Below, one piece after another: positions 1 to 64,000 of a stretch of 64,000 nt of DNA; position 1 is the first letter of the stretch, and every line of letters begins with the position of its first letter. The stretch is from Conexivisphaerales archaeon. GTDB lineage: Archaea > Thermoproteota > Nitrososphaeria > Conexivisphaerales > DTJL01. Below the pieces are notes generated by a model, which was given only the letters and a program-made list of their open reading frames with translations, had not been told where the DNA came from and did no database searches. Where the stretch lies: assembly GCA_038728585.1 (NCBI GenBank), contig JAVYTR010000004.1, positions 62,001 to 126,000 on the forward strand. Reading direction: 5' to 3'. Both the position numbers and the translations under genes were made by a program.

Positions 1-660
1 CCTGTCAAGCAGAAAAGCTGCCTCTTTCAGGTTTCTCATCAGATAGTCTGGCCAAGCAGATTCCAGCTCATCTTTCTTACCAACACCATCTGTAAGAGCT
101 ATAGAAGCGACCTTGGCCTCATGTGCAGCGAGGATGTCCATCGGTGTGTCTCCTACCATAACAGCATTCTCTGGCAAAACGTTAAACTTCTGGAGCGCCA
201 TCTGCAGCCCTGAACCTGATGGTTTCAGGTCGGGCAGATTATCCCTGTGAAGTACATAGTCAAAAGTACCTGTTAGACCGAATCTTTCAAGACTTCGCTT
301 CACTGCGTTTTTTCCTGAGTTGCTCACTATTGCTATGGGGACCCTGCCTCTGAACAGTTCTAACAGATACATGGCTCCCTCCTTCAATTCACATCTTTCA
401 ACCGACTCGAGCTCGTATCTTTCTATTAGCTCAGAAAGCTCTTCAATCAGCCTGGTCTTCGTCTCAGTATCTGCAGGACTTGCTTTGATGACATGAAAAT
501 AATCCCTAATCCTGTCGTTCAGGCTGAGACCGTTAGCTAGCAGATTTTTCTCAAGAAATCTCAAGGCTTCTAATTTTGCATCCAGGTTTCTGAATGTACT
601 TGTTACTATTGTACCATCCAGGTCGATTAGGATTAGCGCTTTCCTGTTACTGTTCTGCAC
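1..660 (-). CDS. HAD-family phosphatase (phosphoglycolate phosphatase-like), 3' end cut by window
   Basis: The minus-strand frame is open from a GTG at 660 to the window edge (220 codons), so the C-terminus is missing. The protein has the HAD signatures: DLDGT near residues 13-17 (nucleophile Asp), VSNSGK in the middle (motif II), a lysine in LKPSG, and MVGDTPMDI (motif IV acidic residues) near residue 185. The helical cap sits between motifs I and II, as in subfamily I phosphoglycolate or pyrophosphate phosphatases. A TTG at 687 is an alternative start. The substrate cannot be told from sequence. It is the first of three HAD genes in the first 5 kb. Confidence 0.8.
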   Translation of the reverse strand, partial: MQNSNRKALILIDLDGTIVTSTFRNLDAKLEALRFLEKNLLANGLSLNDRIRDYFHVIKASPADTETKTRLIEELSELIERYELESVERCELKEGAMYLLELFRGRVPIAIVSNSGKNAVKRSLERFGLTGTFDYVLHRDNLPDLKPSGSGLQMALQKFNVLPENAVMVGDTPMDILAAHEAKVASIALTDGVGKKDELESAWPDYLMRNLKEAAFLLDR

Positions 661-718
661 TGCCCCTTTTACATCTTCCTTCTGCAACGTGACGCAGGTG
701 TTGCCTTTTGCTCGTATT

Positions 719-1726
719 TTAATTAGACTTTTGATTCACAAATCTGTGCAGCACGTAGCTTCCCGAGAGACCAGAGATGATCAAAGGAATTATATAGCTA
801 GCCATCCTCCAAGCGAAGACCATCGGCCACGAAGAAATGCCGAAAGCTAGGCTGCAATAGTAATATACTCCAGCTTCAGCCAGTCCTGCACCTCCGAACG
901 TTATTGGCAAATTACCTAGTATTACTGACGCAAATACCACCAAAAGGGATTGGAAAAAGCCAAGGTTTATGGAAAGACCTGCAGCAATGAAATAGAGGGT
1001 AGAGCCTGTCAATAATGCAAGAAGTATTGTGTAAATGGATAGGTAAAATAACTTAATTGTGTTCTTGCGATTGAGCGTTGTGTTGGCAGCCTCCTTGAGT
1101 TCCAAAAGTGCGGAATCAGCCTTCTCCACCACCTGGCTACCTCTTCTCTCGCCAAGAATTCTAGTTGCTAGTCTGCTGATGAAAGCAGGTATTCTGATTT
1201 TACCGCTTCTGGATACGAAGATGACCAGGGTCATGAGAGCAAGCATGAGAGAAGACAGAAGCGAAAGGATTGAGCCTAGGAACGATAGTCCTTCACTCAG
1301 GGCAAGGATACCAGATAAGAGAGAAAAGATACCTGTCGAGTATACATCGAAGATGATTTCGATGTAAGGTAGCCATAGGGCGGTGCCGGGTGCTATCCCT
1401 TTTGTCGTAAGCCATGCAGCCCTTGCAACTTCGCCTCCAACGTAAGCAGGAGTTGTCATTGCTACGAATTGGCTTCCTATCCTAACCGCTAGGCTCTCTG
1501 AAAGGCTGTATGGCCCCTTACTCGTAAACTTCTCTATTATGAACTTGAACCTGAGTCCTTGCAGTAAAAGAACCGCTACAGAAGAAATTGTTGCCAAGAG
1601 AAAGTAAATTGGATTGATCGAAAGGATCATTGATAGGTTGAAGTTGAATAAGGAAGCAACTATCACAAGTATGACTAGGCTGAAAGCTATACCTATCAGA
1701 GGCAGTAGGTTTTTTCTTGAACTCAA
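719..1726 (-). CDS. Polytopic membrane protein, lysylphosphatidylglycerol synthase TM-region / flippase-like family
   Basis: 335 residues with about eight hydrophobic segments, a conserved arginine/glycine-rich loop (AVRIGSQFVAMTTPAYVGGE near residue 85) and a GGAGLAEAG motif near residue 280. These are typical of the UPF0104/AglD-like family, seen in archaea near polyprenyl-linked glycan synthesis and in bacteria as the membrane half of MprF. The role is probably lipid or lipid-linked sugar handling in the membrane; this is inference from the family. The start is a TTG, with a strong TATA element about 30 bases upstream (1754-1763), so the message probably has almost no leader. Confidence 0.75.
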   Translation of the reverse strand: MSSRKNLLPLIGIAFSLVILVIVASLFNFNLSMILSINPIYFLLATISSVAVLLLQGLRFKFIIEKFTSKGPYSLSESLAVRIGSQFVAMTTPAYVGGEVARAAWLTTKGIAPGTALWLPYIEIIFDVYSTGIFSLLSGILALSEGLSFLGSILSLLSSLMLALMTLVIFVSRSGKIRIPAFISRLATRILGERRGSQVVEKADSALLELKEAANTTLNRKNTIKLFYLSIYTILLALLTGSTLYFIAAGLSINLGFFQSLLVVFASVILGNLPITFGGAGLAEAGVYYYCSLAFGISSWPMVFAWRMASYIIPLIISGLSGSYVLHRFVNQKSN

Positions 1727-1753
1727 CGAGGAGCTGTGGGTGCCTCGCCTAGG

Positions 1754-1763
1754 TTATATATAT
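1754..1763 (-). promoter_or_regulatory. TATA box for the flippase-like gene
   Basis: The run TTATATATAT lies about 30 bases before the TTG start at 1726. Its centre is at the distance expected for an archaeal TATA box driving a leaderless or near-leaderless message. A second AT-rich element, CATAAATAT at 1784-1792, points the other way and may serve the HAD gene at 1805; it sits 26 bases before an internal GTG at 1814. Confidence 0.5.
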
Positions 1764-1804
1764 CCTGATGCATTGCTGTGGTGCATAAATATGGCTAGGG
1801 TGCA

Positions 1805-2464
1805 GTGATCTTGGTGACCAAGTACAAGCTTGCAGCTTTCGACCTTGACGGTACTCTAACGGAGGGAGAACCGAGCTGGGTTATACTACACAGAAGATTC
1901 AACACGATCGCAATAGGAGAGGAAGGAGAAAGGCTCTACTCGCAGGGTGCGATAACATACAGGGATTTTATTCTGAGAGATATATCTGCATGGCCTAAAC
2001 CCTTAAGGAAGACTGAACTGCAAGAAGCATTGGCTTCCTACAGACTAAGGGAAGATGCTGCAAAGGTTATAGCATACTTTAAAGGAAGAGGAGCAAAGAT
2101 AGCACTGATTACAGCAGCACTGGATATAATGGCTGACGAAGTGGGTAGGCGATTAGATGCAGATTATGTATTGGCAAACAGCTTGGGATTTAGTCCAGAC
2201 GGATACTTCAACGGGAAAATATCTGCAAGGGTAGAGCCGTTGCAGAAACATTTGTTGCTTGAAGAACTCTGCAGATATCTAGGCATATCAAGGGAAGAGA
2301 CGATAGCTGTTGGAGACAGTCATTACGATATAAGTTTTCTAAAAGCTGCTGGTAAGGGGTTTCTGATAGGCAATAGGGAGCTTGCAGCTAGTCATCGATT
2401 GATTTCTATCGACAGGCTGAGCGATATCTTAACGATTCTATCAGACCATGATTCTGCTGATTAG
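1805..2464 (+). CDS. HAD-family hydrolase, phosphoserine phosphatase (SerB)-like
   Basis: 219 residues. AFDLDGTLTEGEPSW near residue 12 gives the DxDxT nucleophile motif, LITAA near residue 98 motif II, and VGDSHYDISFLKAAG near residue 168 the acidic motif IV. This arrangement, with the GDSxxD form, is that of the SerB-like subfamily. The serine pathway is possible but the exact substrate is not shown. The start is GTG at 1805; GTG at 1814 is equally good because a TATA-like element lies 26 bases before it. The last four bases overlap the argS stop on the other strand (convergent ends). Confidence 0.8.
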   Translation: MILVTKYKLAAFDLDGTLTEGEPSWVILHRRFNTIAIGEEGERLYSQGAITYRDFILRDISAWPKPLRKTELQEALASYRLREDAAKVIAYFKGRGAKIALITAALDIMADEVGRRLDADYVLANSLGFSPDGYFNGKISARVEPLQKHLLLEELCRYLGISREETIAVGDSHYDISFLKAAGKGFLIGNRELAASHRLISIDRLSDILTILSDHDSAD

Positions 2465-4365
2465 ATGGCCTCAGGGTGTTTGATACCAATCAGGTCCAGA
2501 GCTTTACCCATAACTTTCTTGTAAGTATCAACCAAAGCTATTCTGAATTCTGCTGTTTCTTTTGGAGCTGAGAGGACTGGACATGCTTCGTAGAAGTTGT
2601 TAAAGATAACAGCAAGGTCATGGGCGTATCTTACCATCGGTTTGGGAGTCAGGTACTTGAGCGACTCGGAAAATTCGAAGCCTATCTTTGATAGATGAAG
2701 TATCAGGCTCTTCTCTTCTTTTGTCAGTGAGGCGGGTATGGTAACACCGGGAATATTGACAGACCAAGCTTTGCTAAGTATGCTGCAGGCCCTTGCGTAT
2801 GAATACATGAGATATGGACCGGTATCTCCTTCAAGCTTCAGGGATTCGTTTATGTCAAAGATTATTGCTTTATTCAGATCTTGTTTTAACAGTTCGTATC
2901 TTAACGCTGATATGGCAATCGCTTCTGCCACCTCTTGAACAAACGAATCATTTGAGTCAGGATTTCTCTTTCTAGTCTCCATGACAGCCTTCTTCTTTAA
3001 CTCTTCAAGTAGGTCATCCACATTAATGTAAACGCCTGACCTTCCTTTCATACTGATAATGCCTGATTCCTCGCCTCCAACCTCGCCCTGGAAAAGTTGC
3101 ATGGCCGTTTCCCTGCTCAGGAAGACTTTTTCGTAGGCAAGATGAACGTAGCCTTCCCCTTTAAGGGAGAGCGCGGTCAGAGCTTTCTTCACAAATTTCT
3201 GTAACCTGCTCTGACCGATATCTATCACGGCAATCGTTACATCGCGGTTAGAATATTCTTTATCAGGTTCTTGAGCAGACTTCTTTTTGCTATTGATGCT
3301 AGTCGACCAGAGCACCTTTCCACTCGGTTGGATACAGAAAACTTCATAATTGAACCTGTCAGGAATTATTCCAAGTTTCCACGCAGCATACGGGATGTCT
3401 TTAGCAGCATAGACTGCTGTCCCATCACTTCTTACAAGAACCTTTTCTTCTTCATTCTCATCCCCTTCCATCACCCAGCATCCATCGTACTTCCCTCCTT
3501 GCTGAAGCTTTACTACTCCCTTTTCTTTAAGCTGAGAGAATACGTGTTGCCAGTAACCAGCCCTTAGGATGTCGCTTTCAAAATTCAGAAGGTCATACTC
3601 GGCTCCAAGTTTCCAGCACGTTTCAAGCTGAGCATTCAACACTTTCCTTGTTATCGTCCTAGCAATTTCAGCTATCCTTCCTTCACCATGCTCTATCTGC
3701 CTGCTTATTTCTTTCCTTTTGTCGATAAGACTCTTATCCCTTTCATACTCCCTGTTAACCCTAACGTATACGGTATCCCCTATGAAGTGGTCAAACTTTC
3801 TTCCATCTTCAGGTTCTAATTGCATTCCAAGCTCGGTTACACCTAGTACTATGTCAGCCACCTGAACCCCAGTATCATCAATATAGTTCAAAACAGCTAC
3901 ATCATGACCTGCTTCCTGAAAGAGCTTAGCTATTGTGTCGCCTATCACAACGTTCCTGGCATGACCTATATGGAGCGCCTTGTTGGGATTTACGCTTGTA
4001 TGCTCAACAGATACTCTGAGTATCTTTTCTGGCGGAGGTAGCCTGAAACCATCTTTTGTCTTAAAGATCGACTTCACTAGTTCAGCATAGTCAATGTTGA
4101 AATTTATGTAGCCTGAGCTATGAGGCAATATTGAAGATATGTAGTTAGGCCTTTGCCTTTCCAGTATTGAAGCAAGGTCTACTGCAACTCGGTAAGGGTC
4201 TGAATTAATCTTTTTGGAGACAAGAAAAGCGGCATTTGTAGCTATATCGCCCAGCTCCGGCGAAGGAGGTTCATCCAGAGCAAATCCAAGTAATTCAACG
4301 CCCAAGCTGGATATGCTGCTCTCAATTTTCTTTCTAAGTTCACCAATGATTTGATGATAACTCAG
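2461..4365 (-). CDS. argS: Arginyl-tRNA synthetase, class Ia; probable CTG start
   Basis: Charges tRNA-Arg. The HIGH motif appears as HIGHARN, followed by a GDTIAKLFQEAGHDV region; a KMSK-like MKGRSG precedes the helical anticodon-binding domain, which ends in the usual Y..Y..A-rich helices. The first ATG/GTG/TTG-type start is a TTG at 4305, but that would remove the first helix of the N-terminal tRNA-binding domain. The same frame stays open to a stop at 4374-4372, and a CTG at 4365 lies six bases after a good Shine-Dalgarno match, AAGGTGA. The added residues (ELRKKIESSISSLG) fit the family. I therefore use the CTG (634 residues) and note 4305 as the conservative start. The upstream phosphatase stop is only 17 bases away, so the two are probably co-transcribed. 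Confidence 0.9.
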   Translation of the reverse strand: MSYHQIIGELRKKIESSISSLGVELLGFALDEPPSPELGDIATNAAFLVSKKINSDPYRVAVDLASILERQRPNYISSILPHSSGYINFNIDYAELVKSIFKTKDGFRLPPPEKILRVSVEHTSVNPNKALHIGHARNVVIGDTIAKLFQEAGHDVAVLNYIDDTGVQVADIVLGVTELGMQLEPEDGRKFDHFIGDTVYVRVNREYERDKSLIDKRKEISRQIEHGEGRIAEIARTITRKVLNAQLETCWKLGAEYDLLNFESDILRAGYWQHVFSQLKEKGVVKLQQGGKYDGCWVMEGDENEEEKVLVRSDGTAVYAAKDIPYAAWKLGIIPDRFNYEVFCIQPSGKVLWSTSINSKKKSAQEPDKEYSNRDVTIAVIDIGQSRLQKFVKKALTALSLKGEGYVHLAYEKVFLSRETAMQLFQGEVGGEESGIISMKGRSGVYINVDDLLEELKKKAVMETRKRNPDSNDSFVQEVAEAIAISALRYELLKQDLNKAIIFDINESLKLEGDTGPYLMYSYARACSILSKAWSVNIPGVTIPASLTKEEKSLILHLSKIGFEFSESLKYLTPKPMVRYAHDLAVIFNNFYEACPVLSAPKETAEFRIALVDTYKKVMGKALDLIGIKHPEAI

Positions 4366-4382
4366 TTTTCTTCACCTTGTCG

Positions 4383-5072
4383 CTAGTCTTCAAGATTAAG
4401 GGCATAATTAACTGCTTCAACAAAACCTTGCCCACCCCGAGCATGTGTAACGTAATCAGCATTATTCTTTGCAGTTTCATCTCCATTTGCAACACATATA
4501 CCCAGTCTACAAAGCTCGAAAAGACTAACATCCGTTTCGCTATCGCCTATAGCAACTGTTTCGCTGGAATCTATATCAAGGATTCTCAGCGCTTCTCTTA
4601 CCCCTAGAGCCTTATCGACGTGGCTAGAAACTATGTGATAGGCATAGCCACTGTCAAGGACCTTTACCGGTAGATTTGACCGTTTTAGCGTATCTCTTAC
4701 TGTAACGATGTCAGGCTTTCTTTCGAGCACAACTTCTGTGAACCTAGGCAGGGTCTTTTTGACTGCTATATCAGATAGGTGGTTTTTTAAATATTGTAAA
4801 GCAGCAGTGGGATAGAAGTTGTCGGAGAGCATGGTCATATTCATCGGTTCTCTGTTTAATACCACGGCTCCGTTCTCACCAACTACTACTTTGCATAGGC
4901 CTAAAAACATGGAGAGTGAGTAGAGCTCCCATGGTGCCCTACCACTTGCAAATAATACTCTTATCCCAGACCTTTCGAGGTTTCTCATTAAAGAAGCGGC
5001 GTCAAAGTCAATTATCGGGTACGCTTCTGTGACTGTGCCGTCAACGTCTGTGACGAATGCTCTTATCTTCAA
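4383..5072 (-). CDS. Archaeal-type phosphoglycolate phosphatase
   Basis: 229 residues, the usual size for the archaeal Cof/TA0175-type phosphoglycolate phosphatase. Motif I is DVDGTVTE near residue 9, motif II FASGRAP near residue 41, and motif IV AIGDSETDVSLFE near residue 180, with a type IIB cap between. The family removes phosphate from 2-phosphoglycolate formed during DNA repair. It lies just upstream of argS on the same strand, with a 17-base gap to the proposed argS start. Confidence 0.88.
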   Translation of the reverse strand: MKIRAFVTDVDGTVTEAYPIIDFDAASLMRNLERSGIRVLFASGRAPWELYSLSMFLGLCKVVVGENGAVVLNREPMNMTMLSDNFYPTAALQYLKNHLSDIAVKKTLPRFTEVVLERKPDIVTVRDTLKRSNLPVKVLDSGYAYHIVSSHVDKALGVREALRILDIDSSETVAIGDSETDVSLFELCRLGICVANGDETAKNNADYVTHARGGQGFVEAVNYALNLED

Positions 5073-5121
5073 TTCTCGTTGGACTTTGGGTCAATGGCAT
5101 TGCTTTATCACCTTTTGTACT

Positions 5122-8100
5122 CTACGTTGTTATGTTGGAGAATACAATTGTAGGGAAGTAATTGGAGAGGAACATACGGTAATAGATATTCGGAGGAATA
5201 AGGTTGATATTCGATCCCGAGAATCCCTTGTACACCCAGAGGGCCGCGCTGTAGCTTTCCGTGATATTGGGTATTGTCATTGCGCTTGAGCTCCATGGTG
5301 TTACCTGAGCTGGCCAGAAGGCATTTCTGTCTCCATCATAAGAGTTCCAGATGTAAAACTCTGCTTGACTTGGATTGATTGCTTTGATGGTCGAATTGAA
5401 TCCGTCTCCTCCAATCACCGCTTCCCCGATTGTATTGTTGTACTGAGTGAACCAAAGCCCCATGCTCTTGGTGCTTGTGATAAATCCACCATGCGGGTAG
5501 CTGAATGGATTAAGATACTGACCGAACACAACTTGGGAAGCTGAGTTTTGGTAAGCCCAGTTAGTTGGTCTTGATGTTGGATCTTGAGGCAACATATTTG
5601 ATGTGCTCACACCGGATATCAAAGTTATGAGGTTTAGCATTGAGCCTATTCCACTTGGACTGTTCCAGGGATACCACTTGTACGTCTCGAACAGCTCTAC
5701 ATATGGGACATTGTAAGGGACGAGGATTATGTCTGTGTGTTTAAGTGGTCCTGTAGCGTTATATACCTCCGTGAATTGATGTGTGTTGCTATTGTAGTTA
5801 AAGATCGTATCGTTGGTTGTACTTCTGAAGGCTACTGCCCTCACTGGTCCTTCAATGATGAAAGAAGTTGCAGTGCTATCGTTCCAGTCTCCTCCAGGAA
5901 GCATATAAGGTTCCCATCCCGCTGATTTGATCCAGCCCACGGCACTAAGCTCAGATTCTATGTGATATCCGTTAGCTATCATCGATATAGAGTAGTCTAT
6001 GGATAAGCTTAGTTTGACATTGTTGAGCAACCTCAATGTGTATACGCTGTTATTTATGTCGACAAATCCTGAAGATGTCTGAATGTTCAGCTGATACTGA
6101 GGAGGCGCAGCATCTGCATCAGAGAGCCATGTGATTTTCACAGCTACCGCTTTACCGTATGTGTTGGCAAAACTGACAAAGTAGACAAGCTTGTCCCCGA
6201 GCTCAAATCTGGTTCTCCAGTTTGCGAAATTCAGAGTTGGATAGCTGTAGTTAGCCGTCCAGACTTCGGTCTGGCTTGGTGTCAATTGGAAAGTACCGGT
6301 TGTATTGGTGTACACCCTCAATTGCTTCACAGGAGGTATGGGTATCGGTGCGGGCGAAGCGTTGGCAGAGAACTTAAGCGGTTTGCCAAACCACAGAACC
6401 GTTCCATTGGATATACTCTCCAGAGTGTAAATCTCGCTTGATTGATTACTGGTTGGGTAAAACTGGTTTACCGCATTTTCTTTCAGCACATACTCGAGGC
6501 TTGTGTAAGTGTAGCTTTCGGTCATAATACCTCTGTTGTCAGTGACCCAGACTATCAGATATTTGTAATAAGGAGATGGTATTGGTTTGCCTCCAGGCAT
6601 GGTGAAGGAAAGTGTATAATTGCCACCTCCAATGTTTGTAACTTGCTGTATAGCTGCCCGCTGCCAAGTCTGGGTTGAAGGATTGAAGAAGTCTACGGCA
6701 AAATTCTTTGTTGTTAGAGTATCAACAGGTAGCCCTCCTTCTTTGGATACCAGAACTGTAATGACTGTACCATTGTTGCCGCTCGTGGTTGATAGCGGAC
6801 CCATTGAAACGGATGGCATTACCCCGTTGGGTGGTAGGGACCTGATTCTGACGAATGAAATTGTGGTCGATGCGGAGCCACTATACGATACTGCGCCGAA
6901 GAACGGAGAATAACCACTTCCCTTATTAGTTGTATCCTTTACTACTGTGGTAAGTGTAAGACTGGAAACAGCGAAGAGGTTAGGAGGATTCCAGCCCAGA
7001 CCCTGCTGAGCAGGTAGGGACGAATAGCTGCAGGGTACTTTATATGTTTGAGCACCGTTATTTACTATCAAGTATCCGTAGGAAGAGTTTTGCTGGCTGC
7101 AGGCGTAGGTGTAACCTGTATTTGAAACTAAATAGGTGTTGTTCAGAATAGAGTACTGGTTAGACCCTGTTTTGACCCATCCTACTGAATCGCTCATGGT
7201 TGCAGAAGTTGCTCTGCTCAACTCTATAATGCCTGATGCCTTCGAATTTACTGTGAATGCGTAGCCACTCCCTGTTGAGGAACCTGATATTGTAAGACCA
7301 TTATTTATCTTGTAACCTCCTGTCCCGCCGCTGGGTACCTTTAACGATGTAATTGAATTGGGAAGCTTGGTTCCGTTGAAGTCTTGATAGTATTGGAAGA
7401 CTTTGGGCCCGTTGTCAAATTGTCCGTAGATTTGAGACAACGTAGGAGCCTCACCAAAATAGTTGCCATCGTATTCCGTTCCCACTGGCAAGAATACCAT
7501 GTAGACTGTGGTTGATGAGTTTTTGGATAATGCCGTATTCAAATTTAGCCAGATGATGGTCTGGCTGGATGTTTTGGAATTCCCATATTCCACCCAGGCA
7601 TATAGAGGACCGGAGAATGTGCCGTTATTGTAGCTAGAGTAAAATCTGATGTTTCCTAAGTCATTAGAGAGATATGGAGCGTATGCAGATGCGTTGAATA
7701 CTATCAGCTGTTGAAAACTGTTGGGCGTGCTTGTGTTCTGATTGTTCGTAATTGTTATGGGTATGTAAGGTGTTCCCGCTGATATCGGATTAGTACTTAC
7801 ACTTGTATTCAGATAGACCAATTGGCTTGAGTTAACCCCGTAGAGTCCTCTTCCGGTAAGGTTAAAAGCGTAGCCAGCTGAAACAGCTGAGATTGCATTT
7901 GGGGAATACCAGAACATCTTCACCAACTCATCGTTGGTATAGAGGCCCGATTTTCCAATTGATGCATTGGTCAAAAAGAACGTACTGTTTAGATTGTTCT
8001 GCAGCCCATAGAGAACATACGCGTTTTGCACTGCAGCTACCCAGTTAGTGAAATTGACCATGGCAGAAGCTCTAGGTGTTGTTATGTCTGCAGACTGGTT

Positions 8101-8313
8101 GTAAAGCTGAGTCGCACCTGACAGTATCCCTGTAAGGACCCTGTTGAAATCATCGCTAAGATTCAGCACGGCTGAATTGTACTGATTCCTTTCAAATTCC
8201 TGATACTGCACCTCTGTAGCGTATATAGAAAGAGCTACCGAAAGGATCAGAAGCGACAGAACCACCCCTACCATTATGAGGACCTGACCTCTTCTTCTGG
8301 TTGCCATTCTCAT
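5122..8313 (-). CDS. Giant membrane-anchored surface protein with pilin-like N-terminus and DUF2341-like domain
   Basis: 1063 residues, the last gene of the pilus-like operon. The N-terminus is a basic patch (MRMATRRRGQ) followed by a 22-residue hydrophobic helix, similar to TadE-type or class III pilin leaders cut after RRRG; cleavage is inference. Residues about 170-300 (YIPITITNN, then YAWVEYGN and YDGNYFGEAP) resemble the DUF2341 carbohydrate-binding-like module. The rest is beta-rich, with many NxS/T sequons, as expected of an extracellular adhesin or pilus tip. The start overlaps the previous stop as ATGA, indicating coupled translation. Confidence 0.75.
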   Translation of the reverse strand: MRMATRRRGQVLIMVGVVLSLLILSVALSIYATEVQYQEFERNQYNSAVLNLSDDFNRVLTGILSGATQLYNQSADITTPRASAMVNFTNWVAAVQNAYVLYGLQNNLNSTFFLTNASIGKSGLYTNDELVKMFWYSPNAISAVSAGYAFNLTGRGLYGVNSSQLVYLNTSVSTNPISAGTPYIPITITNNQNTSTPNSFQQLIVFNASAYAPYLSNDLGNIRFYSSYNNGTFSGPLYAWVEYGNSKTSSQTIIWLNLNTALSKNSSTTVYMVFLPVGTEYDGNYFGEAPTLSQIYGQFDNGPKVFQYYQDFNGTKLPNSITSLKVPSGGTGGYKINNGLTISGSSTGSGYAFTVNSKASGIIELSRATSATMSDSVGWVKTGSNQYSILNNTYLVSNTGYTYACSQQNSSYGYLIVNNGAQTYKVPCSYSSLPAQQGLGWNPPNLFAVSSLTLTTVVKDTTNKGSGYSPFFGAVSYSGSASTTISFVRIRSLPPNGVMPSVSMGPLSTTSGNNGTVITVLVSKEGGLPVDTLTTKNFAVDFFNPSTQTWQRAAIQQVTNIGGGNYTLSFTMPGGKPIPSPYYKYLIVWVTDNRGIMTESYTYTSLEYVLKENAVNQFYPTSNQSSEIYTLESISNGTVLWFGKPLKFSANASPAPIPIPPVKQLRVYTNTTGTFQLTPSQTEVWTANYSYPTLNFANWRTRFELGDKLVYFVSFANTYGKAVAVKITWLSDADAAPPQYQLNIQTSSGFVDINNSVYTLRLLNNVKLSLSIDYSISMIANGYHIESELSAVGWIKSAGWEPYMLPGGDWNDSTATSFIIEGPVRAVAFRSTTNDTIFNYNSNTHQFTEVYNATGPLKHTDIILVPYNVPYVELFETYKWYPWNSPSGIGSMLNLITLISGVSTSNMLPQDPTSRPTNWAYQNSASQVVFGQYLNPFSYPHGGFITSTKSMGLWFTQYNNTIGEAVIGGDGFNSTIKAINPSQAEFYIWNSYDGDRNAFWPAQVTPWSSSAMTIPNITESYSAALWVYKGFSGSNINLIPPNIYYRMFLSNYFPTIVFSNITT

Positions 8314-10289
8314 GGTGACGTCACCTCGGCTAGCTGCAGATTGAACTCAAGAACCATTAGACTGGGTATGGTGTAAGTATAGGTTGCGCTTGCAACATTG
8401 GCTGCGTTTGCGAATGCTTGTGCATTTGCATCTGTTATAGTCTGGTTTCCTGTAAGAGGTATTAGCCTGGCATCAAAGGGATTGTCAGGGGGCGTGTAGA
8501 CGAGATATACACTCAGATTGTAGAGATATCCTTTGGGTATTATACTTGCAAGAGCAACATTGAGATTATGCTGCCAGTTGGGGTAGAACGCCCCTATCTG
8601 CTGAAGACATGTATAGGTTATATCGAGGCATTGAGGAATGACCTTATAATAGCCTGAAAAGGTTGACTGAAATGAACCGTTAGCATTATCGTTTACCGTA
8701 ATATTAAATGAGTAGACACCTGGAACTGCAGTCGAGCTAGTGTTTACTTGGACAGGTATCGAGACTGATTGGCCGTCGCCTATACTAAGTGTGTTTTTGA
8801 CAGTTACCTGTAGCTGACCGGAAGAAACTACATTGACATTGAAGCTCCCGGTGCCATTATCACAGTACATGTTATTATTGTTCGTAACTGTCAATGTGTA
8901 GGTAGAAGTGCTTCCGTTATTACCCCAAATTATTGGTGGTGACAACGAAAAAGCAGGATTTGACCTTTGACAGACCGGTTGGTTTCCCAAGGTGAACGTG
9001 TAGGTTATTGAATTATAAAGCGAAGAATTCTGCACAGATGTTGCAGTGATTGTTACCTTAAGAATGGGGGATGCATTAGGCAAAGGTGATACATATAGCG
9101 TGAATCCTCCTTTGGGGCCATATCCAACGTTTGGTGGCTCTGAAAGAGTAGCGCTGTAGGTAGAAAGTTTGACCGTCCATCCGCTTGCGCCATTGATAGA
9201 AAATGCCAAGTTGAAGGTTTCGTTACATCCATTTCTGTCAGGTACCGAGATAATCACAGCCTTGGAGACGTTTGCATACGGCTGGACCGTGGCACTAGAT
9301 GGACCTCCAGATAAGGTTGGTTTGCCGAGATACTTGCATGAGGCAGTTGAGCCACCTTTGCTGTAACCTACAATCAAAGATGACTGAGAGTACTGGTTGG
9401 CCGAATTGACTACAGTCACCAGCACACCTTTTGTCTTTGTTGTGCTAGAAGTAAGCGCAACGTACAGGGTGGTAGAAGCATTTCCTTGTGAAGCTATCTG
9501 CAGATTGCTCTGGGCCACAGAGCCACTCCAGTTTGCCAGCGGCCTCAAGGCGATCTGAAAGTTTTCCATACCGCAGTTCTGGTCATTATTTGTGACTACT
9601 ACAGCATATGATACGGTCTGGTTTGGTAACGAGGTCTGAGTGTTAGGCTGGACGCTTATTCCTGGATTGTTGTACACGCATTGTACAGCACTGTTCACAT
9701 CAAAATAGACATTTGTTGCAGCCGACGCTGAATTATGTGGAACATTTATAGCTATGTTGCTTACATTTACGTTAATTGTGAAGCCACCTGAGTTACCAAG
9801 CGTGGGAGGAGAAATTACAAGAAGTTGTGTGCTTGCTGTACCACCATTCGATGGTATGTTTATCAATGACTGTGAGAGACTGTAGTTCCATTGAGGTGAT
9901 GGTACTGAAACACTTACCAAGAAAAGCTCGTTCCCGCAGAACTTATCGTTGTTCACTATTGTGAGCGTATAAACTGCGCTGCTCCCCGGGCTTCCCCAGA
10001 CCGAGACCGGGGAAGCGCTAACCATGGGCTGGGAAAAAACACAATTAGAATAATAACTGACTATAGTTTCACCGTTTATTATCGTATTATCAAACTCGTG
10101 TGCCCTTGCAAGTGAGCTTAAGATGTTGTATGCAGTCTGAGAAATATCAGTCTGGCTTCTTTGAAGCCTCGTGTTTGCAGGAATAGAGTAATAATAGGCC
10201 ACAGAAAAGGCGCCTATGATCAGGATTGTCACCACCACCGCCTCAATTAGAATTGAGATTCCCTTCCTCTTTTTTGCCCATCTGCTCAT
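8310..10289 (-). CDS. Pilin-like surface protein with four cysteine-paired Ig-like repeats
   Basis: 659 residues. The leader MSRWAKKRKG is followed by a hydrophobic helix with a glutamate at its sixth position, matching a class III (type IV pilin) signal, although the usual place is the fifth. Four repeats of roughly 110-125 residues follow, starting near residues 83, 210, 318 and 435. Each begins with a Cys then NP/QP, and has a second Cys about 35-40 residues on in a context like NNDxxCGxxxF. The strands resemble NEW3/CARDB-type beta-sandwich domains. The paired cysteines suggest a disulphide in every repeat. It overlaps both neighbours by four bases (ATGA). Confidence 0.75.
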   Translation of the reverse strand: MSRWAKKRKGISILIEAVVVTILIIGAFSVAYYYSIPANTRLQRSQTDISQTAYNILSSLARAHEFDNTIINGETIVSYYSNCVFSQPMVSASPVSVWGSPGSSAVYTLTIVNNDKFCGNELFLVSVSVPSPQWNYSLSQSLINIPSNGGTASTQLLVISPPTLGNSGGFTINVNVSNIAINVPHNSASAATNVYFDVNSAVQCVYNNPGISVQPNTQTSLPNQTVSYAVVVTNNDQNCGMENFQIALRPLANWSGSVAQSNLQIASQGNASTTLYVALTSSTTKTKGVLVTVVNSANQYSQSSLIVGYSKGGSTASCKYLGKPTLSGGPSSATVQPYANVSKAVIISVPDRNGCNETFNLAFSINGASGWTVKLSTYSATLSEPPNVGYGPKGGFTLYVSPLPNASPILKVTITATSVQNSSLYNSITYTFTLGNQPVCQRSNPAFSLSPPIIWGNNGSTSTYTLTVTNNNNMYCDNGTGSFNVNVVSSGQLQVTVKNTLSIGDGQSVSIPVQVNTSSTAVPGVYSFNITVNDNANGSFQSTFSGYYKVIPQCLDITYTCLQQIGAFYPNWQHNLNVALASIIPKGYLYNLSVYLVYTPPDNPFDARLIPLTGNQTITDANAQAFANAANVASATYTYTIPSLMVLEFNLQLAEVTSP

Positions 10290-11602
10290 GACTGACCCAT
10301 CCTCCAGACCGTTAAGCTAGCGTACCAGGTATTCTGACCGACATTTACAAATCTGGAAACTGTAACTGCAGAATCCACATGAGCCTGCTTGGTCCCATTT
10401 GATTGGGAAGCCAGCGTTGATAGGTTATTAGAGCTATATTCGATGTAGCCATACGGATTGGTTAAAGGATTTGAAGCAACCTCAAAGAAGTTTCTGCCGT
10501 TCGTTGTTATTATGAGCCCCGCGAAGATTACTGATTCACTAACAGGATAGGCAAGCTGAACTACAGCAGAGTTTTTGTTTCCTGCGTTCAGCACTGTACA
10601 GGCCTGCTGACTTGAGTTCTGGCCATCACTGCAGACCACTGCTGGATTTATTATGACGTTCAAAGAAGATGTAACCTCAAAAACTGTGTAGAAGGCTCCA
10701 ACGTGAACGCTGCCGTTGTTGCCATTGCCATTACCTTTTGAGCCTGCAGATTGTCCATTCACGTCATAGCAATTGTTGTTGCTTGGGTTGAAATTGGCCA
10801 GAAGATACTGCCCTTCCAGTATCATATCAGCCTTACAGGTTGCGTAGGATAGGAAATTCTGGAACTCAATTCCATAGTAGTTTGCGCTTGCCATGACTAA
10901 ATATGCGACTTTGGCGTTTCCACTACCCTTTCCCTGTCCGTTCCCGGGCAGGCAGGTCTGAGGTAGTGAGGGCTTTGAAAGTTTAAAACTTGCATACCCG
11001 AATAGATTGGTCACATTGTAGGACCTTGTTGCGTTGAAGAAGAACTGGGGCTGTCCAGAACCCTGGTCGATTTCGCAGAAGGCAAAGTAAGACACATTCA
11101 CGTTCGCGTTTATCGCAGGAATCCCCGCGTAATCGCTAACGTACACGGTGTAAATCCCGTTTGTACTATTGACTATCGTTATGTTTAGAGCAGGAAGCAT
11201 CCTGAAGTCGAATCCATAGTCAAAGTGATTGCCGTGGTATATTCCCAGCAAAGCGCCGGCTACGTTGGGGGGGATGTACAGGCTGTTGTTAAGATAGCTT
11301 AGGTTTGCTATCCTGTTAAGTTTGCTCGGATCTAAGCTATACGCCAGCCCAGTTTGTGGCTGTACGGCAAGTCCGAAGTACTGCAGATTGTTTGCAGGCA
11401 AGTTCACATTCGTTCCCCAGTTATATGGAATCCCAGGGTTGAGCAGGAAACTCTGCATTAGTTGTTCTGCTTCAGGGTAAAGCTGATACTGGCTGTTTAC
11501 ATTCAACTGGGTAAATTCCGTGCTGGCTACTGCATAGAGGGTAAAGCTCAATGCAAGAATAACTATGAGAGTCGCAGCTAGATACTGGAATACTGGATTC
11601 AG
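10286..11602 (-). CDS. Membrane-anchored secreted protein of the pilus operon; probable CTG start
   Basis: 438 residues from the CTG at 11602. One hydrophobic segment (YLAATLIVILALSFTLYAVA) lies at the N-terminus, then a long extracellular beta-rich region with several cysteines and glycine/asparagine-rich stretches. The only conventional start (TTG at 11551) would begin inside the hydrophobic helix and destroy the anchor. The CTG lies five bases after AGGTGAT and overlaps the previous gene's TGA in the form CTGA, just as the neighbouring genes overlap by ATGA. There is no recognised domain; it is probably a minor pilin or surface protein exported by this system. Confidence 0.7.
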   Translation of the reverse strand: MNPVFQYLAATLIVILALSFTLYAVASTEFTQLNVNSQYQLYPEAEQLMQSFLLNPGIPYNWGTNVNLPANNLQYFGLAVQPQTGLAYSLDPSKLNRIANLSYLNNSLYIPPNVAGALLGIYHGNHFDYGFDFRMLPALNITIVNSTNGIYTVYVSDYAGIPAINANVNVSYFAFCEIDQGSGQPQFFFNATRSYNVTNLFGYASFKLSKPSLPQTCLPGNGQGKGSGNAKVAYLVMASANYYGIEFQNFLSYATCKADMILEGQYLLANFNPSNNNCYDVNGQSAGSKGNGNGNNGSVHVGAFYTVFEVTSSLNVIINPAVVCSDGQNSSQQACTVLNAGNKNSAVVQLAYPVSESVIFAGLIITTNGRNFFEVASNPLTNPYGYIEYSSNNLSTLASQSNGTKQAHVDSAVTVSRFVNVGQNTWYASLTVWRMGQS

Positions 11603-12129
11603 CTCATATCACCTATTCCTAATACTATAGATTGGTTAGAGATTACTGCCCAGACTATAGCCCTAGAATCTCCACTATAGATTTGAGGAAGAGCGTTGAC
11701 CGATTTAGGAGGAGCCGGACAGTTCGCAGAATTGGAACCTGCTATATATATGCAAAAACCTTGTCCTGAATATTTCGTACCTGGCTGAAAGGCTAGAGGT
11801 GTGCTAGCCAGCAAAGAAGGATTGTTTGGTACGTATGCAACTACCTGCCACAGATTCGCCCGGTAACTCAGGTTTATGGCATAACCTCTAAGGTTAACTT
11901 CGCTCGGCAAGATGAGTTTGAAATAGATTGTTCCCGTCTGACCGGCAGGGATTGTAGCCACTAAACTGCTTATCTCATTGGAAACGTACTGTGAAGCATC
12001 AGCCAGTGAGCTCTGCATACTCTGGCCCTGCAAGGAGATGCCTTGAGTAGTAGAGATCAAAGAAACTATACCCAGAATTACAAGGAGGCCTACCGTGCCT
12101 ATAACATATGTGAGCGGCACTGAAGGCAA
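11599..12129 (-). CDS. Small membrane-anchored protein of the pilus operon
   Basis: 176 residues with one N-terminal hydrophobic helix (YVIGTVGLLVILGIVSLI) and a soluble outer domain of about 130 residues containing two cysteines near residues 125 and 137. There is no class III cleavage motif. The start is TTG, eight bases after GGAGCGTGATC, which resembles the Shine-Dalgarno core. I do not recognise the family. The position between two pilin-like genes suggests a minor pilin or assembly protein. Confidence 0.65.
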   Translation of the reverse strand: MPSVPLTYVIGTVGLLVILGIVSLISTTQGISLQGQSMQSSLADASQYVSNEISSLVATIPAGQTGTIYFKLILPSEVNLRGYAINLSYRANLWQVVAYVPNNPSLLASTPLAFQPGTKYSGQGFCIYIAGSNSANCPAPPKSVNALPQIYSGDSRAIVWAVISNQSIVLGIGDMS

Positions 12130-12139
12130 GCTAGCTGGA

Positions 12140-13147
12140 TCACGCTCCTGCGAAAGACAGCTGAATATTGGTTACAATGATGTTTATCACAGTATTCACC
12201 GGGCAGAAGTAGTGATTTGTGCCGGGCGGTAGACATGAAGCTGTAGGCGGCACCTGAACACCATAGGGTATGTTCAGCACAAGTGTCGAAGAAGGAGGTG
12301 CTGACTGACCGGGCAGTTTATTCAGGAGGTTAACCGTAATTATTACCTGATAGGTTGTGTTGCTCCATAGCAAGCTGCTCTTCTTAACCGATAAAGTTGC
12401 AGGGTCTGGTATTACTACACTCTTTGTGGAAACTCCTTGGTTCGAAACAACGACGTTGAGCTTGTTGGAGCCAGAAAAAGTTCCTCCTGTTATATTGACA
12501 AAATTGAGTTGGACCATGTTCACTTCCTGGAATATTTGCTTGTAGATCGTATTCCCGCCCTGGTCGACCCCGATTGGTACAGCCCCCAAACTGGCATTAA
12601 AGAGCCCAAGGTTGTTGACGTTTATTCTTCTGTAATCCATCGATACCCATGTTGAACCGCTATCGTGTGAGATGAAGACAAATCCAAGAGGATTCGAGTT
12701 ATTCTGGACAATTAGAGTGTTGGGAAAAGAGGTAATGAAGGGTAGACCTGTGAACTGCCCTGCCCGTAACCACTGATAATTTTCGAAGCTTACAAGCGAC
12801 CCTGCTCTATACCTGAACATATTTATTGCCACTTTGTTGTTCCAAATGATATAACCGGATGAGTTAACGATAGATATATTCATGTTATCATAGTTGTTAA
12901 TCAAAATTGGTCCTCCTGTCCTTGAATTGAAACTTGAAAAACCTGAAGCTCCTGGCGAAGGTAATATACCATCCACTGTCTGTGCTAAAGAGATGACACC
13001 ATTTTCAGCTTGCGAGAATTCAGCTTCCTGTGTTTGCACGTTAAACAGATTCAGAGCAAATCCCATAACGCCTGTAACAATCACCAGCATGGCAGCTACC
13101 AATATTGTCGTAGAAATGACTTCAGAAAGGGCACGCCTCTTGTGCAA
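12140..13147 (-). CDS. Type IV pilin/archaellin-like protein
   Basis: 335 residues. MHKRRALSEVISTTILVAAM has a basic patch, a likely cleavage before ALSEVIS and a long hydrophobic helix: the form of archaeal type IV pilins processed by a prepilin peptidase. The outer part is a beta-rich domain with cysteines near the C-terminus (CLPPG and FCP). It follows the GspF-like gene by nine bases, and the next gene's Shine-Dalgarno overlaps its stop. It could be the main pilin or a large minor one; length favours a minor or tip subunit. Confidence 0.75.
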   Translation of the reverse strand: MHKRRALSEVISTTILVAAMLVIVTGVMGFALNLFNVQTQEAEFSQAENGVISLAQTVDGILPSPGASGFSSFNSRTGGPILINNYDNMNISIVNSSGYIIWNNKVAINMFRYRAGSLVSFENYQWLRAGQFTGLPFITSFPNTLIVQNNSNPLGFVFISHDSGSTWVSMDYRRINVNNLGLFNASLGAVPIGVDQGGNTIYKQIFQEVNMVQLNFVNITGGTFSGSNKLNVVVSNQGVSTKSVVIPDPATLSVKKSSLLWSNTTYQVIITVNLLNKLPGQSAPPSSTLVLNIPYGVQVPPTASCLPPGTNHYFCPVNTVINIIVTNIQLSFAGA

Positions 13148-13156
13148 GAATTACCA

Positions 13157-14893
13157 CTAACTCCCGAAAGGTGCAAACCCTGAGATGAACATTGGGCTTA
13201 TTGCAAGAGCCACAACTGTAACTACAGCAAGTATGGTGCAATGCAGAAAGCCTGCAGATATCTTTTCACCACTCGCCTTTCCTGCTACCAGTCCTGCCAG
13301 GACTGTGTTGATAACGACTGGAGGAAGAAAGATCATAGCAAACTGGTTGAAGCTGAAGGAGAAGTTGCTCATCTGTGCGAGCCCCTGTACAAAATTCAAG
13401 AAGACTGTTGCGGTGAGAAGAGTGGTCATACCGCCTATGTATGGTATTAGCAGAAGAGGTCTCAGCGCTGATGCCTTCTCCTTCTCAAGTATCAAGATCT
13501 GCTCACCGAATGATGCCAGAGCTTCAAGAGTATCAGGAGTGCCTCCACCTACATCTATACTATCGATGAGCAAGAAGGTGTTAACAGCTACGAACCAGTT
13601 CTTTGTGCTCTTCAACTCGTCTTCAAGGATCGAATCGAAAGAAACTCCCCAGCTCAGTTTTGCTGCTATCTTCTGCAACCTTGAGGAAAACTTGCCGTAA
13701 TCTCTCTTTGAGAGGAGCTGGATGCATCTCTCAGGGGCAATACCTGTCTTCCTTGTCTCTACCATATCCCTCAGGAAAGATACAAGCTGAGTCCCCATTT
13801 CGGACCCCTCTCTTGACACCTTTATCGCCACAACAGCAGGAGGTGCAAAAATTATGATGAAAGCCAGTGCTATGGCAACTGCAGATTGCTCCCCTATAGG
13901 AACCCCGATCAGTTTTCCAAAAGCCTGCATTGGGGTGTAGAGAGGACTTGGCAGGTTGAAGTAGTATGGAGCTGCTGTCAGAATGGCGAATGCCAGGCCT
14001 ATCGGGAACGATATTGCAAGAACCTTGTATGGTCGCCAGTCTGATGTTGGATATCTGGGTTCATAGATGTCGAGAAGAAACAGAAACACTGCTGTAAGCA
14101 TAGGTAGAAGGAAATAGGCAAAGAGCACAAAGTTCCCTACAGTGAATGCTCCTCCTGCACTCGCAGGAAGGATCTTCGATATTATGAACAAGATGTAAAG
14201 ACCCAGAGCCAGTAGAATCACAACGACAGCATAGCTCTCCATAACAACAGAGATCCTTTCTCCTATGTTCTTCATCGACCTGGCTCTGTTTTCGAATATG
14301 TTGTAGGCCTTTCTCTGCAGATAATGCACCACATCGCCACCTATGCTCAGAGTCGAGGCATAACCAAGAAGGAGGTCCTTGAAATCAGGGGATGGCAAAG
14401 ACCTCGCCATCTTCTCCATGGAAGAAACCGGGTCCATCCCTATCGCTTCCACATCTACCGCCATAAGTTGAGCCGCCTGAGATAGACTTGGCAACAGCTT
14501 TACGTTTCTCAGCCTCTGTATTGCCTTGTAAGGAGAAATCCCTCCAGTTGACATAACGCTGACATATGCTGCAGCATAGGGCACTTCGCTTTCGAGGTTA
14601 AACGCTCTGTTATGGGCCTTGAAGCTAGGATAGATGCTGTAAAGCATGAATATTGCGAGAGGAGCTATCAGCCCAAGAAGGAAGAAAGGAGATACGAAGA
14701 TGGCTCCCACAATTCCAACTAAAAGTGCTACGGCTGTAGCTATTACTGTAAGCATCCCAAAGACAGAAGCATAAACCTCGGGGTGAATCCTAATGTTGGC
14801 TGCCTGCAATTGCCCCCCGAGGTTCTTGTTGAACTTCAAGAAGGCCCTGCCAATCCATTCAAAATTAACGTAGGCAAAGGCCTGCAGTCCCAT
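13157..14893 (-). CDS. GspF/TadC-like type II secretion system F domain protein (pilus platform)
   Basis: 578 residues, first gene of the minus-strand pilus operon. There are two T2SSF domains (about residues 95-230, with VPYAAAYVSVMSTGG, and 370-520, with LVSFLRDMVETRKTG), each followed by a pair of membrane helices, in total about nine hydrophobic segments. Archaeal ArlJ/TadC proteins have this double form. The protein is the inner-membrane platform that works with a GspE-type ATPase; the ATPase at 18143-21526 is the obvious partner. It could also be called ArlJ-like, but no other archaellum gene is present. Confidence 0.85.
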   Translation of the reverse strand: MGLQAFAYVNFEWIGRAFLKFNKNLGGQLQAANIRIHPEVYASVFGMLTVIATAVALLVGIVGAIFVSPFFLLGLIAPLAIFMLYSIYPSFKAHNRAFNLESEVPYAAAYVSVMSTGGISPYKAIQRLRNVKLLPSLSQAAQLMAVDVEAIGMDPVSSMEKMARSLPSPDFKDLLLGYASTLSIGGDVVHYLQRKAYNIFENRARSMKNIGERISVVMESYAVVVILLALGLYILFIISKILPASAGGAFTVGNFVLFAYFLLPMLTAVFLFLLDIYEPRYPTSDWRPYKVLAISFPIGLAFAILTAAPYYFNLPSPLYTPMQAFGKLIGVPIGEQSAVAIALAFIIIFAPPAVVAIKVSREGSEMGTQLVSFLRDMVETRKTGIAPERCIQLLSKRDYGKFSSRLQKIAAKLSWGVSFDSILEDELKSTKNWFVAVNTFLLIDSIDVGGGTPDTLEALASFGEQILILEKEKASALRPLLLIPYIGGMTTLLTATVFLNFVQGLAQMSNFSFSFNQFAMIFLPPVVINTVLAGLVAGKASGEKISAGFLHCTILAVVTVVALAISPMFISGFAPFGS

Positions 14894-15067
14894 GATTGAA
14901 TCGAACCCGCCATAAATTTATTAAACATTTTGAACAGATGGAATTCCTGAAAGAGGGACTGAAACTAAATTCTTATTGCTACATATCAAGAAAGAGTTAG
15001 CTACAAATCACTTGCAATCATCAGAGGTATCATTGTCGAGTAGCTTCTTACGATTTAAAGCTTAGTG

Positions 15068-15083
15068 CGAAAAGGTTAAAATA
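15068..15083 (+). promoter_or_regulatory. BRE/TATA promoter for the zinc-ribbon gene
   Basis: CGAAAAGG (BRE-like) is followed by TTAAAATA, centred about 30 bases before the ATG at 15110. The same core, AAGGTTAAAATA, occurs upstream of pgk at 26402-26413, which suggests a shared strong promoter form in this genome. The expected transcript start is within a few bases of the ATG. Confidence 0.55.
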
Positions 15084-15109
15084 TTGCCTTTTCAGGTTAA
15101 TGATGAATC

Positions 15110-16228
15110 ATGAGAGGACTCAATGCCGGTTCAGAGCTTTCTGTGAATTACCTTGCGAAGAATTTTGCATTCGGAAAGCTCACAAAAGTTGTAAGCATAC
15201 AGGAGAAGTTTTCTAACCACTTCTTCTTTGACCCGGCAATCGATAAGGAGACATCTGTACCGTATTCAGATATTCTTAACGCTCTCTCTGTAATGGACGG
15301 ATGGGGATACCTCTCTTCAAGCAGGTCAGTTACCAGGTACTGTGTCGAATGTTTTACCATGGGCCTAAGCCTGGTGGGTAGATGCCCCTTCTGCGGCTCT
15401 ACAAGGATAAGGAGAGGTAAAGTAATTTCTCACAGATGCGGCTACAGAGGCTTCGAAGAATTGTACAGACAGGGGGAGAAATGGGTATGCCCCAAATGTC
15501 AGAAGCAGCTTTACATGAACGGAGCAGACTTCAAGGACGAAGGTATGCTCTTCAAGTGCATGACATGCGGCAACATATTCGATAAGTATGCAACATACTA
15601 TCAGTGCCCCAATTGCCATGCATATTATGAAGAAGACCAGGCTCCTTCGATTGAATTTGTAGTGTACGAACCTACTGCTCCTCTGACAGCAAAGAAGCCG
15701 TTGATAGCGAATTCGTTCAAGATAAACGAAAGGGTTGCTCAGTATCTTACGAAGATGGGGTATGAGATAAGACTTTATTATGTACAGGAGACGAATGAGG
15801 AGCTGATCTACTGGGACTTGCTAGCTAAAATGCCGAGCGAAGAAGAAGAGAATAAAGAGATGAACATAGGTGTCACTGTTCTTCCTTTACTAGACCAGAT
15901 GGATGATGACGTGGTGGAAGACCTTATAACAAAGAAGAAAAGAGCCGGGTACAGGTCGATGGTCGTGATAACGCCAGCATTAGTAGGTCAGGAGGTAGCA
16001 ACAAAGCTCTCAGAGAAGGATATATACGTGCTCGACTCACACTTCGAGACGCTGATGGACGAGAAGATCCTAGCTGGTTATCTTGCTCCAGTTCTATCCA
16101 GTGCTGCGGAGGTAGCGACGCAGGGGCTGGAGGGGACAGGAGATAACTGGAATGATGTGGTGCAACAGATAAAAGACCTAGGCGACAGACTATCGTCCAA
16201 GTTGGGAGGTTTGGGTGATAAATTTTGA
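15110..16228 (+). CDS. Multi-zinc-ribbon protein with C-terminal receiver-like domain, TackOD1-like
   Basis: 372 residues. Eleven cysteines between residues 78 and 169, mostly in CxxC pairs (78/81, 92/95, 127/130, 150/153, 166/169), form several zinc ribbons. The rest contains an alpha/beta segment ending near residue 330 and a short helical tail. The layout resembles the thaumarchaeal output domain TackOD1 described in TACK signalling proteins; that match is from memory and only moderately certain. It sits between the two halves of the pilus locus, overlaps the coiled-coil gene downstream by four bases (TTGA), and may regulate or assist the pilus. No DNA-binding helix is obvious. Confidence 0.6.
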   Translation: MRGLNAGSELSVNYLAKNFAFGKLTKVVSIQEKFSNHFFFDPAIDKETSVPYSDILNALSVMDGWGYLSSSRSVTRYCVECFTMGLSLVGRCPFCGSTRIRRGKVISHRCGYRGFEELYRQGEKWVCPKCQKQLYMNGADFKDEGMLFKCMTCGNIFDKYATYYQCPNCHAYYEEDQAPSIEFVVYEPTAPLTAKKPLIANSFKINERVAQYLTKMGYEIRLYYVQETNEELIYWDLLAKMPSEEEENKEMNIGVTVLPLLDQMDDDVVEDLITKKKRAGYRSMVVITPALVGQEVATKLSEKDIYVLDSHFETLMDEKILAGYLAPVLSSAAEVATQGLEGTGDNWNDVVQQIKDLGDRLSSKLGGLGDKF

Positions 16229-16518
16229 GCGCAGCGACAAAGCAAGAAGCTCTGAAGCAGCTGGAGGAGCTCAGGTCAGCAGTAGAGCAGACAATACAGG
16301 GCTTGGAAAGCACGGTTCAGGAGAGACAGAGGGAGATCGAGGAGCTGAAGGCGAGTCTTCAGCAGGCACACGAAGAAGTGTCAGCTCTGAAGATGGAGAA
16401 CGACAGACTGAACCAGGAAATGATAAGCCTGAAGAAGAAGCTTGACGCGTACCAAAGGCTGACAGAGGTCCTCAGAAATCTGCGCGGAGAGCTTGATAAG
16501 CTGGAACAGATGAGGTAA
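16225..16518 (+). CDS. Small coiled-coil protein
   Basis: 97 residues, almost entirely heptad-patterned (EELRSAVEQTIQGLESTVQE and so on), highly charged, without a membrane segment. The TTG start overlaps the TGA of the zinc-ribbon gene, so translation is probably coupled. The two proteins likely act together, perhaps through the zinc-ribbon protein's helical C-terminus. No family was recognised. Confidence 0.7.
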   Translation: MSAATKQEALKQLEELRSAVEQTIQGLESTVQERQREIEELKASLQQAHEEVSALKMENDRLNQEMISLKKKLDAYQRLTEVLRNLRGELDKLEQMR

Positions 16519-16527
16519 GCAATCAAA

Positions 16528-16563
16528 GAAAGCCCCCTGCTACCGGGAGACTTTCCATTTTTT
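16528..16563 (+). terminator. Hairpin plus T-run after the coiled-coil gene
   Basis: GAAAG at 16528-16532 pairs with CTTTC at 16551-16555, with CCC/GGG inside, and the stem is followed by a run of six T at 16558-16563. It lies 10 bases after the stop of the two-gene operon. Archaeal termination relies mainly on the T-run. Confidence 0.5.
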
Positions 16564-16650
16564 AGTGCAATAGAGTTTTTGAGTCGGCATTCTAGAGTCT
16601 TTCGTTTTGCTCTAGGTTTCTATATTCATCATAAAGAGAATAAACATCTC

Positions 16651-16941
16651 CTACTGTTTCATAAGCCAGAATATTGCACTTATCCCTGCCAGACTGAGCA
16701 CGTTTAGTCCAAGCAGCGGAATCGCAACATCGGAGCTGTACTTCTGGGCAAGCTCGAAGTATACCAAAACCGCAAGGATATATTGGACGAGAAAAAGAAG
16801 AGAGAACAGGGATAGAGCGAACAGAAATTTTGAACGGTGTTTCGCAGTCCCCTTTATGTAGAACACTAGAAGAATTGAAGAAAGTGATACTCCAATGAAA
16901 GCGAGAACAATGTTAGATAACCAGTAGAGTCCTGCTACCAT
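16651..16941 (-). CDS. Small membrane protein, three helices
   Basis: 96 residues with three hydrophobic segments separated by a basic loop (KGTAKHRSK). It directly follows the winged-helix gene: the ATG at 16941 is adjacent to that gene's stop at 16942. A winged-helix gene with a small membrane protein gene is a recurring pair in archaea; the membrane protein may sense a signal or hold the regulator. Function unknown. Confidence 0.65.
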   Translation of the reverse strand: MVAGLYWLSNIVLAFIGVSLSSILLVFYIKGTAKHRSKFLFALSLFSLLFLVQYILAVLVYFELAQKYSSDVAIPLLGLNVLSLAGISAIFWLMKQ

Positions 16942-17271
16942 CTACTCAACTCCAGACATCTTCTTCTCTTTTCCCTTGTTCAGGAGTGAAACAACATTTC
17001 TGTATGACTTGATTCCTTGAAGTAAAAGTGGAGAAGGGAAGTAGACTCTGCCATATTTTGGGCCTTCTGCAACTACAAGACCGTTCTGGACAAGTATCTC
17101 CAGATGATGAGTAACTGTTCTGTAGTTGATACCCAATTCTTCAGCCAAACGATTAGCGTTTGCAGGACTGCCTAACAGGTAATTTAAGATTTTCATTCTC
17201 ATCTGACCTCCCCTCGAAGCGACAAACATCCACCACAGCAAGTTATCAAAAGTGTCGAACGGCAATTGCAC
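16942..17271 (-). CDS. Winged-helix transcription regulator, ArsR-like
   Basis: 109 residues. The segment RMKILNYLLGSPANANRLAE, then LGINYRTVTHHLEILVQNGL and a wing (VVAEGPKYGRVYF), is a standard winged helix as in ArsR/HTH_20 regulators. No metal-binding cysteines are present. It is probably a local regulator of itself and the membrane protein behind it. The first ~24 residues are hydrophobic/aromatic, and an internal start at MRMKI is possible. Confidence 0.75.
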   Translation of the reverse strand: MQLPFDTFDNLLWWMFVASRGGQMRMKILNYLLGSPANANRLAEELGINYRTVTHHLEILVQNGLVVAEGPKYGRVYFPSPLLLQGIKSYRNVVSLLNKGKEKKMSGVE

Positions 17272-17340
17272 ACTTGACTTGCGTTGTGATATGACACAAT
17301 AAATAAACGTTTGACGATAAACATCAACTGAAAAAGCAAA

Positions 17341-17901
17341 TCAGGGTACTGGCTGTATACCCTGAGCGAAAGTGCCTGGGGCACTATTACTCCCCCAATA
17401 CTCGGAGACTAGTTCCCATGAACCGTTTGTGTAGGTGTAGACCAGCTGGTATGGCAGGAATAATGTTACCTTACCATTAGCAAGCAAATACCACAGAGTA
17501 GCATTGACGACACCAGTACTTCCAGCTACCATGGCTGAAAAATTGAAGATCACGTAGTATGTTGTAGGATTTGCGTTGAAGTATTTAACCCAAGTGGACC
17601 TGATTGCGTTTACACCCTGATAAGTGCCATTCAGAGGGCTGCTCGGGTGGTCAACCCAGTAAAGGACTGCATTTTGCGCGTATTGCTGCATCACAGAAGT
17701 TAGGTTCTTGTTGCCTATTGCCGCCCAGTGCTGGAGCGCCAGATTCTGAAGCTCTACCTCTTTCAGTTCAGCATTTGTCTTTGAATTGGCTGCCTGCAGG
17801 GTCGATACATAGTAATATGAAACAGCTGCCACTCCAACTAACACTACCAAAAAAGCTACAATAGCTGCATATAACATTCTGCTTCCTGATTTCATAGTCA
17901 T
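17341..17901 (-). CDS. Membrane-anchored NTF2-like (SnoaL-type) protein
   Basis: 186 residues. An N-terminal anchor (MLYAAIVAFLVVLVGVAAVSYYY) and a short helix precede an NTF2-like fold: helix ALQHWAAIGNKNLTSVMQQY, then YWVDHPSSPLNGTYQGVNAI and beta strands with a tryptophan-rich end (ELVSEYWGSNS). The fold serves enzymes or binding proteins; no catalytic set can be named. The domain would face outside the cell. It lies next to the pilus ATPase but with its own gap. Confidence 0.65.
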   Translation of the reverse strand: MTMKSGSRMLYAAIVAFLVVLVGVAAVSYYYVSTLQAANSKTNAELKEVELQNLALQHWAAIGNKNLTSVMQQYAQNAVLYWVDHPSSPLNGTYQGVNAIRSTWVKYFNANPTTYYVIFNFSAMVAGSTGVVNATLWYLLANGKVTLFLPYQLVYTYTNGSWELVSEYWGSNSAPGTFAQGIQPVP

Positions 17902-18045
17902 GCAATCGAATAATGAGTCTGTCTTTATCTTCTTTTTTCAGAATTATATGCAAATTAGGTGCAATTCATGCAGCGCAGCAGAACTGCGAATATTAGCAAG
18001 CACTCACCATAAATGTAAAGTTGGTAACTTTTGAAGTAATTATCT

Positions 18046-18135
18046 GTATACTACTCCGCTTTATTCTACTCTAATCTATTTCAATCTGCTCTAATCTAAT
18101 CCGGCTTACCTTACTCTATTCCACTTTACTTCCAC
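18046..18135. repeat. Degenerate ~20-base pyrimidine-rich tandem repeats downstream of the pilus ATPase
   Basis: Within about 90 bases the + strand repeats variants of CTACTCTAATCTATT; CTCTAATCTA occurs twice exactly (about 18068 and 18089), and TTACTCTATTCCA follows. The units are about 20-21 bases and diverged. On the minus strand they form the 3' untranslated region of the ATPase message. A small hairpin, AAAGTT-GGT-AACTTT, lies at about 18014-18030 at the far end and could end that transcript. Confidence 0.45.
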
Positions 18136-18142
18136 TGCTCAT

Positions 18143-21100
18143 TTATGGTTTGCGTTGCGAACGTCCTCCCCTTCTTCCGGTATCTGTGCTTACATTCTTT
18201 GAAATGAGTGAATAAGCTCTGGTTCCGTCAGGAGTGATTGATACATAACTTTTCTGCTCTGCTCCTTCTCCCTTCTTCTCTTCAACCGCATGTCCTACCT
18301 TGATGAGCATAGAAAGAAGAGAATCGAATTCAGCCTTTTCTAGTCCTACACTCTTCATAAGTACCTCTTCTTCGACAGGACCCTTTGCTTCAAACAGTGC
18401 ACTGAGAATCTGAAAACTTCCTGACTGAAGCATCTTTATCGGCTCTGTTGGAAGAGCAGTCATCTTTGATATCTCAGGCGCAGGCTGAGGGGGTAAAGGC
18501 TGCTGGGGTTCTTCTGCCATCTGTTGAGGCTGTATTTCTGCTGGAGCTTCAGTTGAGGGTGGAGGAGCAGCTGTTTCAACCTTTATTCCTAGTCTTCTGA
18601 ATAGTGCTTCTCTGTCGACATAGTATTCCGTGATGTATTTGTAGACTTCCTTTACCTGCCTTATGTTGTTCAACTGCAGGTATTTTAGCAGAGCCTTTCT
18701 CCTTTCTATCTCTTCGAGCATATCTGTAAAGCTCCTTCCTGTCCTGTAGGCAAAACGGTGAAGCATCACGCTTCTTCTTGTGTAATCATAGAAGATGTCC
18801 TCAGTAGGACTCCATTCGAAGACGCTGACATATTTAGCAAAGTCTTCTATCTCCCATACGTTTGTTACCCTTCTGCCGAAAGGCACACCTGCTACCGTCT
18901 TTGGCAGCACCACCCTTTCCAGCATCAGTGCAACGTTCATGAGCGGTATGTAACTCTCAGCTACATTCATCGGTGGGCTTGTCAATCTCTTCACTGCTGT
19001 GTCAAGAGATTCGCCATGTATTGTGCAGTTGCTGCTGATTATTCCGAAACCATGCATGAAATTATGACTTTCGCCTACGTTTATGAAATCATACACATCT
19101 CCTGAAAATGGTATGGGTTCTATATCTACGATCTCTTCATACCTGACAGCGTTTTCTTCATCAATGGCAAGTCCTCTGTGTATGTTTTCCAGAATGGACA
19201 TTTCTCGTTGTGATTTGTGCAGGCTGAGAATTGTGTTTGAACCAGTTGCCTCGGTGATTACAAATGGCATTCTTCCGTTTGACAATGACACACTTTGCTC
19301 AAGCAGCGAATAGAGTTCTCTTCCCAGCGAGAATTCGGTCAGGAACTTCTCAAGACTCTTTCCTCTTGCCACAGTTAGTTGGACATTGCCACTCTTTCCT
19401 TCCCTGCCCAGTAAGATATGGTATCCGAGCCCAAGCATAAGATAGTAAATTCCATAGGCGAGGTCCTTGCTTCTTGTGACTGTACTGATATAGACCTCTC
19501 TATCAGCTCTCCTGAATGCTGATCCATTACCCAAGAAATATGCGTCGAGAGCTTCTCTTACTAGCTCATCAGGAAGGTTGAACAGCATATCAGGTACCTT
19601 CTTGTCGTAGTTGTTGGAGCCGCATTTCAGAATTTCGGTGAAGAATGAGCTAACGACCTTGTCTTTGACCCTTAACACTGTATGTTTTCCGCTCTTATCT
19701 TTCTTCAATTCAGCCTTTGCGCCCAATATTCTTTCAACTGCGTTGCTGACTTCATCAATTATGCTTGTTTCCTTGGCATCGAATGAGAAGACAACTGTGT
19801 CAGCTGAAACTTTCCCTCTGGCCAAGTAATAACCTATTAGTCGGCAGAGCTCTCTATCTATATGAATGGAAGAATTGATTTTGTAGGTAAGCTTGTCGGA
19901 TCTGAGATGGCTTCTCTTTTGCACATCTGTTCTTTCGATAGCTTTGGTCAGGTCTATTTGCATAGGATAGCTAGATTTGTTGAGGCGGAAGTTATTCGGG
20001 ACAAGCAACAGGTCGCTAAGTTTGACCTTCTTTGCTGGAACTCTTTGTATAATGTTTCCCCTCAGTACCAGCATGGGATGGTCCTCGGTAACAGTGGCTT
20101 CATTTCCGTCTCTTGTACGGAAGCGCATAAGGTTACCGTTGAATCTCCTCCTGGAGATTCCGCCGATTTTTGCAGTGATCATCCTGTTTTGCTCGGCATC
20201 GAATGTAGGTACTTCGACCGTTACGCTGGGTGCAATTATCTCATGATTGTTTGTTAGTAGGATAGAGGAATTGGGTTTAAGGCTATTGTAAAGGTCTTCA
20301 ATCGAGGATAGGTTTGTAGACCCATCTACGGTTGATACGACCCTTTCCCAGGGGGGAATACAAAGACCACCATGCCCTGTAGCCACAGCCTGAAAGAGGA
20401 CGAAAGCTTCTTCTCCTCTTACCTCACCTACTATCAGGAAGTCAGGCCTATATCTGAGCGAAGTCCTCACCAGGTCGAAGAGGGATACCTCACCAACCTT
20501 GTTTCCGGTAAGCCCATAACTCTCCCTGCTCGTAAATTGAACCCAGTTTTCGGTTGGGACATTGATTTCAGCTGTCTCTTCTACAGTTACCACCTTGTAC
20601 CCTGGCTTGATAAGGCCAGCTATTGCGTTAAGTATGGTTGTCTTACCGGCTGCTGTACCTCCTATGACAAGTATTGAAGCTCTGTTCTCCATCATAAGCC
20701 AGAGATAGGCTGCTATGCTGTCGCTTACAGTGTTAAGGTTCATGAGGTCGATTATCGAGTAAGGCTCTTCCCTGAACTTCCTGATTGTAAATGTAGAGCC
20801 CTTTGGTGATATCTCTTCCCTGAAGCTGGCAGCCAGCCTGTGCTTGCCGAATATCATTGCATCGACTATCGGAAATGCTGATGAGACATGCTTTCCAGAT
20901 TTGTGGGCCAGCTTGACTATGAAGTCGTCAAGAGCCTTTCTGTCGGTGAACTTTATCGAAGTCGGTACAGATTCGTACCTTCTGTGCCATATGTAGATGT
21001 TTGAATTTACACCATCGCATGAAATATCTTCAATCCTCCAGTCGTTCATGAGGGTATGAATAGGTCCATAGCCGAGCAGGTCTCTTTCAAGGTAATAGTT

Positions 21101-21526
21101 TATCTTCTCCCTGACGTGCTGGTCAAGAAGCATCGGGAACTTCTTAACATATTTCTTCATTATTCTCTTTGCTTCCTCAAGCAGAGCAACTTTGATATCT
21201 TCCTGCTTTTCCAAGGATGAAGGATTGATCTCCACTGAGACTATCTCGATTATCTTGTCGAGTATGATTTGCTCCTGTTCAGTCAGAGTGATCTCCTGGA
21301 CAAAATATTCTAGAGAGCCTCCGCTCTCGGGAAGTTTTGCTATGACAACACCTGAAAACGGCTCCTTTATCCAGTATTTTTCTATCACTTCTGCAGTCTC
21401 AGGAATCGGTTCGTTAACATATCCAAATTTCACAGTTGGTTCTACCGTTGGTAAAAGACCTTTGACAACTCCTTGTTCCTGCCTCTGCTTCTGCTTCTTT
21501 TTCGCAGGCCTGAGTATGCTTACCAT
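18143..21526 (-). CDS. Type II/IV secretion (pilus) ATPase, GspE/TadA-like, with intein
   Basis: 1127 residues including a 445-residue intein; the spliced protein would be 682 residues. The extein has an N-terminal domain, the Walker A GGTAAGKTT at 289-297, the Asp box (FLIVGEVRGEEAF) near 363-375, and the His box split by the intein (ATGHGGL, then CTIHGES). The C-terminus has a proline/glutamine-rich linker and a winged-helix-like domain of about 90 residues (FQILSALFEAKGPVEEEVLM). It powers pilus assembly with the GspF-like protein at 13157-14893. It is encoded alone, about 3.2 kb upstream of that operon on the same strand. Confidence 0.88.
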   Translation of the reverse strand: MVSILRPAKKKQKQRQEQGVVKGLLPTVEPTVKFGYVNEPIPETAEVIEKYWIKEPFSGVVIAKLPESGGSLEYFVQEITLTEQEQIILDKIIEIVSVEINPSSLEKQEDIKVALLEEAKRIMKKYVKKFPMLLDQHVREKINYYLERDLLGYGPIHTLMNDWRIEDISCDGVNSNIYIWHRRYESVPTSIKFTDRKALDDFIVKLAHKSGKHVSSAFPIVDAMIFGKHRLAASFREEISPKGSTFTIRKFREEPYSIIDLMNLNTVSDSIAAYLWLMMENRASILVIGGTAAGKTTILNAIAGLIKPGYKVVTVEETAEINVPTENWVQFTSRESYGLTGNKVGEVSLFDLVRTSLRYRPDFLIVGEVRGEEAFVLFQAVATGHGGLCIPPWERVVSTVDGSTNLSSIEDLYNSLKPNSSILLTNNHEIIAPSVTVEVPTFDAEQNRMITAKIGGISRRRFNGNLMRFRTRDGNEATVTEDHPMLVLRGNIIQRVPAKKVKLSDLLLVPNNFRLNKSSYPMQIDLTKAIERTDVQKRSHLRSDKLTYKINSSIHIDRELCRLIGYYLARGKVSADTVVFSFDAKETSIIDEVSNAVERILGAKAELKKDKSGKHTVLRVKDKVVSSFFTEILKCGSNNYDKKVPDMLFNLPDELVREALDAYFLGNGSAFRRADREVYISTVTRSKDLAYGIYYLMLGLGYHILLGREGKSGNVQLTVARGKSLEKFLTEFSLGRELYSLLEQSVSLSNGRMPFVITEATGSNTILSLHKSQREMSILENIHRGLAIDEENAVRYEEIVDIEPIPFSGDVYDFINVGESHNFMHGFGIISSNCTIHGESLDTAVKRLTSPPMNVAESYIPLMNVALMLERVVLPKTVAGVPFGRRVTNVWEIEDFAKYVSVFEWSPTEDIFYDYTRRSVMLHRFAYRTGRSFTDMLEEIERRKALLKYLQLNNIRQVKEVYKYITEYYVDREALFRRLGIKVETAAPPPSTEAPAEIQPQQMAEEPQQPLPPQPAPEISKMTALPTEPIKMLQSGSFQILSALFEAKGPVEEEVLMKSVGLEKAEFDSLLSMLIKVGHAVEEKKGEGAEQKSYVSITPDGTRAYSLISKNVSTDTGRRGGRSQRKP
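19028..20362 (-). mobile_element. Intein with LAGLIDADG homing endonuclease in the pilus ATPase
   Basis: Residues 389-833 of the ATPase frame (445 residues). It begins with Cys after ATGHGGL and ends with Asn before Cys-Thr-Ile-His, so the host residue after the splice is Cys. Hint-fold blocks are visible: block A CIPPWERVVS, block B GNEATVTEDHPMLVLR (TxxHP), block F VYDFINVGESHNFMHG. Two DOD endonuclease motifs, LIGYYLARG and ALDAYFLGNG, make it a full homing intein. The last residues read GIISSN, so the usual His before the terminal Asn is Ser. The insertion point is in the conserved His box of the ATPase. Confidence 0.9.
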
Positions 21527-21769
21527 TAGCGTTTTCGATGTGACTTTGACATTTTATTTAATAAGGGTTATGCGCTCCTGTGATTATGAAATAAACAAAC
21601 TTTTTATCCTTTATTAGTCCAGAGAGGTAGAAACTTCTGAGCGACTAATCCATGTCACGATTACCCTGGTTATGTAACATTTTACCAGCAATTTGGTAAT
21701 AATGAGGGCTAGTGGTCAATGAGTATATATTGATGTTCGTCTGAGCTGACTTCTGCGGAGAAGGATGGA

Positions 21770-22108
21770 ATGAGTATAGAAGCTGACCCATCTGCAAAAA
21801 GAGGGCAGAAGACATCTACAAGACTCAGGTACACTGATGAGTACATCATGCTGAGAAACAAGATAATGGATGCGTGTACTGAGTCAGGGATGAATGTTCT
21901 CAGGGTTATAAGACCCCCATACCTGAACGGACTCTGGCTTGTCATTACTCAGACTGTGACCGACGAGGCTTATATGAGGTTAAGGAAGTTAGTGATGAGA
22001 ATGGGTCTTACGCCTTACAACATATTCATAAGAGAGGTCGGTTCGGGCGAAAGCACATTGTGCATAACCCTGAAAGAATCTGGATTCCCCTCGGCTGATT
22101 CCTGGTAA
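21770..22108 (+). CDS. Hypothetical protein
   Basis: 112 residues, soluble, with a basic N-terminus and an alpha/beta pattern (DEYIMLRNKIMDACTESG, then LNGLWLVITQTVT). There is no recognisable motif. The composition looks like a real gene and it starts about 240 bases from the ATPase start, divergently. A conserved TACK-lineage protein is possible. Confidence 0.55.
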   Translation: MSIEADPSAKRGQKTSTRLRYTDEYIMLRNKIMDACTESGMNVLRVIRPPYLNGLWLVITQTVTDEAYMRLRKLVMRMGLTPYNIFIREVGSGESTLCITLKESGFPSADSW

Positions 22109-22456
22109 GAAGAATTATTTTGATTTAAACGGGGAACATTACGTGGAGTCGTAACCATAAAAACAAGCATTGTCACCAACCGTTGGCTTTATTCCTTTGC
22201 AATTACTGGTACAGACTAGCTCCTATGATCGTTATAGTGTATCAGCTGTTCTTCTGGCAGGATCAGATATAGCATGAAGAAACTTGTTTTTAGGGCTGTG
22301 ATCAACGACAACTGTAAATGAATGTTTGGTGTCACGACTTCATTTGTCAAAGTCAACAAACATACAAGAAGGAAGCGGTTCATACAACTTGATGTCTTAT
22401 AATCGAAATTATGGTCAATGAGGTTAATATTTTCCATTTTCGGTTGCAACAAGGCA
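22109..22456. other. Gene-free AT-rich gap
   Basis: About 350 bases with no convincing gene. Codon-like continuity is absent on both strands, and there are scattered AT-rich elements such as TTATAATCGAAATTATGG near 22397-22414. It marks the left border of a patch of mobile-element remnants. Confidence 0.4.
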
Positions 22457-22660
22457 ATGAGTAAGTCTTACATTTGTCGGTTTTACTCACCAATAACGAG
22501 CGGTAGTCGGTATCTGAAGGTAAACAAAGCGTCTCAGCCGCTCAAGATAAGCACTTGGCCTCTGCTGAAGTGGATTAAGGAGGGGATAATTAAGGTCGTG
22601 AAACCAGGCAAAGAATACCCTGTGCTGGAAAAGAGAAGTAAGGAGGCTGCTTCAGGTTGA
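22457..22660 (+). pseudogene. Possible IS607-type recombinase fragment (MerR-like helix-turn-helix)
   Basis: A 67-residue frame contains LKISTWPLLKWIKEGIIKVV followed by KPGKEYPVLE. This resembles the IS607 serine-recombinase N-terminal HTH (a TLxxWxxEGKI helix, then a GxRxYPxSE wing). The catalytic serine recombinase domain is missing. The frame after it (22661-22870) stays open except for one TAA at 22718. With the TnpB remnant 1.6 kb downstream on the same strand, it may be the other half of a decayed IS607-like element. It could equally be an unrelated small HTH gene. Confidence 0.35.
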
Positions 22661-23057
22661 TTGAGTGAAGAGCTATACCACATGAACGTAAGGCAGGTAA
22701 TGGAATACTACATCCAGTAAGTAAATGATCTGCTTGGCCTAGGCTGGGAATCGCTGTGGATTGGAAACATAGCCAAGACAGCTAACATCTATGTGGTCTA
22801 TAGGAGGATAATCTGTGTATTTACCCTCGGACTACCGTACTTGCTGAGACACCTTTATGGGTTCACTTAGCAGCCTGTTGATCAAGGCTGAGTAAGCTCT
22901 AGTGCTTGACGTCTATCCCTATCCCTATACGGTCATTAGAACCACGAATCATTTAGGTTAACGACTTTTAACAAACTTGTGCTCAAGTGATTAATCTTCA
23001 GGTTAAAGTTATTGATAATGAGGCTTTGTCAGCTTGTGCACCGATTGGTCATTTAAA
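22661..23057 (+). other. Gene-free stretch with one interrupted reading frame
   Basis: The frame from 22661 to 22870 is open apart from a single TAA at 22718-22720 and reads like a decayed peptide (LGWESLWIGNIAKTANIY). No family was recognised. After it the sequence is AT-rich, with a short inverted repeat CAGCC/GGCTG at about 22870-22890 and a TATA-like CATTTAAAG at 23050-23058 facing the candidate RNA. Confidence 0.35.
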
Positions 23058-23330
23058 GGTCGATGCATTGCTGATTCATGTCGACCTTCTTCTCTGCTAG
23101 CTAGGGAGGGAGATGGGCTGGCCCGCTTCAGCAATGCATGCGTCTTTAAGTGCCAGCCGGGGGATAAGGGAAGACGCAGACTGAGCAGGCCGGTGGAAGA
23201 TGGAGCGAGCCTACCGAGCTCCTGTCACGGAGAGGATTGTCTCGAAGCGCCAGAAGCAAGGATGGTGAGCGAAGTCGATAAGCCGGAAGGCTCATTCTTG
23301 CTTCTCCTCTTTCCAACGGTTTGAGGTGCA
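23055..23330 (+). ncRNA. Candidate structured non-coding RNA, class unknown
   Basis: A GC-rich island in AT-rich surroundings without a good reading frame. Several perfect helices can be drawn: TGCGTCTT 23139-23146 with AAGACGCA 23171-23178; GCTTCA 23125-23130 with TGAGC 23182-23186; GGCC 23120-23123 with 23188-23191 (these three stack as one arm); GGAGC 23202-23206 with GCTCC 23218-23222; AGAAGCAAG 23252-23260 with CTTGCTTCT 23297-23305, enclosing TGAGC 23266-23270 with GCTCA 23290-23294. An 11-base inverted repeat (23064-23074 with 23128-23138) offers an alternative fold. I tested it by eye against RNase P, SRP and 5S RNA motifs and found no match. The strand is inferred from a TATA-like element upstream. 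Confidence 0.4.
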
Positions 23331-23425
23331 CAGGCTCAAAATGAAAGGCAGGATTGAAAACGATTAAATGTCAGCATGTTGAACGGCTCGCTGGTGTCTT
23401 GCCTCCAGCCAATAAGGAAGAAGTG

Positions 23426-23578
23426 ATGTTCCAGATAGAGATCCTTTACGACTTCATGGACGAAGGTGTTAAGGATAAGGACGACTTTGTGGCAAAAAAG
23501 ATAGCTGAGAACTTCAAGCTCAGCCTAGATGAGGCAAAAAAGTATGTTCAGGAATACAAGACACTTACAAAATCATGA
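23426..23578 (+). CDS. Small hypothetical protein
   Basis: 50 residues from the ATG at 23426, preceded by a purine-rich AAGGAAGAAG. The product is acidic/basic and helical (DFVAKKIAENFKLSLDEAKK). The frame is open from 23354 but the upstream part reads less like protein. It lies right after the candidate RNA. Function unknown. Confidence 0.5.
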   Translation: MFQIEILYDFMDEGVKDKDDFVAKKIAENFKLSLDEAKKYVQEYKTLTKS

Positions 23579-23640
23579 GTATTTGAAGCATTCAGAGCAG
23601 TAGATGAGAGCAAAGCCATCTCTTCAGACTCAGGAAGGGG

Positions 23641-23871
23641 TCACTGGTCTGGGTCAGAGCTTGCTCCTGAGCTCTCTTCTGATGCTTCTCCGAGGTTCTT
23701 CACGTCGAACTCAAACGCGTTTGTAGACTTTGCTACATTACCAAGAACTTCAGCCAGAAGATTACCCAGAAATATTTCATCCACCCAACTCTCTTTGGGC
23801 CTGAAATTCACACGGAACGAAAATATTTTTTCGGACACGGTCAAGACATCAAAAAGCCTATTCAAAAACAT
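23641..23871 (-). CDS. Small hypothetical protein
   Basis: 76 residues, amphipathic (WVDEIFLGNLLAEVLGNVAK) with a serine/acidic tail. It starts 12 bases after the stop of the cysteine-containing small gene upstream and is probably in one message with it. No family recognised; it could be a fragment. Confidence 0.45.
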   Translation of the reverse strand: MFLNRLFDVLTVSEKIFSFRVNFRPKESWVDEIFLGNLLAEVLGNVAKSTNAFEFDVKNLGEASEESSGASSDPDQ

Positions 23872-23883
23872 ATAGGAACCAAA

Positions 23884-24141
23884 TCATTTTGGAGGATAGT
23901 TAGGCCCTTCACCGCCGGCGCAGCCAACTACACCCTTAACCCTGTTGAGAAAGGAGGGGCATACAAAACAGGCCAGAAAAGGTATCTCTGTCTTTGCGAC
24001 AGGGCAGTCTACGGCTTCCTTTTTCATCGTTGCTATCATCTTGTTGCTGACAGCTCCTTTAAGCTGAGCCGTTATTTCTTTCGGAATCTTGTACTGGTTC
24101 TTTGTCACATAGACCGGCACCTTATATTTTGCTTCGACCAT
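23884..24141 (-). CDS. Small cysteine-containing protein
   Basis: 85 residues. A basic N-terminal half (KYKVPVYVTKNQYKIPKEIT) is followed by a short cysteine-rich half with cysteines in DCPVAK, ACFVCPSF and GCAGGEGPNYPP. The CxxC plus separate Cys could bind zinc or an iron-sulphur centre, which is inference. A TATA-like TTATAACT lies about 33 bases upstream. No known family recognised. Confidence 0.5.
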   Translation of the reverse strand: MVEAKYKVPVYVTKNQYKIPKEITAQLKGAVSNKMIATMKKEAVDCPVAKTEIPFLACFVCPSFLNRVKGVVGCAGGEGPNYPPK

Positions 24142-24249
24142 TATTCTCGCGTTCCCAAGAAGACGGAATAAGTTATAATTCTTTCTCAGATGTGAGCAAG
24201 AAAGCTCCGACCTTCAGAGAGGAGATGAATTGCTAAAAGTATATAAGAG

Positions 24250-24597
24250 ATGCATAGAAGAGCAGAAGATATCCCCCTAACCTATGTGGAGCCGAGAAAC
24301 ACATCGAAAGAGTGTTCTCGGTGTGGAAGCATAGGTATTAGAGAGGGAAAGCTGTTCAAGTGTCTGAACGGACACGTTGACCATGCCGATGTGAACGCAT
24401 CGTTCAACATTGCGTTGCGTCCTCCTTCAATGGAAAGCATTGGTCGATTGCATGCAGACAGAGATGCATGCAAGGGGAGCACTGATACCCCCAGAGAGGC
24501 AACTCCGAGGACGACGGAGACCTCAGAACCCCCGAAGCTTCAGCAAGGGGAGTATGTCAGTGTGCAGAAATGTTTATGCAAGAATAGAAAAGATTAA
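24250..24597 (+). pseudogene. tnpB: IS200/IS605/IS607-type TnpB, C-terminal remnant
   Basis: The frame begins inside the TnpB C-terminal region: TYVEPRNTSKECSRCG is the first half of the zinc finger and HVDHADVNASFNIALR the last RuvC motif region (D and N residues). About 300 residues of the N-terminal and catalytic parts are gone. The second CxxC of the finger is broken: the expected C-x-x-C-G-H reads CLNGH, an in-frame loss of the Cys. The tail (DRDACKGSTDTPREATPRTT) is the conserved end of archaeal TnpB proteins. It cannot be an active nuclease. Confidence 0.8.
24405..24560 (+). ncRNA. Probable omega-RNA (reRNA) scaffold remnant overlapping the tnpB 3' end
   Basis: In IS605/IS607 elements the guide RNA scaffold overlaps the 3' end of tnpB and ends at the right end of the element. 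The nucleotides encoding the conserved tail here (GC-rich, with CCCCCAGAGAGG, GGACGACGGAGACC and CCCCGAAGCTTCAGCAAGGGG) keep that pattern; GCTTC and adjacent CCCC/GGGG can pair. Whether it is still transcribed is unknown. The call rests on family knowledge and position. Confidence 0.35.
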
Positions 24598-24627
24598 AGC
24601 TGAGAAAGATGACAAAATTTTCTGCAC

Positions 24628-25818
24628 ATGCCTGTTCAGAAGTATGATTACTTGATAGTTGGCGGAGGAATTTCAGGAGCTTTTGCTGCGTATGAAATAA
24701 GAAAGAACGACAGAAAAGGATCGGTTGCGATCATAAGCTCCGAGACACATCTGCCATATGACAGAGTACCTTTATCAAAGGAGTTTGTTCGCTGGGAGAG
24801 AGGCTTCGATGAACTTTTCTTCAGAAGGGAGGGCTACTATCGAAGGAATGACATAGATGTAATACTGGGTCATTCTGCTGTCAGACTGGAAAGAAAGGAA
24901 AAGACGATTGTGCTTGATGATGGTAGGAAGTTTCGATACGGTAAGGTCCTTCTTGCTACAGGAGGAAAGCCCAGGAAGCTCGAAATCCCTGGCTCAGGCC
25001 TTGAAGGGGTCTACTACCTCAGGACTGTGGAAGACAGCGTTGCGATAAGGCAGAGCATACCCTATGCAGAACATGCAGTTGTAATAGGCGGAGGGTTCAT
25101 AGGCTGCGAGCTAGCTGCCAGTTTGAACAGCAAGGGTGTTGATGTGACAATACTTGAGGTGACTCCGCAAATACTTGGTAAGGCTGTAGATGCAAAGACG
25201 AGTGAATGGATCAAGAAGTACCACGAAAGCAAGGGGACAAAGGTGCTGACCAATGTGAAGGCAACTTCCATAGACGGAAAAGAAGGGCGTGTAGCATCTG
25301 TAAGAACTGATACAGGGAAGGTACTTGACGCTGACCTGGTAGCAATAGGGGTTGGAATAAAACTGAACAGTAGCATTGCAGAATCTGCAGGTCTGAAGGT
25401 TGAAAATGGGGTGCACGTAAACGAAAAAATGCAGGCAGATGCAAGCGATGGTATTTATGCTGCGGGCGATATAGCCAACTTCTACCTGCCTCTTCTTGAC
25501 AGAAGAATGAGAGTTGAGCATTATGACGTCGCAGAAAAGCAGGGTAGGGTTGCAGGGATTAACATGTCCGGAGGCGAAGGTGTGTACAATGAGCCCCCAT
25601 ACTTCTTCTCCGACCAGTATGACCTAAACATAAACGCCTTTGGGGACCTCTCCCATCCTTCCAGAATAGTCACAAAGGGAAAGATGAGCAGAGAAGGCTT
25701 CATGCAGTACTATTTTGAAGGAAAGAGACTTGTAGCACTACTAGCTGTTAATGCTGACTGGGATGAGATAGAGCAAGAGAAGGCGAAGATAGGCGAAGAG
25801 CATGCGGAGCTGCTGTGA
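24628..25818 (+). CDS. FAD/NAD(P)-dependent pyridine nucleotide-disulphide oxidoreductase (ferredoxin reductase-like)
   Basis: 396 residues. FAD-binding GGGISGAFAAYE near residue 9, YDRVPLSKEF near residue 48, NAD-binding VVIGGGFIGCELAASL near residue 150, the second FAD motif GIYAAGDIANFY near residue 275, and a C-terminal reductase-C-like domain (FFSDQYDLNINAFGDL). There are no redox-active CxxC cysteines, so it belongs with the AIF/ferredoxin or rubredoxin reductase type rather than the lipoamide type. The electron partner is not encoded nearby. Confidence 0.82.
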   Translation: MPVQKYDYLIVGGGISGAFAAYEIRKNDRKGSVAIISSETHLPYDRVPLSKEFVRWERGFDELFFRREGYYRRNDIDVILGHSAVRLERKEKTIVLDDGRKFRYGKVLLATGGKPRKLEIPGSGLEGVYYLRTVEDSVAIRQSIPYAEHAVVIGGGFIGCELAASLNSKGVDVTILEVTPQILGKAVDAKTSEWIKKYHESKGTKVLTNVKATSIDGKEGRVASVRTDTGKVLDADLVAIGVGIKLNSSIAESAGLKVENGVHVNEKMQADASDGIYAAGDIANFYLPLLDRRMRVEHYDVAEKQGRVAGINMSGGEGVYNEPPYFFSDQYDLNINAFGDLSHPSRIVTKGKMSREGFMQYYFEGKRLVALLAVNADWDEIEQEKAKIGEEHAELL

Positions 25819-25826
25819 AAAGCTTC

Positions 25827-26261
25827 TCAGGGAAGAGTTACAGTCAGAGGGTAATAAACCCCTTCGGCCGTCATAACAGTTATCTGCACATCCTGGCCTG
25901 ACTGAAATGCTGTATTCGGTATCTTCAGGATGAAAGAGAATGAGTCTCCTGCATGAACCGGAATAGGCAGAGAAGAATTAAGCGCGGCCCCTGCAAAGGA
26001 AGAATATGGTATGCCATCGATGTCAACCTGGTTTATCGTCAGGTCCTGACTACCCTGATTTCTTCCAGCAACTGTCACATTCCATCCTCCTGCAATCCCT
26101 GAGGCGTAGTGAGTAGTGATGCTAAGCTGAAGTTTGCTGTATTTTGAAAACTGGCCTGTCATGGCTCCAGCCCAGAAGGCGACAGCGATTCCTATTGCGA
26201 CTGCGACTGAGATCAGAATTACAGTTGCAATGACTGGAGTCACCGCCCTCCTTTTACTCAT
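25827..26261 (-). CDS. Archaeal type IV pilin
   Basis: 144 residues from the ATG at 26261. MSKRRAVTPVIATVILISVA is the classic archaeal pilin leader (DUF1628/Pilin_N): a short basic patch, cleavage before AVTPVIA, and a hydrophobic helix. The outer domain is a small beta sandwich (WNVTVAGRNQGSQDLTINQV). The frame continues seven codons upstream, but the ATG fits better because a TATA box at 26291-26299 lies about 33 bases before it. It is the best candidate in the window for a major pilin of the Tad-like system, though it is unlinked. Confidence 0.8.
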   Translation of the reverse strand: MSKRRAVTPVIATVILISVAVAIGIAVAFWAGAMTGQFSKYSKLQLSITTHYASGIAGGWNVTVAGRNQGSQDLTINQVDIDGIPYSSFAGAALNSSLPIPVHAGDSFSFILKIPNTAFQSGQDVQITVMTAEGVYYPLTVTLP

Positions 26262-26398
26262 ATACCAATTTATCAAGGTCAAATATGAATATTATAAACT
26301 TGTTCAGAGTAACTTCCCTGACTTAGTTTCGTAATTCCTTTCTGAACATTACGTAAGTGCATTCATCAAACCATCTATGAATCTACATTGCTTGTACT

Positions 26399-26413
26399 GT
26401 TAAGGTTAAAATA
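26399..26413 (+). promoter_or_regulatory. BRE/TATA promoter of pgk
   Basis: GTTAAGGTTAAAATA is centred about 32 bases before the TTG start at 26442, and shares the core AAGGTTAAAATA with the promoter at 15068-15083. The likely transcript start is just before the TTG. Confidence 0.55.
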
Positions 26414-26441
26414 CCCCGTTTTCTAATCTACCTGATATCTG

Positions 26442-27692
26442 TTGGTTCAGCAGAACGCAGGGAACGATTTTCTGACGCTTGAAGATATCCAGCCTGAGAA
26501 TAAGACGATACTGGTGAGGGCTGACCTGAACACCCCTGTGGATAGCAGGGGGAGGCTTATCGAGAGAATGAGAATTGAGGAGGCTGCTGTTACTCTCAGG
26601 GACCTTTCAAGGTCAAAGGTTGTCATATGCAGCCACCAGGGCAGAGTGGGAAGAAGCGATTACGTGTCTATGGAGCAGCATGCTCAGGCGCTAGGCGAAG
26701 TCCTTGGCAGAAAGGTTGAGTTCATAGATGACGTTCATGGGCCAGCAGCCAGGCAGAGGATAAAGGAGTTAAATCAGGGAGAAGTGCTTATGCTCGATAA
26801 TCTCAGGTTCTGTGCTGAGGAAGCGCAGGAGTACTCCCCTGAGCAGGCTGTGAAGACTCAGATAGTTATGAAGCTTGCACCGCTCTTCGACGGGTTTGTA
26901 CTTGATGCCTTTCCAACCGCCCACAGGGCCCATCCGTCTATAGTAGGCTTTCCTGAGCTGCTACCGACAGCAGGAGGAAGGCTTGTCGTGAAGGAGCTAA
27001 AAGCTGTCAGCAGGATACAGCAGGTGGAAAAAGGTCCTTTTATTGCGGTGCTGGGTGGAAGCAAGGTCAGTGACAGACTTGAAGCAATAACTGCTCTGAT
27101 TGAGAACAAGAGAGCGGATAAGGTTCTGCTCTGTGGCCTTGCGGGGCTGACTTTCCTAAAGGCTGTTGGCAAATATAAGCCTGACCTGGGAATAAGCGAT
27201 GGCCAGTCAGCTGTGGCCAAGGCATCAAGGCTTCTTGAGGAATATCCTGATGTGTTTGAGATGCCGATTGATGTAGCTATTGAAGAACAGGGAGGAGGCA
27301 GGAAGGAGGTTGATGTTGATTCTCTTCCGCCAGATGCAAAGGCTCTCGATATAGGTACAAAGACGATTTACAGCTATGAAAAGGTGATAAGAAGCGGGGG
27401 AACAGTCTTCATGTCAGGACCTGCAGGTGCTTTTGAAAAACCTGAATTTGGAAAAGGGACTGAAGAGTTGCTCAGAATCCTTGCTACGTCATATGGAACC
27501 ACTATAGTGAGCGGGGGCCATCTAAGCACAGCACTCAAGATATTCAACATACATTCCTGGATAGACCATGTTAGCTCTGCTGGAGGAGCGCTGATACTCT
27601 ATCTTGCTGGCAAAGAGCTGCCTCTTATAAGATCCTTGCGTAAATCGGCTAGCCTGTACAGGTCTAGCGCCTATCAGCGAAAAGAAAACTGA
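26442..27692 (+). CDS. pgk: Phosphoglycerate kinase
   Basis: 416 residues, the usual archaeal length. The N-domain carries the substrate-binding VRADLNTPVD (near residue 25) and ICSHQGR (near 60) motifs, then MLDNLRF and FDGFVLDAFPTAHRAHPSIVG. The C-domain has GPFIAVLGGSKVSDR near residue 200 and the nucleotide-binding end TTIVSGGHLSTAL. It interconverts 1,3-bisphosphoglycerate and 3-phosphoglycerate with ATP. TTG start. GAPDH is encoded 6 kb away, not adjacent. Confidence 0.93.
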   Translation: MVQQNAGNDFLTLEDIQPENKTILVRADLNTPVDSRGRLIERMRIEEAAVTLRDLSRSKVVICSHQGRVGRSDYVSMEQHAQALGEVLGRKVEFIDDVHGPAARQRIKELNQGEVLMLDNLRFCAEEAQEYSPEQAVKTQIVMKLAPLFDGFVLDAFPTAHRAHPSIVGFPELLPTAGGRLVVKELKAVSRIQQVEKGPFIAVLGGSKVSDRLEAITALIENKRADKVLLCGLAGLTFLKAVGKYKPDLGISDGQSAVAKASRLLEEYPDVFEMPIDVAIEEQGGGRKEVDVDSLPPDAKALDIGTKTIYSYEKVIRSGGTVFMSGPAGAFEKPEFGKGTEELLRILATSYGTTIVSGGHLSTALKIFNIHSWIDHVSSAGGALILYLAGKELPLIRSLRKSASLYRSSAYQRKEN

Positions 27693-27729
27693 AGACAGGT
27701 TAAATTCAGACAGGAGGACAACATAAGCG

Positions 27730-28890
27730 ATGAGTGTCAATCAGAATGTGGAAACTGTCGATGCAGATGACACGTTATCAGTGGCTATAGGAAAGTTAAA
27801 GGAGTCAGGCCAGAAGGCACTTGTCGTTGTTGAAGGTAGCGACCCAAGCTATGCTGGTATTCTTACAGAAAGGGCTGTAGCAAGAACTCTGCTCGACCCT
27901 TCGAAGACTAAAGTCAGGTCTGTCTATCAGAGGGTTCCTGCTGTAAACGAAGACTCGCCATCTCAGAAGGTTGCGAAGCTTATGGTCCAGTACGACACAA
28001 GGGTTGTCCCAGTCATCAGAGGGAACAAGGTGACTGGGATAATCAACGACAGCATGCTGCTAAGACAAGCGATTTCTGGAGAATACGGAAAGAAGAAGGT
28101 GAAGGAGATAATGACTCCTGTATGGAACATAGTAACCATAGGCGAAGAAGAAAGCATAGGTAAAGCAATAAGCCTGATGAGGAAGCATGGAATAACAAGG
28201 CTGCCAGTTATGAAAGGGCCTAAGGTTACAGGAATAGTTACTATCCACGATACACTCTCCAAGATAGTCAAGCCAAAGGTCAGAATGAGCAAGGGCGAGT
28301 TTGTGGGGGAGAAGCTGAGGTTTCTGAGAGACCCTGTCAGGTCGATCATGAGCTCACCTGTTATAGGACTTGGCCCTGATGCTACAGTGAAGGAGGCCTT
28401 TGAGTTGATGGAAGAGAACGATATTTCATCTGTTGTGGTGGTTAACGACATGGGAGAACTTGTAGGTCTGGTTACAAGGCACGACCTGCTCAAACCTCTT
28501 GCTGAAGAGCAGAAGCTACAGGCAGGAATGGGGGTGCAGCTGACTGTCAAGATACCTGGAGGAACTGATGAAGTCGATGTGAAACATATTCAAGCAGAAT
28601 TGGAATCTTTCCTGAAGAGGTATGAAGAGAAGCTGAGTGGTTCGAACCTCTCGGTTTATATCAAGGGACACAGAGAAAGGAAGAAGGGACGCAGGCTAAT
28701 TCATGTAAGGCTTGTGCTGAACGGTCCTTCAGGTTCTTATTCAGCAGTTGACGAGGGATGGGGCGACGTTCAGGCTGTAAACAAGGCTCTAAAGGCTCTT
28801 GAGAGACAGCTATCAAAGAGGAAGGGAGTGGAGAGAAGGAGGACTGAAGGTCACAAGAACGTCTATGAAGTCTTTGATTTGCTGTATTGA
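27730..28890 (+). CDS. Four-CBS protein fused to a ribosome-hibernation (HPF/RaiA)-like domain
   Basis: 386 residues. Four CBS repeats fill residues 1-260 in pairs (AKLMVQYDTRVVPVIRGNKV; SLMRKHGITRLPVMKGPKV; ELMEENDISSVVVVNDMGEL). The last ~110 residues (ELESFLKRYEEKLSG, then YIKGHRERKKGRRLIHVRL and WGDVQAVNKALKALERQL) have the beta-alpha plan and basic surface of the HPF/RaiA fold. The CBS part would bind adenine nucleotides, so the protein may link energy state to ribosome dormancy; this is inference. It follows pgk by 37 bases and could share its message. Its end overlaps the epimerase gene by 28 bases (convergent). Confidence 0.75.
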   Translation: MSVNQNVETVDADDTLSVAIGKLKESGQKALVVVEGSDPSYAGILTERAVARTLLDPSKTKVRSVYQRVPAVNEDSPSQKVAKLMVQYDTRVVPVIRGNKVTGIINDSMLLRQAISGEYGKKKVKEIMTPVWNIVTIGEEESIGKAISLMRKHGITRLPVMKGPKVTGIVTIHDTLSKIVKPKVRMSKGEFVGEKLRFLRDPVRSIMSSPVIGLGPDATVKEAFELMEENDISSVVVVNDMGELVGLVTRHDLLKPLAEEQKLQAGMGVQLTVKIPGGTDEVDVKHIQAELESFLKRYEEKLSGSNLSVYIKGHRERKKGRRLIHVRLVLNGPSGSYSAVDEGWGDVQAVNKALKALERQLSKRKGVERRRTEGHKNVYEVFDLLY

Positions 28891-29804
28891 GAACTGTAAA
28901 ACTGAAAAGTCTCCTTTAGACCCTGCTCTATGGTGTAGTTGGGCCGCCAACCGAGTTCCTTACTTATTTTTCTGATATCAGCCAAGCTTCTGGTTATATC
29001 TGACTCTCTTCTTGGCTTGAAGATAACCCTCAGCTTTCTTCCTGCTGTTTCCTGAATAATCTCAGCCAGCTTGCTTATGGAGGTTTCTTTCCCTGATGCC
29101 ACGTTGAAGATTCCCTCTTTTGGCGAATCGAGTGACCGTAAAATCGCGTTGACAGCATCGTCGACATATACGAAGTCTCTGGTTTGACCGCCGGTCCCAT
29201 AGATTGTTAGGTTATCATTTCTCAGTGCAGCCTGTATGAACCTTGCTACAACACCTGCATATGAGGGGTTGGGCTGGTAGCCGTAGATGTTGAAAAAGCG
29301 AAGTATGGTTGAATTAAAAGAATAGGTAAAAGAATATGATAGGATCAGAAGCTCTGCGGCTGCCTTTGTAACACCGTAGATGCTTCTGGGAGACATTCTC
29401 GAACTCTCACTGATCGGAAATCTCTTCTGTTCACCGTATACAGCTGCACTGGATGCAAAGATGAGCTTCTTGTGGTAGTTCCATCTTGCACAGTCAAGCA
29501 CCACCCTCGTTCCTTCAACGTTGACATCAAAGGCATATTTTGGATTCTCCTGGCATGTTTCCACGTTCGCCACTGCTGCTAGATGGACGGTCGCTTCACA
29601 TTCAGATGATGCGTCATCGACAGTCTTTTCGTCCCTGATATCCCCTTGAACATATGAGACATCATTGTGTGAGAGGAGACTGCTTGTTATATTTCTGTCA
29701 GGAGGCTTCAGGTCGAGAATCACAACTTCGTAACCGCTCTCTGCAAGCTTCTTGCAGAGTCTCAGGCCAAGAAAACCTGAGCCTCCGGTAACAAGAACCC
29801 TCAT
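28863..29804 (-). CDS. NAD-dependent epimerase/dehydratase (UDP-glucose 4-epimerase-like)
   Basis: 313 residues from the ATG at 29804 (MRVLVTGGSGFLGLRL), the natural start because the Rossmann GxxGxxG is then at residues 7-13. The catalytic SSAAVYGE and YGVTKAAAE (Tyr-x-x-x-Lys) follow near residues 120 and 150, then a substrate-binding region (RFFNIYGYQPNPS, RDFVYVDDAVNAI). It is an extended short-chain dehydrogenase of the GalE type. The sugar is not determined; surface glycan precursors are likely. Confidence 0.85.
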   Translation of the reverse strand: MRVLVTGGSGFLGLRLCKKLAESGYEVVILDLKPPDRNITSSLLSHNDVSYVQGDIRDEKTVDDASSECEATVHLAAVANVETCQENPKYAFDVNVEGTRVVLDCARWNYHKKLIFASSAAVYGEQKRFPISESSRMSPRSIYGVTKAAAELLILSYSFTYSFNSTILRFFNIYGYQPNPSYAGVVARFIQAALRNDNLTIYGTGGQTRDFVYVDDAVNAILRSLDSPKEGIFNVASGKETSISKLAEIIQETAGRKLRVIFKPRRESDITRSLADIRKISKELGWRPNYTIEQGLKETFQFYSSQYSKSKTS

Positions 29805-29879
29805 CAGCCATGGCTTTTGCGCAGAGGTAATTAAAGATGAGAAATCGATTAAATACAGAGTTTGACTGCTTATCAGGCA

Positions 29880-30926
29880 ATGGAAAAGCCAGACCTTGAC
29901 AGATACGCAAGGCAGATAGTGATGGAACAGATAGGAATAAAGGGTCAACTGAGACTGAAAAATGCCAAGGTTACAGTAGCTGGTATAGGCGGTCTAGGCA
30001 GTCTTGTTGCTCTCCAGCTAGTAGGAATGGGGGTAGGCAGGGTCAATCTAATTGATAGAGATATTGTAACTGAGACAGACCTTCACAGACAGTACCTTTA
30101 CACCGAAGAAGATGTGGGGAGGCTCAAGGTTATAGCTGCAAAGGAGAGGCTTGAGAAGCTCAACTCTGATGTTGAAATCAGAGTTTCAGATTCTACCATA
30201 GATGAGAGCAGCGTTTCTTCGCTGGTCTCTGACTCTGATGTTGTAATCGACTGCCTCGATTCCGTGAATGGGAAATACTCGATCAACAGGGCATGCATTC
30301 AGCAAAGGAAACCTTACGTCTACGGCTCTGCCGTCAGCAGCTATGGCGTCGTGACAAGCATCATTCCGGGTCAGACTCCCTGCCTTAAGTGCATCTATCC
30401 GGAGCTAGACGAAGAGACAGCACTGACATGCGCGGTAGCAGGTGTGCATCCTAGCATACTTGGCATTGTTGCGAGCATCCAAGTCTCAGAGGCGGTCAGG
30501 CTGATAACAGGAAGGGGGTTTGCTTTAGCCTCAAAGCTTATCTTCATCGACCTAGACCAGCTTTCTTTTGAGACTGTAAATGTGAGAAGAAATGAGAAAT
30601 GCAGCGAGTGTGGAATAGGCTCAAAGACGAAGGAAAAGTTGCAGCCTCATATCGTTGAAAGGTCTTGCACGAGAGATGGTTTGGGTACCTATTTCCTGAA
30701 TCCCAGGCATAAAATTGAATTGAAGTTTGACGATGAATATTTCAGGAGGACAGGGCTGCACAAGGCGTTTGAAGACCAAGCACTGACAATTCTGCTGAAG
30801 AAGGATGGGAGTGGGATAGCGCTTGTCAGGGAGAGAGTTTATGATGTTGAACTTTTTGAAAGAGAACTGCTGGCCAGATACGGGAATTTAGTTCGTGAAC
30901 TGGAAGCAAGACAGGAAGAGGACTAA
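29880..30926 (+). CDS. ThiF/MoeB-type E1-like adenylyltransferase
   Basis: 348 residues. The ATP-binding VTVAGIGGLGSLVALQLVG near residue 30, DRDIVTETDLHRQYLY and DCLDSVNGKY motifs, and the zinc pair CLKC with CSECG are all present. It activates a small ubiquitin-like or sulphur-carrier protein for molybdopterin, thiamine or tRNA thiolation. The last ~95 residues after the zinc site are an extra small domain, not rhodanese (no active-site Cys loop). ATG at 29880 is used rather than a TTG 18 bases upstream, because GATTAAATACA lies 25-30 bases before it. Confidence 0.85.
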   Translation: MEKPDLDRYARQIVMEQIGIKGQLRLKNAKVTVAGIGGLGSLVALQLVGMGVGRVNLIDRDIVTETDLHRQYLYTEEDVGRLKVIAAKERLEKLNSDVEIRVSDSTIDESSVSSLVSDSDVVIDCLDSVNGKYSINRACIQQRKPYVYGSAVSSYGVVTSIIPGQTPCLKCIYPELDEETALTCAVAGVHPSILGIVASIQVSEAVRLITGRGFALASKLIFIDLDQLSFETVNVRRNEKCSECGIGSKTKEKLQPHIVERSCTRDGLGTYFLNPRHKIELKFDDEYFRRTGLHKAFEDQALTILLKKDGSGIALVRERVYDVELFERELLARYGNLVRELEARQEED

Positions 30927-30960
30927 CTGTAATCTGCCTGTATTCTTACCTTATGACCGC

Positions 30961-30973
30961 ATATTATTATAAA
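30961..30973 (+). promoter_or_regulatory. TATA box of the OsmC-family gene
   Basis: ATATTATTATAAA lies about 28 bases before the ATG at 30998. This supports that ATG over an in-frame ATG at 30953, which would put the promoter inside the gene. The message is probably leaderless. Confidence 0.5.
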
Positions 30974-30997
30974 CGAGCCCCAGGGGTAAGAGCATCC

Positions 30998-31417
30998 ATG
31001 GGAGAAAAGACAATTGTCGAAGTCGAATGGTTGAGCAACGGAAGCTACGAAGCCAGAGACCCGGAGGGGCATAGAACATTGATTCAGACAGGGCAAAGAA
31101 CTGCATTAAGCCCCTCTCAGCTCTTTCTTGCCTCTCTTGCAGCCTGCTCGATGGTCGATGTTGTGACCATAATCGGCAAGAAGAGGAAGAAACTAGGCGC
31201 TCTAAGGGCCAGGGTTGAAGGTGAAAGAGTAGAGGGGTTTCCAACAAGGTACAGGAAGATAACCGTAACATATTTCATAGAAGGTAGCGATGTTACAAAA
31301 GAGGATTCCATCTCTGCAATAGAGCTATCCCAGAACAAATACTGTTCAGTATCTCTGACAGTCAAGAATGGAGCAGAGGTGGAGTGGAAGCTGGAAGATA
31401 AGGTTGAGCAAAAATGA
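30998..31417 (+). CDS. OsmC/Ohr-family protein
   Basis: 139 residues. The usual N-terminal beta hairpin (VEWLSNGSYEARDPEGH), the helix with the first redox Cys (LFLASLAACSMVDVV) and the second Cys near the end (KYCSVSLTVKNGAEVEWK) are in place. The family reduces organic hydroperoxides through the two cysteines. No dedicated reductant is encoded beside it, although the gene is 26 bases behind the E1-like gene. Confidence 0.82.
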   Translation: MGEKTIVEVEWLSNGSYEARDPEGHRTLIQTGQRTALSPSQLFLASLAACSMVDVVTIIGKKRKKLGALRARVEGERVEGFPTRYRKITVTYFIEGSDVTKEDSISAIELSQNKYCSVSLTVKNGAEVEWKLEDKVEQK

Positions 31418-31518
31418 AGATGACCAGAAAAGCTGAATATGGCGTTAACTCCATTTGCATACGTTGTCTAATTGTTTGCATATAATCTGTTAAACGGAGA
31501 CTTATCACCATCAGCCCA

Positions 31519-31845
31519 ATGGAAAGACGGCTTGATGAGCTGAAGAGGCATGTCAGAAGAAGGGCAGATACTTACAGAGAGGTTGCAAATGCGATTGACA
31601 TGACAGATGCAGCCAGAGACCTGAAAAGGACAAAGGGAAGAGGTAGACTGGGCAAGACTCTTATGAAGGCAGGAGTAGCGCTCATAGCCGTCCCGGACCC
31701 GATCACAGATGTGCCTGGGATAATTATGCTAGCAGGAGGATACGTCATTTCGAGGTTCTGGGAGTCGCCGGGGATTAACGACCTTGCAAAGGAACTCAGA
31801 ACGACTTTGGAGAAACTGGAAGAAGCCAGGCTCAGTGTAGAATAG
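31519..31845 (+). CDS. Hypothetical protein with a hydrophobic centre
   Basis: 108 residues: a basic helical N-terminus (LDELKRHVRRRADTYREVAN), a hydrophobic, glycine/proline-rich middle (VALIAVPDPITDVPGIIMLA) and an acidic amphipathic C-terminal helix. It may sit at the membrane. No family recognised. Confidence 0.55.
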   Translation: MERRLDELKRHVRRRADTYREVANAIDMTDAARDLKRTKGRGRLGKTLMKAGVALIAVPDPITDVPGIIMLAGGYVISRFWESPGINDLAKELRTTLEKLEEARLSVE

Positions 31846-31961
31846 GAAGAATGAGAACGGGTTCAACAACTACCCAGAGCTAAACTTTGCCGGAATCCTT
31901 ACGAGTCCTTTCTGAGGATATATCCAAAACAAATTTTAACCCTGTTTGCTGACTTACGGGT

Positions 31962-32636
31962 ATGCTGAACCATAAGGGTTTGGAGATAACTTATCTGGAG
32001 CATGACACATTCAGGATAAAGTATGGTGAGCTGGTGGTCTACACAGACCCCTTCCAGATAATGCCTCAGACGAAGAAGGCCGACCTGGTTACAATCACCC
32101 ACGAGCACTTCGACCACATGAGTGATTCAGACCTGAAAAAAGTTGTGAAGGATGGAACAATAGTTGTTGCATCTGTAAATTGCAGGGAGAAGCTTCAGTC
32201 TCTCACATCTGTTGAGAAGGTTTTCGTCAAGCCGGGTGAAAGTGTTGAAAAGAAGGGAATAGTAATAAAAGCCGTCCCTGCATACAACACCAACAAGTTC
32301 AGGGCTCCTGGTTTACCTTTTCATCCGAAGGATTACCTCGGGGTTGGATTCATATTCGACTTCGGAGGGACAAAAGTGTACCATGCTGGGGATACTGACC
32401 ACATAGAGGAGATGAAGGGGTTCAAAGATGTATCTCTAGCTCTCCTTCCTGCCAGCGGCACATATGTCATGACTGCCGAAGAGGCTGCGGCAGCTGCAGG
32501 AACGCTGAACCCTGACATGGCGATTCCGATGCACTGGGGAGCTATAGTAGGCACCAGACAGGATGCTGAAAGGTTCAAGAGCCTGGCTTCTGAAAAGGGA
32601 ATAAAGGCAGCAGTAATGGACAAGTCAGCCACGTGA
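31962..32636 (+). CDS. Metallo-beta-lactamase-fold hydrolase, UPF0173 type
   Basis: 224 residues. ITHEHFDHMSD near residue 45 is the HxHxDH metal motif; VYHAGDTDH near residue 128 and IPMHWGAI near residue 183 give the other ligands. This set is typical of the UPF0173/YtkL metal-dependent hydrolases. The substrate is unknown. A TATA-like AAATTTTAACCC lies about 27 bases before the ATG. Confidence 0.82.
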   Translation: MLNHKGLEITYLEHDTFRIKYGELVVYTDPFQIMPQTKKADLVTITHEHFDHMSDSDLKKVVKDGTIVVASVNCREKLQSLTSVEKVFVKPGESVEKKGIVIKAVPAYNTNKFRAPGLPFHPKDYLGVGFIFDFGGTKVYHAGDTDHIEEMKGFKDVSLALLPASGTYVMTAEEAAAAAGTLNPDMAIPMHWGAIVGTRQDAERFKSLASEKGIKAAVMDKSAT

Positions 32637-32706
32637 AACAACGGTGTTTTATTAAAGCATCAATGTTTACTTTTTTGCTTGTTTACTTCATTATTTCACT
32701 TTCGCT

Positions 32707-33243
32707 TTATTTCTTCACTATGCCCATCTTCTGTAGTGCTGCCTTTAGCCTGGTATATGTCTCATCAAGGTGCTCCGGCAACACCTTTGTCTCGGCGAGT
32801 ACCGGCATAAAGTTGGTATCACCATTCCATCTGGGGACAACGTGAATATGCAAATGTTCGTAGCCAGCTCCTGCAGTCCTCCCAAGATTTGCTCCGACGT
32901 TGAATCCCTCGGCACCATATTCAGCCTGCAGAACCTTGCAGGAGATGTTAACACCCTCCATCAGCTCGAGCAGCTCTAGCCTTTTCAGGCCGTTGAATGT
33001 TGAGAGATGCCTGTAAGGAGCGACCATTATGTGGCCACTGTTGTAAGGATACTTGTTCAATATGAGAAAGGTGTGTTTCAACCTGAGAAGTATGAGGTTC
33101 TCCTTGTCTTTCTTCTCCCCCTCAGCCGGCAGTTTGCAGAATATGCATTCTTTGCTCTCAGATTCGAGGAATTCCTGTCTCCATGGAGCCCAGAGTCTCT
33201 TCACTGGTTCGGGTGAAGAGTATCGATTAAAAAATCTTCTCAA
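32707..33243 (-). CDS. HIT-family nucleotide hydrolase/phosphorylase
   Basis: 178 residues. The HIT triad is HLHIHVV (His 130, 132, 134), preceded by IFCKLPAEG and NKYPYNSGHIMVAPYRH. The archaeal members act on Ap4A or adenylyl-sulphate-type nucleotides; the substrate is not shown here. The TTG start overlaps the previous stop as TTGA. A TATA-like TTTTTTAATCG lies 26 bases before an internal GTG at 33204, so a shorter leaderless form is possible. Confidence 0.85.
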   Translation of the reverse strand: MRRFFNRYSSPEPVKRLWAPWRQEFLESESKECIFCKLPAEGEKKDKENLILLRLKHTFLILNKYPYNSGHIMVAPYRHLSTFNGLKRLELLELMEGVNISCKVLQAEYGAEGFNVGANLGRTAGAGYEHLHIHVVPRWNGDTNFMPVLAETKVLPEHLDETYTRLKAALQKMGIVKK

Positions 33244-33989
33244 GCTGTTTCAGAAAGGGAAGCTGGCATAAATGGTACACCCTTCCTCTTGGCTATGTTG
33301 AGAGCTGCAAGTGCGTCCTTCTGAATCTGAATTGCAGACTTGCCTCTCAACCTTTCTGCTCCTCCTTCTGGATAGATATCGCCTGTCAGATTTGCTCTAT
33401 CCTCCCTCTTGGAGGTTCCACTCTCGTCGACCATCTCTATTGTAATTGAATTGTTGCTTGCAGCTTTAAGAGAAGAGAGCATGATGCTCACATGGTCTGC
33501 TATCTTCCTCCCTCTAGAATCACCCCTGCCTATTCTGAGGATGCATTTCTGGAAAGGCAGATTCAGCATCTTTTCTATGAACTCAACCGCTTCAGAAAAA
33601 GTTGGGAAGGAACGAAAGGATACAGGGTAGTTCCTGTAGAGAACAGCTATCCCTGTTACCCCTCCTGGGTCGACACCCAGCAGTAGAACGTCTTTTCTGA
33701 AAGGGAAGAGTCTCGACAGTATTAGTATCGCATCATGCTCAAAGTCTCCGTTCAGCTCTTCATACAGCAGGTATCTCTTTGTTGACAGGGATGATAATTC
33801 TCTTCCAGTCGTCAGAACGAGGGAATCTGTAATGGAAACAGCTTCTGACGGTAAAAGGTCAGTATGAGAAAGTGAAAGTTTTCTGAGGAGGCTGACAAAA
33901 TCGTAAAATGCCCTTCCGTCCGTCGTTGCAATTATCAAAGGGCCTGTCCTCATACGGCTATACCTGTAGTTCCTTTCTGGCTGACCCAT
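33240..33989 (-). CDS. RNase H-fold (RuvC-like) protein of unknown function
   Basis: 249 residues. LLLGVDPGGVTGIAVLYR at residues 102-118 matches the first catalytic strand of RuvC/YqgF nucleases (Asp 107), and later acidic residues in FEHD, RIGRGDSRG and MVDES could complete a metal site. The C-terminus ends with a helix (ALAALNIAKRKG) like the last RuvC helix with an alanine/aspartate position. The N-terminal 95 residues form a separate alpha/beta domain. It might be a Holliday-junction-type nuclease or a nuclease-like regulator. The stop overlaps the HIT gene start. Confidence 0.6.
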   Translation of the reverse strand: MGQPERNYRYSRMRTGPLIIATTDGRAFYDFVSLLRKLSLSHTDLLPSEAVSITDSLVLTTGRELSSLSTKRYLLYEELNGDFEHDAILILSRLFPFRKDVLLLGVDPGGVTGIAVLYRNYPVSFRSFPTFSEAVEFIEKMLNLPFQKCILRIGRGDSRGRKIADHVSIMLSSLKAASNNSITIEMVDESGTSKREDRANLTGDIYPEGGAERLRGKSAIQIQKDALAALNIAKRKGVPFMPASLSETA

Positions 33990-34093
33990 TTCTTACACAC
34001 CAGCTATTGGATTCCTTGCCTGACGTAAAACAGATATTGAGATTGACGTCGACCACCTCCTTCTGTTCTGCCCTGCAGATAATTCAGAGCATC

Positions 34094-35098
34094 CTATTTT
34101 ATCAGCCCCAGAGACTTATTCGTGGTTTCTATCGACGTCTTTGCGTCTGCCTTTCCAAGCATCGCTCTTATGCAGTCTATATTTTCAGGTATGACTATAG
34201 CCTCCTGGTGTATTGCCATAAAGAGATAGAGCCATCCGTCGGAGACCTTTACAGAGTCCCTCCATACGGCAACCTCGTGCAGGTCTCCCCTTGGCCTTAG
34301 TTCTCTTGCAAAATCCATTATGCCTGATGTGGACGAATACCCCTGCTTTGATTCGAAGAATACTATCCTGGGGGCCTTTTCGAGTCCTTCGAAAACCCTA
34401 TCGATGCTCGGGTCCTTGAGCTTTATTGCAAGCGCGTGCAGATGCATATGAGTAGTGGGAACCTTAACAGCCATGGTAGTGAGGTTTATGCCATGAAGAA
34501 CGGTCTTAACATCCTCGGCATGATGACTAGGCAGCTGGACAGGGTCAGGTACAACTGAGTCGATTGGTCCTTTCTTCGGGTCGTTCGGGTCTGTTGCTCT
34601 CCTGACCAAGGTTGCAATAGCTCTTTCTATTCCTGCGGCGTCATCTACCGCTTTCAGAACCCTGCAGAGGGCTGTCGTGTTGCAGGAGACTACCCTGACG
34701 TATTGCTTGTTGACTGCTTCATCATAGTTGCACTGAGCTACAAAGCTTGTGCCAGCGATCGAATGCTCTTCTCCTCCCTGAAACACAACCCTTTTGCCCA
34801 GTCTTTCATAGATCTGCTTGTTCTCCTCCCCTTTTTCAGGAGAAGCGTCTACAACTATGTCTGAAGCCGAAAACATTTCATCCATAGTTCCTTCGACTTT
34901 CAGCCCAGACTGCTCGAATCTGCTCTTTGTCTGCTGGTCTGGTGTGTAAAGTTTTATCCCCTTCTGTGCAGCAAGAAAGGCCAAATAGTCAGGCGTCCTT
35001 TTGACCACGCCTACAAGCTCCATATCAGGTTGAAGTCTTATCGCATCAGCTACCCTCCTGCCTATGGTTCCATAGGCATTCAGGCCAACTCTAATCAT
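34094..35098 (-). CDS. gap: Type II (archaeal) glyceraldehyde-3-phosphate dehydrogenase, phosphorylating
   Basis: 334 residues from the ATG at 35098. MIRVGLNAYGTIGRRVADAI is the typical archaeal start; VRVVSCNTTALCR (near residue 137) carries the catalytic Cys, and LPSHHAEDVKTVL and VPTTHMHLHAL are family-specific. It makes 1,3-bisphosphoglycerate from glyceraldehyde 3-phosphate and phosphate. The frame is open 15 codons further up, but a TATA-like TTTAGATA at 35123-35130 lies 29 bases before this ATG. Confidence 0.92.
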   Translation of the reverse strand: MIRVGLNAYGTIGRRVADAIRLQPDMELVGVVKRTPDYLAFLAAQKGIKLYTPDQQTKSRFEQSGLKVEGTMDEMFSASDIVVDASPEKGEENKQIYERLGKRVVFQGGEEHSIAGTSFVAQCNYDEAVNKQYVRVVSCNTTALCRVLKAVDDAAGIERAIATLVRRATDPNDPKKGPIDSVVPDPVQLPSHHAEDVKTVLHGINLTTMAVKVPTTHMHLHALAIKLKDPSIDRVFEGLEKAPRIVFFESKQGYSSTSGIMDFARELRPRGDLHEVAVWRDSVKVSDGWLYLFMAIHQEAIVIPENIDCIRAMLGKADAKTSIETTNKSLGLIK

Positions 35099-35122
35099 GG
35101 TAGCATGCATATGGCTTAAGGT

Positions 35123-35130
35123 ATCTAAAA
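35123..35130 (-). promoter_or_regulatory. TATA box of the GAPDH gene
   Basis: Read on the minus strand, GGTTTTAGATACC holds TTTAGATA centred about 29 bases upstream of the ATG at 35098, giving a leaderless message and fixing the start. Confidence 0.5.
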
Positions 35131-35415
35131 CCTTTTCAGTCATTCTGCCAGTTCTTTGCTAGATAGCCTTTTGTGTATGTCTATGTTGATTGGATTGTGT
35201 ACATGAGCTAGAAAGAAACGATAGATACCGTTTAGCATTTTGTCTGAATCTGCTTTCGGTTAAGTTGGCAGTCAACCTGCAGCGAGTAGCGTAAAGCAAT
35301 CCATCCAGCCTGTGCTATCTCTTTAGACATGGGCGCTTCACAGCCTGTTGATAGATTTAGCTGACTTCTCCATGGTTTGCTGGCATAGATAGACATTCAT
35401 TCAAAAAGGCTGACT
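35131..35415. other. Gap without a gene
   Basis: About 285 bases between GAPDH and the nuclease-type metallo-beta-lactamase gene. No open frame of note, no tRNA-like fold seen. Short inverted elements such as GTTGGCAGTCAAC near 35271-35283 are present but weak. Confidence 0.4.
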
Positions 35416-36429
35416 TCATTCCAGGTATTCTGTAATGCTCAATTGCCTTTCGCTTATCGTCTTGGCTCTGATACCTGCTCTTCGAAGGGAAGCTGCCAAA
35501 TCAGCTGAATAGCCATGGCAGGTAAGTACAAGATCAGGCCTGCAACTCTGGGCATATGAAATAAGCTCATAATAGTCGGCGTGGTCGCTGACAGGGAACA
35601 TCGTTGAGTTGTTTGCATACCTGCTTGCTGGATTTATCGCCCAGCCTGTGAACCTCAGTATAGGGATATTCATCTTTGCCAGCCTTTCTCTGACCTCTCC
35701 CTTTATCGCAGTTGTTGGAAAGATAGCAATACCAGCCCTTCTGGCCAACGTTGAAAGCTCATCAGCAGAACTCATGGTATGAACATTTAAGGGCAGGTCA
35801 ACTCCAAAGCTGGTATAGATTCTGTTGTATCTGGCAACAGAACCGTACACGTAGAGCGGAGACCAGGACTGGAATAGATATGTAAGAACCTGAGATTTGC
35901 CCAGAGGGTAGCCTTCTATGGCTACTGCCTTTCCTGCTTCTATTGCAGCAGAGACGACACTGTTGGCACTTCTGAGCACCGAGGCCAGAGGAGGAAACCT
36001 GTACTGCTGCCTGCCGTAAGTGCTTTCTATTATCAGCGTTTCACAACTGACCCTCTTCGGAGCCGGCATAAACCCCCTTGCTCTTCCTGCTAAATCCCCA
36101 GTGTAAAGCAAAGCCCTATCAAGATAGAAACCTCTTGAGCCCAGAATGTGCCCCGTGTCTATCAGTTCGGCATTCTTGAAGCTGTCGCTGTAGTTTGTGA
36201 TCTTGAGGCCTCTCTCTGTTGCAAGCCTTACTGTCTCTTCTGAAGCTATCACCTTTGCATCCCCGACAGAAGGCGGTAGATGGTCTGAGTGTGCATGGGA
36301 AATGAATACATAGTCAGCCTTGAACTTTCTTACCGGGTCAAGAGCTATTCTCTTTTCTCCGTATTCAACCACTATACCTGAGGAAGTGTTAAGTACTTTT
36401 ATGGCTGGCAAAATCTGCCGTTCAGGCAT
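35416..36429 (-). CDS. Metallo-beta-lactamase-fold exonuclease / mRNA 3'-end processing factor-like protein
   Basis: 337 residues. FISHAHSDHLPP near residue 43 (HxHxDH), DTGHILGSRGFYL near residue 91, LLYTGDLAGR and IESTYG motifs, and PVSDHADYYEL near residue 280 follow the order of Snm1/Pso2- and CPSF-like nucleases and of the archaeal short exonuclease family. The region between residues 150 and 270 resembles a reduced beta-CASP domain. It probably acts on DNA or RNA ends. Single gene, no clear operon. Confidence 0.75.
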   Translation of the reverse strand: MPERQILPAIKVLNTSSGIVVEYGEKRIALDPVRKFKADYVFISHAHSDHLPPSVGDAKVIASEETVRLATERGLKITNYSDSFKNAELIDTGHILGSRGFYLDRALLYTGDLAGRARGFMPAPKRVSCETLIIESTYGRQQYRFPPLASVLRSANSVVSAAIEAGKAVAIEGYPLGKSQVLTYLFQSWSPLYVYGSVARYNRIYTSFGVDLPLNVHTMSSADELSTLARRAGIAIFPTTAIKGEVRERLAKMNIPILRFTGWAINPASRYANNSTMFPVSDHADYYELISYAQSCRPDLVLTCHGYSADLAASLRRAGIRAKTISERQLSITEYLE

Positions 36430-36529
36430 AGCAATATCTGGTATCTAATTATTCTCCTTCTGCTTGCTGCGTTATCACCTTTTTGGCATAAGATTAATTT
36501 AAGAATACCTGTTCTATACGGCTTGGGCA

Positions 36530-37741
36530 ATGGCAATACGGATAGGACTGATAGGGAAGACGAACACAGGCAAGACAACATTCTACAACTCAGCCACTCT
36601 GAGTCAGGCAGAGATATCCAACTATCCCTTCACAACAAAGATGCCTGCTGTAGGGACCGCTTTTGTGATTTCACCATGCGTATGCAGGGAGATGAAGGTC
36701 AAGGACAACCCTGTTAATTCGAAATGTGTTGACGGATGGAGATATGTACCTATAGAGCTTGTCGACCTGCCAGGGCTGATAAGAGGAGCCAGCGAAGGGA
36801 AGGGGCTGGGGAATCAGTTCCTAAGTGTGGCCTCCCAGTCAGATGCACTTATACATGTTGTTGATGCTTCTGGCAGCATAGATGAAGATGGAAGGATAGC
36901 CGACCCTGGAACCGGAGACCCTCTCAAAGACTTTGAAGAGATAGAAGGAGAGCTTGTGGCATGGTATGTGAAGATACTTGAGAACAACAGGGACAAGGTT
37001 ACGAAACTGCTGAAGGGCGGGGATGCTGCTGAAGCACTTGCAGAGCCTCTCAGAGGAATGAAGATAAAACCGAGTGAAGTTGCTGCTGCACTTGCAAAGG
37101 CAAACCTGAACGGAGAAGAGTTCGATTCATGGTCGGCGGGGCAGTTGTGGGACTTCGCAGGTACACTGAGAGAAATATCAAAGCCCACCATAATAGTAGC
37201 GAACAAGATGGACCTGCCAGGAGCAATGAAGAATTACAAGAAGCTGAGAGATGCACATCCAGACCTGATAGTTGTACCTGCAAGCGCAGAAGCAGAGCTG
37301 GCTCTCAGAAGGGCGGAGCAGAACAACCTGATAAGGTACAATCCTGGCGATGAGAGTTTTGAGATCCTGGACGAGAAGTCTCTCAACCAGGCACAGAGGA
37401 ATGCCCTCCAGCTGATCCAGAGAATGGTCCTCAAGGAGTTCATGAGGACAGGAGTGCAGTTTGCGCTGAACGTCACTGTATTCAAGCTTCTCAAGATGAA
37501 CGTGGTTTATCCGGTTCAGGACGTGGATAAACTGAGCGATAAACACAACAACGTATTGCCAGATGCACATCTCCTGCCTGCTGGAGCGACAGTCCTTGAC
37601 CTGGCTCAGCTGATTCATTCAGATTTAGCAAAGGGTCTTCTGTATGCGATAGACGCTAGGACAAAGCTCAGACTACCTAACGACTATGTGCTGAAGGACA
37701 GGGACATACTGAGTCTGGTATCCGCCAGAAGAAGGGCTTAA
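36530..37741 (+). CDS. YchF/Obg-like GTPase/ATPase with TGS domain
   Basis: 403 residues. P-loop GLIGKTNTGKTTF at residues 5-17, switch II VDLPGLIRGASEGKGLG near residue 88, ANKMDLPG (NKxD) near residue 225, and the C-terminal TGS domain (VYPVQDVDKLSDKHNNVLPD, then AKGLLYAIDA). The NKxD form and archaeal length match the archaeal YchF-like group, which binds the ribosome. TATA-like TTAATTTAAG lies about 35 bases before the ATG. Confidence 0.87.
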   Translation: MAIRIGLIGKTNTGKTTFYNSATLSQAEISNYPFTTKMPAVGTAFVISPCVCREMKVKDNPVNSKCVDGWRYVPIELVDLPGLIRGASEGKGLGNQFLSVASQSDALIHVVDASGSIDEDGRIADPGTGDPLKDFEEIEGELVAWYVKILENNRDKVTKLLKGGDAAEALAEPLRGMKIKPSEVAAALAKANLNGEEFDSWSAGQLWDFAGTLREISKPTIIVANKMDLPGAMKNYKKLRDAHPDLIVVPASAEAELALRRAEQNNLIRYNPGDESFEILDEKSLNQAQRNALQLIQRMVLKEFMRTGVQFALNVTVFKLLKMNVVYPVQDVDKLSDKHNNVLPDAHLLPAGATVLDLAQLIHSDLAKGLLYAIDARTKLRLPNDYVLKDRDILSLVSARRRA

Positions 37742-37751
37742 AACTCCCTTC

Positions 37752-38495
37752 ATGCCATTTACAAAGAGAGATGAGATGGCCAGAGTCTTCAGCTACGTCG
37801 AAGTAGATTCAACTCAGGATGAAGCGAAGAGACTGATAGCTAATGGGATGCAGCCTCCTTTCTTTGTGGTTGCAGAGAAGCAGACAAAGGGCAGAGGAAG
37901 ACTGGGAAGAAGTTGGGTATCAGAAGAAGGAGGAATATGGCTTACATACGCAATGATTCCAGCCCAGGGGATAAACCCTCTGGTGTACAGCTACGGGGCA
38001 GCACTTGCTATAAAGGATGTCGTAGAGGAGCTGGGAATACGCACTAGACTCAAGTGGCCGAACGACGTCTTCGTTTTGAAGGCTAAGGTTTGTGGTAATT
38101 TATGCGAAGCGGACTACTATGGTTCAGGTTCAGCAATGAGATTGATAAGGCTGGGGATAGGCCTTAACGTGAACAACGATGTAAGCAAAGTAATCGCACC
38201 ATATCCAGTTATCTCATTAAAAATGGTAACAGGGTACATGCTTGACACAGACCAGCTGAAAAGAGCAATGATGTCTAGACTTGAAGAGTTTCTATCAGAA
38301 CCAGATAAGGAATCGATTCTGAAGAGATATCAGAGCGCTCTCGACATCATAGGTAAAAGGGTAAGGATAAAGACCAGACATTCCAGTTTGCAAGGTAAAG
38401 CGCTGGGACTGGATGAGGAAGGTCTGCTCGTTATTGAAGAAGAAGGTACAAAGGAAAAATTACATCTCGTGGAGGGGGAGCTTGAAGAGGAATAA
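37752..38495 (+). CDS. birA: Biotin--[acetyl-CoA carboxylase] ligase (BirA without DNA-binding domain)
   Basis: 247 residues. EVDSTQDEAKRL near residue 17, the biotinyl-AMP loop KGRGRLGRSWVSEEGG near residue 45, and LKWPNDVFVLKAKVCGNL near residue 97 are the BirA/LPLAT motifs; the small C-terminal domain (GKALGLDEEGLLVIEEEG) is present. No N-terminal helix-turn-helix, so it is not a repressor. It attaches biotin to a carrier such as that of acetyl/propionyl-CoA carboxylase. Ten bases separate it from the YchF gene. ATG at 37776 is an alternative start. Confidence 0.88.
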   Translation: MPFTKRDEMARVFSYVEVDSTQDEAKRLIANGMQPPFFVVAEKQTKGRGRLGRSWVSEEGGIWLTYAMIPAQGINPLVYSYGAALAIKDVVEELGIRTRLKWPNDVFVLKAKVCGNLCEADYYGSGSAMRLIRLGIGLNVNNDVSKVIAPYPVISLKMVTGYMLDTDQLKRAMMSRLEEFLSEPDKESILKRYQSALDIIGKRVRIKTRHSSLQGKALGLDEEGLLVIEEEGTKEKLHLVEGELEEE

Positions 38496-38530
38496 TCTAC
38501 ACTTATTTACCAGAATGGCATGGTAAAGGG

Positions 38531-39292
38531 ATGATGATGACGAAGGCTGTTGACTTGAACAGCGATATGGGTGAGTCTGACAGGGAAATTGCCAGAGATT
38601 ACTGCATCCTCAATCATGTCACATCTGCCAATATAGCATGCGGCTTTCACGCAGGAGACCCCTACACCATGCTTAGGGTAGCTCAAAAATGCAGCCAGCT
38701 TAATGTGGGAATAGGAGCTCATCCTTCATTCCTGGATAGGGCCAATTTTGGAAGAACTAGGGTTGAAATGAAGAAGGAAGAGCTCGTGCCTCTGATAATC
38801 TACCAGATAGGAGCACTTGAGGGAATATGCAGGTCCATTGGCAGGAAGGTATTTCATGTAAAACCTCACGGAGCTCTTTACAACATGGCTGCTGATGAAG
38901 ATGAATATGCTGAGGCCGTTGTTAAGGCTGCGAGAATCATGGACAAAAGTATTTTGACGCTTCCTTCTTCGAAGCTTATGGAGAAGGCTATTAACGAAGG
39001 GGTTAAAGCGTTTGCAGAAGGATTCGCAGATAGAGGGTATCTGAGCGACGGGAGATTAGCACCCAGAGGTATGGCCTCATCTTTGATAACAGAACCTGAT
39101 GTGGCAGCAGAAAGAGCTCTTAGGCTTGTTGATGGCTCAGGTATAAAGTCCGTCGATGGTCTGACAATAAACGTTCAGGTTCAGAGCATCTGCATACACA
39201 GCGATACTCCTAACGCGTGCAAAATTGCGGAAACTGTCAGGAGAAGGCTTGAAGAGGCTGGGGTTAGGGTTGTCAGCCTTTCAGAGATGTGA
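38531..39292 (+). CDS. pxpA: 5-oxoprolinase subunit A (LamB/YcsF family)
   Basis: 253 residues, normal length. VDLNSDMGES near residue 6 and NIACGFHAGDPYTM near residue 35 are signature motifs; VKPHGALYN near residue 113 and EGFADRGYLSDGRLAPR near residue 165 follow. With PxpB and PxpC it splits 5-oxoproline (pyroglutamate) to glutamate using ATP. First of three adjacent genes. Confidence 0.92.
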   Translation: MMMTKAVDLNSDMGESDREIARDYCILNHVTSANIACGFHAGDPYTMLRVAQKCSQLNVGIGAHPSFLDRANFGRTRVEMKKEELVPLIIYQIGALEGICRSIGRKVFHVKPHGALYNMAADEDEYAEAVVKAARIMDKSILTLPSSKLMEKAINEGVKAFAEGFADRGYLSDGRLAPRGMASSLITEPDVAAERALRLVDGSGIKSVDGLTINVQVQSICIHSDTPNACKIAETVRRRLEEAGVRVVSLSEM

Positions 39293-39298
39293 CCTGGC

Positions 39299-39976
39299 TT
39301 GAAAAAGGACTGGGAGACAGGTTCTGTCAGAGTCTCTCTGTTTCTTAACTACACGTACGTTACATTCTGCGATGATGTGAACCTGCAGTGTAACAGCAGG
39401 GTGCATGCGCTTGACAGAGAAATAGCAAAGAATAAGCCCGAATGGGTTGTTGAAACTGTACCGTCCTACAATACTCTAGCAATCGTATTGGATAAAGAGA
39501 AGTTAAGAGACAAAGAAGAAGAAGCGATACAGCTTATCAGACATCTGGCAACAGTTTCCGATTCAGGGGTGAAAGAAGGAAGAGAGGTGAGGGAGCTGCA
39601 TGTCAGGTATGGCGGAGAGTATGGCCCAGACCTGAAAGAAGTTGCAAGGGAGAAGGGGCTTACTGAAGATGAAGTGATAGAGATTCATACCTCTAGGGTT
39701 TACACATGCTACATGCTAGGTTTCACCCCTGGCTTTGTCTATCTTGGGGATGTTGACGAGAGGATACAGGTTGAAAGACTGAAAACTCCCAGAACCTCAG
39801 TCAAAGGGGGTTCTGTAGGACTAGCAGGAAAGCAGACGGGTTTTTACGGAGTGGATAGCCCCGGAGGTTGGAGAATAATTGGAAGGCTGGTGGAGAGTAC
39901 TTTCGACATAAACAGAAATCCTCCATCTTTGGTCAGACCTGGTGATGGAGTCAGATTTGTCAGAGCTATTGGATGA
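39299..39976 (+). CDS. pxpB: 5-oxoprolinase subunit B (KipI family)
   Basis: 225 residues. LHVRYGGEYGPDLKEVA near residue 99, then LGFTPGFVYLGDVDERI near residue 140, TSVKGGSVGLAGKQTGFY and PGGWRIIGR are the allophanate-hydrolase-subunit-1 motifs. TTG start six bases after pxpA. Its end overlaps pxpC by 35 bases. Confidence 0.9.
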   Translation: MKKDWETGSVRVSLFLNYTYVTFCDDVNLQCNSRVHALDREIAKNKPEWVVETVPSYNTLAIVLDKEKLRDKEEEAIQLIRHLATVSDSGVKEGREVRELHVRYGGEYGPDLKEVAREKGLTEDEVIEIHTSRVYTCYMLGFTPGFVYLGDVDERIQVERLKTPRTSVKGGSVGLAGKQTGFYGVDSPGGWRIIGRLVESTFDINRNPPSLVRPGDGVRFVRAIG

Positions 39977-40832
39977 GGCTGTGGCTGAAATAGAGCTGCC
40001 AGGACTCTTTTCAACCGTACAGGACAGGGGCAGGTTCGGTAGCAGAAGGTATGGCATACCGTCATCAGGAGCCATCGACATGAGAAGCTACACCCTCGCG
40101 AATCAGCTTCTTGGAAATATGCCTGACGCTCCAGCCATTGAAGTGATAGGTGGCAATTTTTCAATAATCTTCAAGAAAAGAACCAGAATGGCTGTTACAG
40201 GAGCTAGGTGCAGAGCTTCTCTGAACGATGCTGAAGCAGCCCTTGACAAGGTCCTGGAAGCTGATGCTGGCTCCAGGCTTCTTCTCAGCGTACCTGACTA
40301 TGGTTTTGTAAACTACGTCGCAATTGAAGGTGGTTTCTGGGGGGAGCTTGTTCTGGGAAGCAGGTCAACATACATGCCAGCCCATTTTGGAGGCAGCTGG
40401 GGAAGGTTGCTGAGAAAGGGAGACTCTCTCCCAGGGCTTGACATGCATCGAGGTGTAGCTGACAGTTATGCCAGGTCTGAGTTCGAGCTCAGAGACAGAA
40501 TATTCGTTAGACAAGCTTTTCACACAAACGAAGCCATAATGAGCTGGTTGACATCGCAGAAGTTTACTGTAGAGCCTGAAAGCGACAGAATGGGTTTCAG
40601 ACTGCTCCCTGAGATGCAGCTGCAATCATCGTTGTATAGAGAGATAGTTACAATACCTGTCTTTCCAGGGATGGTTCAGCTGACCAGAAGCGGTGAGCTG
40701 GTGATAGTGAATAAAGATGGCCAGACTACAGGCGGATACCCTGTAATTGCGATGATGGATGAGAGCTAACTTGGCAACCTTGTTCAGCTAGGGCCTGGAG
40801 CCGAAGTGAATTTTACCTTCGTTCAGTTCTGA
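39942..40832 (+). pseudogene. pxpC: 5-oxoprolinase subunit C with an in-frame TAA near the C-terminus
   Basis: The frame from 39942 to 40766 encodes 275 residues with the subunit-2 motifs (STVQDRGRFGSRRYGIPSSG near residue 23; FPGMVQLTRSGELVIVNKDG near residue 243; GGYPVIAMM). TAA stands at 40767-40769, yet the same frame goes on for 20 more codons to a TGA at 40830 and reads LGNLVQLGPGAEVNFTFVQF, which is the normal end of PxpC (LxxLAQLRPGDxVRF). One base change would restore the gene. The stopped form lacks only the last strand and may still work. Confidence 0.85.
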
Positions 40833-40837
40833 TAACC

Positions 40838-40849
40838 AAAATTTATTTA
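40838..40849 (+). promoter_or_regulatory. TATA box of the thiolase pair
   Basis: AAAATTTATTTA lies about 30 bases before the ATG at 40875, giving the two thiolase-like genes their own promoter behind pxpC. Between it and the ATG is a small palindrome-like GCTGCAGCAGCATCTGCTGC. Confidence 0.45.
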
Positions 40850-40874
40850 GCTTGCTGCAGCAGCATCTGCTGCG

Positions 40875-42014
40875 ATGTTTTCTCGAGTTGGCATAGTGGG
40901 AATAGGTTATGAAGGGTTCAGGCCTGTCGTATCAGACCTTTCTACAAGGGAGATGATGTTTGAAGCCTGTTCTAAGGCTTATGACGATGCAAACATAGAC
41001 CCAAGGAAAGATGTTTCATCTTTCATTTCCTGTGACGAGGACCTGTGGGAAGGGTGGAGCATAACCGATGAAATGGTGCCCGACCAGATGGGAGGAGCAA
41101 GAAGGCCTGTTTGCACAGTATCAGGCGATGGCCTGCTTGGTATTGCAAACGCAGCCATGCAGATATCAGCAGGCATAGGCGACCTGGTTGTTGTTGAAGC
41201 ACACAGCAAGGTTGCAGACGTGCTGACAAAGGAAGAAGTTGAAAGACTGGCGCTTGAACCGAGCTACATAAGGCCTGTAGCTGATGCTGATACACTTGCA
41301 GCACTAGAGATGTCTTATTACATGAACGGAAGAAAGGTTGAACGAAGCCTTGTTGATGAAGTTGTTGCGGAAGAGAAGAGGAGAGGCCTGAGGAATCCGA
41401 GGGCTTCTTTCTCTGCAAGGCTGGAGCGAACAGAGGTATCATCTTCGGAGGAGATCGTCCATCCATTGAAAAGGCTGGACAAGGCTGATTATGCAGAAGC
41501 ATCTGTGGCAGTAGTCCTGGCATCTGAAAGGTGGATAAAGAAGGAGAAGAAGGATGCCATCTTCATAGATGGGATAGCATGGAATTCTTCGCTACCATGG
41601 TATGAAGATGTTGACTGGAAGAGCAGATACCCTGAAGCTAAATATCTCAGGGAATCTTTCAAGAAATGCTGCAAAGATGCAGGAATCAAGGAGGATATGT
41701 TACAGTTTGATGTCGTTGAAATCGATGACCAGTACTCGTACAAGCTGCTGCAGCACATCGACGCTCTGCTGCAGGACGGAAAGGAGAGCAGGAATGTTAT
41801 GGAGAAGCTGCCTGCAAACCTGAATCCGAGCTCCGGCTATCTATCGCTTGGAAATTTCGTCGAAGCATCAAGCCTTGCCAGGGTTCTTGAGGCTGTTCTT
41901 CAGTTGAGGGGAGAGGCTGGTAAGATGCAGTTGAAGAGAGCTGCAAATGCTCTAATAGCCTCTTGGAGAGGTATACCAACTTCAACAGGAGGAGTAATCA
42001 TACTCAGCAGGTGA
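40875..42014 (+). CDS. Thiolase-fold protein, SCP-x-like, probably non-catalytic
   Basis: 379 residues with the two thiolase halves: VGIVGIGYEGFRP at the start, VSGDGLLGIANAAMQISAG near residue 80, and a C-terminal NPSSGYLSLGNFVEAS. The residue at the active-site Cys position before SG appears to be Thr (a Cys lies two residues earlier), and the GHP histidine is replaced by LSLGN. In archaea such thiolase-like proteins pair with a true thiolase in acetoacetyl-CoA formation, usually beside a DUF35 protein, which is missing here. Six bases separate it from the next gene. Confidence 0.72.
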   Translation: MFSRVGIVGIGYEGFRPVVSDLSTREMMFEACSKAYDDANIDPRKDVSSFISCDEDLWEGWSITDEMVPDQMGGARRPVCTVSGDGLLGIANAAMQISAGIGDLVVVEAHSKVADVLTKEEVERLALEPSYIRPVADADTLAALEMSYYMNGRKVERSLVDEVVAEEKRRGLRNPRASFSARLERTEVSSSEEIVHPLKRLDKADYAEASVAVVLASERWIKKEKKDAIFIDGIAWNSSLPWYEDVDWKSRYPEAKYLRESFKKCCKDAGIKEDMLQFDVVEIDDQYSYKLLQHIDALLQDGKESRNVMEKLPANLNPSSGYLSLGNFVEASSLARVLEAVLQLRGEAGKMQLKRAANALIASWRGIPTSTGGVIILSR

Positions 42015-42020
42015 AATTGC

Positions 42021-43187
42021 ATGGTTGGCAAGAAAAGGGTTGCAGTAATTGGAGCAGGGATGACTCTGTTCAGGAGAAGAATGCTGGAAACAGGCAGAGA
42101 GCTTGCTTTTGAGGCAAGCAGGATGGCACTTGACTCAGCAGGAATGGAGATCAAGGACATACAGTCTGTCGTCATGGGAACTGCGCCTGATGCGTTTGAT
42201 GGAGTTCACATGAAGGGGGAGTATCTCATGGATGGGGCTGGTGGTAATGGCAAGCCATACACAAGGGTCTATGTAGGCGGGGGAACTGGGGTCTTTGCGC
42301 CGATAGCTGGGTGGTGGCATGTTGCATCAGGAGCTTTTGATACATGCCTTGTTGTTGCTGAGGAGAAGATGTCCCCTCTGCATCCCCATCCCCAGTACGC
42401 CTTCTGGAGCATCTTCGACCATACTCTGGAGAGACCTCTGGGCACAACCCTGCTCTGGATATTCGCGCTTGAGATGAGAAGATACATGCATGTTCACAAC
42501 GTAAAGGAAGAGGATATAGCTCTTGTTTCAGTCAAGAACAAGAGAAATGCGCTAGACCACCCTGCTGCACAGCTTGCAGCCAATATCACCGTTGAAGATG
42601 TGATGAAGAGTGAGCCTATGGTCTGGCCTGTTAAGAGGCTGGATGTTTCGCCCCCGTCTGATGGGGCTGCTGCTGTAGTTCTGGCTTCTGAAGATGTTGC
42701 GAAGAAATACACAGACAACCCCGTATGGATAGACGGGGTAGGCTGGAACGTTGATACTCAGTACTGGACGAACAGGGACCTTTACTTCCCTGAGTATCTG
42801 AGGGAAGCAGCTTTAATGGCTTACAAGATGGCAAAGATAGAGAACCCCAGAAAGCAGATAGATTTTGCCGAAGTATATGACCCCTTCGATTACAAGGAGC
42901 TGCACCACATGGAGGGATTGATGCTGGCAGATAAAGGACAGGCGCCGAAACTGACCAAGGAAGGAGTGACACAGAGGGATGGTGACTTGCCAATATGCCC
43001 TTCGGGAGGTCTGTTAGGAGTAGGCAATCCAATAGCAGCAGCCGGGCTGATGAAGGTGTGTGAAGTGTTCTGGCAGCTGAGAGGAGAGGCAGGAAAGAGG
43101 CAGGTAAAGAAGGAGGTAAATACAGGCCTGGCACAGGCGTGGGGCGATTTAATGCAGGTAGGAACAGTCATCATAATGCGAAGGTAG
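42021..43187 (+). CDS. Thiolase-fold protein (acetyl-CoA acetyltransferase/SCP-x family)
   Basis: 388 residues, about 30 percent alike in layout to the gene before it. KRVAVIGAGMTLFRRR at the start, GGGTGVFAPIAGWWHVASG near residue 86, EVYDPFDYKELHHMEGL near residue 283 and CPSGGLLGVGNPIAAAG near residue 333. The nucleophile Cys position before TG is Gly, and GHP reads GNP, so catalysis of the usual kind is doubtful. The two genes probably form a heteromer. A role in mevalonate, fatty acid or branched acyl metabolism cannot be chosen from sequence. Confidence 0.75.
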   Translation: MVGKKRVAVIGAGMTLFRRRMLETGRELAFEASRMALDSAGMEIKDIQSVVMGTAPDAFDGVHMKGEYLMDGAGGNGKPYTRVYVGGGTGVFAPIAGWWHVASGAFDTCLVVAEEKMSPLHPHPQYAFWSIFDHTLERPLGTTLLWIFALEMRRYMHVHNVKEEDIALVSVKNKRNALDHPAAQLAANITVEDVMKSEPMVWPVKRLDVSPPSDGAAAVVLASEDVAKKYTDNPVWIDGVGWNVDTQYWTNRDLYFPEYLREAALMAYKMAKIENPRKQIDFAEVYDPFDYKELHHMEGLMLADKGQAPKLTKEGVTQRDGDLPICPSGGLLGVGNPIAAAGLMKVCEVFWQLRGEAGKRQVKKEVNTGLAQAWGDLMQVGTVIIMRR

Positions 43188-43190
43188 ATC

Positions 43191-44095
43191 TCACCCTTCT
43201 CTTTTCATCCATTTTCTACCAATTTTCACATAGTATCTTTCCCATTCTTCTGCGGCCTTCTTGGCTCCGTATGTTATTATAAGTTCGTACGCTAATGATG
43301 CTTTTTCCTGCTTTTCTTTATCAGCGAAGCCTATCTCATCTAAGAATCTTGAAACCTCTGTTATGGATTCAATTCTGAATTGTAGTTCATCAGATCCAGC
43401 CCTGTAGGTCTTCCCCTTTATCGTGTACGGCCTACCACCTCTGAAGCCACACGTGATCTTTGTTGGATGGTATCCGAGAGATTCAGCAACTTCCCATGCC
43501 AACCGAATTAGTTCAGCATCTGTGTTTGACACACAAAGGGATACCGATAATCTTCTCGCTGAATGCGATCTGTTAATCGACACGCTGGGATTGCCGTCGG
43601 CAGTAAAGAAGCCTCTCAGAAATCCTTTTGGGGCTTGGACAACAACCTCCTTTAAGCTAGACAACGGTCTTACGAGGAACGAATACAGCAGCAGGCTTGT
43701 CACCTTTACCTGATACCAATCAGTACCTCTCTTTGATAGCCTGTGCAATTTATAGGAGTTCTTCTTCTGAAGTACGAAGCTAGCAGTCTCTGCGAACTCC
43801 TTGGCGAAACTTTCAGACATGACCTTCAGAAACAGCCTCTTGCCACCATCAGAATCATCAGCCCAGCCATCTCCGAGCCAAGCACCTATGAGAAAGCCGA
43901 GTGAATCTGATGGCTTGGGCTCAAATATGTTTACATTACTATATGGAGAAGTATTGCCTTTTATCCATCTTCTTATTGTGATAAGTGAAGGGACTACATC
44001 CCTTTTTCCTTCAGTGCCTGTTGAATAAGCCTAGCATCCTTTAAGCCCGAATTCTTCACCATCAGGTAGGCTTCTAATCTGTCAGAGTAGCTCAT
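43191..44095 (-). pseudogene. LAGLIDADG homing endonuclease with a one-base frameshift
   Basis: From the ATG at 44095 the frame gives a helical N-terminus (MSYSDRLEAYLMVKNSG, then ARLIQQALKEKG) and meets TAG at once after a GGG run at 44000-44002. One extra G there would join it to the next frame, which reads a helix-turn-helix (ITIRRWIKGNTSPYS), a first DOD motif GFLIGAWLGDGWA, then a second one, FLRGFFTADGNPS, and ends at 43191. The intact product would be about 301 residues, free-standing, not an intein. A strong GGGAGGT lies upstream of the ATG. The frame from ATG at 43820 alone (209 residues) would lack the first motif. Confidence 0.75.
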
Positions 44096-44362
44096 CTGAA
44101 ATAACTACCTCCCAAGAAAGAAAAGAGTAGTATGAATTCTTCATCGATTAAAAAGTAGAAGCTGATATTTAAGGAAACGATAAACAGCAATTCTTTTCCT
44201 TTGACTTGTATTCCTTCCTCTGTTACGTTCTAAATTATTGGTCCTCTATCAAATGCAAAAGTAGAGAGGGACAGAGATATAGCAGACCTATGAATTTCTG
44301 TGGTTTAAAATATCGTCCAGGAAAGAGCAGAGGAGCAGTAATGGTCTTATCGGTATGAAATT

Positions 44363-44921
44363 TCATACTCGGCCCTTTTTCCATTGCAACCTTCTTCTCA
44401 GCGGAATACTTTTTGTTGCTCTTGTTGTTCGATTCACTTCTACCTTCTCGACATCTAAAGTTATTCCTGCATTTGCCCCTGCAATAGGAAGCTCTGCATT
44501 GCAAGGAATCTTTTCTGCAAAGTTACCCTCTATTATGTCAAGAGCCGGGTAATTTGACTTGTTGCCTACAGGCCTGATGCTGTTTACAGAAAAAAAAGGA
44601 GATGATATCTATTGCTCAAGACCTTGGTATCCTGCACCTTCTGTACCCTTTATTGCTATATCCTGAGCTGTGCATAGTACTGAAGCGTTTGGCGCTCGTG
44701 CAATTTCTTCGGTCTAATCCAACTGATACGGTACAACTTTTTCACTTGGTCTAAATCTGGATGGTTGCGACTTTTTGACTTCCAAGTTTTCTACCCGGAT
44801 TCTAGATATTACTCTCCATCTTGCAGGCCATCTACTCAGTGTATGCTTGCCCATCTGTCAGGCCAGGAAATGTAGCCCTTTTGCCTCTGGCAGGTATTCT
44901 TTTGATATGAGGTAATCCCAT
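44363..44921 (-). pseudogene. Strongly decayed protein gene, family unknown
   Basis: Protein-like segments follow one another on the minus strand in changing frames: from ATG at 44921 MGLPHIKRIPARGKRATFPG; then WRVISRIRVENLEVKKSQPS up to a TAG; then, in the same frame, TEEIARAPNASVLCTAQDIA up to another TAG; then, in a shifted frame, SNYPALDIIEGNFAEKIPCN up to a TGA at 44363. At least two stops and two frameshifts are needed to break it this way. I do not recognise the family. Confidence 0.5.
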
Positions 44922-44956
44922 ATCTGAAAAACGAACCGCTTATGCTATAGGCATGA

Positions 44957-45562
44957 CTACAAGATAAAGGATAGAAACTCTTCCTCCGTGTTAGGTATTA
45001 GAGCTGGGTTTGTCATTGCTTCTCTTCCTATGGTTGATGTCGGCGTATTACCGTAGTCATGACCTGGGTAGATTGTCAGTGAAGGGTCTAGCTGCTTTAT
45101 CCTCTTTAGGCTGGCGAATAGCTGCTTCGGGTCGCTTTCCGGCAAGTCGGCTCTCCCGCATGTTCCTACAAAAAGTGTATCACCTGTAAAGATGCAATCA
45201 TCAGTCAGAAAGCAGACCGAGTCAGGGGTATGGCCCGGAGTATGCAGGACAGTCAGCTTTATGCCATTGAACTGAAGTTCATCGCCTTCGTCAAATGCTC
45301 TGTCTTTTTCGATCGGAGATGCCTTGTGGGCCAAAATTGGTATTGATGATAGTCTTGACTTCAGCAAGCTGTTGTCAACGTTATGGTCAAAATGCCTGTG
45401 GGTTGACAATATAGCCTTCAGCTCTAGATTCAACTCCTTTGTCTTGCGAAGTATTACTTCACCTCCAAATGAAGCGTCTATCACTACGCCTGTTTTTCCA
45501 TCATGAACTATGTAGGAAAAATTTTGCATATCACCTACCAGTAGTTGGATAACGTGTTGCAT
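44957..45562 (-). CDS. Metallo-beta-lactamase-fold hydrolase, glyoxalase II-like
   Basis: 201 residues. STHRHFDHNVDN near residue 55 is the metal motif, then HTPGHTPDSVCFL near residue 111, FTGDTLFVGTCGRADL near residue 129 and YPGHDYG near residue 170. This is the glyoxalase II/persulphide dioxygenase group; the short length and SSFGGEVILRK start fit the hydroxyacylglutathione hydrolase-like archaeal forms. The substrate is unknown, since archaea mostly lack glutathione. Confidence 0.85.
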   Translation of the reverse strand: MQHVIQLLVGDMQNFSYIVHDGKTGVVIDASFGGEVILRKTKELNLELKAILSTHRHFDHNVDNSLLKSRLSSIPILAHKASPIEKDRAFDEGDELQFNGIKLTVLHTPGHTPDSVCFLTDDCIFTGDTLFVGTCGRADLPESDPKQLFASLKRIKQLDPSLTIYPGHDYGNTPTSTIGREAMTNPALIPNTEEEFLSFIL

Positions 45563-45587
45563 TCTCTATCTTCTCTTCTTTACTCTT

Positions 45588-46895
45588 TTATGTCTGTTTG
45601 CCTTTCCCTATACCTATTATGTGAGTCCTTGCATCTGACTGGGCTCTGTTTCTGAATACAGCTCTGGCATCGTAGACAAAAGCATCAGGATTCATCCTCC
45701 TCAATCCTGCAATCCCCAGTTCTTTGTACTGGCTGTGGTCAGTAGCTATTACTACAAGTTTGGCATTTTTCAGTGCCTCTTCGACAGACCTTGTAAACAA
45801 GAAATTCTCAGAATTCAGGCTTGGTTCAGCTAACGGGTCCTGGACCACAACTTTGGCCTTTCTTTTTGCAAAGTATGAAGCTATTGTGTAGGCTGGTGAA
45901 AGCCTGTCATCAGCTACGTCACCCCTGAAAGAGAGGCCCAAGACGGCAACTTTATCGCCATCTTTCAATCCGGAAAGATTTGCAGCCTCCTTAGCTATCT
46001 TGAGAGGCTGGCTTTCGTTTATCTTTCTGGCAGTCTTGACAAGCTGCAGGCTCTCACCTTCTTTTTCTGCCAATCTGGTAACAAATACTGGATAGACAGG
46101 AATGCATGCACCACCTACTCCAGCTCCGGGCTTGTGTAGATGGGAATAAGGCTGTGAATTTGCTGCGTTCATTATCTCCCAGTAATCCAATCCTATCTTT
46201 TCACAAAACGAAGCAAGCTCGTTAGCAAGTGCTATGTTGGTATCTCTGTAAACTCCTTCGAACAGTTTTGCGGCTTCAGCTGCTTCTAGAGAGCTCATCC
46301 TTATGATACCTTTTCTTGCAACTTTCGAATAGAGCGCAGAGACTTCATCGAGGGACTTGTTGTCAATTCCGGAAACTATCTTTGGGTAATTCTCTTCGAG
46401 GTCTGCAAGAGCTCTGCCCTCTGAAATTCTTTCCGGGCTGTAGCTTAACATGAAGTCTTCTCCAGCTTTGAGCTTGGAGATTGATTCAATCTCTCTTTTC
46501 AATACGTTGCGAGTAGTACCTGGAGGAACACTTGTTTCAAGTATGACCAGACTCTGCTTGTTCAATGAACGAGCTATATCTCTCGCAGCTTGAAGCAGAT
46601 AAGTGAAATCTGCTTCACCAGCATTTAGCCCTACAGGCACAGCAATAATGACAACCCTTGATTGAGAGACAGCTTCTGCAGCATCTGCTGTTGCAGTTAG
46701 AGTATTGCCGATAGATTCTACAAGCACTTCATTAACCATTGGTTCATCCCTGAAGATCTTCACCCCCTTCTTTATCGCATCGATCCTGTTGGCATTGGTG
46801 TCAGCAACTGTCACTTCGAACCCAGCCCTTAGTAATGCTGCTGCTATGGTTGTTCCTACCCTTCCAGCACCCAATACTGCAATCTTCAACCGCAT
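45588..46895 (-). CDS. Nucleotide-sugar dehydrogenase (UDP-glucose/UDP-ManNAc dehydrogenase family)
   Basis: 435 residues from the ATG at 46895. NAD-binding AVLGAGRVGTTIAAALL near residue 6, ETSVPPGTTRNVL near residue 118, ERISEGRAL and GAGVGGACIPVYP near residue 255 with the catalytic Cys, and the C-terminal domain with VAVLGLSFRGDVADDRLSP. It oxidises a UDP-sugar to the uronate for surface glycan synthesis. Nine bases further up there is an alternative start. The glycosyltransferase is divergently encoded 290 bases away. Confidence 0.87.
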   Translation of the reverse strand: MRLKIAVLGAGRVGTTIAAALLRAGFEVTVADTNANRIDAIKKGVKIFRDEPMVNEVLVESIGNTLTATADAAEAVSQSRVVIIAVPVGLNAGEADFTYLLQAARDIARSLNKQSLVILETSVPPGTTRNVLKREIESISKLKAGEDFMLSYSPERISEGRALADLEENYPKIVSGIDNKSLDEVSALYSKVARKGIIRMSSLEAAEAAKLFEGVYRDTNIALANELASFCEKIGLDYWEIMNAANSQPYSHLHKPGAGVGGACIPVYPVFVTRLAEKEGESLQLVKTARKINESQPLKIAKEAANLSGLKDGDKVAVLGLSFRGDVADDRLSPAYTIASYFAKRKAKVVVQDPLAEPSLNSENFLFTRSVEEALKNAKLVVIATDHSQYKELGIAGLRRMNPDAFVYDARAVFRNRAQSDARTHIIGIGKGKQT

Positions 46896-46904
46896 CGCTA
46901 GCAC

Positions 46905-47182
46905 CGGAAACCCTCATTTTAAAACGCTCTGAAAATGTGGATACTGTTGAATCCGTCATTACGCAGTATCAGCACCAACAACGCTTATGCAGATAACTTT
47001 GATCATGCATAATCAATATTCCAGATAGTCAGCTCATATTGAGCTGAACTGTGTTGCAGGCTCTTTTATGAGTAGTCTTACATTTCGGAAGTATTAGTCT
47101 ACTCTTAATTGAAGAGGTTCAGCAAAGATTATTACGAAACATAACGTGGCTCTGAACAAGGGTTCTGGAAGGAGAAAGCATC
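46905..47182. other. Divergent promoter region with an inverted repeat
   Basis: About 280 bases between the dehydrogenase and the glycosyltransferase. It contains the perfect repeat CAGCTCA-TAT-TGAGCTG at 47030-47046, which could be an operator or a small hairpin, and several AT-rich runs. No gene is visible. Confidence 0.4.
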
Positions 47183-48013
47183 ATGGAGAAGGTGGTGGTT
47201 GTCAACGATTGTGCACATGTCTTTGAAGACCTGATTCCTGAATTGAAGAACGATTATGAAATAGAATTCATACAGCGCACCAGGAGCTTGACATCAAAGA
47301 CTTTCAGTCTTCTCTGGCAGATACTAAGGGCTGATGGCAGCCTATATCATGTAAATTATGCTTTGCAGGATGCCTATCTTGTTAGCAAGCTGAAACATCA
47401 TCTTGATGTTCTGCATATACATGGCTCAGACATAAGGCAGACGATAGACACTTCAAAATATGGCTGGATGGTAAGAAGCAACCTGAAAAATGCTAGAAGA
47501 GTTGTCTACGCTACACCAGACCTCGAAGATAGGGTGAAAACATACAGAAACGATGCTGTCTATCTTCCCACGCCAGTAAGGCTTGATCTGTTCAACCTGA
47601 AGTCTCATTACAATCCAAAACCTGTCGCCTTGGCATTCAGACTTGCTTATGAAGAAATTCCTCCTTTGCTTATCGATGAGCTGAACAGATATGGCATTGA
47701 TTTGACTGTATTGGAAAGAAACATTCCTTACAGCAAGATGCCCGAAACACTTGCAAAATACGATATATTCATAGACAGGTTTACGATTCCTAGTCTCTCA
47801 AAAACATGCCTCGAAGCTATGAGCACAGGCCTGGCAACGATAGATTACAGGCATCTGGCCGACCTGTCTTCTAGAATAAGGTTTCTCTCTGACCCTTCGA
47901 ACGTCAAGGCTGCGGGAGAGGAGAATAGAAAGTATGTAGAAGCCAACCATGATTCAAAAGTTGTTGCCAAGAACCTTTCGCTGATCTGGGACGAGCTACT
48001 CCAGAAACGTTGA
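47183..48013 (+). CDS. Glycosyltransferase, GT4-like, short
   Basis: 276 residues. HIHGSDIRQTID near residue 78 and a C-terminal YDIFIDRFTIPSLSKTCLEAMSTGLATI match the GT4 acceptor and the E-x7-E type nucleotide-sugar site (Glu in CLEAMSTG). It is shorter than usual (about 350-400), with a reduced N-terminal half. It probably adds a sugar to a lipid-linked or protein glycan; the donor may come from the dehydrogenase next door. Confidence 0.72.
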   Translation: MEKVVVVNDCAHVFEDLIPELKNDYEIEFIQRTRSLTSKTFSLLWQILRADGSLYHVNYALQDAYLVSKLKHHLDVLHIHGSDIRQTIDTSKYGWMVRSNLKNARRVVYATPDLEDRVKTYRNDAVYLPTPVRLDLFNLKSHYNPKPVALAFRLAYEEIPPLLIDELNRYGIDLTVLERNIPYSKMPETLAKYDIFIDRFTIPSLSKTCLEAMSTGLATIDYRHLADLSSRIRFLSDPSNVKAAGEENRKYVEANHDSKVVAKNLSLIWDELLQKR

Positions 48014-48163
48014 ATCTTTGACAAGACCTTACAGATACAAGTGAGAATTCCGGGCTTTAGTCATCGGTTAGTCCAATGCTTTGCCAAGTTCCTATCAATT
48101 TTCTTACCAAGTCTACTTCCAAACTTGACATGCAAAGATATTGCACAATAATAGCCTATCTTC

Positions 48164-48700
48164 CTATCTTGTTTCTCCGTAAATTCTCTTTCTGTACTGG
48201 ATTATTCTAGAGTAATATGCCAGAGCGAAGGAAGCTATCAGCAGGACTATCCCCCAGACCAGCAGTGGCTTGAGCTGGTATAAGGCTGCCCAGACCCCAG
48301 AGATGTACAACGTATAAGTTGAACCATACGATGTGATTATTACTATGTACTTGCCAGGCTGTTCGATGCTCAGTCTAAGACTCAAAGTGGTATTGCCGTC
48401 ATACATCGGGAAAAGAAAAGATTGTGGTATGCCCTTTGGATTTGGATTGTTGTTAATCAACTGAATAGTAAGATTTCCCTCCTGACTCTTTGTAGCGATA
48501 AGCACTATCGTCCTGTTGGCTTGGATAGGAGGTATCTCGAAAGTTTCGATCGCATAAGGAGAGTTCGGCGTATATGCCACGTTTGGGCCTGTCCTGTAAA
48601 TCTGACTCTGAATCTCTAGATATGGAGCGATGGAGCCTGTGAGGATCAAAGCTACGCTGAGCAGTCCTGAAACGATGGCTGCTATCGCCACCTTCTCCAT
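48164..48700 (-). CDS. Membrane protein with outer beta domain
   Basis: 178 residues: an N-terminal helix (IAAIVSGLLSVALILTGSIA), an outer domain of about 110 residues with five sequons (NRT, NLT, NTT and others), and a C-terminal helix (LLVWGIVLLIASFALAYY) with a basic tail. No known family. It follows the anchored protein upstream by 52 bases. Confidence 0.6.
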   Translation of the reverse strand: MEKVAIAAIVSGLLSVALILTGSIAPYLEIQSQIYRTGPNVAYTPNSPYAIETFEIPPIQANRTIVLIATKSQEGNLTIQLINNNPNPKGIPQSFLFPMYDGNTTLSLRLSIEQPGKYIVIITSYGSTYTLYISGVWAALYQLKPLLVWGIVLLIASFALAYYSRIIQYRKRIYGETR

Positions 48701-48752
48701 GTAACCATGGCAACCCCATGTGGTTCTTATTCCTTCGCATTCGGTTCTGAGT

Positions 48753-49718
48753 CTAGAAGCCTTGCAGCTGAGGCCCTACCTCCTGTGCAGTGTAAGGAAT
48801 GTTGGCTACATCAAAATTATCCATGATGTAATAGCTTGAGCCGTATTCGTAGGTTCTTTTGAATGTATTGAAATGCTGAAGTGATGAAGATTGACTTTCA
48901 AATCCTACCGCATATATCGCCATGAATCCCTTGCTTGTGAGCAGAACTGCCTTCGACGCTATCTCACTCCCAGAGACCTGCGTTGGAAAGTTGAGATAGT
49001 ATAATGCAAGAAAACTTGTCCTTCCCCCCATTGCTGCATAGATGGCTTTCTGAACCGTTTCGTTCGCAAACAGGCTCTTGTACTTGCCTACAATCGCGTT
49101 GATAGCAAGCTGGATATCGGCTGAGGGGTTCTTTGAACCCTGGGTATATACTATGTAGCCGTTGTAGAAGAACAGCCTTCCTGCTGTAAGGGTCCTTGTT
49201 ACAGTGTCGTTGTTAAAGATATCGAAGATGGTGAACCCCCTGTAATATTCCTTGACTACAGTTGGAGTGCTGTTGAGCTTCTGATAGATCAGGTTGTATG
49301 AGAAAGGTGTAGGCTTCAAAAAGTTGATTTCTGTACTGTTAGCTAAAGGTGAGCTGGGCGGAAGCTCATATCCGGCTATGAATGTCAGGTTTCTGTCTGT
49401 CAGACCCATTCTGATCTGGTAGATGTTAAGGAAAAAATTGCTCACGCTGGTTATGCCCACACTATTGGCTCCTGAGATGTTGATTGCGCTGGCAGTCATT
49501 GCGTTATAAGGAACCAGCTGCATCCAATCCTGGCTTGAAATCCATGTTTGAAAGACTGTCATATTCTCTGGGAAATGGTAGATCGATGGCCCAGTAGGGT
49601 ATACAAGAAAGAGGGTGATTCCTGTGAGGATGCCAAAGACAGCTACGAAGGTGATGGCAAAGAGCTTAATGTTGCTTCCCTGACCTTTCTTTCTTTCCTG
49701 AACCCTCTTTCTGGCCAT
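48753..49718 (-). CDS. Membrane-anchored extracellular protein
   Basis: 321 residues. Basic start (MARKRVQERKKGQGSN), one helix (FAITFVAVFGILTGITLFLV), then a long outer domain with aromatic-rich strands and several NxS/T sites; no cysteines. It is probably a surface protein tied to the gene behind it. No family recognised. Confidence 0.6.
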   Translation of the reverse strand: MARKRVQERKKGQGSNIKLFAITFVAVFGILTGITLFLVYPTGPSIYHFPENMTVFQTWISSQDWMQLVPYNAMTASAINISGANSVGITSVSNFFLNIYQIRMGLTDRNLTFIAGYELPPSSPLANSTEINFLKPTPFSYNLIYQKLNSTPTVVKEYYRGFTIFDIFNNDTVTRTLTAGRLFFYNGYIVYTQGSKNPSADIQLAINAIVGKYKSLFANETVQKAIYAAMGGRTSFLALYYLNFPTQVSGSEIASKAVLLTSKGFMAIYAVGFESQSSSLQHFNTFKRTYEYGSSYYIMDNFDVANIPYTAQEVGPQLQGF

Positions 49719-49763
49719 ATATTGTCAAGTATGCTCTACTGTGCTTTATGTATTTAACTAAGC

Positions 49764-50165
49764 ATGCAGAAACAGATAAAAAGGAAGAGTAGCAAAAATA
49801 CATCGTTGATAATAAAGACGCTTGAGACAATATTACTCAAATCTGTCTACTATTTTCTTATTGCTCTAGCATTTGATTCCGTCATATTTCTGTCGTTGTA
49901 TGCCTTGAGTGGATACGACACTGCTGTATATGTATTTGGTCTCCTGATCTTTCTGGAAACTGCCGCACTATTTCTTGCAGGAGGAATTGCCGATTTTACC
50001 GAGTCATACGGCTCGATTAATCTGAGGAATTTCTTTGGTAAAAAGAAAGTAGCATACTCAAAGGAAAAGCACAAGAAGAACGAAGTCATAGGAGCTTCGT
50101 TAATTCTGGCAGGAATTTGGTTTATAGCCCTAGCATTCCTGATGTTCATTATGCATATTCCATAA
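49764..50165 (+). CDS. Small membrane protein, three helices
   Basis: 133 residues with hydrophobic segments at about 25-48, 53-75 and 108-130, joined by lysine-rich loops (FFGKKKVAYSKEKHKKN). Divergent from the anchored surface protein; a TATA-like TTTATGTATTTAAC lies between the two starts. Function unknown. Confidence 0.6.
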   Translation: MQKQIKRKSSKNTSLIIKTLETILLKSVYYFLIALAFDSVIFLSLYALSGYDTAVYVFGLLIFLETAALFLAGGIADFTESYGSINLRNFFGKKKVAYSKEKHKKNEVIGASLILAGIWFIALAFLMFIMHIP

Positions 50166-50203
50166 TAGGGAAGTTACAAATAAAAAATGATGTTGAGCTT
50201 GTT

Positions 50204-52753
50204 TTATTTCTTGCGAGCGGCCACGAATATTGCTACGAGTATAGCTAGTATTGCCACGACGATTGAACCGTAGGAAACGTAAGTTGCTGTGTTAAGCGAT
50301 GATTGCAGGCTGCTTATCTGGCTGTTGAGCTGCTGTATTGTCCCTGACAGTGTGTTGACGCTCTGCTGCACTCCTGCTACCTGTGAAGAAGTAGCGTATC
50401 CCTGCAGAGCGTTTGATACGTACTTCGTCAGATTCACGAGCCCGCTTGTTTGAGATGGTAGATAGCTAACAGTGCTTCTCGTAGGCACGTGAGTCAGCCT
50501 CAGGTAGTAGAGACCAGGTAGCTGAGGAGTCCACGAAACATTGTAGAACCCTTCTGCCCCGGTTACAAAGGTGAACGCTGTATTCCAGGTTGAGTTGTCT
50601 GTGCTGTACTGAAGTGTGACGTTTGCAGCTGAAATCGGCAGGTGAGTAGTTGGGTCAGTTAGATTACCGGTTATTGTGATCGGCGTTGGTGGTCCCCAAA
50701 CTAAAGCTGGAGGCAATGGGACAGTCGTAGGAGGTATTGTGGAGGGTGGCGTATAGGCTGTTGGTGTGTAGCCTGCAGCAGTTAGCAGCTGAGCTGCCTT
50801 GGCAGGGTCATACGGGTCTGGAACTACACTCGGGTTGACCCATTGACCATACGGAGGAGCCCAGTCGCTCGCTCCAGGTGTACCTGCACCGACCAGAAGA
50901 CTGTTGATTATGTTCTGCCTTGGTATGAGGTAGCTGAAGGCTCTCCTGATGTCCCTTGCTGCCTGCGCTGCCATTGCTGGGTTAGATTGACCAACAGGGG
51001 TGGCTGTGCCTGTACCCCATATCGGGTCTCTCATGTTTACTCCCATTTCTTGGAAGCCCAGTTCAGGTCCTTGTATGACGTTTGCACCGATAGACTTTAG
51101 CTGGTTAACGTATGGAGCGAGGGCATAGTTGGTGTCGAGCTGGTTTACTGTTCCAGTCTTGAATGCTGCTATTGCTGCATCAGCGCCGTTTATCCATACC
51201 ACGTTGTATGTCTGTACAGTAAACTGTCCTATGGCTCTTAGGCCAGAGGCATTCCAGTAGTTGTTGTACTGAACAAGGTGTCCAGTGTTGGTTGTTGCAT
51301 CAAAGCCTGTGAAGATGTATGGCCCATTGCTGAACGGACCTGATATTGGCTTACCATTCCATGCACCTCCTGGATCAACAGCTGTTACGACTGTTCCGTT
51401 CGGATAGGTGTCAGGACCTGACGCTGTTGAATATGGAAGTTGGCTCCAGCTTGCAGGAGCAAAGTAACCAAGGTAGTGCATAGGTAGAGGAGCAATTGCA
51501 GTCCACGTCTCATTCATAAATGCATATGGCTGTGGAACACGAAGGGTGAATGTATTGGTGCCAGTTGCAGTGACATACCAGTTCGTGGCTGGTGCACCAG
51601 CAGACTGGTCGATGGTTATTGTGCTACCGCTAAGGCTGATTCCGGAATCAGGTGTTACCGGGTTTGTTCCGTTCAGGTGACTGAATACAAAGTTGGCAAC
51701 AGACGGGCTTGAGAATGTAAAGTGTCCGACGTTGCCCAGCTGGATGAGCATGCTGCTCTGTCCTACATAACCTGAGTACGGGTTGAACAGAGATTCATAT
51801 GTGAATACAAAGTCATCAGCAGTTACAGGAACCCCGTCCTGGAAGTTGTTTGGTCTGAACGTTATCGTCCAGTTCTTTCCATCAGGTGTGGAAGTGATTG
51901 ATGTTGCTAGCGCCTTGTAGTATGTCAGGGTTCTTGTGTCAATTTCTTGCAGTCCTGCCAATGTGGGTGAATACATGAAAAGAGCATAGAAGGAGTTGCT
52001 TGAGCTAACAGGTAATGGATTAAGGTTTCCTTGCGGGAATACGTTACCGGCTTCAGCAAAGTTGACTGTAGTTACTCCAGAGTAGTGCTGAACATCGGGG
52101 AAAGTGACCTCGTTCCATGTGTTGTTTCCTCCGTAGTCCTGTATGTTAGGTGCTCTTGCGATTATCCAGTTGGTATAGTAGATGACATCGTTTGGTGAGT
52201 CATTCTGTACAATTGCCTGTACTTGCCATATGTCTTGTCTGGCTTGAGTTAGGTTTGTTGTACTCTCTGCCTGCTGAATCAGCTGGTTAACCTGAGTGTT
52301 GTTGTAAAGATAGTAGTTGTTCCCTATCGGAGCCATGTTATCACATGTACCCAGATACTGGAACAACCAGCCATCAGGTACAACGCTCGTTGATCCCCAG
52401 CCTATGAACCCTACATCATAACCTCCGTGGTTAAAGTCAGCTCCGGCCTGGGAGCAGTTTGACGCACTTGTAAAGAACAGTCTCGGTATCAATTCAGAGA
52501 AGGTGACATAGACCACCTGAGCATTGATACCTACGCTCTGGAATGATGTCGCTATGATCGAAGCGTACTGCCTCCTTACAGGGTTGCTTGTAGGAGCGAG
52601 CAAAGTCATGCTGAATATGGGCTGGTTGGCTGCATATGCTGTCGAAACCGCTGGTGTGATTGCACCAAAGAGGATTGAATAAGCCGCTACCGCTAGAAAT
52701 ACACCTAGTAGAATCTGCTTTTTAGGTGACATATCCTCACTGAGGCGTGACAT
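50204..52753 (-). CDS. Dipeptide/oligopeptide ABC transporter substrate-binding protein, membrane-anchored
   Basis: 849 residues. An N-terminal signal (ILLGVFLAVAAYSILFGAIT) leads to the extracytoplasmic SBP_bac_5 domain, with FRPNNFQDGVPVTADDFVFT near residue 300 as its signature. After it comes a beta domain (ITITGNLTDPTTHLPISAAN), a glutamine/serine coiled coil and a C-terminal membrane helix (SIVVAILAILVAIFVAARKK). This double-anchored build is typical of archaeal peptide-binding proteins. It is separated from its permease and ATPase genes by the regulator gene at 52917. An ATG at residue 8 is an alternative start. Confidence 0.87.
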   Translation of the reverse strand: MSRLSEDMSPKKQILLGVFLAVAAYSILFGAITPAVSTAYAANQPIFSMTLLAPTSNPVRRQYASIIATSFQSVGINAQVVYVTFSELIPRLFFTSASNCSQAGADFNHGGYDVGFIGWGSTSVVPDGWLFQYLGTCDNMAPIGNNYYLYNNTQVNQLIQQAESTTNLTQARQDIWQVQAIVQNDSPNDVIYYTNWIIARAPNIQDYGGNNTWNEVTFPDVQHYSGVTTVNFAEAGNVFPQGNLNPLPVSSSNSFYALFMYSPTLAGLQEIDTRTLTYYKALATSITSTPDGKNWTITFRPNNFQDGVPVTADDFVFTYESLFNPYSGYVGQSSMLIQLGNVGHFTFSSPSVANFVFSHLNGTNPVTPDSGISLSGSTITIDQSAGAPATNWYVTATGTNTFTLRVPQPYAFMNETWTAIAPLPMHYLGYFAPASWSQLPYSTASGPDTYPNGTVVTAVDPGGAWNGKPISGPFSNGPYIFTGFDATTNTGHLVQYNNYWNASGLRAIGQFTVQTYNVVWINGADAAIAAFKTGTVNQLDTNYALAPYVNQLKSIGANVIQGPELGFQEMGVNMRDPIWGTGTATPVGQSNPAMAAQAARDIRRAFSYLIPRQNIINSLLVGAGTPGASDWAPPYGQWVNPSVVPDPYDPAKAAQLLTAAGYTPTAYTPPSTIPPTTVPLPPALVWGPPTPITITGNLTDPTTHLPISAANVTLQYSTDNSTWNTAFTFVTGAEGFYNVSWTPQLPGLYYLRLTHVPTRSTVSYLPSQTSGLVNLTKYVSNALQGYATSSQVAGVQQSVNTLSGTIQQLNSQISSLQSSLNTATYVSYGSIVVAILAILVAIFVAARKK

Positions 52754-52878
52754 GAATATCTTATTTATACTTTGCGAAACGGTTAATAAAATAACTCCAA
52801 TCGCGCAAATTAACCTGTATTAATGTAGTTGTTTTTGAAAGATGTCTGAAATATGCCGCAAGTTGCGTGCAGTTGTAC

Positions 52879-52896
52879 GAAAAAATATATATATTA
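52879..52896 (+). promoter_or_regulatory. BRE/TATA promoter of the winged-helix-like gene
   Basis: CGAAAAA (BRE) is followed by TATATATATT, centred 27 bases before the ATG at 52917, an almost ideal archaeal promoter. It fixes the start and indicates a leaderless message. Confidence 0.65.
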
Positions 52897-52916
52897 ATTT
52901 TGATATTATGTTTTTG

Positions 52917-53264
52917 ATGCCATATCTAGGCAGGTATGCTAGGGTAACGCTGGTCCGGGAGATAACGTGGGAATTGCTTAGGCAGGACGATGAATGGGCT
53001 ACTAAACCTTTCACGATGAAGGACTTTCTTGAAAGACATGGTAAACAGCTTGAGACTCTGCTGGGCAAAGTGAGACCAGACGTCGACATCGAAAGGGCAG
53101 TAAAAGGAGCTCTCAGGAGCCTTGAGAAGAAGGGACTGGTTGAATCAACTAAGAGATGGCAGGATACGGTTTACACAAAGAATGTTTATTTCGTTAACAA
53201 ATCGCTTGTACCTTATTCCTACGGAAGAGCTCTGATAGAAGCACAAAGAATAAGATTCCTCTGA
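52917..53264 (+). CDS. Possible winged-helix regulator of the peptide transporter
   Basis: 115 residues from the ATG at 52917. Helices (YARVTLVREITWELLRQDDE; AVKGALRSLEKKGLVESTKR) and a strand-rich end (VYTKNVYFVNKSLV) look like a winged-helix fold, though no known family is clear. The gene stands between the binding-protein gene and the ATPase/permease genes and faces the other way, so local control is inferred. Longer in-frame start at 52842 is less likely given the promoter. Confidence 0.55.
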   Translation: MPYLGRYARVTLVREITWELLRQDDEWATKPFTMKDFLERHGKQLETLLGKVRPDVDIERAVKGALRSLEKKGLVESTKRWQDTVYTKNVYFVNKSLVPYSYGRALIEAQRIRFL

Positions 53265-54260
53265 TCAGGCAAACTTCTTCCAGAAATGGCAGGCTACTAT
53301 ATGTCCATTCCCCGCGTCCTCATACTGGGGCTTGACTGTTCTGCATATCTCCTGCGCATAGGGGCATCTCGGATGAAATCTGCAGGCAGGTGGAGGGTTT
53401 ATTGGACTTGGTACTTCTCCAGGTAGAATTATCCTCTTCGACTTTGTGTTAGGGTCTGGAATCGGCACAGCCGATAATAGGGCTTGAGTGTAAGGATGCA
53501 GAGGTCTTTCATACAAATCATCAGTCTGGCCGAGCTCGACTATTTCGCCGAGGTACATAACAGCTACCCTATGACTTATCTGCCTTACAGAGCTAAGGTC
53601 GTGTGAAATGTAGATATAGGATATTCCTTTCTTCTTCTGCAGGTCCATCAACAGGTTAAGTATCTGAGCTCTTATCGATACGTCAAGGGAAGAAACTGGC
53701 TCATCTGCTATTATCAGCTCCGGGTCAAGCACTAATGCCCTAGCTATAGCTATTCTCTGTCTCTGCCCTCCACTGAACTCATGAGGATACCTTTCAGCAT
53801 GGTATGGTTCCATCGTCACGAGGTCGAGTGCCTCATAGACCTTGTCCTTCCACTGCTCTCTTGGGATATGCTTGTGAATGATGAATGGCTCTTCGAGTAT
53901 ATCATAGACAGTCATCCTCGGGTCAAGTGAAGAATATGGATTCTGGAAGACGAGCTGCATGCTTCTTCGCAGCTTGAGCTTCTCTTCTGTGCTTCCGTTC
54001 GAGAATGTTTTGTACACGTCAATGCCCTTAAAGAACACTTGGCCTGAAGTAGGGGTTTCAAGGTTCAGAATCACCTTTGCAGTTGTCGTCTTTCCGCATC
54101 CGCTTTCTCCCACAATTGCAAGAGTTTCACCTTTGCCAACAGAGAAACTAACGTGGTCAACAGCATGCACATCTCCAACCTTCCTTCTTCTGACTATGCC
54201 TCGCTGGTAGACTTCAAAGTACTTAACCAAGTCTTTGACTTCTAAAACTGTTTCTGACAT
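53265..54260 (-). CDS. Dipeptide/oligopeptide ABC transporter ATPase, second subunit (OppF/DppF-like)
   Basis: 331 residues from the ATG at 54260, two bases after the stop of the other ATPase gene. VGESGCGKTTTAKVIL is Walker A, LSGGQ appears as FSGGQRQRIAIARAL, Walker B as LIIADEPVSSLD, and the C-terminal oligopeptide-type extension CRFHPRCPYAQEIC has the cysteines that often bind an iron-sulphur cluster. Powers peptide uptake with the partner genes. Confidence 0.92.
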   Translation of the reverse strand: MSETVLEVKDLVKYFEVYQRGIVRRRKVGDVHAVDHVSFSVGKGETLAIVGESGCGKTTTAKVILNLETPTSGQVFFKGIDVYKTFSNGSTEEKLKLRRSMQLVFQNPYSSLDPRMTVYDILEEPFIIHKHIPREQWKDKVYEALDLVTMEPYHAERYPHEFSGGQRQRIAIARALVLDPELIIADEPVSSLDVSIRAQILNLLMDLQKKKGISYIYISHDLSSVRQISHRVAVMYLGEIVELGQTDDLYERPLHPYTQALLSAVPIPDPNTKSKRIILPGEVPSPINPPPACRFHPRCPYAQEICRTVKPQYEDAGNGHIVACHFWKKFA

Positions 54261-54262
54261 AG

Positions 54263-55231
54263 CTATACCCCCTTTAGAGAGAGCTCCCTCCATCTATGGC
54301 AGGCAACAAGGTGGCCTGGCTCGGCTTCTTCGAGAGCTGGTACCTTCTCCTTGCAGATATCTATAGCATATGGACACCTTGGGTGGAACCTGCAACCTGT
54401 TGGCGGGTCGATGAGGTTAGGCACGTTGCCAGGTATCGCAACGAGCTCCCTTCTTTTGTCAAGCCTGGGGACAGCTTTCAGTAGCGATTCTGTATAGGGA
54501 TGCTTTGGATTCAGGAAGAGGGTTCTCGTATCAGCTGATTCAGATATCTGGCCTGCATATATTACTGTGACATATTCTGTAGTTTCAGCTATGACGCCCA
54601 TGTCATGAGTGATAAGCACGACTGTCATGTCAAAATTCTTCTTCAGGTCTTTCAGAAGCTCAAGCACCTGGGCCTGGATAGTAACATCGAGGTTTGTGGT
54701 TGGTTCGTCAGCGAATAGCAGAGAAGGTCTGGCAATCAAGGCTCTAGCTATGGCAACCCTCTGCTTCATTCCGCCGCTCAGTTCATGAGGATAGGCGTTG
54801 AACCTCTTTTCAGGCTCAGGTATCCCTACCACATCGAGCAGCCTTATCGCTTCCTCCTTTGCTTCTTTCTTCGAAACACCTTTGTTCTGCATCAGAACCT
54901 CAGTCAGCTGACTTCCGACTGTAAATAGAGGATCAAGGCTGGAAATCGGGTCCTGAAATATCATCCCAATTTTGTTGCCCCTTACCTTTCTCATATCTTC
55001 GTCTTTGAGCGAAAGCAGGTCAGTACTGTCAAAGATAACCCTGCCTCCTACTATCTTCCCTGGTCTGGGCACTATGCGCATCACTGATAGAGCTGCAACC
55101 GTCTTTCCTGAGCCAGACTCACCAACAAGGCCATGAATCGTGCCCTGCTTTACAGAGAATGTTATTCCGTCTACTGCCTTGACCACGCCTGCCTCGGTAA
55201 AGAAATACGTCTGAAGGTTATCTACGGTCAA
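54263..55231 (-). CDS. Dipeptide/oligopeptide ABC transporter ATPase, first subunit (OppD/DppD-like)
   Basis: 322 residues. Walker A GLVGESGSGKTVAALS, signature HELSGGMKQRVAIARAL, Walker B LLFADEPTTNLD, H-loop VLITHDM, and the C-terminal CRFHPRCPYAIDIC. Start codon 18 bases after the permease stop. Partner of OppF. Confidence 0.92.
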   Translation of the reverse strand: MTVDNLQTYFFTEAGVVKAVDGITFSVKQGTIHGLVGESGSGKTVAALSVMRIVPRPGKIVGGRVIFDSTDLLSLKDEDMRKVRGNKIGMIFQDPISSLDPLFTVGSQLTEVLMQNKGVSKKEAKEEAIRLLDVVGIPEPEKRFNAYPHELSGGMKQRVAIARALIARPSLLFADEPTTNLDVTIQAQVLELLKDLKKNFDMTVVLITHDMGVIAETTEYVTVIYAGQISESADTRTLFLNPKHPYTESLLKAVPRLDKRRELVAIPGNVPNLIDPPTGCRFHPRCPYAIDICKEKVPALEEAEPGHLVACHRWRELSLKGV

Positions 55232-55249
55232 TAAGTCTGACGTATGCTA

Positions 55250-56182
55250 TCACTCTCTCAATCTTGGATTGAGTGCATCAGACAATCCATCTCCCAACAG
55301 GTTGAACCCCAGGACAAGTATGACAGTCAGCAATCCTGGGAACAGAGCAACCCACCAGTAGATGCTCAGGCCTGATGCGAACCCTTCTTCTATAAGCTGA
55401 CCCCAGGTTGCTTGGTTTGCATCTCCAAATCCAAGGTAGCTTATCACCACTTCTGTGAGGATGTTCCCTGCGGTAGTCAGAGACGCCAGAACTATAACCG
55501 GGGTCATTACGTTAGGGATGATGTGTCTAAGTAGTATTCTTGAGCCAGAAGCACCAAGCGCCTTTGCTGCCTGGACAAATTCCAGCTCTCTCACGCTGAG
55601 TATCTGACCCCTGACCACATACGTTATCCCGGGCCAGCCAAATATGCCCAGCACTATAACTATAAGCGTAAGGCCGTAGCCCTGGAATACAAGTATCTGA
55701 AAGACCTTTGCGAAGAAAAGAATCAGAAGCAGAGTGGGTATGACGAAGAAGACTTGAGTTATTGCTAATACAGCATCACTCAACAGACCTTTGGTGTAGC
55801 CAGCCACACCACCGATAAGCACCCCTATGCCTATTGCCAGGGCTGTAGCTGCGACAGCCACGTAAAGGTCGTTAGTTGTACCCCATATGGAATCACTGAA
55901 AACATCTATGCCAGAGGGCTCCGTTCCAAAGGGATGCTTCCAGCTGGGAGGCTGCCCAGCTTGCCCCTGATAGAGCGCTTCATGACTTCGCTGCGGGTAA
56001 GGCGCAAACAAAGTGCCTACAGTGCCAAAAAGCACAAAGGCTATAACTATTGCCAATCCTGCTATGGCTGACTTGTTTCTCCTGAACCTTCTCCAGGTTA
56101 TAGCCCACTGGCTTGCCGACCGTCTTTTCGGTTTCTCTTCTTTCGCTTCAGTAACTTGGTTTGCCATTGAAGACCATCCCAT
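55250..56182 (-). CDS. Dipeptide/oligopeptide ABC transporter permease (OppC/DppC-like)
   Basis: 310 residues with six membrane helices; the EAA-like loop ELEFVQAAKALGASGSRILL near residue 200 contacts the ATPases, and FGTEPSGIDVFSD is the outer N-terminal signature of DppC. A second ATG is 15 bases inside (56167). Next to the OppB-like gene with a five-base gap. Confidence 0.9.
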   Translation of the reverse strand: MGWSSMANQVTEAKEEKPKRRSASQWAITWRRFRRNKSAIAGLAIVIAFVLFGTVGTLFAPYPQRSHEALYQGQAGQPPSWKHPFGTEPSGIDVFSDSIWGTTNDLYVAVAATALAIGIGVLIGGVAGYTKGLLSDAVLAITQVFFVIPTLLLILFFAKVFQILVFQGYGLTLIVIVLGIFGWPGITYVVRGQILSVRELEFVQAAKALGASGSRILLRHIIPNVMTPVIVLASLTTAGNILTEVVISYLGFGDANQATWGQLIEEGFASGLSIYWWVALFPGLLTVILVLGFNLLGDGLSDALNPRLRE

Positions 56183-56187
56183 TTAAA

Positions 56188-57162
56188 TCAGGTGATTCTG
56201 ACCCTGGGGTCAAGGTAGCCATACAGAAAGTCGAGAATCATGCTTGTTATCAGAACCAAGAGGGTGATTATGACAGTTATTCCTTCAACCGTGACAAGGT
56301 CAAGACTTTGTGCAGCCTGAACGAAGTAATAACCGAGTCCTGGCCACGTGGTTGCTGTTTCAAGCGCTGGAGCTGATGCAAGAGCAGTCGCTATTGAAAG
56401 TGCTATGATCGTAAGAACGGGGGTTATTGCATTCTTAAGTGCGTGTTTCCAGATTATTGTCCTTTCCTTCAACCCGCTGGCATAACCAGCTAGTATGTAA
56501 TCCTGCCTGAGTATTTCCAGCATGCTACCTCTTATAAGCCTGACAAAAGTGGCAACTTCGACATAGGCAAGAACTGTCATTGGAATTATAAGATGAGCTA
56601 TCCTGTCCATAAACCAGTTCCCCCACCAGTAGCCGAGATATCCGCTTGAGGCACCAAAAGCAGGAAGCCAGCCGAGACGGAAAGAGAATACAATAATCAT
56701 CATCGTGGCAAGCCAGAATGTGGGCATCGAGTATCCGAATATTGCGATGCCAGTTATTGCATAGTCTGACTTGCTATACTGCTTCTTTGCTGAATAGATA
56801 CCGACAGGTATTCCTATCAGCACAGAAAGTGCAAGAGCTGAAAACTGAAGGTAGAGGGATGTCCAGACCCAGGGTCCTATTTCGTCTATAACAGGCCGGC
56901 CTGAGGTGAGGGAAATACCAAGATTACCATGTATAAGGTCCCACAAATAGTAGAAGTATCTCACGTATACAGGTTGGTCAAGGTGGAAGTAGTGATTCAA
57001 ATATGCAAGCTGTTGTGGTGTTATAACTCTGAAACTCAGTCTTATAATGTCCCTCGGGTTCCCTGCCAGAGACCCTACAAAATAGATGATCATGGTTATG
57101 CCGATAAGTACTGGTATCATGAAGAGGATGCGCCTTATTATGTAATTCGTTAGGCTACCCAT
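56188..57162 (-). CDS. Dipeptide/oligopeptide ABC transporter permease (OppB/DppB-like)
   Basis: 324 residues with six membrane helices; the N-terminal IRRILFMIPVLIGITMIIYF and the coupling loop MLEILRQDYILAGYASGLKE are the DppB signatures. First gene of the permease-ATPase operon, which runs OppB, OppC, OppD, OppF, towards the binding-protein gene. Confidence 0.9.
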   Translation of the reverse strand: MGSLTNYIIRRILFMIPVLIGITMIIYFVGSLAGNPRDIIRLSFRVITPQQLAYLNHYFHLDQPVYVRYFYYLWDLIHGNLGISLTSGRPVIDEIGPWVWTSLYLQFSALALSVLIGIPVGIYSAKKQYSKSDYAITGIAIFGYSMPTFWLATMMIIVFSFRLGWLPAFGASSGYLGYWWGNWFMDRIAHLIIPMTVLAYVEVATFVRLIRGSMLEILRQDYILAGYASGLKERTIIWKHALKNAITPVLTIIALSIATALASAPALETATTWPGLGYYFVQAAQSLDLVTVEGITVIITLLVLITSMILDFLYGYLDPRVRIT

Positions 57163-57390
57163 CTGTCTATATCTGACTGACCGTTGAAACGTCTCGTTCT
57201 TATACTTTACCTTATATTATAATGCCAAGCTGGGTATGCTTGCATTTTAGTCAATACAATATCTGATAAGAAGTTTCAATAATGAGCAAAAGTTCAGATT
57301 TGCTTCTCTCTGTTTACATTCAATAGGAGTTTGTCAAGAAAGGTGGCACGTTGAGAAACGCTTTAATCGAATCAACCAGAAGATTGATGC

Positions 57391-58146
57391 ATGAAGCCTC
57401 TACTTGAAGGAAAGGTCTGCGTTGTTACTGGAGTGAGCGGGGATATCGGGTCTGAAGTAGCCAGACTGTTTGTGAATGAAGGTGCAGAAGTGATAGGAAC
57501 ATACAACAGGAGCAAAGAGAAAGCATTAGCCATTAAGCAGGAGCTAAAGAATAAGGGTCGAATGATAAAGGTGGTTAAGGTTGATGTTTCTGAAGAGTCT
57601 GAAGTGAAGGAGCTTTTCAGAACGCTCGAAGAAGAAAATAAATCGCCGGATGTGCTGGTTAATGTTGCTGGACATTCTGATAAAAGAGTATGGTTTGCGA
57701 AGCCGGAACAGCTGACAAAAGGGGACTGGATAGAAGTTCTGTCGACAGACCTGATAGGTCTCTTCAACTGCTGTAGGGAGGCAGCATCGGTGATGCTGAA
57801 ACAACAAAGAAGAGGAAGCATAGTAAATTTTTCATCAGCTGCTGGTATAACCGGCCATACAGAGGGTTTTCCCTACACAGCCGCCAAAGCTGGAGTTGTG
57901 GCATTGACGAAAAGTCTTGCCTATTATTATGGCCCTAGGATCAGAGTCAACGCAGTAGCTCCAGGGAACATAGACGCAGGCTCCATCCGATGGTACGATG
58001 CAGATGGGAAGAAAATGCTCGCAGAGGAAGCTGCGCTGAAGAGACTTGGAGATGCAAGCGAAGTTGCTAAAGCAGTCCTCTTCTTGGCCTCTGACCTTTC
58101 TTCTTTTATAACAGGACAAACCTTACTTGTCGACGGAGGAATATGA
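57391..58146 (+). CDS. Short-chain dehydrogenase/reductase (FabG-like)
   Basis: 251 residues. The cofactor loop is GVSGDIGSEVA rather than TGxxxGIG; NVAGHSDKR near residue 90, catalytic SS (INFSSAAG near residue 146), YTAAK (Tyr-Lys near 160), and the C-terminal FITGQTLLVDGG. An alcohol/3-oxoacyl reductase of the classical type; the substrate cannot be named. TATA-like GCTTTAATCG lies about 26 bases upstream. Confidence 0.84.
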   Translation: MKPLLEGKVCVVTGVSGDIGSEVARLFVNEGAEVIGTYNRSKEKALAIKQELKNKGRMIKVVKVDVSEESEVKELFRTLEEENKSPDVLVNVAGHSDKRVWFAKPEQLTKGDWIEVLSTDLIGLFNCCREAASVMLKQQRRGSIVNFSSAAGITGHTEGFPYTAAKAGVVALTKSLAYYYGPRIRVNAVAPGNIDAGSIRWYDADGKKMLAEEAALKRLGDASEVAKAVLFLASDLSSFITGQTLLVDGGI

Positions 58147-58192
58147 GCATGAGCGTTTTTTCTCCTTATATGCAGCTGAATAAAATCCGGAG

Positions 58193-58204
58193 TATTTTTA
58201 AAAA
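58193..58204 (+). promoter_or_regulatory. TATA box of the queD-queC-mptA operon
   Basis: TATTTTTAAAAA is centred 29 bases before the ATG at 58228. An oligo-T run at 58155-58161 just before it may end the upstream transcript. Confidence 0.5.
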
Positions 58205-58227
58205 CCAGATATCTTGGCTCGATTACA

Positions 58228-58746
58228 ATGAGAGGTCAGACAGCTAGAATCCTGCAGAGAAGATCAGCAGAGTTACCTCATGCATCGCTTTTCATAGAAG
58301 ACGACTCTTTACATTTTGAGTATGGCCACTGTCTTCCAAGGAGCAAAAACTGTTCGGTTGTTCACGGGCACAGCTCAAGGATATCTGCTGAGCTATTCGG
58401 CGAAGTGGGGAAAGACGGTATGATAGTCGATTTCGGTGAAGCCAAGGATGTTATGAAGAGTGTTCTGAAGAAATTTGACCATAAGTTCATAGTAGGGAAA
58501 AGATATGCAGCTGTAAGAGGCAAGAGATGCCATATTTCATTCGACGGGCCCAACGGGCATATTGAAGTTGACATCCCATTAGCTCAGGCGATTTTGCTGG
58601 AGGGCGAAGCGACAAGTGAAAACATAGCTGCAGAAATAGCGAAAGAAATGTTGGAGAAGATGCCTGAGCAGGTGAAGGCCGTAAAGGCTTTCTTCTTCGA
58701 AGGTGCGAATAAGGGAGCTAGCCTCTTTAGGATGAGAAACAGTTGA
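58228..58746 (+). CDS. queD: 6-carboxytetrahydropterin synthase / 6-pyruvoyltetrahydropterin synthase family
   Basis: 172 residues. Zinc ligands His 34 (GH), His 46 and His 48 (HGHS), and catalytic Cys 42 (KNCSVVHGH) are present, with DFGEAKDVMKSVLKKFDHKF and a C-terminal Glu. Makes 6-carboxytetrahydropterin from dihydroneopterin triphosphate on the way to 7-cyano-7-deazaguanine. Position beside queC and mptA supports this over a plain PTPS role. Confidence 0.88.
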   Translation: MRGQTARILQRRSAELPHASLFIEDDSLHFEYGHCLPRSKNCSVVHGHSSRISAELFGEVGKDGMIVDFGEAKDVMKSVLKKFDHKFIVGKRYAAVRGKRCHISFDGPNGHIEVDIPLAQAILLEGEATSENIAAEIAKEMLEKMPEQVKAVKAFFFEGANKGASLFRMRNS

Positions 58747-59393
58747 AGTTGAAGGCTATCGTTCTTCTCTCTGGAGGAATAGATTCCGCTACAGTCCTTC
58801 ATATGTTTCTGAAAAGAGGCTATGACCTAACAGCGCTGACCTTTGACTATGAAGAAGAGAGGTCGATGGAGCTGGAAGCTGCAAAGGCGATAGCTCAAAA
58901 TGCAAAAGTTGAGCATCTTGTGTACCAGATAGAGTTTTACAAGAAACTTTCAGGCTCACCTTCTTCATCCCATGCCAAGATAGTTGACGATACCCATGGA
59001 ATGTCAAACGCATATGTTCCAGCAAGAAACGTTGTCTTTCTTGGTATGGCGACAGCTCTTGCTGAGACTATAGACGCTAAATTGATCCTGACAGGTCATA
59101 ACAGGGGCGATGCAAAGAGGTTCCCGGATGCTGATGCGAAGTTTTTAAGGGCCTTTAACAGAGTTATCGAGGTAGGCTTAAAAAATAAAGAAAGCAGGCC
59201 AAAGGTCAAGATGCCTCTGCGAAGATATGATAAGTTTCAGGTCTTGAAGAAGGCTATCAGGTTCGGCGTCCCACTCGAATTAACCTGGAGCTGCTACAAT
59301 AATGGACCCGAGCCATGCGGTATGTGCTACGGATGCATAAGCAGAAAGCAGGCATTTTATTCGCTGGGAGTTAGTGACCCTTGGAGAAAGTAA
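58743..59393 (+). CDS. queC: 7-cyano-7-deazaguanine synthase
   Basis: 216 residues. The PP-loop LLSGGIDSATVLHM near residue 8, the zinc motif CYNNGPEPCGMCYGC near residue 185, and LTGHNRGDAKRFPDAD in between. Converts 7-carboxy-7-deazaguanine to preQ0 using ammonia and ATP. The TTG start overlaps the queD stop as TTGA, showing coupling. QueE, the missing step, is not in the window. Confidence 0.9.
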   Translation: MKLKAIVLLSGGIDSATVLHMFLKRGYDLTALTFDYEEERSMELEAAKAIAQNAKVEHLVYQIEFYKKLSGSPSSSHAKIVDDTHGMSNAYVPARNVVFLGMATALAETIDAKLILTGHNRGDAKRFPDADAKFLRAFNRVIEVGLKNKESRPKVKMPLRRYDKFQVLKKAIRFGVPLELTWSCYNNGPEPCGMCYGCISRKQAFYSLGVSDPWRK

Positions 59394-60121
59394 AACTGAA
59401 TCTCGATGCAGACGTGCAGAGCGAATACAGAAGCACAAACGTGATGGCTGGCATAGAAAGACTCAGAGTCATGGTGAAATTTGCCAGCTTCACGCTGCCC
59501 GTAGAAATGACGATAACAACCAGAACCAACAGAACGAGAGGTGTACATATGAGCAGGCTTGTGGAAGCAGCCTTCAAGAATTCAGAGGTTAAGCACATAG
59601 AAGAAGGAATGGCCAGAATAATAGACGATGTGCAGAAGACTCAAGGGCCTGCCTATGTTTCTGTTAATTTCGATTATCCTTTCAAGGATGTATTTGTCAA
59701 AGTTAGAATCTCTCTCAAGGGGAAGAGGTTTCTCTACATGCTAAGTGTCCCTGGAATAACTGCATGCCCATGCAGCAGGGAAGTGGCAGGAATAGGTCAT
59801 ATGCAGAGAGCCTGGCTCAGCATAGCCATTCCAAGCAGGAAGTATGTCGATATCGAGGAAGTGATAGTCAAGATGCAAGAATGTTTTTCATCAACGACTT
59901 CTGAGCTGATGAAGAGGCCCGAAGAAGGGCTCAAGGTTCTTGACAGTCAGGCGAACCCGAAATTTGTTGAGGATGTGGTCAGAGATGCTGTCAAAAGGTT
60001 TCCAAACGCCATGATGATAAAGGCCAAGAGCGAAGAATCGATTCATATGCATGATGCAGTGGCTTATGTCTACAGGAAGAATTCAGCATCTTTTTTTGAT
60101 GAAATGCTCTGGTTTTCCTGA
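59381..60121 (+). CDS. mptA: GTP cyclohydrolase, FolE2/MptA type
   Basis: 246 residues. VKLNLDADVQSEYRSTNVMAG at the start is shared by FolE2/MptA; GITACPCSREVAGIGHMQRA near residue 125 is the metal/catalytic loop with the conserved Cys-Pro-Cys, and IHMHDAVAYV closes the domain. It makes dihydroneopterin triphosphate (FolE2) or the cyclic phosphate (MptA); the choice is not settled by sequence alone, but as QueD follows the folate-type route, FolE2-like output is expected. TTG start overlapping queC by 13 bases. Confidence 0.85.
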   Translation: MEKVKLNLDADVQSEYRSTNVMAGIERLRVMVKFASFTLPVEMTITTRTNRTRGVHMSRLVEAAFKNSEVKHIEEGMARIIDDVQKTQGPAYVSVNFDYPFKDVFVKVRISLKGKRFLYMLSVPGITACPCSREVAGIGHMQRAWLSIAIPSRKYVDIEEVIVKMQECFSSTTSELMKRPEEGLKVLDSQANPKFVEDVVRDAVKRFPNAMMIKAKSEESIHMHDAVAYVYRKNSASFFDEMLWFS

Positions 60122-60209
60122 TCTGTTTTCTGATTCGTGCAGCGCCTCACGATACAACACTAACCTACACTGCACTACCCTCCCCTCCCCCACCAGACAT
60201 GCGTGATTC

Positions 60210-60217
60210 ATTATATC
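60210..60217 (+). promoter_or_regulatory. TATA box of radA
   Basis: ATTATATC is centred about 29 bases before the ATG at 60243, after a C/T-rich stretch (60178-60196) that may end the mptA message. Confidence 0.5.
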
Positions 60218-60242
60218 TTCAGCATGAAGCAGTGTTCAACGT

Positions 60243-61223
60243 ATGAAGGCTGCAGAGGTACCGCTAAGCAAGGTTGATGGTATAGCAGAAAGAGCAGAAG
60301 AAAAGCTGAGGGAATCAGGCATAACTTCAGCGTATGAGCTTGCCTCATCGCTACCTGACGAGATAATTCAGGTAATAGGAGGTGATATGCAGAACGCAGC
60401 TCTGCTGATATCCAACGCAAGGGCATGCCTTGCAAAAAGAGGTCTTATTCTGGAAGACTTTGTGAAAGCAAGCGATATAGCAAGGAGGAAGAACGATGTA
60501 ATAGCTTGCACTACAGGCTCAAGGGCGCTCGATAACCTGCTTGGAGGGGGGATAGAGACAAAAGCTGTTACAGAATTTTTTGGAGCGTTTGGCTCGGGAA
60601 AATCACAGCTCTGCCATACGTTATCTGTTCTCTGCAACCTGCCTGTTGAAAAAGGAGGACTGGATGGAGGTGCAATATACGTAGATACTGAAGGGACGTT
60701 CAGGGTAAACAGGCTATCTGAAATAGCCAGGACAAGGGGAATGGATGAAGCTTTTGTGCTTGATAGAATACTCTACAGCAGGACGTATGATGTTCAGCAT
60801 CTGATAGCTGTGGTAAGAGCGCTGGGAGAACAGGTGAGGAAGAATTCCATAAGGCTCATAGTAATAGATAGCGTGATAAACCTGTTTAGGTCTGAATATA
60901 TAGGAAGAGAGACACTTGCTGAGAGGCAGCAGAAGCTGAATACGCTAATGCACAGGTTGCGCAACGTTGCAGAGGTCTACAACGTAGCTGTAGTGATAAC
61001 AAACCAGGTGCAGGCTGTACCCAATACATTCTTCGGAGACCCAAACAGACCGGCTGGAGGGCATGTGCTCGCTCATGGTTCAACTTACAGAATATATCTG
61101 AGAAAGGCTGGAGAAGAGAGAATAGCCGCGATGGTGGACAGTCCAAGTCATCCTTATTCAGAAGCCAGGTTCACGATAGGTTCTGCAGGTGTATGCGATA
61201 CCAGCAGTCCAGAAGAGAACTGA
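60243..61223 (+). CDS. radA: DNA repair and recombination protein RadA
   Basis: 326 residues. N-terminal helix-hairpin-helix (LSKVDGIAERAEEKLRESG), Walker A FFGAFGSGKSQLCHT near residue 118, IYVDTEGTFR, Walker B LIVIDSVINLFR, and L2-type region NQVQAVPNTFFGDPN with HVLAHGSTYR. The archaeal Rad51/RecA orthologue for strand exchange. Its length is normal. It overlaps or nearly touches the RadA-like paralogue behind it. Confidence 0.93.
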   Translation: MKAAEVPLSKVDGIAERAEEKLRESGITSAYELASSLPDEIIQVIGGDMQNAALLISNARACLAKRGLILEDFVKASDIARRKNDVIACTTGSRALDNLLGGGIETKAVTEFFGAFGSGKSQLCHTLSVLCNLPVEKGGLDGGAIYVDTEGTFRVNRLSEIARTRGMDEAFVLDRILYSRTYDVQHLIAVVRALGEQVRKNSIRLIVIDSVINLFRSEYIGRETLAERQQKLNTLMHRLRNVAEVYNVAVVITNQVQAVPNTFFGDPNRPAGGHVLAHGSTYRIYLRKAGEERIAAMVDSPSHPYSEARFTIGSAGVCDTSSPEEN

Positions 61224-61239
61224 GAGGCTAGTGAAGAAA

Positions 61240-62277
61240 ATGCATTCTCTGGTAAAGGCTTCACAGCTCAAGAAAGATGGCAGGTACATAATGACAGGCA
61301 TAGAGGAGATTGACAAGCTGGTAGGCAGGCTGGAGGGAGGGAACACTTATCTCTTCTACGGGGATGAAGAATTCATCGACGAGCTTGTTCACAGACTTAT
61401 GGTTAGAGCTGCTGGTGAAGGAAAAGTTGCATACATGAACAATACAGACTATCACACAGCGAAAACACTGCTGGACCTTGACAGGATAGCGTTCTATGCG
61501 AAGAGAGAAGGGGTTGAGCCTTCTCATGTAATGAAGAAGGTCTTCTTTGGTGCTGCGTACAACGAACTCAGACAACCTTTAGTTGCTGAAGCTCTTGCAG
61601 AAAGAATCGACAAAGACTGCATCATGCTGATAATGCATAACACGACAAGATTCTTGGCAGATTCCAAAGATAAAAGAAGCACGCTTGAAGCTATGGATAT
61701 TTCAGTATCAAAGCTATGGCACAAAGCAATGCAAAACGGTCTGATAGTTGTTATCACATGCGACACAGCGATGATGCAGAACGAGAACGCAAGGCTCCCT
61801 GTGCCAGCAGGAAGCAGCCTGCTCAGACAGATAGCTAGGGTTTCTGTGTTTTTTCGCAGGGTGCAGGATGGACTTTATGCAGCAACCCTTGTCAAGCATC
61901 CAGAGAAGAAGATTCCGGAGTCTGCAGCAATATCATACGCTGAAGGTGATGCTATCATGGGTAGGATGACGCCTTCGTTCAGGCAGGTGTACCAATCGCT
62001 GCTTGAGAGGCTGAGAAACAATTACCTTCCTCTGCTCAGAAACGAAAAGGAAAGAAGGGCGTTCGAGAGGCTCGTCAGTGATGCCTGGGACAAGGAGCAT
62101 GCAGCGATGGCAAATTCCCAGCTTCCGCTGGTCCTTGATGCCATGAACCTGACAGCAAACGTTCACAACTCTGCTGAGATAGAGAAGCTCGCAGAGGAGG
62201 TGAGGGAGTTGAAGGCTGCTGTCGAGGAACTGAAGAGTCTCGTTCAGAAACAGAAGGACAACCCAGATAAGGGGTGA
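61240..62277 (+). CDS. RecA-fold protein (RadA/RadB-like paralogue) without a P-loop
   Basis: 345 residues from the ATG at 61240 (GTG at 61231 is also possible; both follow GAGAGG in the end of radA). The pattern of GIEEIDKLVGRLEGGNTYLFYG parallels the RecA core, yet the Walker A place reads YGDEEFIDELV, with no GKT/S, so ATP hydrolysis is unlikely. The C-terminus has a coiled coil (IEKLAEEVRELKAAVEELKS). Co-encoded with radA and the polymerase; a regulatory or loading partner is inferred. Confidence 0.72.
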   Translation: MHSLVKASQLKKDGRYIMTGIEEIDKLVGRLEGGNTYLFYGDEEFIDELVHRLMVRAAGEGKVAYMNNTDYHTAKTLLDLDRIAFYAKREGVEPSHVMKKVFFGAAYNELRQPLVAEALAERIDKDCIMLIMHNTTRFLADSKDKRSTLEAMDISVSKLWHKAMQNGLIVVITCDTAMMQNENARLPVPAGSSLLRQIARVSVFFRRVQDGLYAATLVKHPEKKIPESAAISYAEGDAIMGRMTPSFRQVYQSLLERLRNNYLPLLRNEKERRAFERLVSDAWDKEHAAMANSQLPLVLDAMNLTANVHNSAEIEKLAEEVRELKAAVEELKSLVQKQKDNPDKG

Positions 62278-62284
62278 ATGCAGG

Positions 62285-64000
62285 TTGGAAGAAGAGGGAT
62301 GGCTTCTGGATGTGTACATAACAGGTAAGGGTCTAGCTGTACTATGGATGAAGACACAGGATGGAAGGACTGTAAGGCTGGTTGACAGATACACCCCAAC
62401 CTTTTACGTGAAGCCGAAGGGCTGGGGTGAAGAATGGGAGCTAAGTCGACTGCTATCTGAAAGCCAGGCTGTAAACTCTGTTTACACGGAAGAAAAGTAT
62501 GTCTCACTCTCGTCTGTGAAGAAGGAAAAGCTGATCAGGGTTGAGGCAACAGGCCTTAAAGAATACAGAAGCCTGGTCAATGGTCTGAGGAGAAGCCAGC
62601 TTGTTTCTGCGTTGTATGATGCTGATTTGAGGCATGTTCAGAAGTACCTTTTCACCAGGCTTGGTATTGAGCCGACCAGCAGGGTGAAGTTTGGATATGA
62701 TGGAGAGAAGCTCGTCTGGATAAGCAAGGTTGAAGACGATGAATCTCTGCCTTTCTCACTTGCAAGGGTTGAATATGAATATGAGGGCGATGCTGGTAAT
62801 CTCAGGATAAAGTACATCGACTCTTCAGCTGCTGAAGAGATAAAGGGTGAAAGGAGAGAGATAGCAGCAGAGCTTTATGCTTTGTTCAAAGAAAGGGACC
62901 CGGACATAATAATACTGCCAAAGTGTGATAAGGTTGGCTTCCCATTCCTGAAGGGCCTGCTCGATTCTGCAAAGCTGAGCATAGCCAGATATGATGACGG
63001 TGAGCAGGTAGCGCTTCAGGGTTCTTGGGGAGGGAGGATATTCATAGGAGAGAGCATGATAGGCCATGCAGCCGAGCTCTGGGGAGTTGCTGGGATGGTT
63101 GAAAGGGCCAGGTTCAGCTTTCTGCCTCTTGGCCTTTCTGCCAGATGGCTGAGCAATAAGAGCATAGATTCAAGGAACTGCTATGAGCTGATGAAGATGG
63201 GCTATGCGATTCCTGAACAGGGATACTTTGAACCTATCAGGGAGCTGCAGCAACTTCTTGAAAGGGATAGGGGTGGCATATCGATAACCCCTATATCTGG
63301 TCTGCTGCATCACAACGTTGCCGCACTTGATTTTGATTCCCAGTATCCGAATATAATACTGAAGGGAGACCTGAGCTATGAGAAGCCCGGGTTAATCGAC
63401 CAGGTGCAGGAGCAGGCTGGAAGAGGGCTGATTTCCATAGTCATAGAGCCATGGCTGAGAAGAAGGCTGGAACTGAAGAAGCTGAAGAAGACCCTTGCGA
63501 AGGGCAGCGAAAAGAGGCTTGTCTGTGAACAGAGGATAGATGCTCTGAAGCTTATCCTCGTGACTTCATACGGTATATCGGGCTGCTGCTGGAACAGGTT
63601 TGGTAATGTGCTGACTTTCGAAGAGATCAACAGGAGGTCCAGAGATGCCATGCTGAAGGCAAAAGCGATAGCTGAAGAGAAGGGGTTCGAAATTGTATAC
63701 AGTGATGTTGACAGTCTGTTTGTAAAAAAGGCGGATGCTGAAAGAAGCGATTATGAAAGGCTTGCAGATACGATAGCTGGTGTAACAGGCCTTCCCATGT
63801 CCCTTGATAAGCACTTTAAATTCATAGCCTTTCCGAGGCTGAAGAATGATATTTCTTCCTCAGCGTTGAAGAGATATTTTGGCATAACCTATGATGGAGA
63901 GGTCGAGGCTAGAGGGATTGAACTCAGGAGGGATGATGCTCCAGAATTTGTGAAAGAGTTTCAGAGAAGCCTGATAATAGCTCTGATGAACCATGATACA
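62285..64000 (+). CDS. Family B DNA polymerase, degenerate exonuclease motifs, cut by window end
   Basis: Open from a TTG at 62285 to the window edge (572 codons). Motif A reads ALDFDSQYPNIIL (Asp 349; usual DFxSLYPSI), motif B DALKLILVTSYG, motif C VYSDVDSLFV (Asp 474 and 476), so polymerisation is likely. The exonuclease I motif, usually DIE, is replaced around residues 158-168 (SLARVEYEYEG), and the second is changed, so proofreading is doubtful. The shortened spacing and motif changes resemble archaeal PolB2 (Dpo2). GGTGA lies seven bases before the TTG. Confidence 0.82.
   Translation, partial: MEEEGWLLDVYITGKGLAVLWMKTQDGRTVRLVDRYTPTFYVKPKGWGEEWELSRLLSESQAVNSVYTEEKYVSLSSVKKEKLIRVEATGLKEYRSLVNGLRRSQLVSALYDADLRHVQKYLFTRLGIEPTSRVKFGYDGEKLVWISKVEDDESLPFSLARVEYEYEGDAGNLRIKYIDSSAAEEIKGERREIAAELYALFKERDPDIIILPKCDKVGFPFLKGLLDSAKLSIARYDDGEQVALQGSWGGRIFIGESMIGHAAELWGVAGMVERARFSFLPLGLSARWLSNKSIDSRNCYELMKMGYAIPEQGYFEPIRELQQLLERDRGGISITPISGLLHHNVAALDFDSQYPNIILKGDLSYEKPGLIDQVQEQAGRGLISIVIEPWLRRRLELKKLKKTLAKGSEKRLVCEQRIDALKLILVTSYGISGCCWNRFGNVLTFEEINRRSRDAMLKAKAIAEEKGFEIVYSDVDSLFVKKADAERSDYERLADTIAGVTGLPMSLDKHFKFIAFPRLKNDISSSALKRYFGITYDGEVEARGIELRRDDAPEFVKEFQRSLIIALMNHDT

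What the first reader, a model, noticed from the sequence alone, without database searches (positions are those of the whole stretch)
60243..64000. RadA, P-loop-less RadA paralogue and exonuclease-degenerate PolB in one cluster: possible archaeal mutasome
Three genes are packed head to tail. The polymerase keeps motif A and C aspartates but has lost the usual exonuclease DIE. The middle protein keeps a RecA core but lacks Walker A. In bacteria, ImuA (a RecA-like protein) works with ImuB and an error-prone polymerase, so this looks like a parallel design. The link to translesion synthesis is inference; PolB2/Dpo2 as a damage-linked archaeal polymerase is known.
Basis: partly seen in the sequence, partly recalled or inferred. 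Interest (0 to 1): 0.8.

Follow-up and report, generated by a model that had tools for sequence, protein, structure and literature searches.

The report
Archaeal PolB2 mutasome with second RadA
Three overlapping archaeal genes encode a known kind of error-prone DNA-repair machine (a PolB2 polymerase with a dead RadA-like partner fused to a small helper protein), and the operon also carries a second, intact RadA recombinase and an unusual C-rich promoter element, neither of which we found described.

Summary
60243-61223 is an intact RadA; 61240-62277 a Rad51-fold protein without Walker A; 62285-64411 (beyond the window) a B-family polymerase with motif A and C aspartates but no exonuclease residues. 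The polymerase falls in PolB2, apart from the genome's own PolB1. The mutasome reading is right but already published: PolB2 + iRadA + PPB2 (Timinskas 2025, PMC11791011; operon link, Makarova 2014, PMC4104785).
What looks new: (1) the RadA is a second, dedicated paralogue. The canonical RadA lies elsewhere, and operon RadAs from several archaeal lineages form one clade (95/88), co-inherited with polB2. (2) iRadA has lost its P-loop and N-terminal domain but keeps the RadA polymerisation motif (FxxA-like; Ala in 31 of 33, Ser in 2), so it could cap a RadA filament and dock PolB2 there. (3) A C-tract, CCCCTCCCCC, lies upstream of a TATA box at the mutasome promoter in several families, is genome-unique in two genomes, and also precedes lone second RadAs and TFB genes. 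The mechanism and the damage regulon are inference.

The parts
60182..60191 (+). C-tract CCCCTCCCCC upstream of the operon promoter
   Evidence: Exact 10-mer at the mutasome promoter in f1, f59, Nitrososphaerales L123 and f30 operons; only 4 copies in the own 1.93 Mb genome, the other 3 inside long ORFs; the single copy in genomes G309 and G312.
60198..60216 (+). Core promoter CATGCGTG-N5-TTATAT; TATA-like box about 27-32 nt before the RadA start, suggesting a leaderless transcript
   Evidence: CATGCRTG-N5-TTATAT in 4 of 4 members of the family (L004, L102, L103, L104). Promoter function is inferred.
60243..61223 (+). Second, intact RadA ('RadA2'), 326 aa: HhH N-terminal domain, FVKA polymerisation motif, Walker A GSGKSQ, Walker B VIDS, L2 loop
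   Evidence: PF08423 and NCBIfam RadA; motifs; own clade apart from canonical RadA.
61240..62277 (+). iRadA-PPB2 fusion, 345 aa (alternative GTG start at 61189)
   Evidence: Weak RadA matches; alignment A1; AF2 model pLDDT 83; Foldseek RAD51.
61249..61260 (+). FxxA-like motif LVKA at the N-terminus of iRadA
   Evidence: Aligns with FVKA of RadA; hydrophobic in 33/33 and Ala 31/33 or Ser 2/33 of iRadA homologues, against 0/33 Walker A lysines; lies in the low-confidence first 12 residues of the model.
61944..61950 (+). Internal Shine-Dalgarno AGGTGAT, 6 nt before the PPB2 start codon
   Evidence: At least 5 nt SD match in 16 of 20 fused homologues against 10% of control codons.
61957..62277 (+). 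PPB2 module (arCOG07300), 106 aa, MGRMTPSFRQ arm plus three helices; probably also made as a free protein
   Evidence: MGRT-type motif (PMC11791011); helices in the model at 247-261, 269-293, 301-340; PPB2 HMM matches separate PPB2 genes in Calditenuaceae.
62285..64000 (+). PolB2 polymerase, 708 aa, TTG start; continues to 64411 (G000:C4:126411)
   Evidence: PolB2 clade, SH-aLRT 100; motif A D349, motif C D474/D476, exonuclease residues lost; AF2 model pLDDT 90, best PDB match archaeal PolB 5mdn.

Best explanation
This is a PolB2-type translesion-synthesis operon: second RadA, iRadA-PPB2 fusion, PolB2. PolB2 is an exonuclease-less B-family polymerase that keeps the canonical DxD. As modelled for relatives, it binds iRadA through a RadA-like beta-alpha segment, and one PPB2 N-terminal arm reaches towards the active site. 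Free PPB2, made from an internal start, would complete the PPB2 trimer. The extra RadA is a dedicated partner with intact ATPase motifs. I propose that it forms the filament on damaged single-stranded DNA, that iRadA (RadA core without P-loop, but with the FxxA donor motif) caps the filament end, and that PolB2 is thereby delivered to extend past lesions. Steps shown here: gene identities, fusion, internal ribosome-binding site, operon conservation, separate RadA clade, retained FxxA motif. Inferred: complex formation, filament docking, damage induction, mutagenic role.
For: PolB2 clade and motifs. PPB2 fusion with MGRM arm and internal SD, 16/20 against 10%. RadA-iRadA-(PPB2)-PolB2 order in 17 loci from Nitrososphaeria-class families, Calditenuaceae, Brockarchaeota, Bathyarchaeota and Geothermarchaeota. 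Operon RadAs (16 of 17) plus three non-operon RadAs form one clade, 95/88; in the genomes checked the canonical RadA is elsewhere. PolB2 and RadA2 share a non-host distance pattern: canonical RadA f1-f59 69% against f1-Calditenuaceae 48%, but RadA2 42 against 46% and PolB2 38 against 45%. FxxA retained in iRadA. Foldseek best matches of iRadA include RAD51 filaments capped by RAD51 paralogues. Orc1/Cdc6-like and DUF72-like neighbours next to RadA2 operons (by sequence reading), as reported for damage-linked PolB2 loci (PMC11791011).
Against: No complex could be modelled here (single chains only), and no expression data exist. About half of the DxD-clade operons lack the adjacent RadA, so it is not obligatory. 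Calditenuaceae RadA2 has a degenerate FxxA (LMTG), so filament formation by that copy is doubtful. One near relative (L104) has lost the MGR arm. In the published models the iRadA pocket is filled by PolB2; docking of iRadA on RadA through its own FxxA was not described there.
Confidence: 0.75

Rival explanations
1. A plain PolB2-iRadA-PPB2 mutasome; the upstream RadA is only a co-regulated recombination gene with no physical role in the polymerase complex.
For: Many operons of the same PolB2 clade lack the RadA, and the published heteropentamer needs no RadA (PMC11791011). In f17 the related RadA stands alone.
Against: The RadA is a separate paralogue clade always directly upstream on the same strand in these 17 loci, co-inherited with polB2 against host phylogeny; iRadA keeps a RadA-docking motif.
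Confidence: 0.4
2. A recombination-associated repair polymerase: RadA2 makes D-loops and PolB2 extends the invading strand, with little lesion bypass.
For: An intact recombinase is next to the polymerase; the PolB2 model matches replicative PolB structures and has intact DxD.
Against: Characterised PolB2 of S. islandicus is a mismatch and lesion extender needed for damage mutagenesis (PMC8764526; PMC7390963); the exonuclease is lost; PPB2 and iRadA are retained.
Confidence: 0.15
3. A catalytically weak or structural PolB paralogue regulating replication (the older 'inactivated PolB2' idea).
For: Early papers predicted inactivation (PMC4104785).
Against: All polymerase aspartates are present here, and even DxD-less PolB2 enzymes are active (PMC8764526).
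Confidence: 0.05

Closest known systems
PolB2 mutasome (PolB2 + iRadA + PPB2/arCOG07300), Timinskas et al. 2025 PMC11791011; Makarova et al. 2014 PMC4104785; S. islandicus Dpo2
   Same: Same three components, same-strand adjacency, iRadA without ATPase site or N-terminal domain, PPB2 MGRT-type arm, exonuclease decay, DxD retained as reported for some TACK PolB2, iRadA-PPB2 fusion with internal Shine-Dalgarno.
   Different: An intact second RadA heads the operon; FxxA motif noted in iRadA; C-tract promoter. None of these is described in the main text of that paper (supplement not readable here).
E. coli Pol V mutasome (UmuC-UmuD'2-RecA)
   Same: Error-prone polymerase joined to a RecA-family protein by a filament-type contact; small arm-bearing subunit; role of an active recombinase.
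   Different: Y-family against B-family polymerase; PPB2 is not UmuD'; an extra inactive RadA acts as intermediate.
ImuA-ImuB-DnaE2 (bacterial)
   Same: RecA-like accessory protein encoded with a mutagenic polymerase.
   Different: No Y-family ImuB and no C-family DnaE2 in this operon; no shared subunit beyond the RecA fold.
RAD51 paralogue caps (XRCC3-RAD51C-RAD51D-XRCC2)
   Same: RAD51 filaments capped by RAD51-fold paralogues are among the best structural matches of iRadA.
   Different: They carry no polymerase; iRadA lacks the P-loop and N-terminal domain.

Membership tests
PolB2 / Dpo2 DNA polymerases | Phylogenetic placement in PolB2, apart from PolB1 and PolB3 | tested here: met
   52 PolB2 rows on one side of a branch with SH-aLRT 100; own PolB1 (L005) and 16 other PolBs outside.
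PolB2 / Dpo2 DNA polymerases | Exonuclease active site lost | tested here: met
   ExoI, II and III residues absent in alignment; no exonuclease Pfam hit.
PolB2 / Dpo2 DNA polymerases | Beta-alpha iRadA-binding segment before a conserved D(K/R) | tested here: inconclusive
   A strongly conserved segment VERARFSFLPLGLSARW...IDSR is present, but its correspondence to the published D(K/R) motif was not checked structurally.
PolB2 / Dpo2 DNA polymerases | Damage-inducible, required for induced mutagenesis | not testable with these tools
   No expression or genetic data.
iRadA | RadA/RAD51 core without Walker A and without N-terminal HhH domain | tested here: met
PPB2 (arCOG07300) | N-terminal MGRT-type arm followed by three helices | tested here: met
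   MGRMTPSFRQ; helices in model.
PolB2 mutasome | Heteropentamer PolB2:iRadA:PPB2(3) | not testable with these tools
   Only single-chain prediction available.
RadA recombinase (operon copy) | Walker A/B, L2 loop, FxxA, HhH N-terminal domain | tested here: met
   GSGKSQ, VIDS, FVKA, L2/ATP-cap residues.
Pol V / ImuABC mutasomes | Y-family UmuC or ImuB, or C-family DnaE2 | tested here: not met
   The operon's polymerase is B-family only; works like, not member of.

The most novel reading that the evidence does not exclude
A four-part archaeal mutasome in which a dedicated RadA (RadA2) builds the filament, iRadA caps it through its retained FxxA motif and carries PolB2-PPB2 to the end, all under a damage regulon marked by a C-tract operator (CCCCTCCCCC upstream of TATA) shared with lone second RadAs and TFB genes.
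Probability: 0.3. Interest if true: 0.8.

Novelty: new variant of a known kind. Interest (0 to 1): 0.6.

Why it matters
PolB2 mutasomes are modelled but not reconstituted, and how an archaeal TLS polymerase finds damaged DNA is open. An operon that brings its own intact RadA, with an adaptor that lost ATPase function but kept the polymerisation motif, gives a concrete architecture comparable to Pol V plus a RecA filament, testable by point mutation. A conserved promoter element would give a first handle on a DNA-damage regulon outside Sulfolobales and its hexanucleotide/Orc1-2 system.

Tried and rejected
PolB1 or PolB3 identity: rejected by tree and motifs. The RadA being the only, canonical RadA: rejected; the canonical gene lies on contig C6, with an intein in the P-loop, beside Nop5/fibrillarin-like and AsnS-like genes. 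A phmmer alignment suggested a surviving ExoI D-x-E (YDGE); not conserved among PolB2 homologues, so taken as chance. A missing PPB2: rejected, it is fused. C-tract as a genome-wide regulon in the own genome: not supported; the other three exact copies are inside ORFs, and one-mismatch counts are no higher than in the reversed control. C-tract in f7 and most Calditenuaceae operons: not found or weak. C-tract plus TATA over 300 genomes is noisy: 107 genomes match, many at unrelated genes; 35 copies in G249 look like a dispersed element. A PCNA-binding motif at the PolB2 C-terminus (GATLLDYST) resembles the PolB1 C-terminus (GATKLEDFFFG) but is weak and not conserved. No Rfam family in the window.

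Full report
Context. The window is G000:C4:62001-126000 of a 1.93 Mb, 99.6% complete archaeal genome.

Observation. Three genes in a row: RadA 60243-61223, a P-loop-less RadA paralogue ending at 62277, and a B-family polymerase from 62285, which runs past the window to 64411. RadA is full length with intact motifs. The middle protein has only weak RadA matches, but its model (pLDDT 83) matches RAD51 at E around 1e-14, including structures in which RAD51 paralogues cap a RAD51 filament. The polymerase model (pLDDT 90) matches archaeal PolB and E. coli Pol II. Motif A and both motif C aspartates are present and the exonuclease residues are gone. A tree of 69 polymerases separates 52 PolB2 rows, including this one, from the own PolB1 and 16 other PolBs with SH-aLRT 100.

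What it is. The trio is the published PolB2 mutasome (PMC11791011; PMC4104785). The middle gene is an iRadA-PPB2 fusion: from 61957 it reads MGRMTPSFRQ, the PPB2 arm, followed by three predicted helices. The paper reports such fusions with internal Shine-Dalgarno enrichment. I measured it: at least 5 matching bases in 16 of 20 fused homologues, against 10% of other codons of the same genes (binomial p about 5e-13; homologues are related, so this overstates independence). Three homologues use TTG or GTG at the arm codon, as expected if it is a start codon.

New feature 1: a dedicated second RadA. The own genome has a canonical RadA on contig C6, interrupted by a P-loop intein of about 260 aa. 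RadA lies directly upstream of iRadA on the same strand in 17 loci: four of four members of the family f1, two of f59, six Calditenuaceae, and Brockarchaeota, Bathyarchaeota, Geothermarchaeota, a Nitrososphaerales MAG and G048. Hosts examined as whole genomes have a canonical RadA elsewhere. In the careful tree, 16 of the 17 and three non-operon RadAs form a clade (95/88), while the Calditenuaceae canonical RadAs lie in a different part of the tree. Identities show the same: canonical RadA follows the hosts (f1-f59 69%, f1-f32 48%), whereas RadA2 (42%, 46%) and PolB2 (38%, 45%) share another pattern; faster evolution in f59 may contribute. The 17th (G048) groups with a lone second RadA of f14 (100/93), so a RadA was recruited at least twice.

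New feature 2: iRadA keeps a polymerisation motif. At the position of RadA FxxA, 33 of 33 iRadAs have F, M, L, V or I, and 31 have Ala and 2 Ser three residues on, often in a KAS/RAS context, although none keeps Walker A and the helical domain is gone. In the model this peptide lies in the low-confidence first 12 residues, as expected of a docking peptide. In the published model PolB2 fills the iRadA acceptor pocket, which would leave the iRadA donor motif free for RadA. That is my inference; I could not model complexes.

New feature 3: a C-tract promoter element. CCCCTCCCCC lies at 60182-60191, followed by CATGCGTG-N5-TTATAT, and a leaderless start at 60243 is plausible. The core is CATGCRTG-N5-TTATAT in four of four f1 genomes. 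The exact 10-mer stands upstream of the first gene of the operon also in f59, both where that gene is RadA2 and where it is iRadA, in L123 and in f30. It occurs once in the whole genome in G309 and G312, and twice in G310 and G288; G288's second copy precedes a TFB-like gene, as does one in G149. It precedes the lone RadA2-clade gene in f17 and the lone second RadA in f14. In L080 (9 of 10 bases) and L112 it lies between the operon and a divergent Orc1/Cdc6-like and wHTH gene pair; these last identifications, and TFB, are from sequence reading, not a profile search. Limits: in GC-rich genomes the 10-mer is common, many matches elsewhere are unrelated, the own genome shows no further promoter copies, and the element is absent or weak in f7 and most Calditenuaceae operons. 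The Sulfolobus damage motif is a different hexanucleotide (PMC5817253). I found no paper describing the C-tract.

Mechanism. Best supported: a translesion polymerase complex of the PolB2 kind. Proposed on top: RadA2 filament, iRadA as end cap and adaptor, PolB2-PPB2 as effector. The analogy is to Pol V, but this is not a member of that family. The complex, the docking and damage induction are untested.

Judgement. The mutasome itself is known; the operon is a new variant through its own RadA and promoter. The supplement of PMC11791011 could not be read, so an earlier record of the RadA neighbour there cannot be excluded.

Noticed in passing
L061:4077-5846 (-) (G000 contig C6): The canonical RadA of the same genome is interrupted by an intein of about 260 aa exactly at the P-loop (GSGK/SQ); G307 and G104 also have RadA inteins.
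   Followed up: partly
L005:7182-8999 (G000 contig C9): A V/A-type ATPase subunit A gene looks interrupted by an intein at its P-loop (GSGKCVTGDTPV...HNTVTQQ), like the RadA one.
   Followed up: no
G249 (family f5), e.g. L242: About 35 copies of CCCCTCCCCC followed by TTTCTGCATACAATTAAAAT are spread over one genome; dispersed element or large regulon, unexplained.
   Followed up: no
L080:3287-4607 (-): In G248 the mutasome operon seems to begin with an RPA-like single-strand-binding protein and a small ORF before iRadA, with a C-tract in front and a divergent Orc1/Cdc6-like gene.
   Followed up: partly
L103, L104, L063 (PolB2 genes): Close relatives have lost the first motif C aspartate (YGAVDS, YCAVDS), so DxD loss has occurred repeatedly within the DxD-bearing clade.
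   Followed up: partly
L064-L073 (Calditenuaceae RadA2): All six Calditenuaceae operon RadAs have a degenerate FxxA (LMTG) with intact Walker A.
   Followed up: no
L248 (G213:C12, about 47348-47500): A second RadA with a C-tract promoter is cut to an N-terminal fragment at a contig end in G213; relatives G225 and G289 have it whole.
   Followed up: no
window 58228-60121: QueD-, QueC- and FolE2-like genes (7-deazaguanine pathway) directly upstream of the operon on the same strand; QueD- and QueC-like genes also lie near the operon in L102.
   Followed up: no
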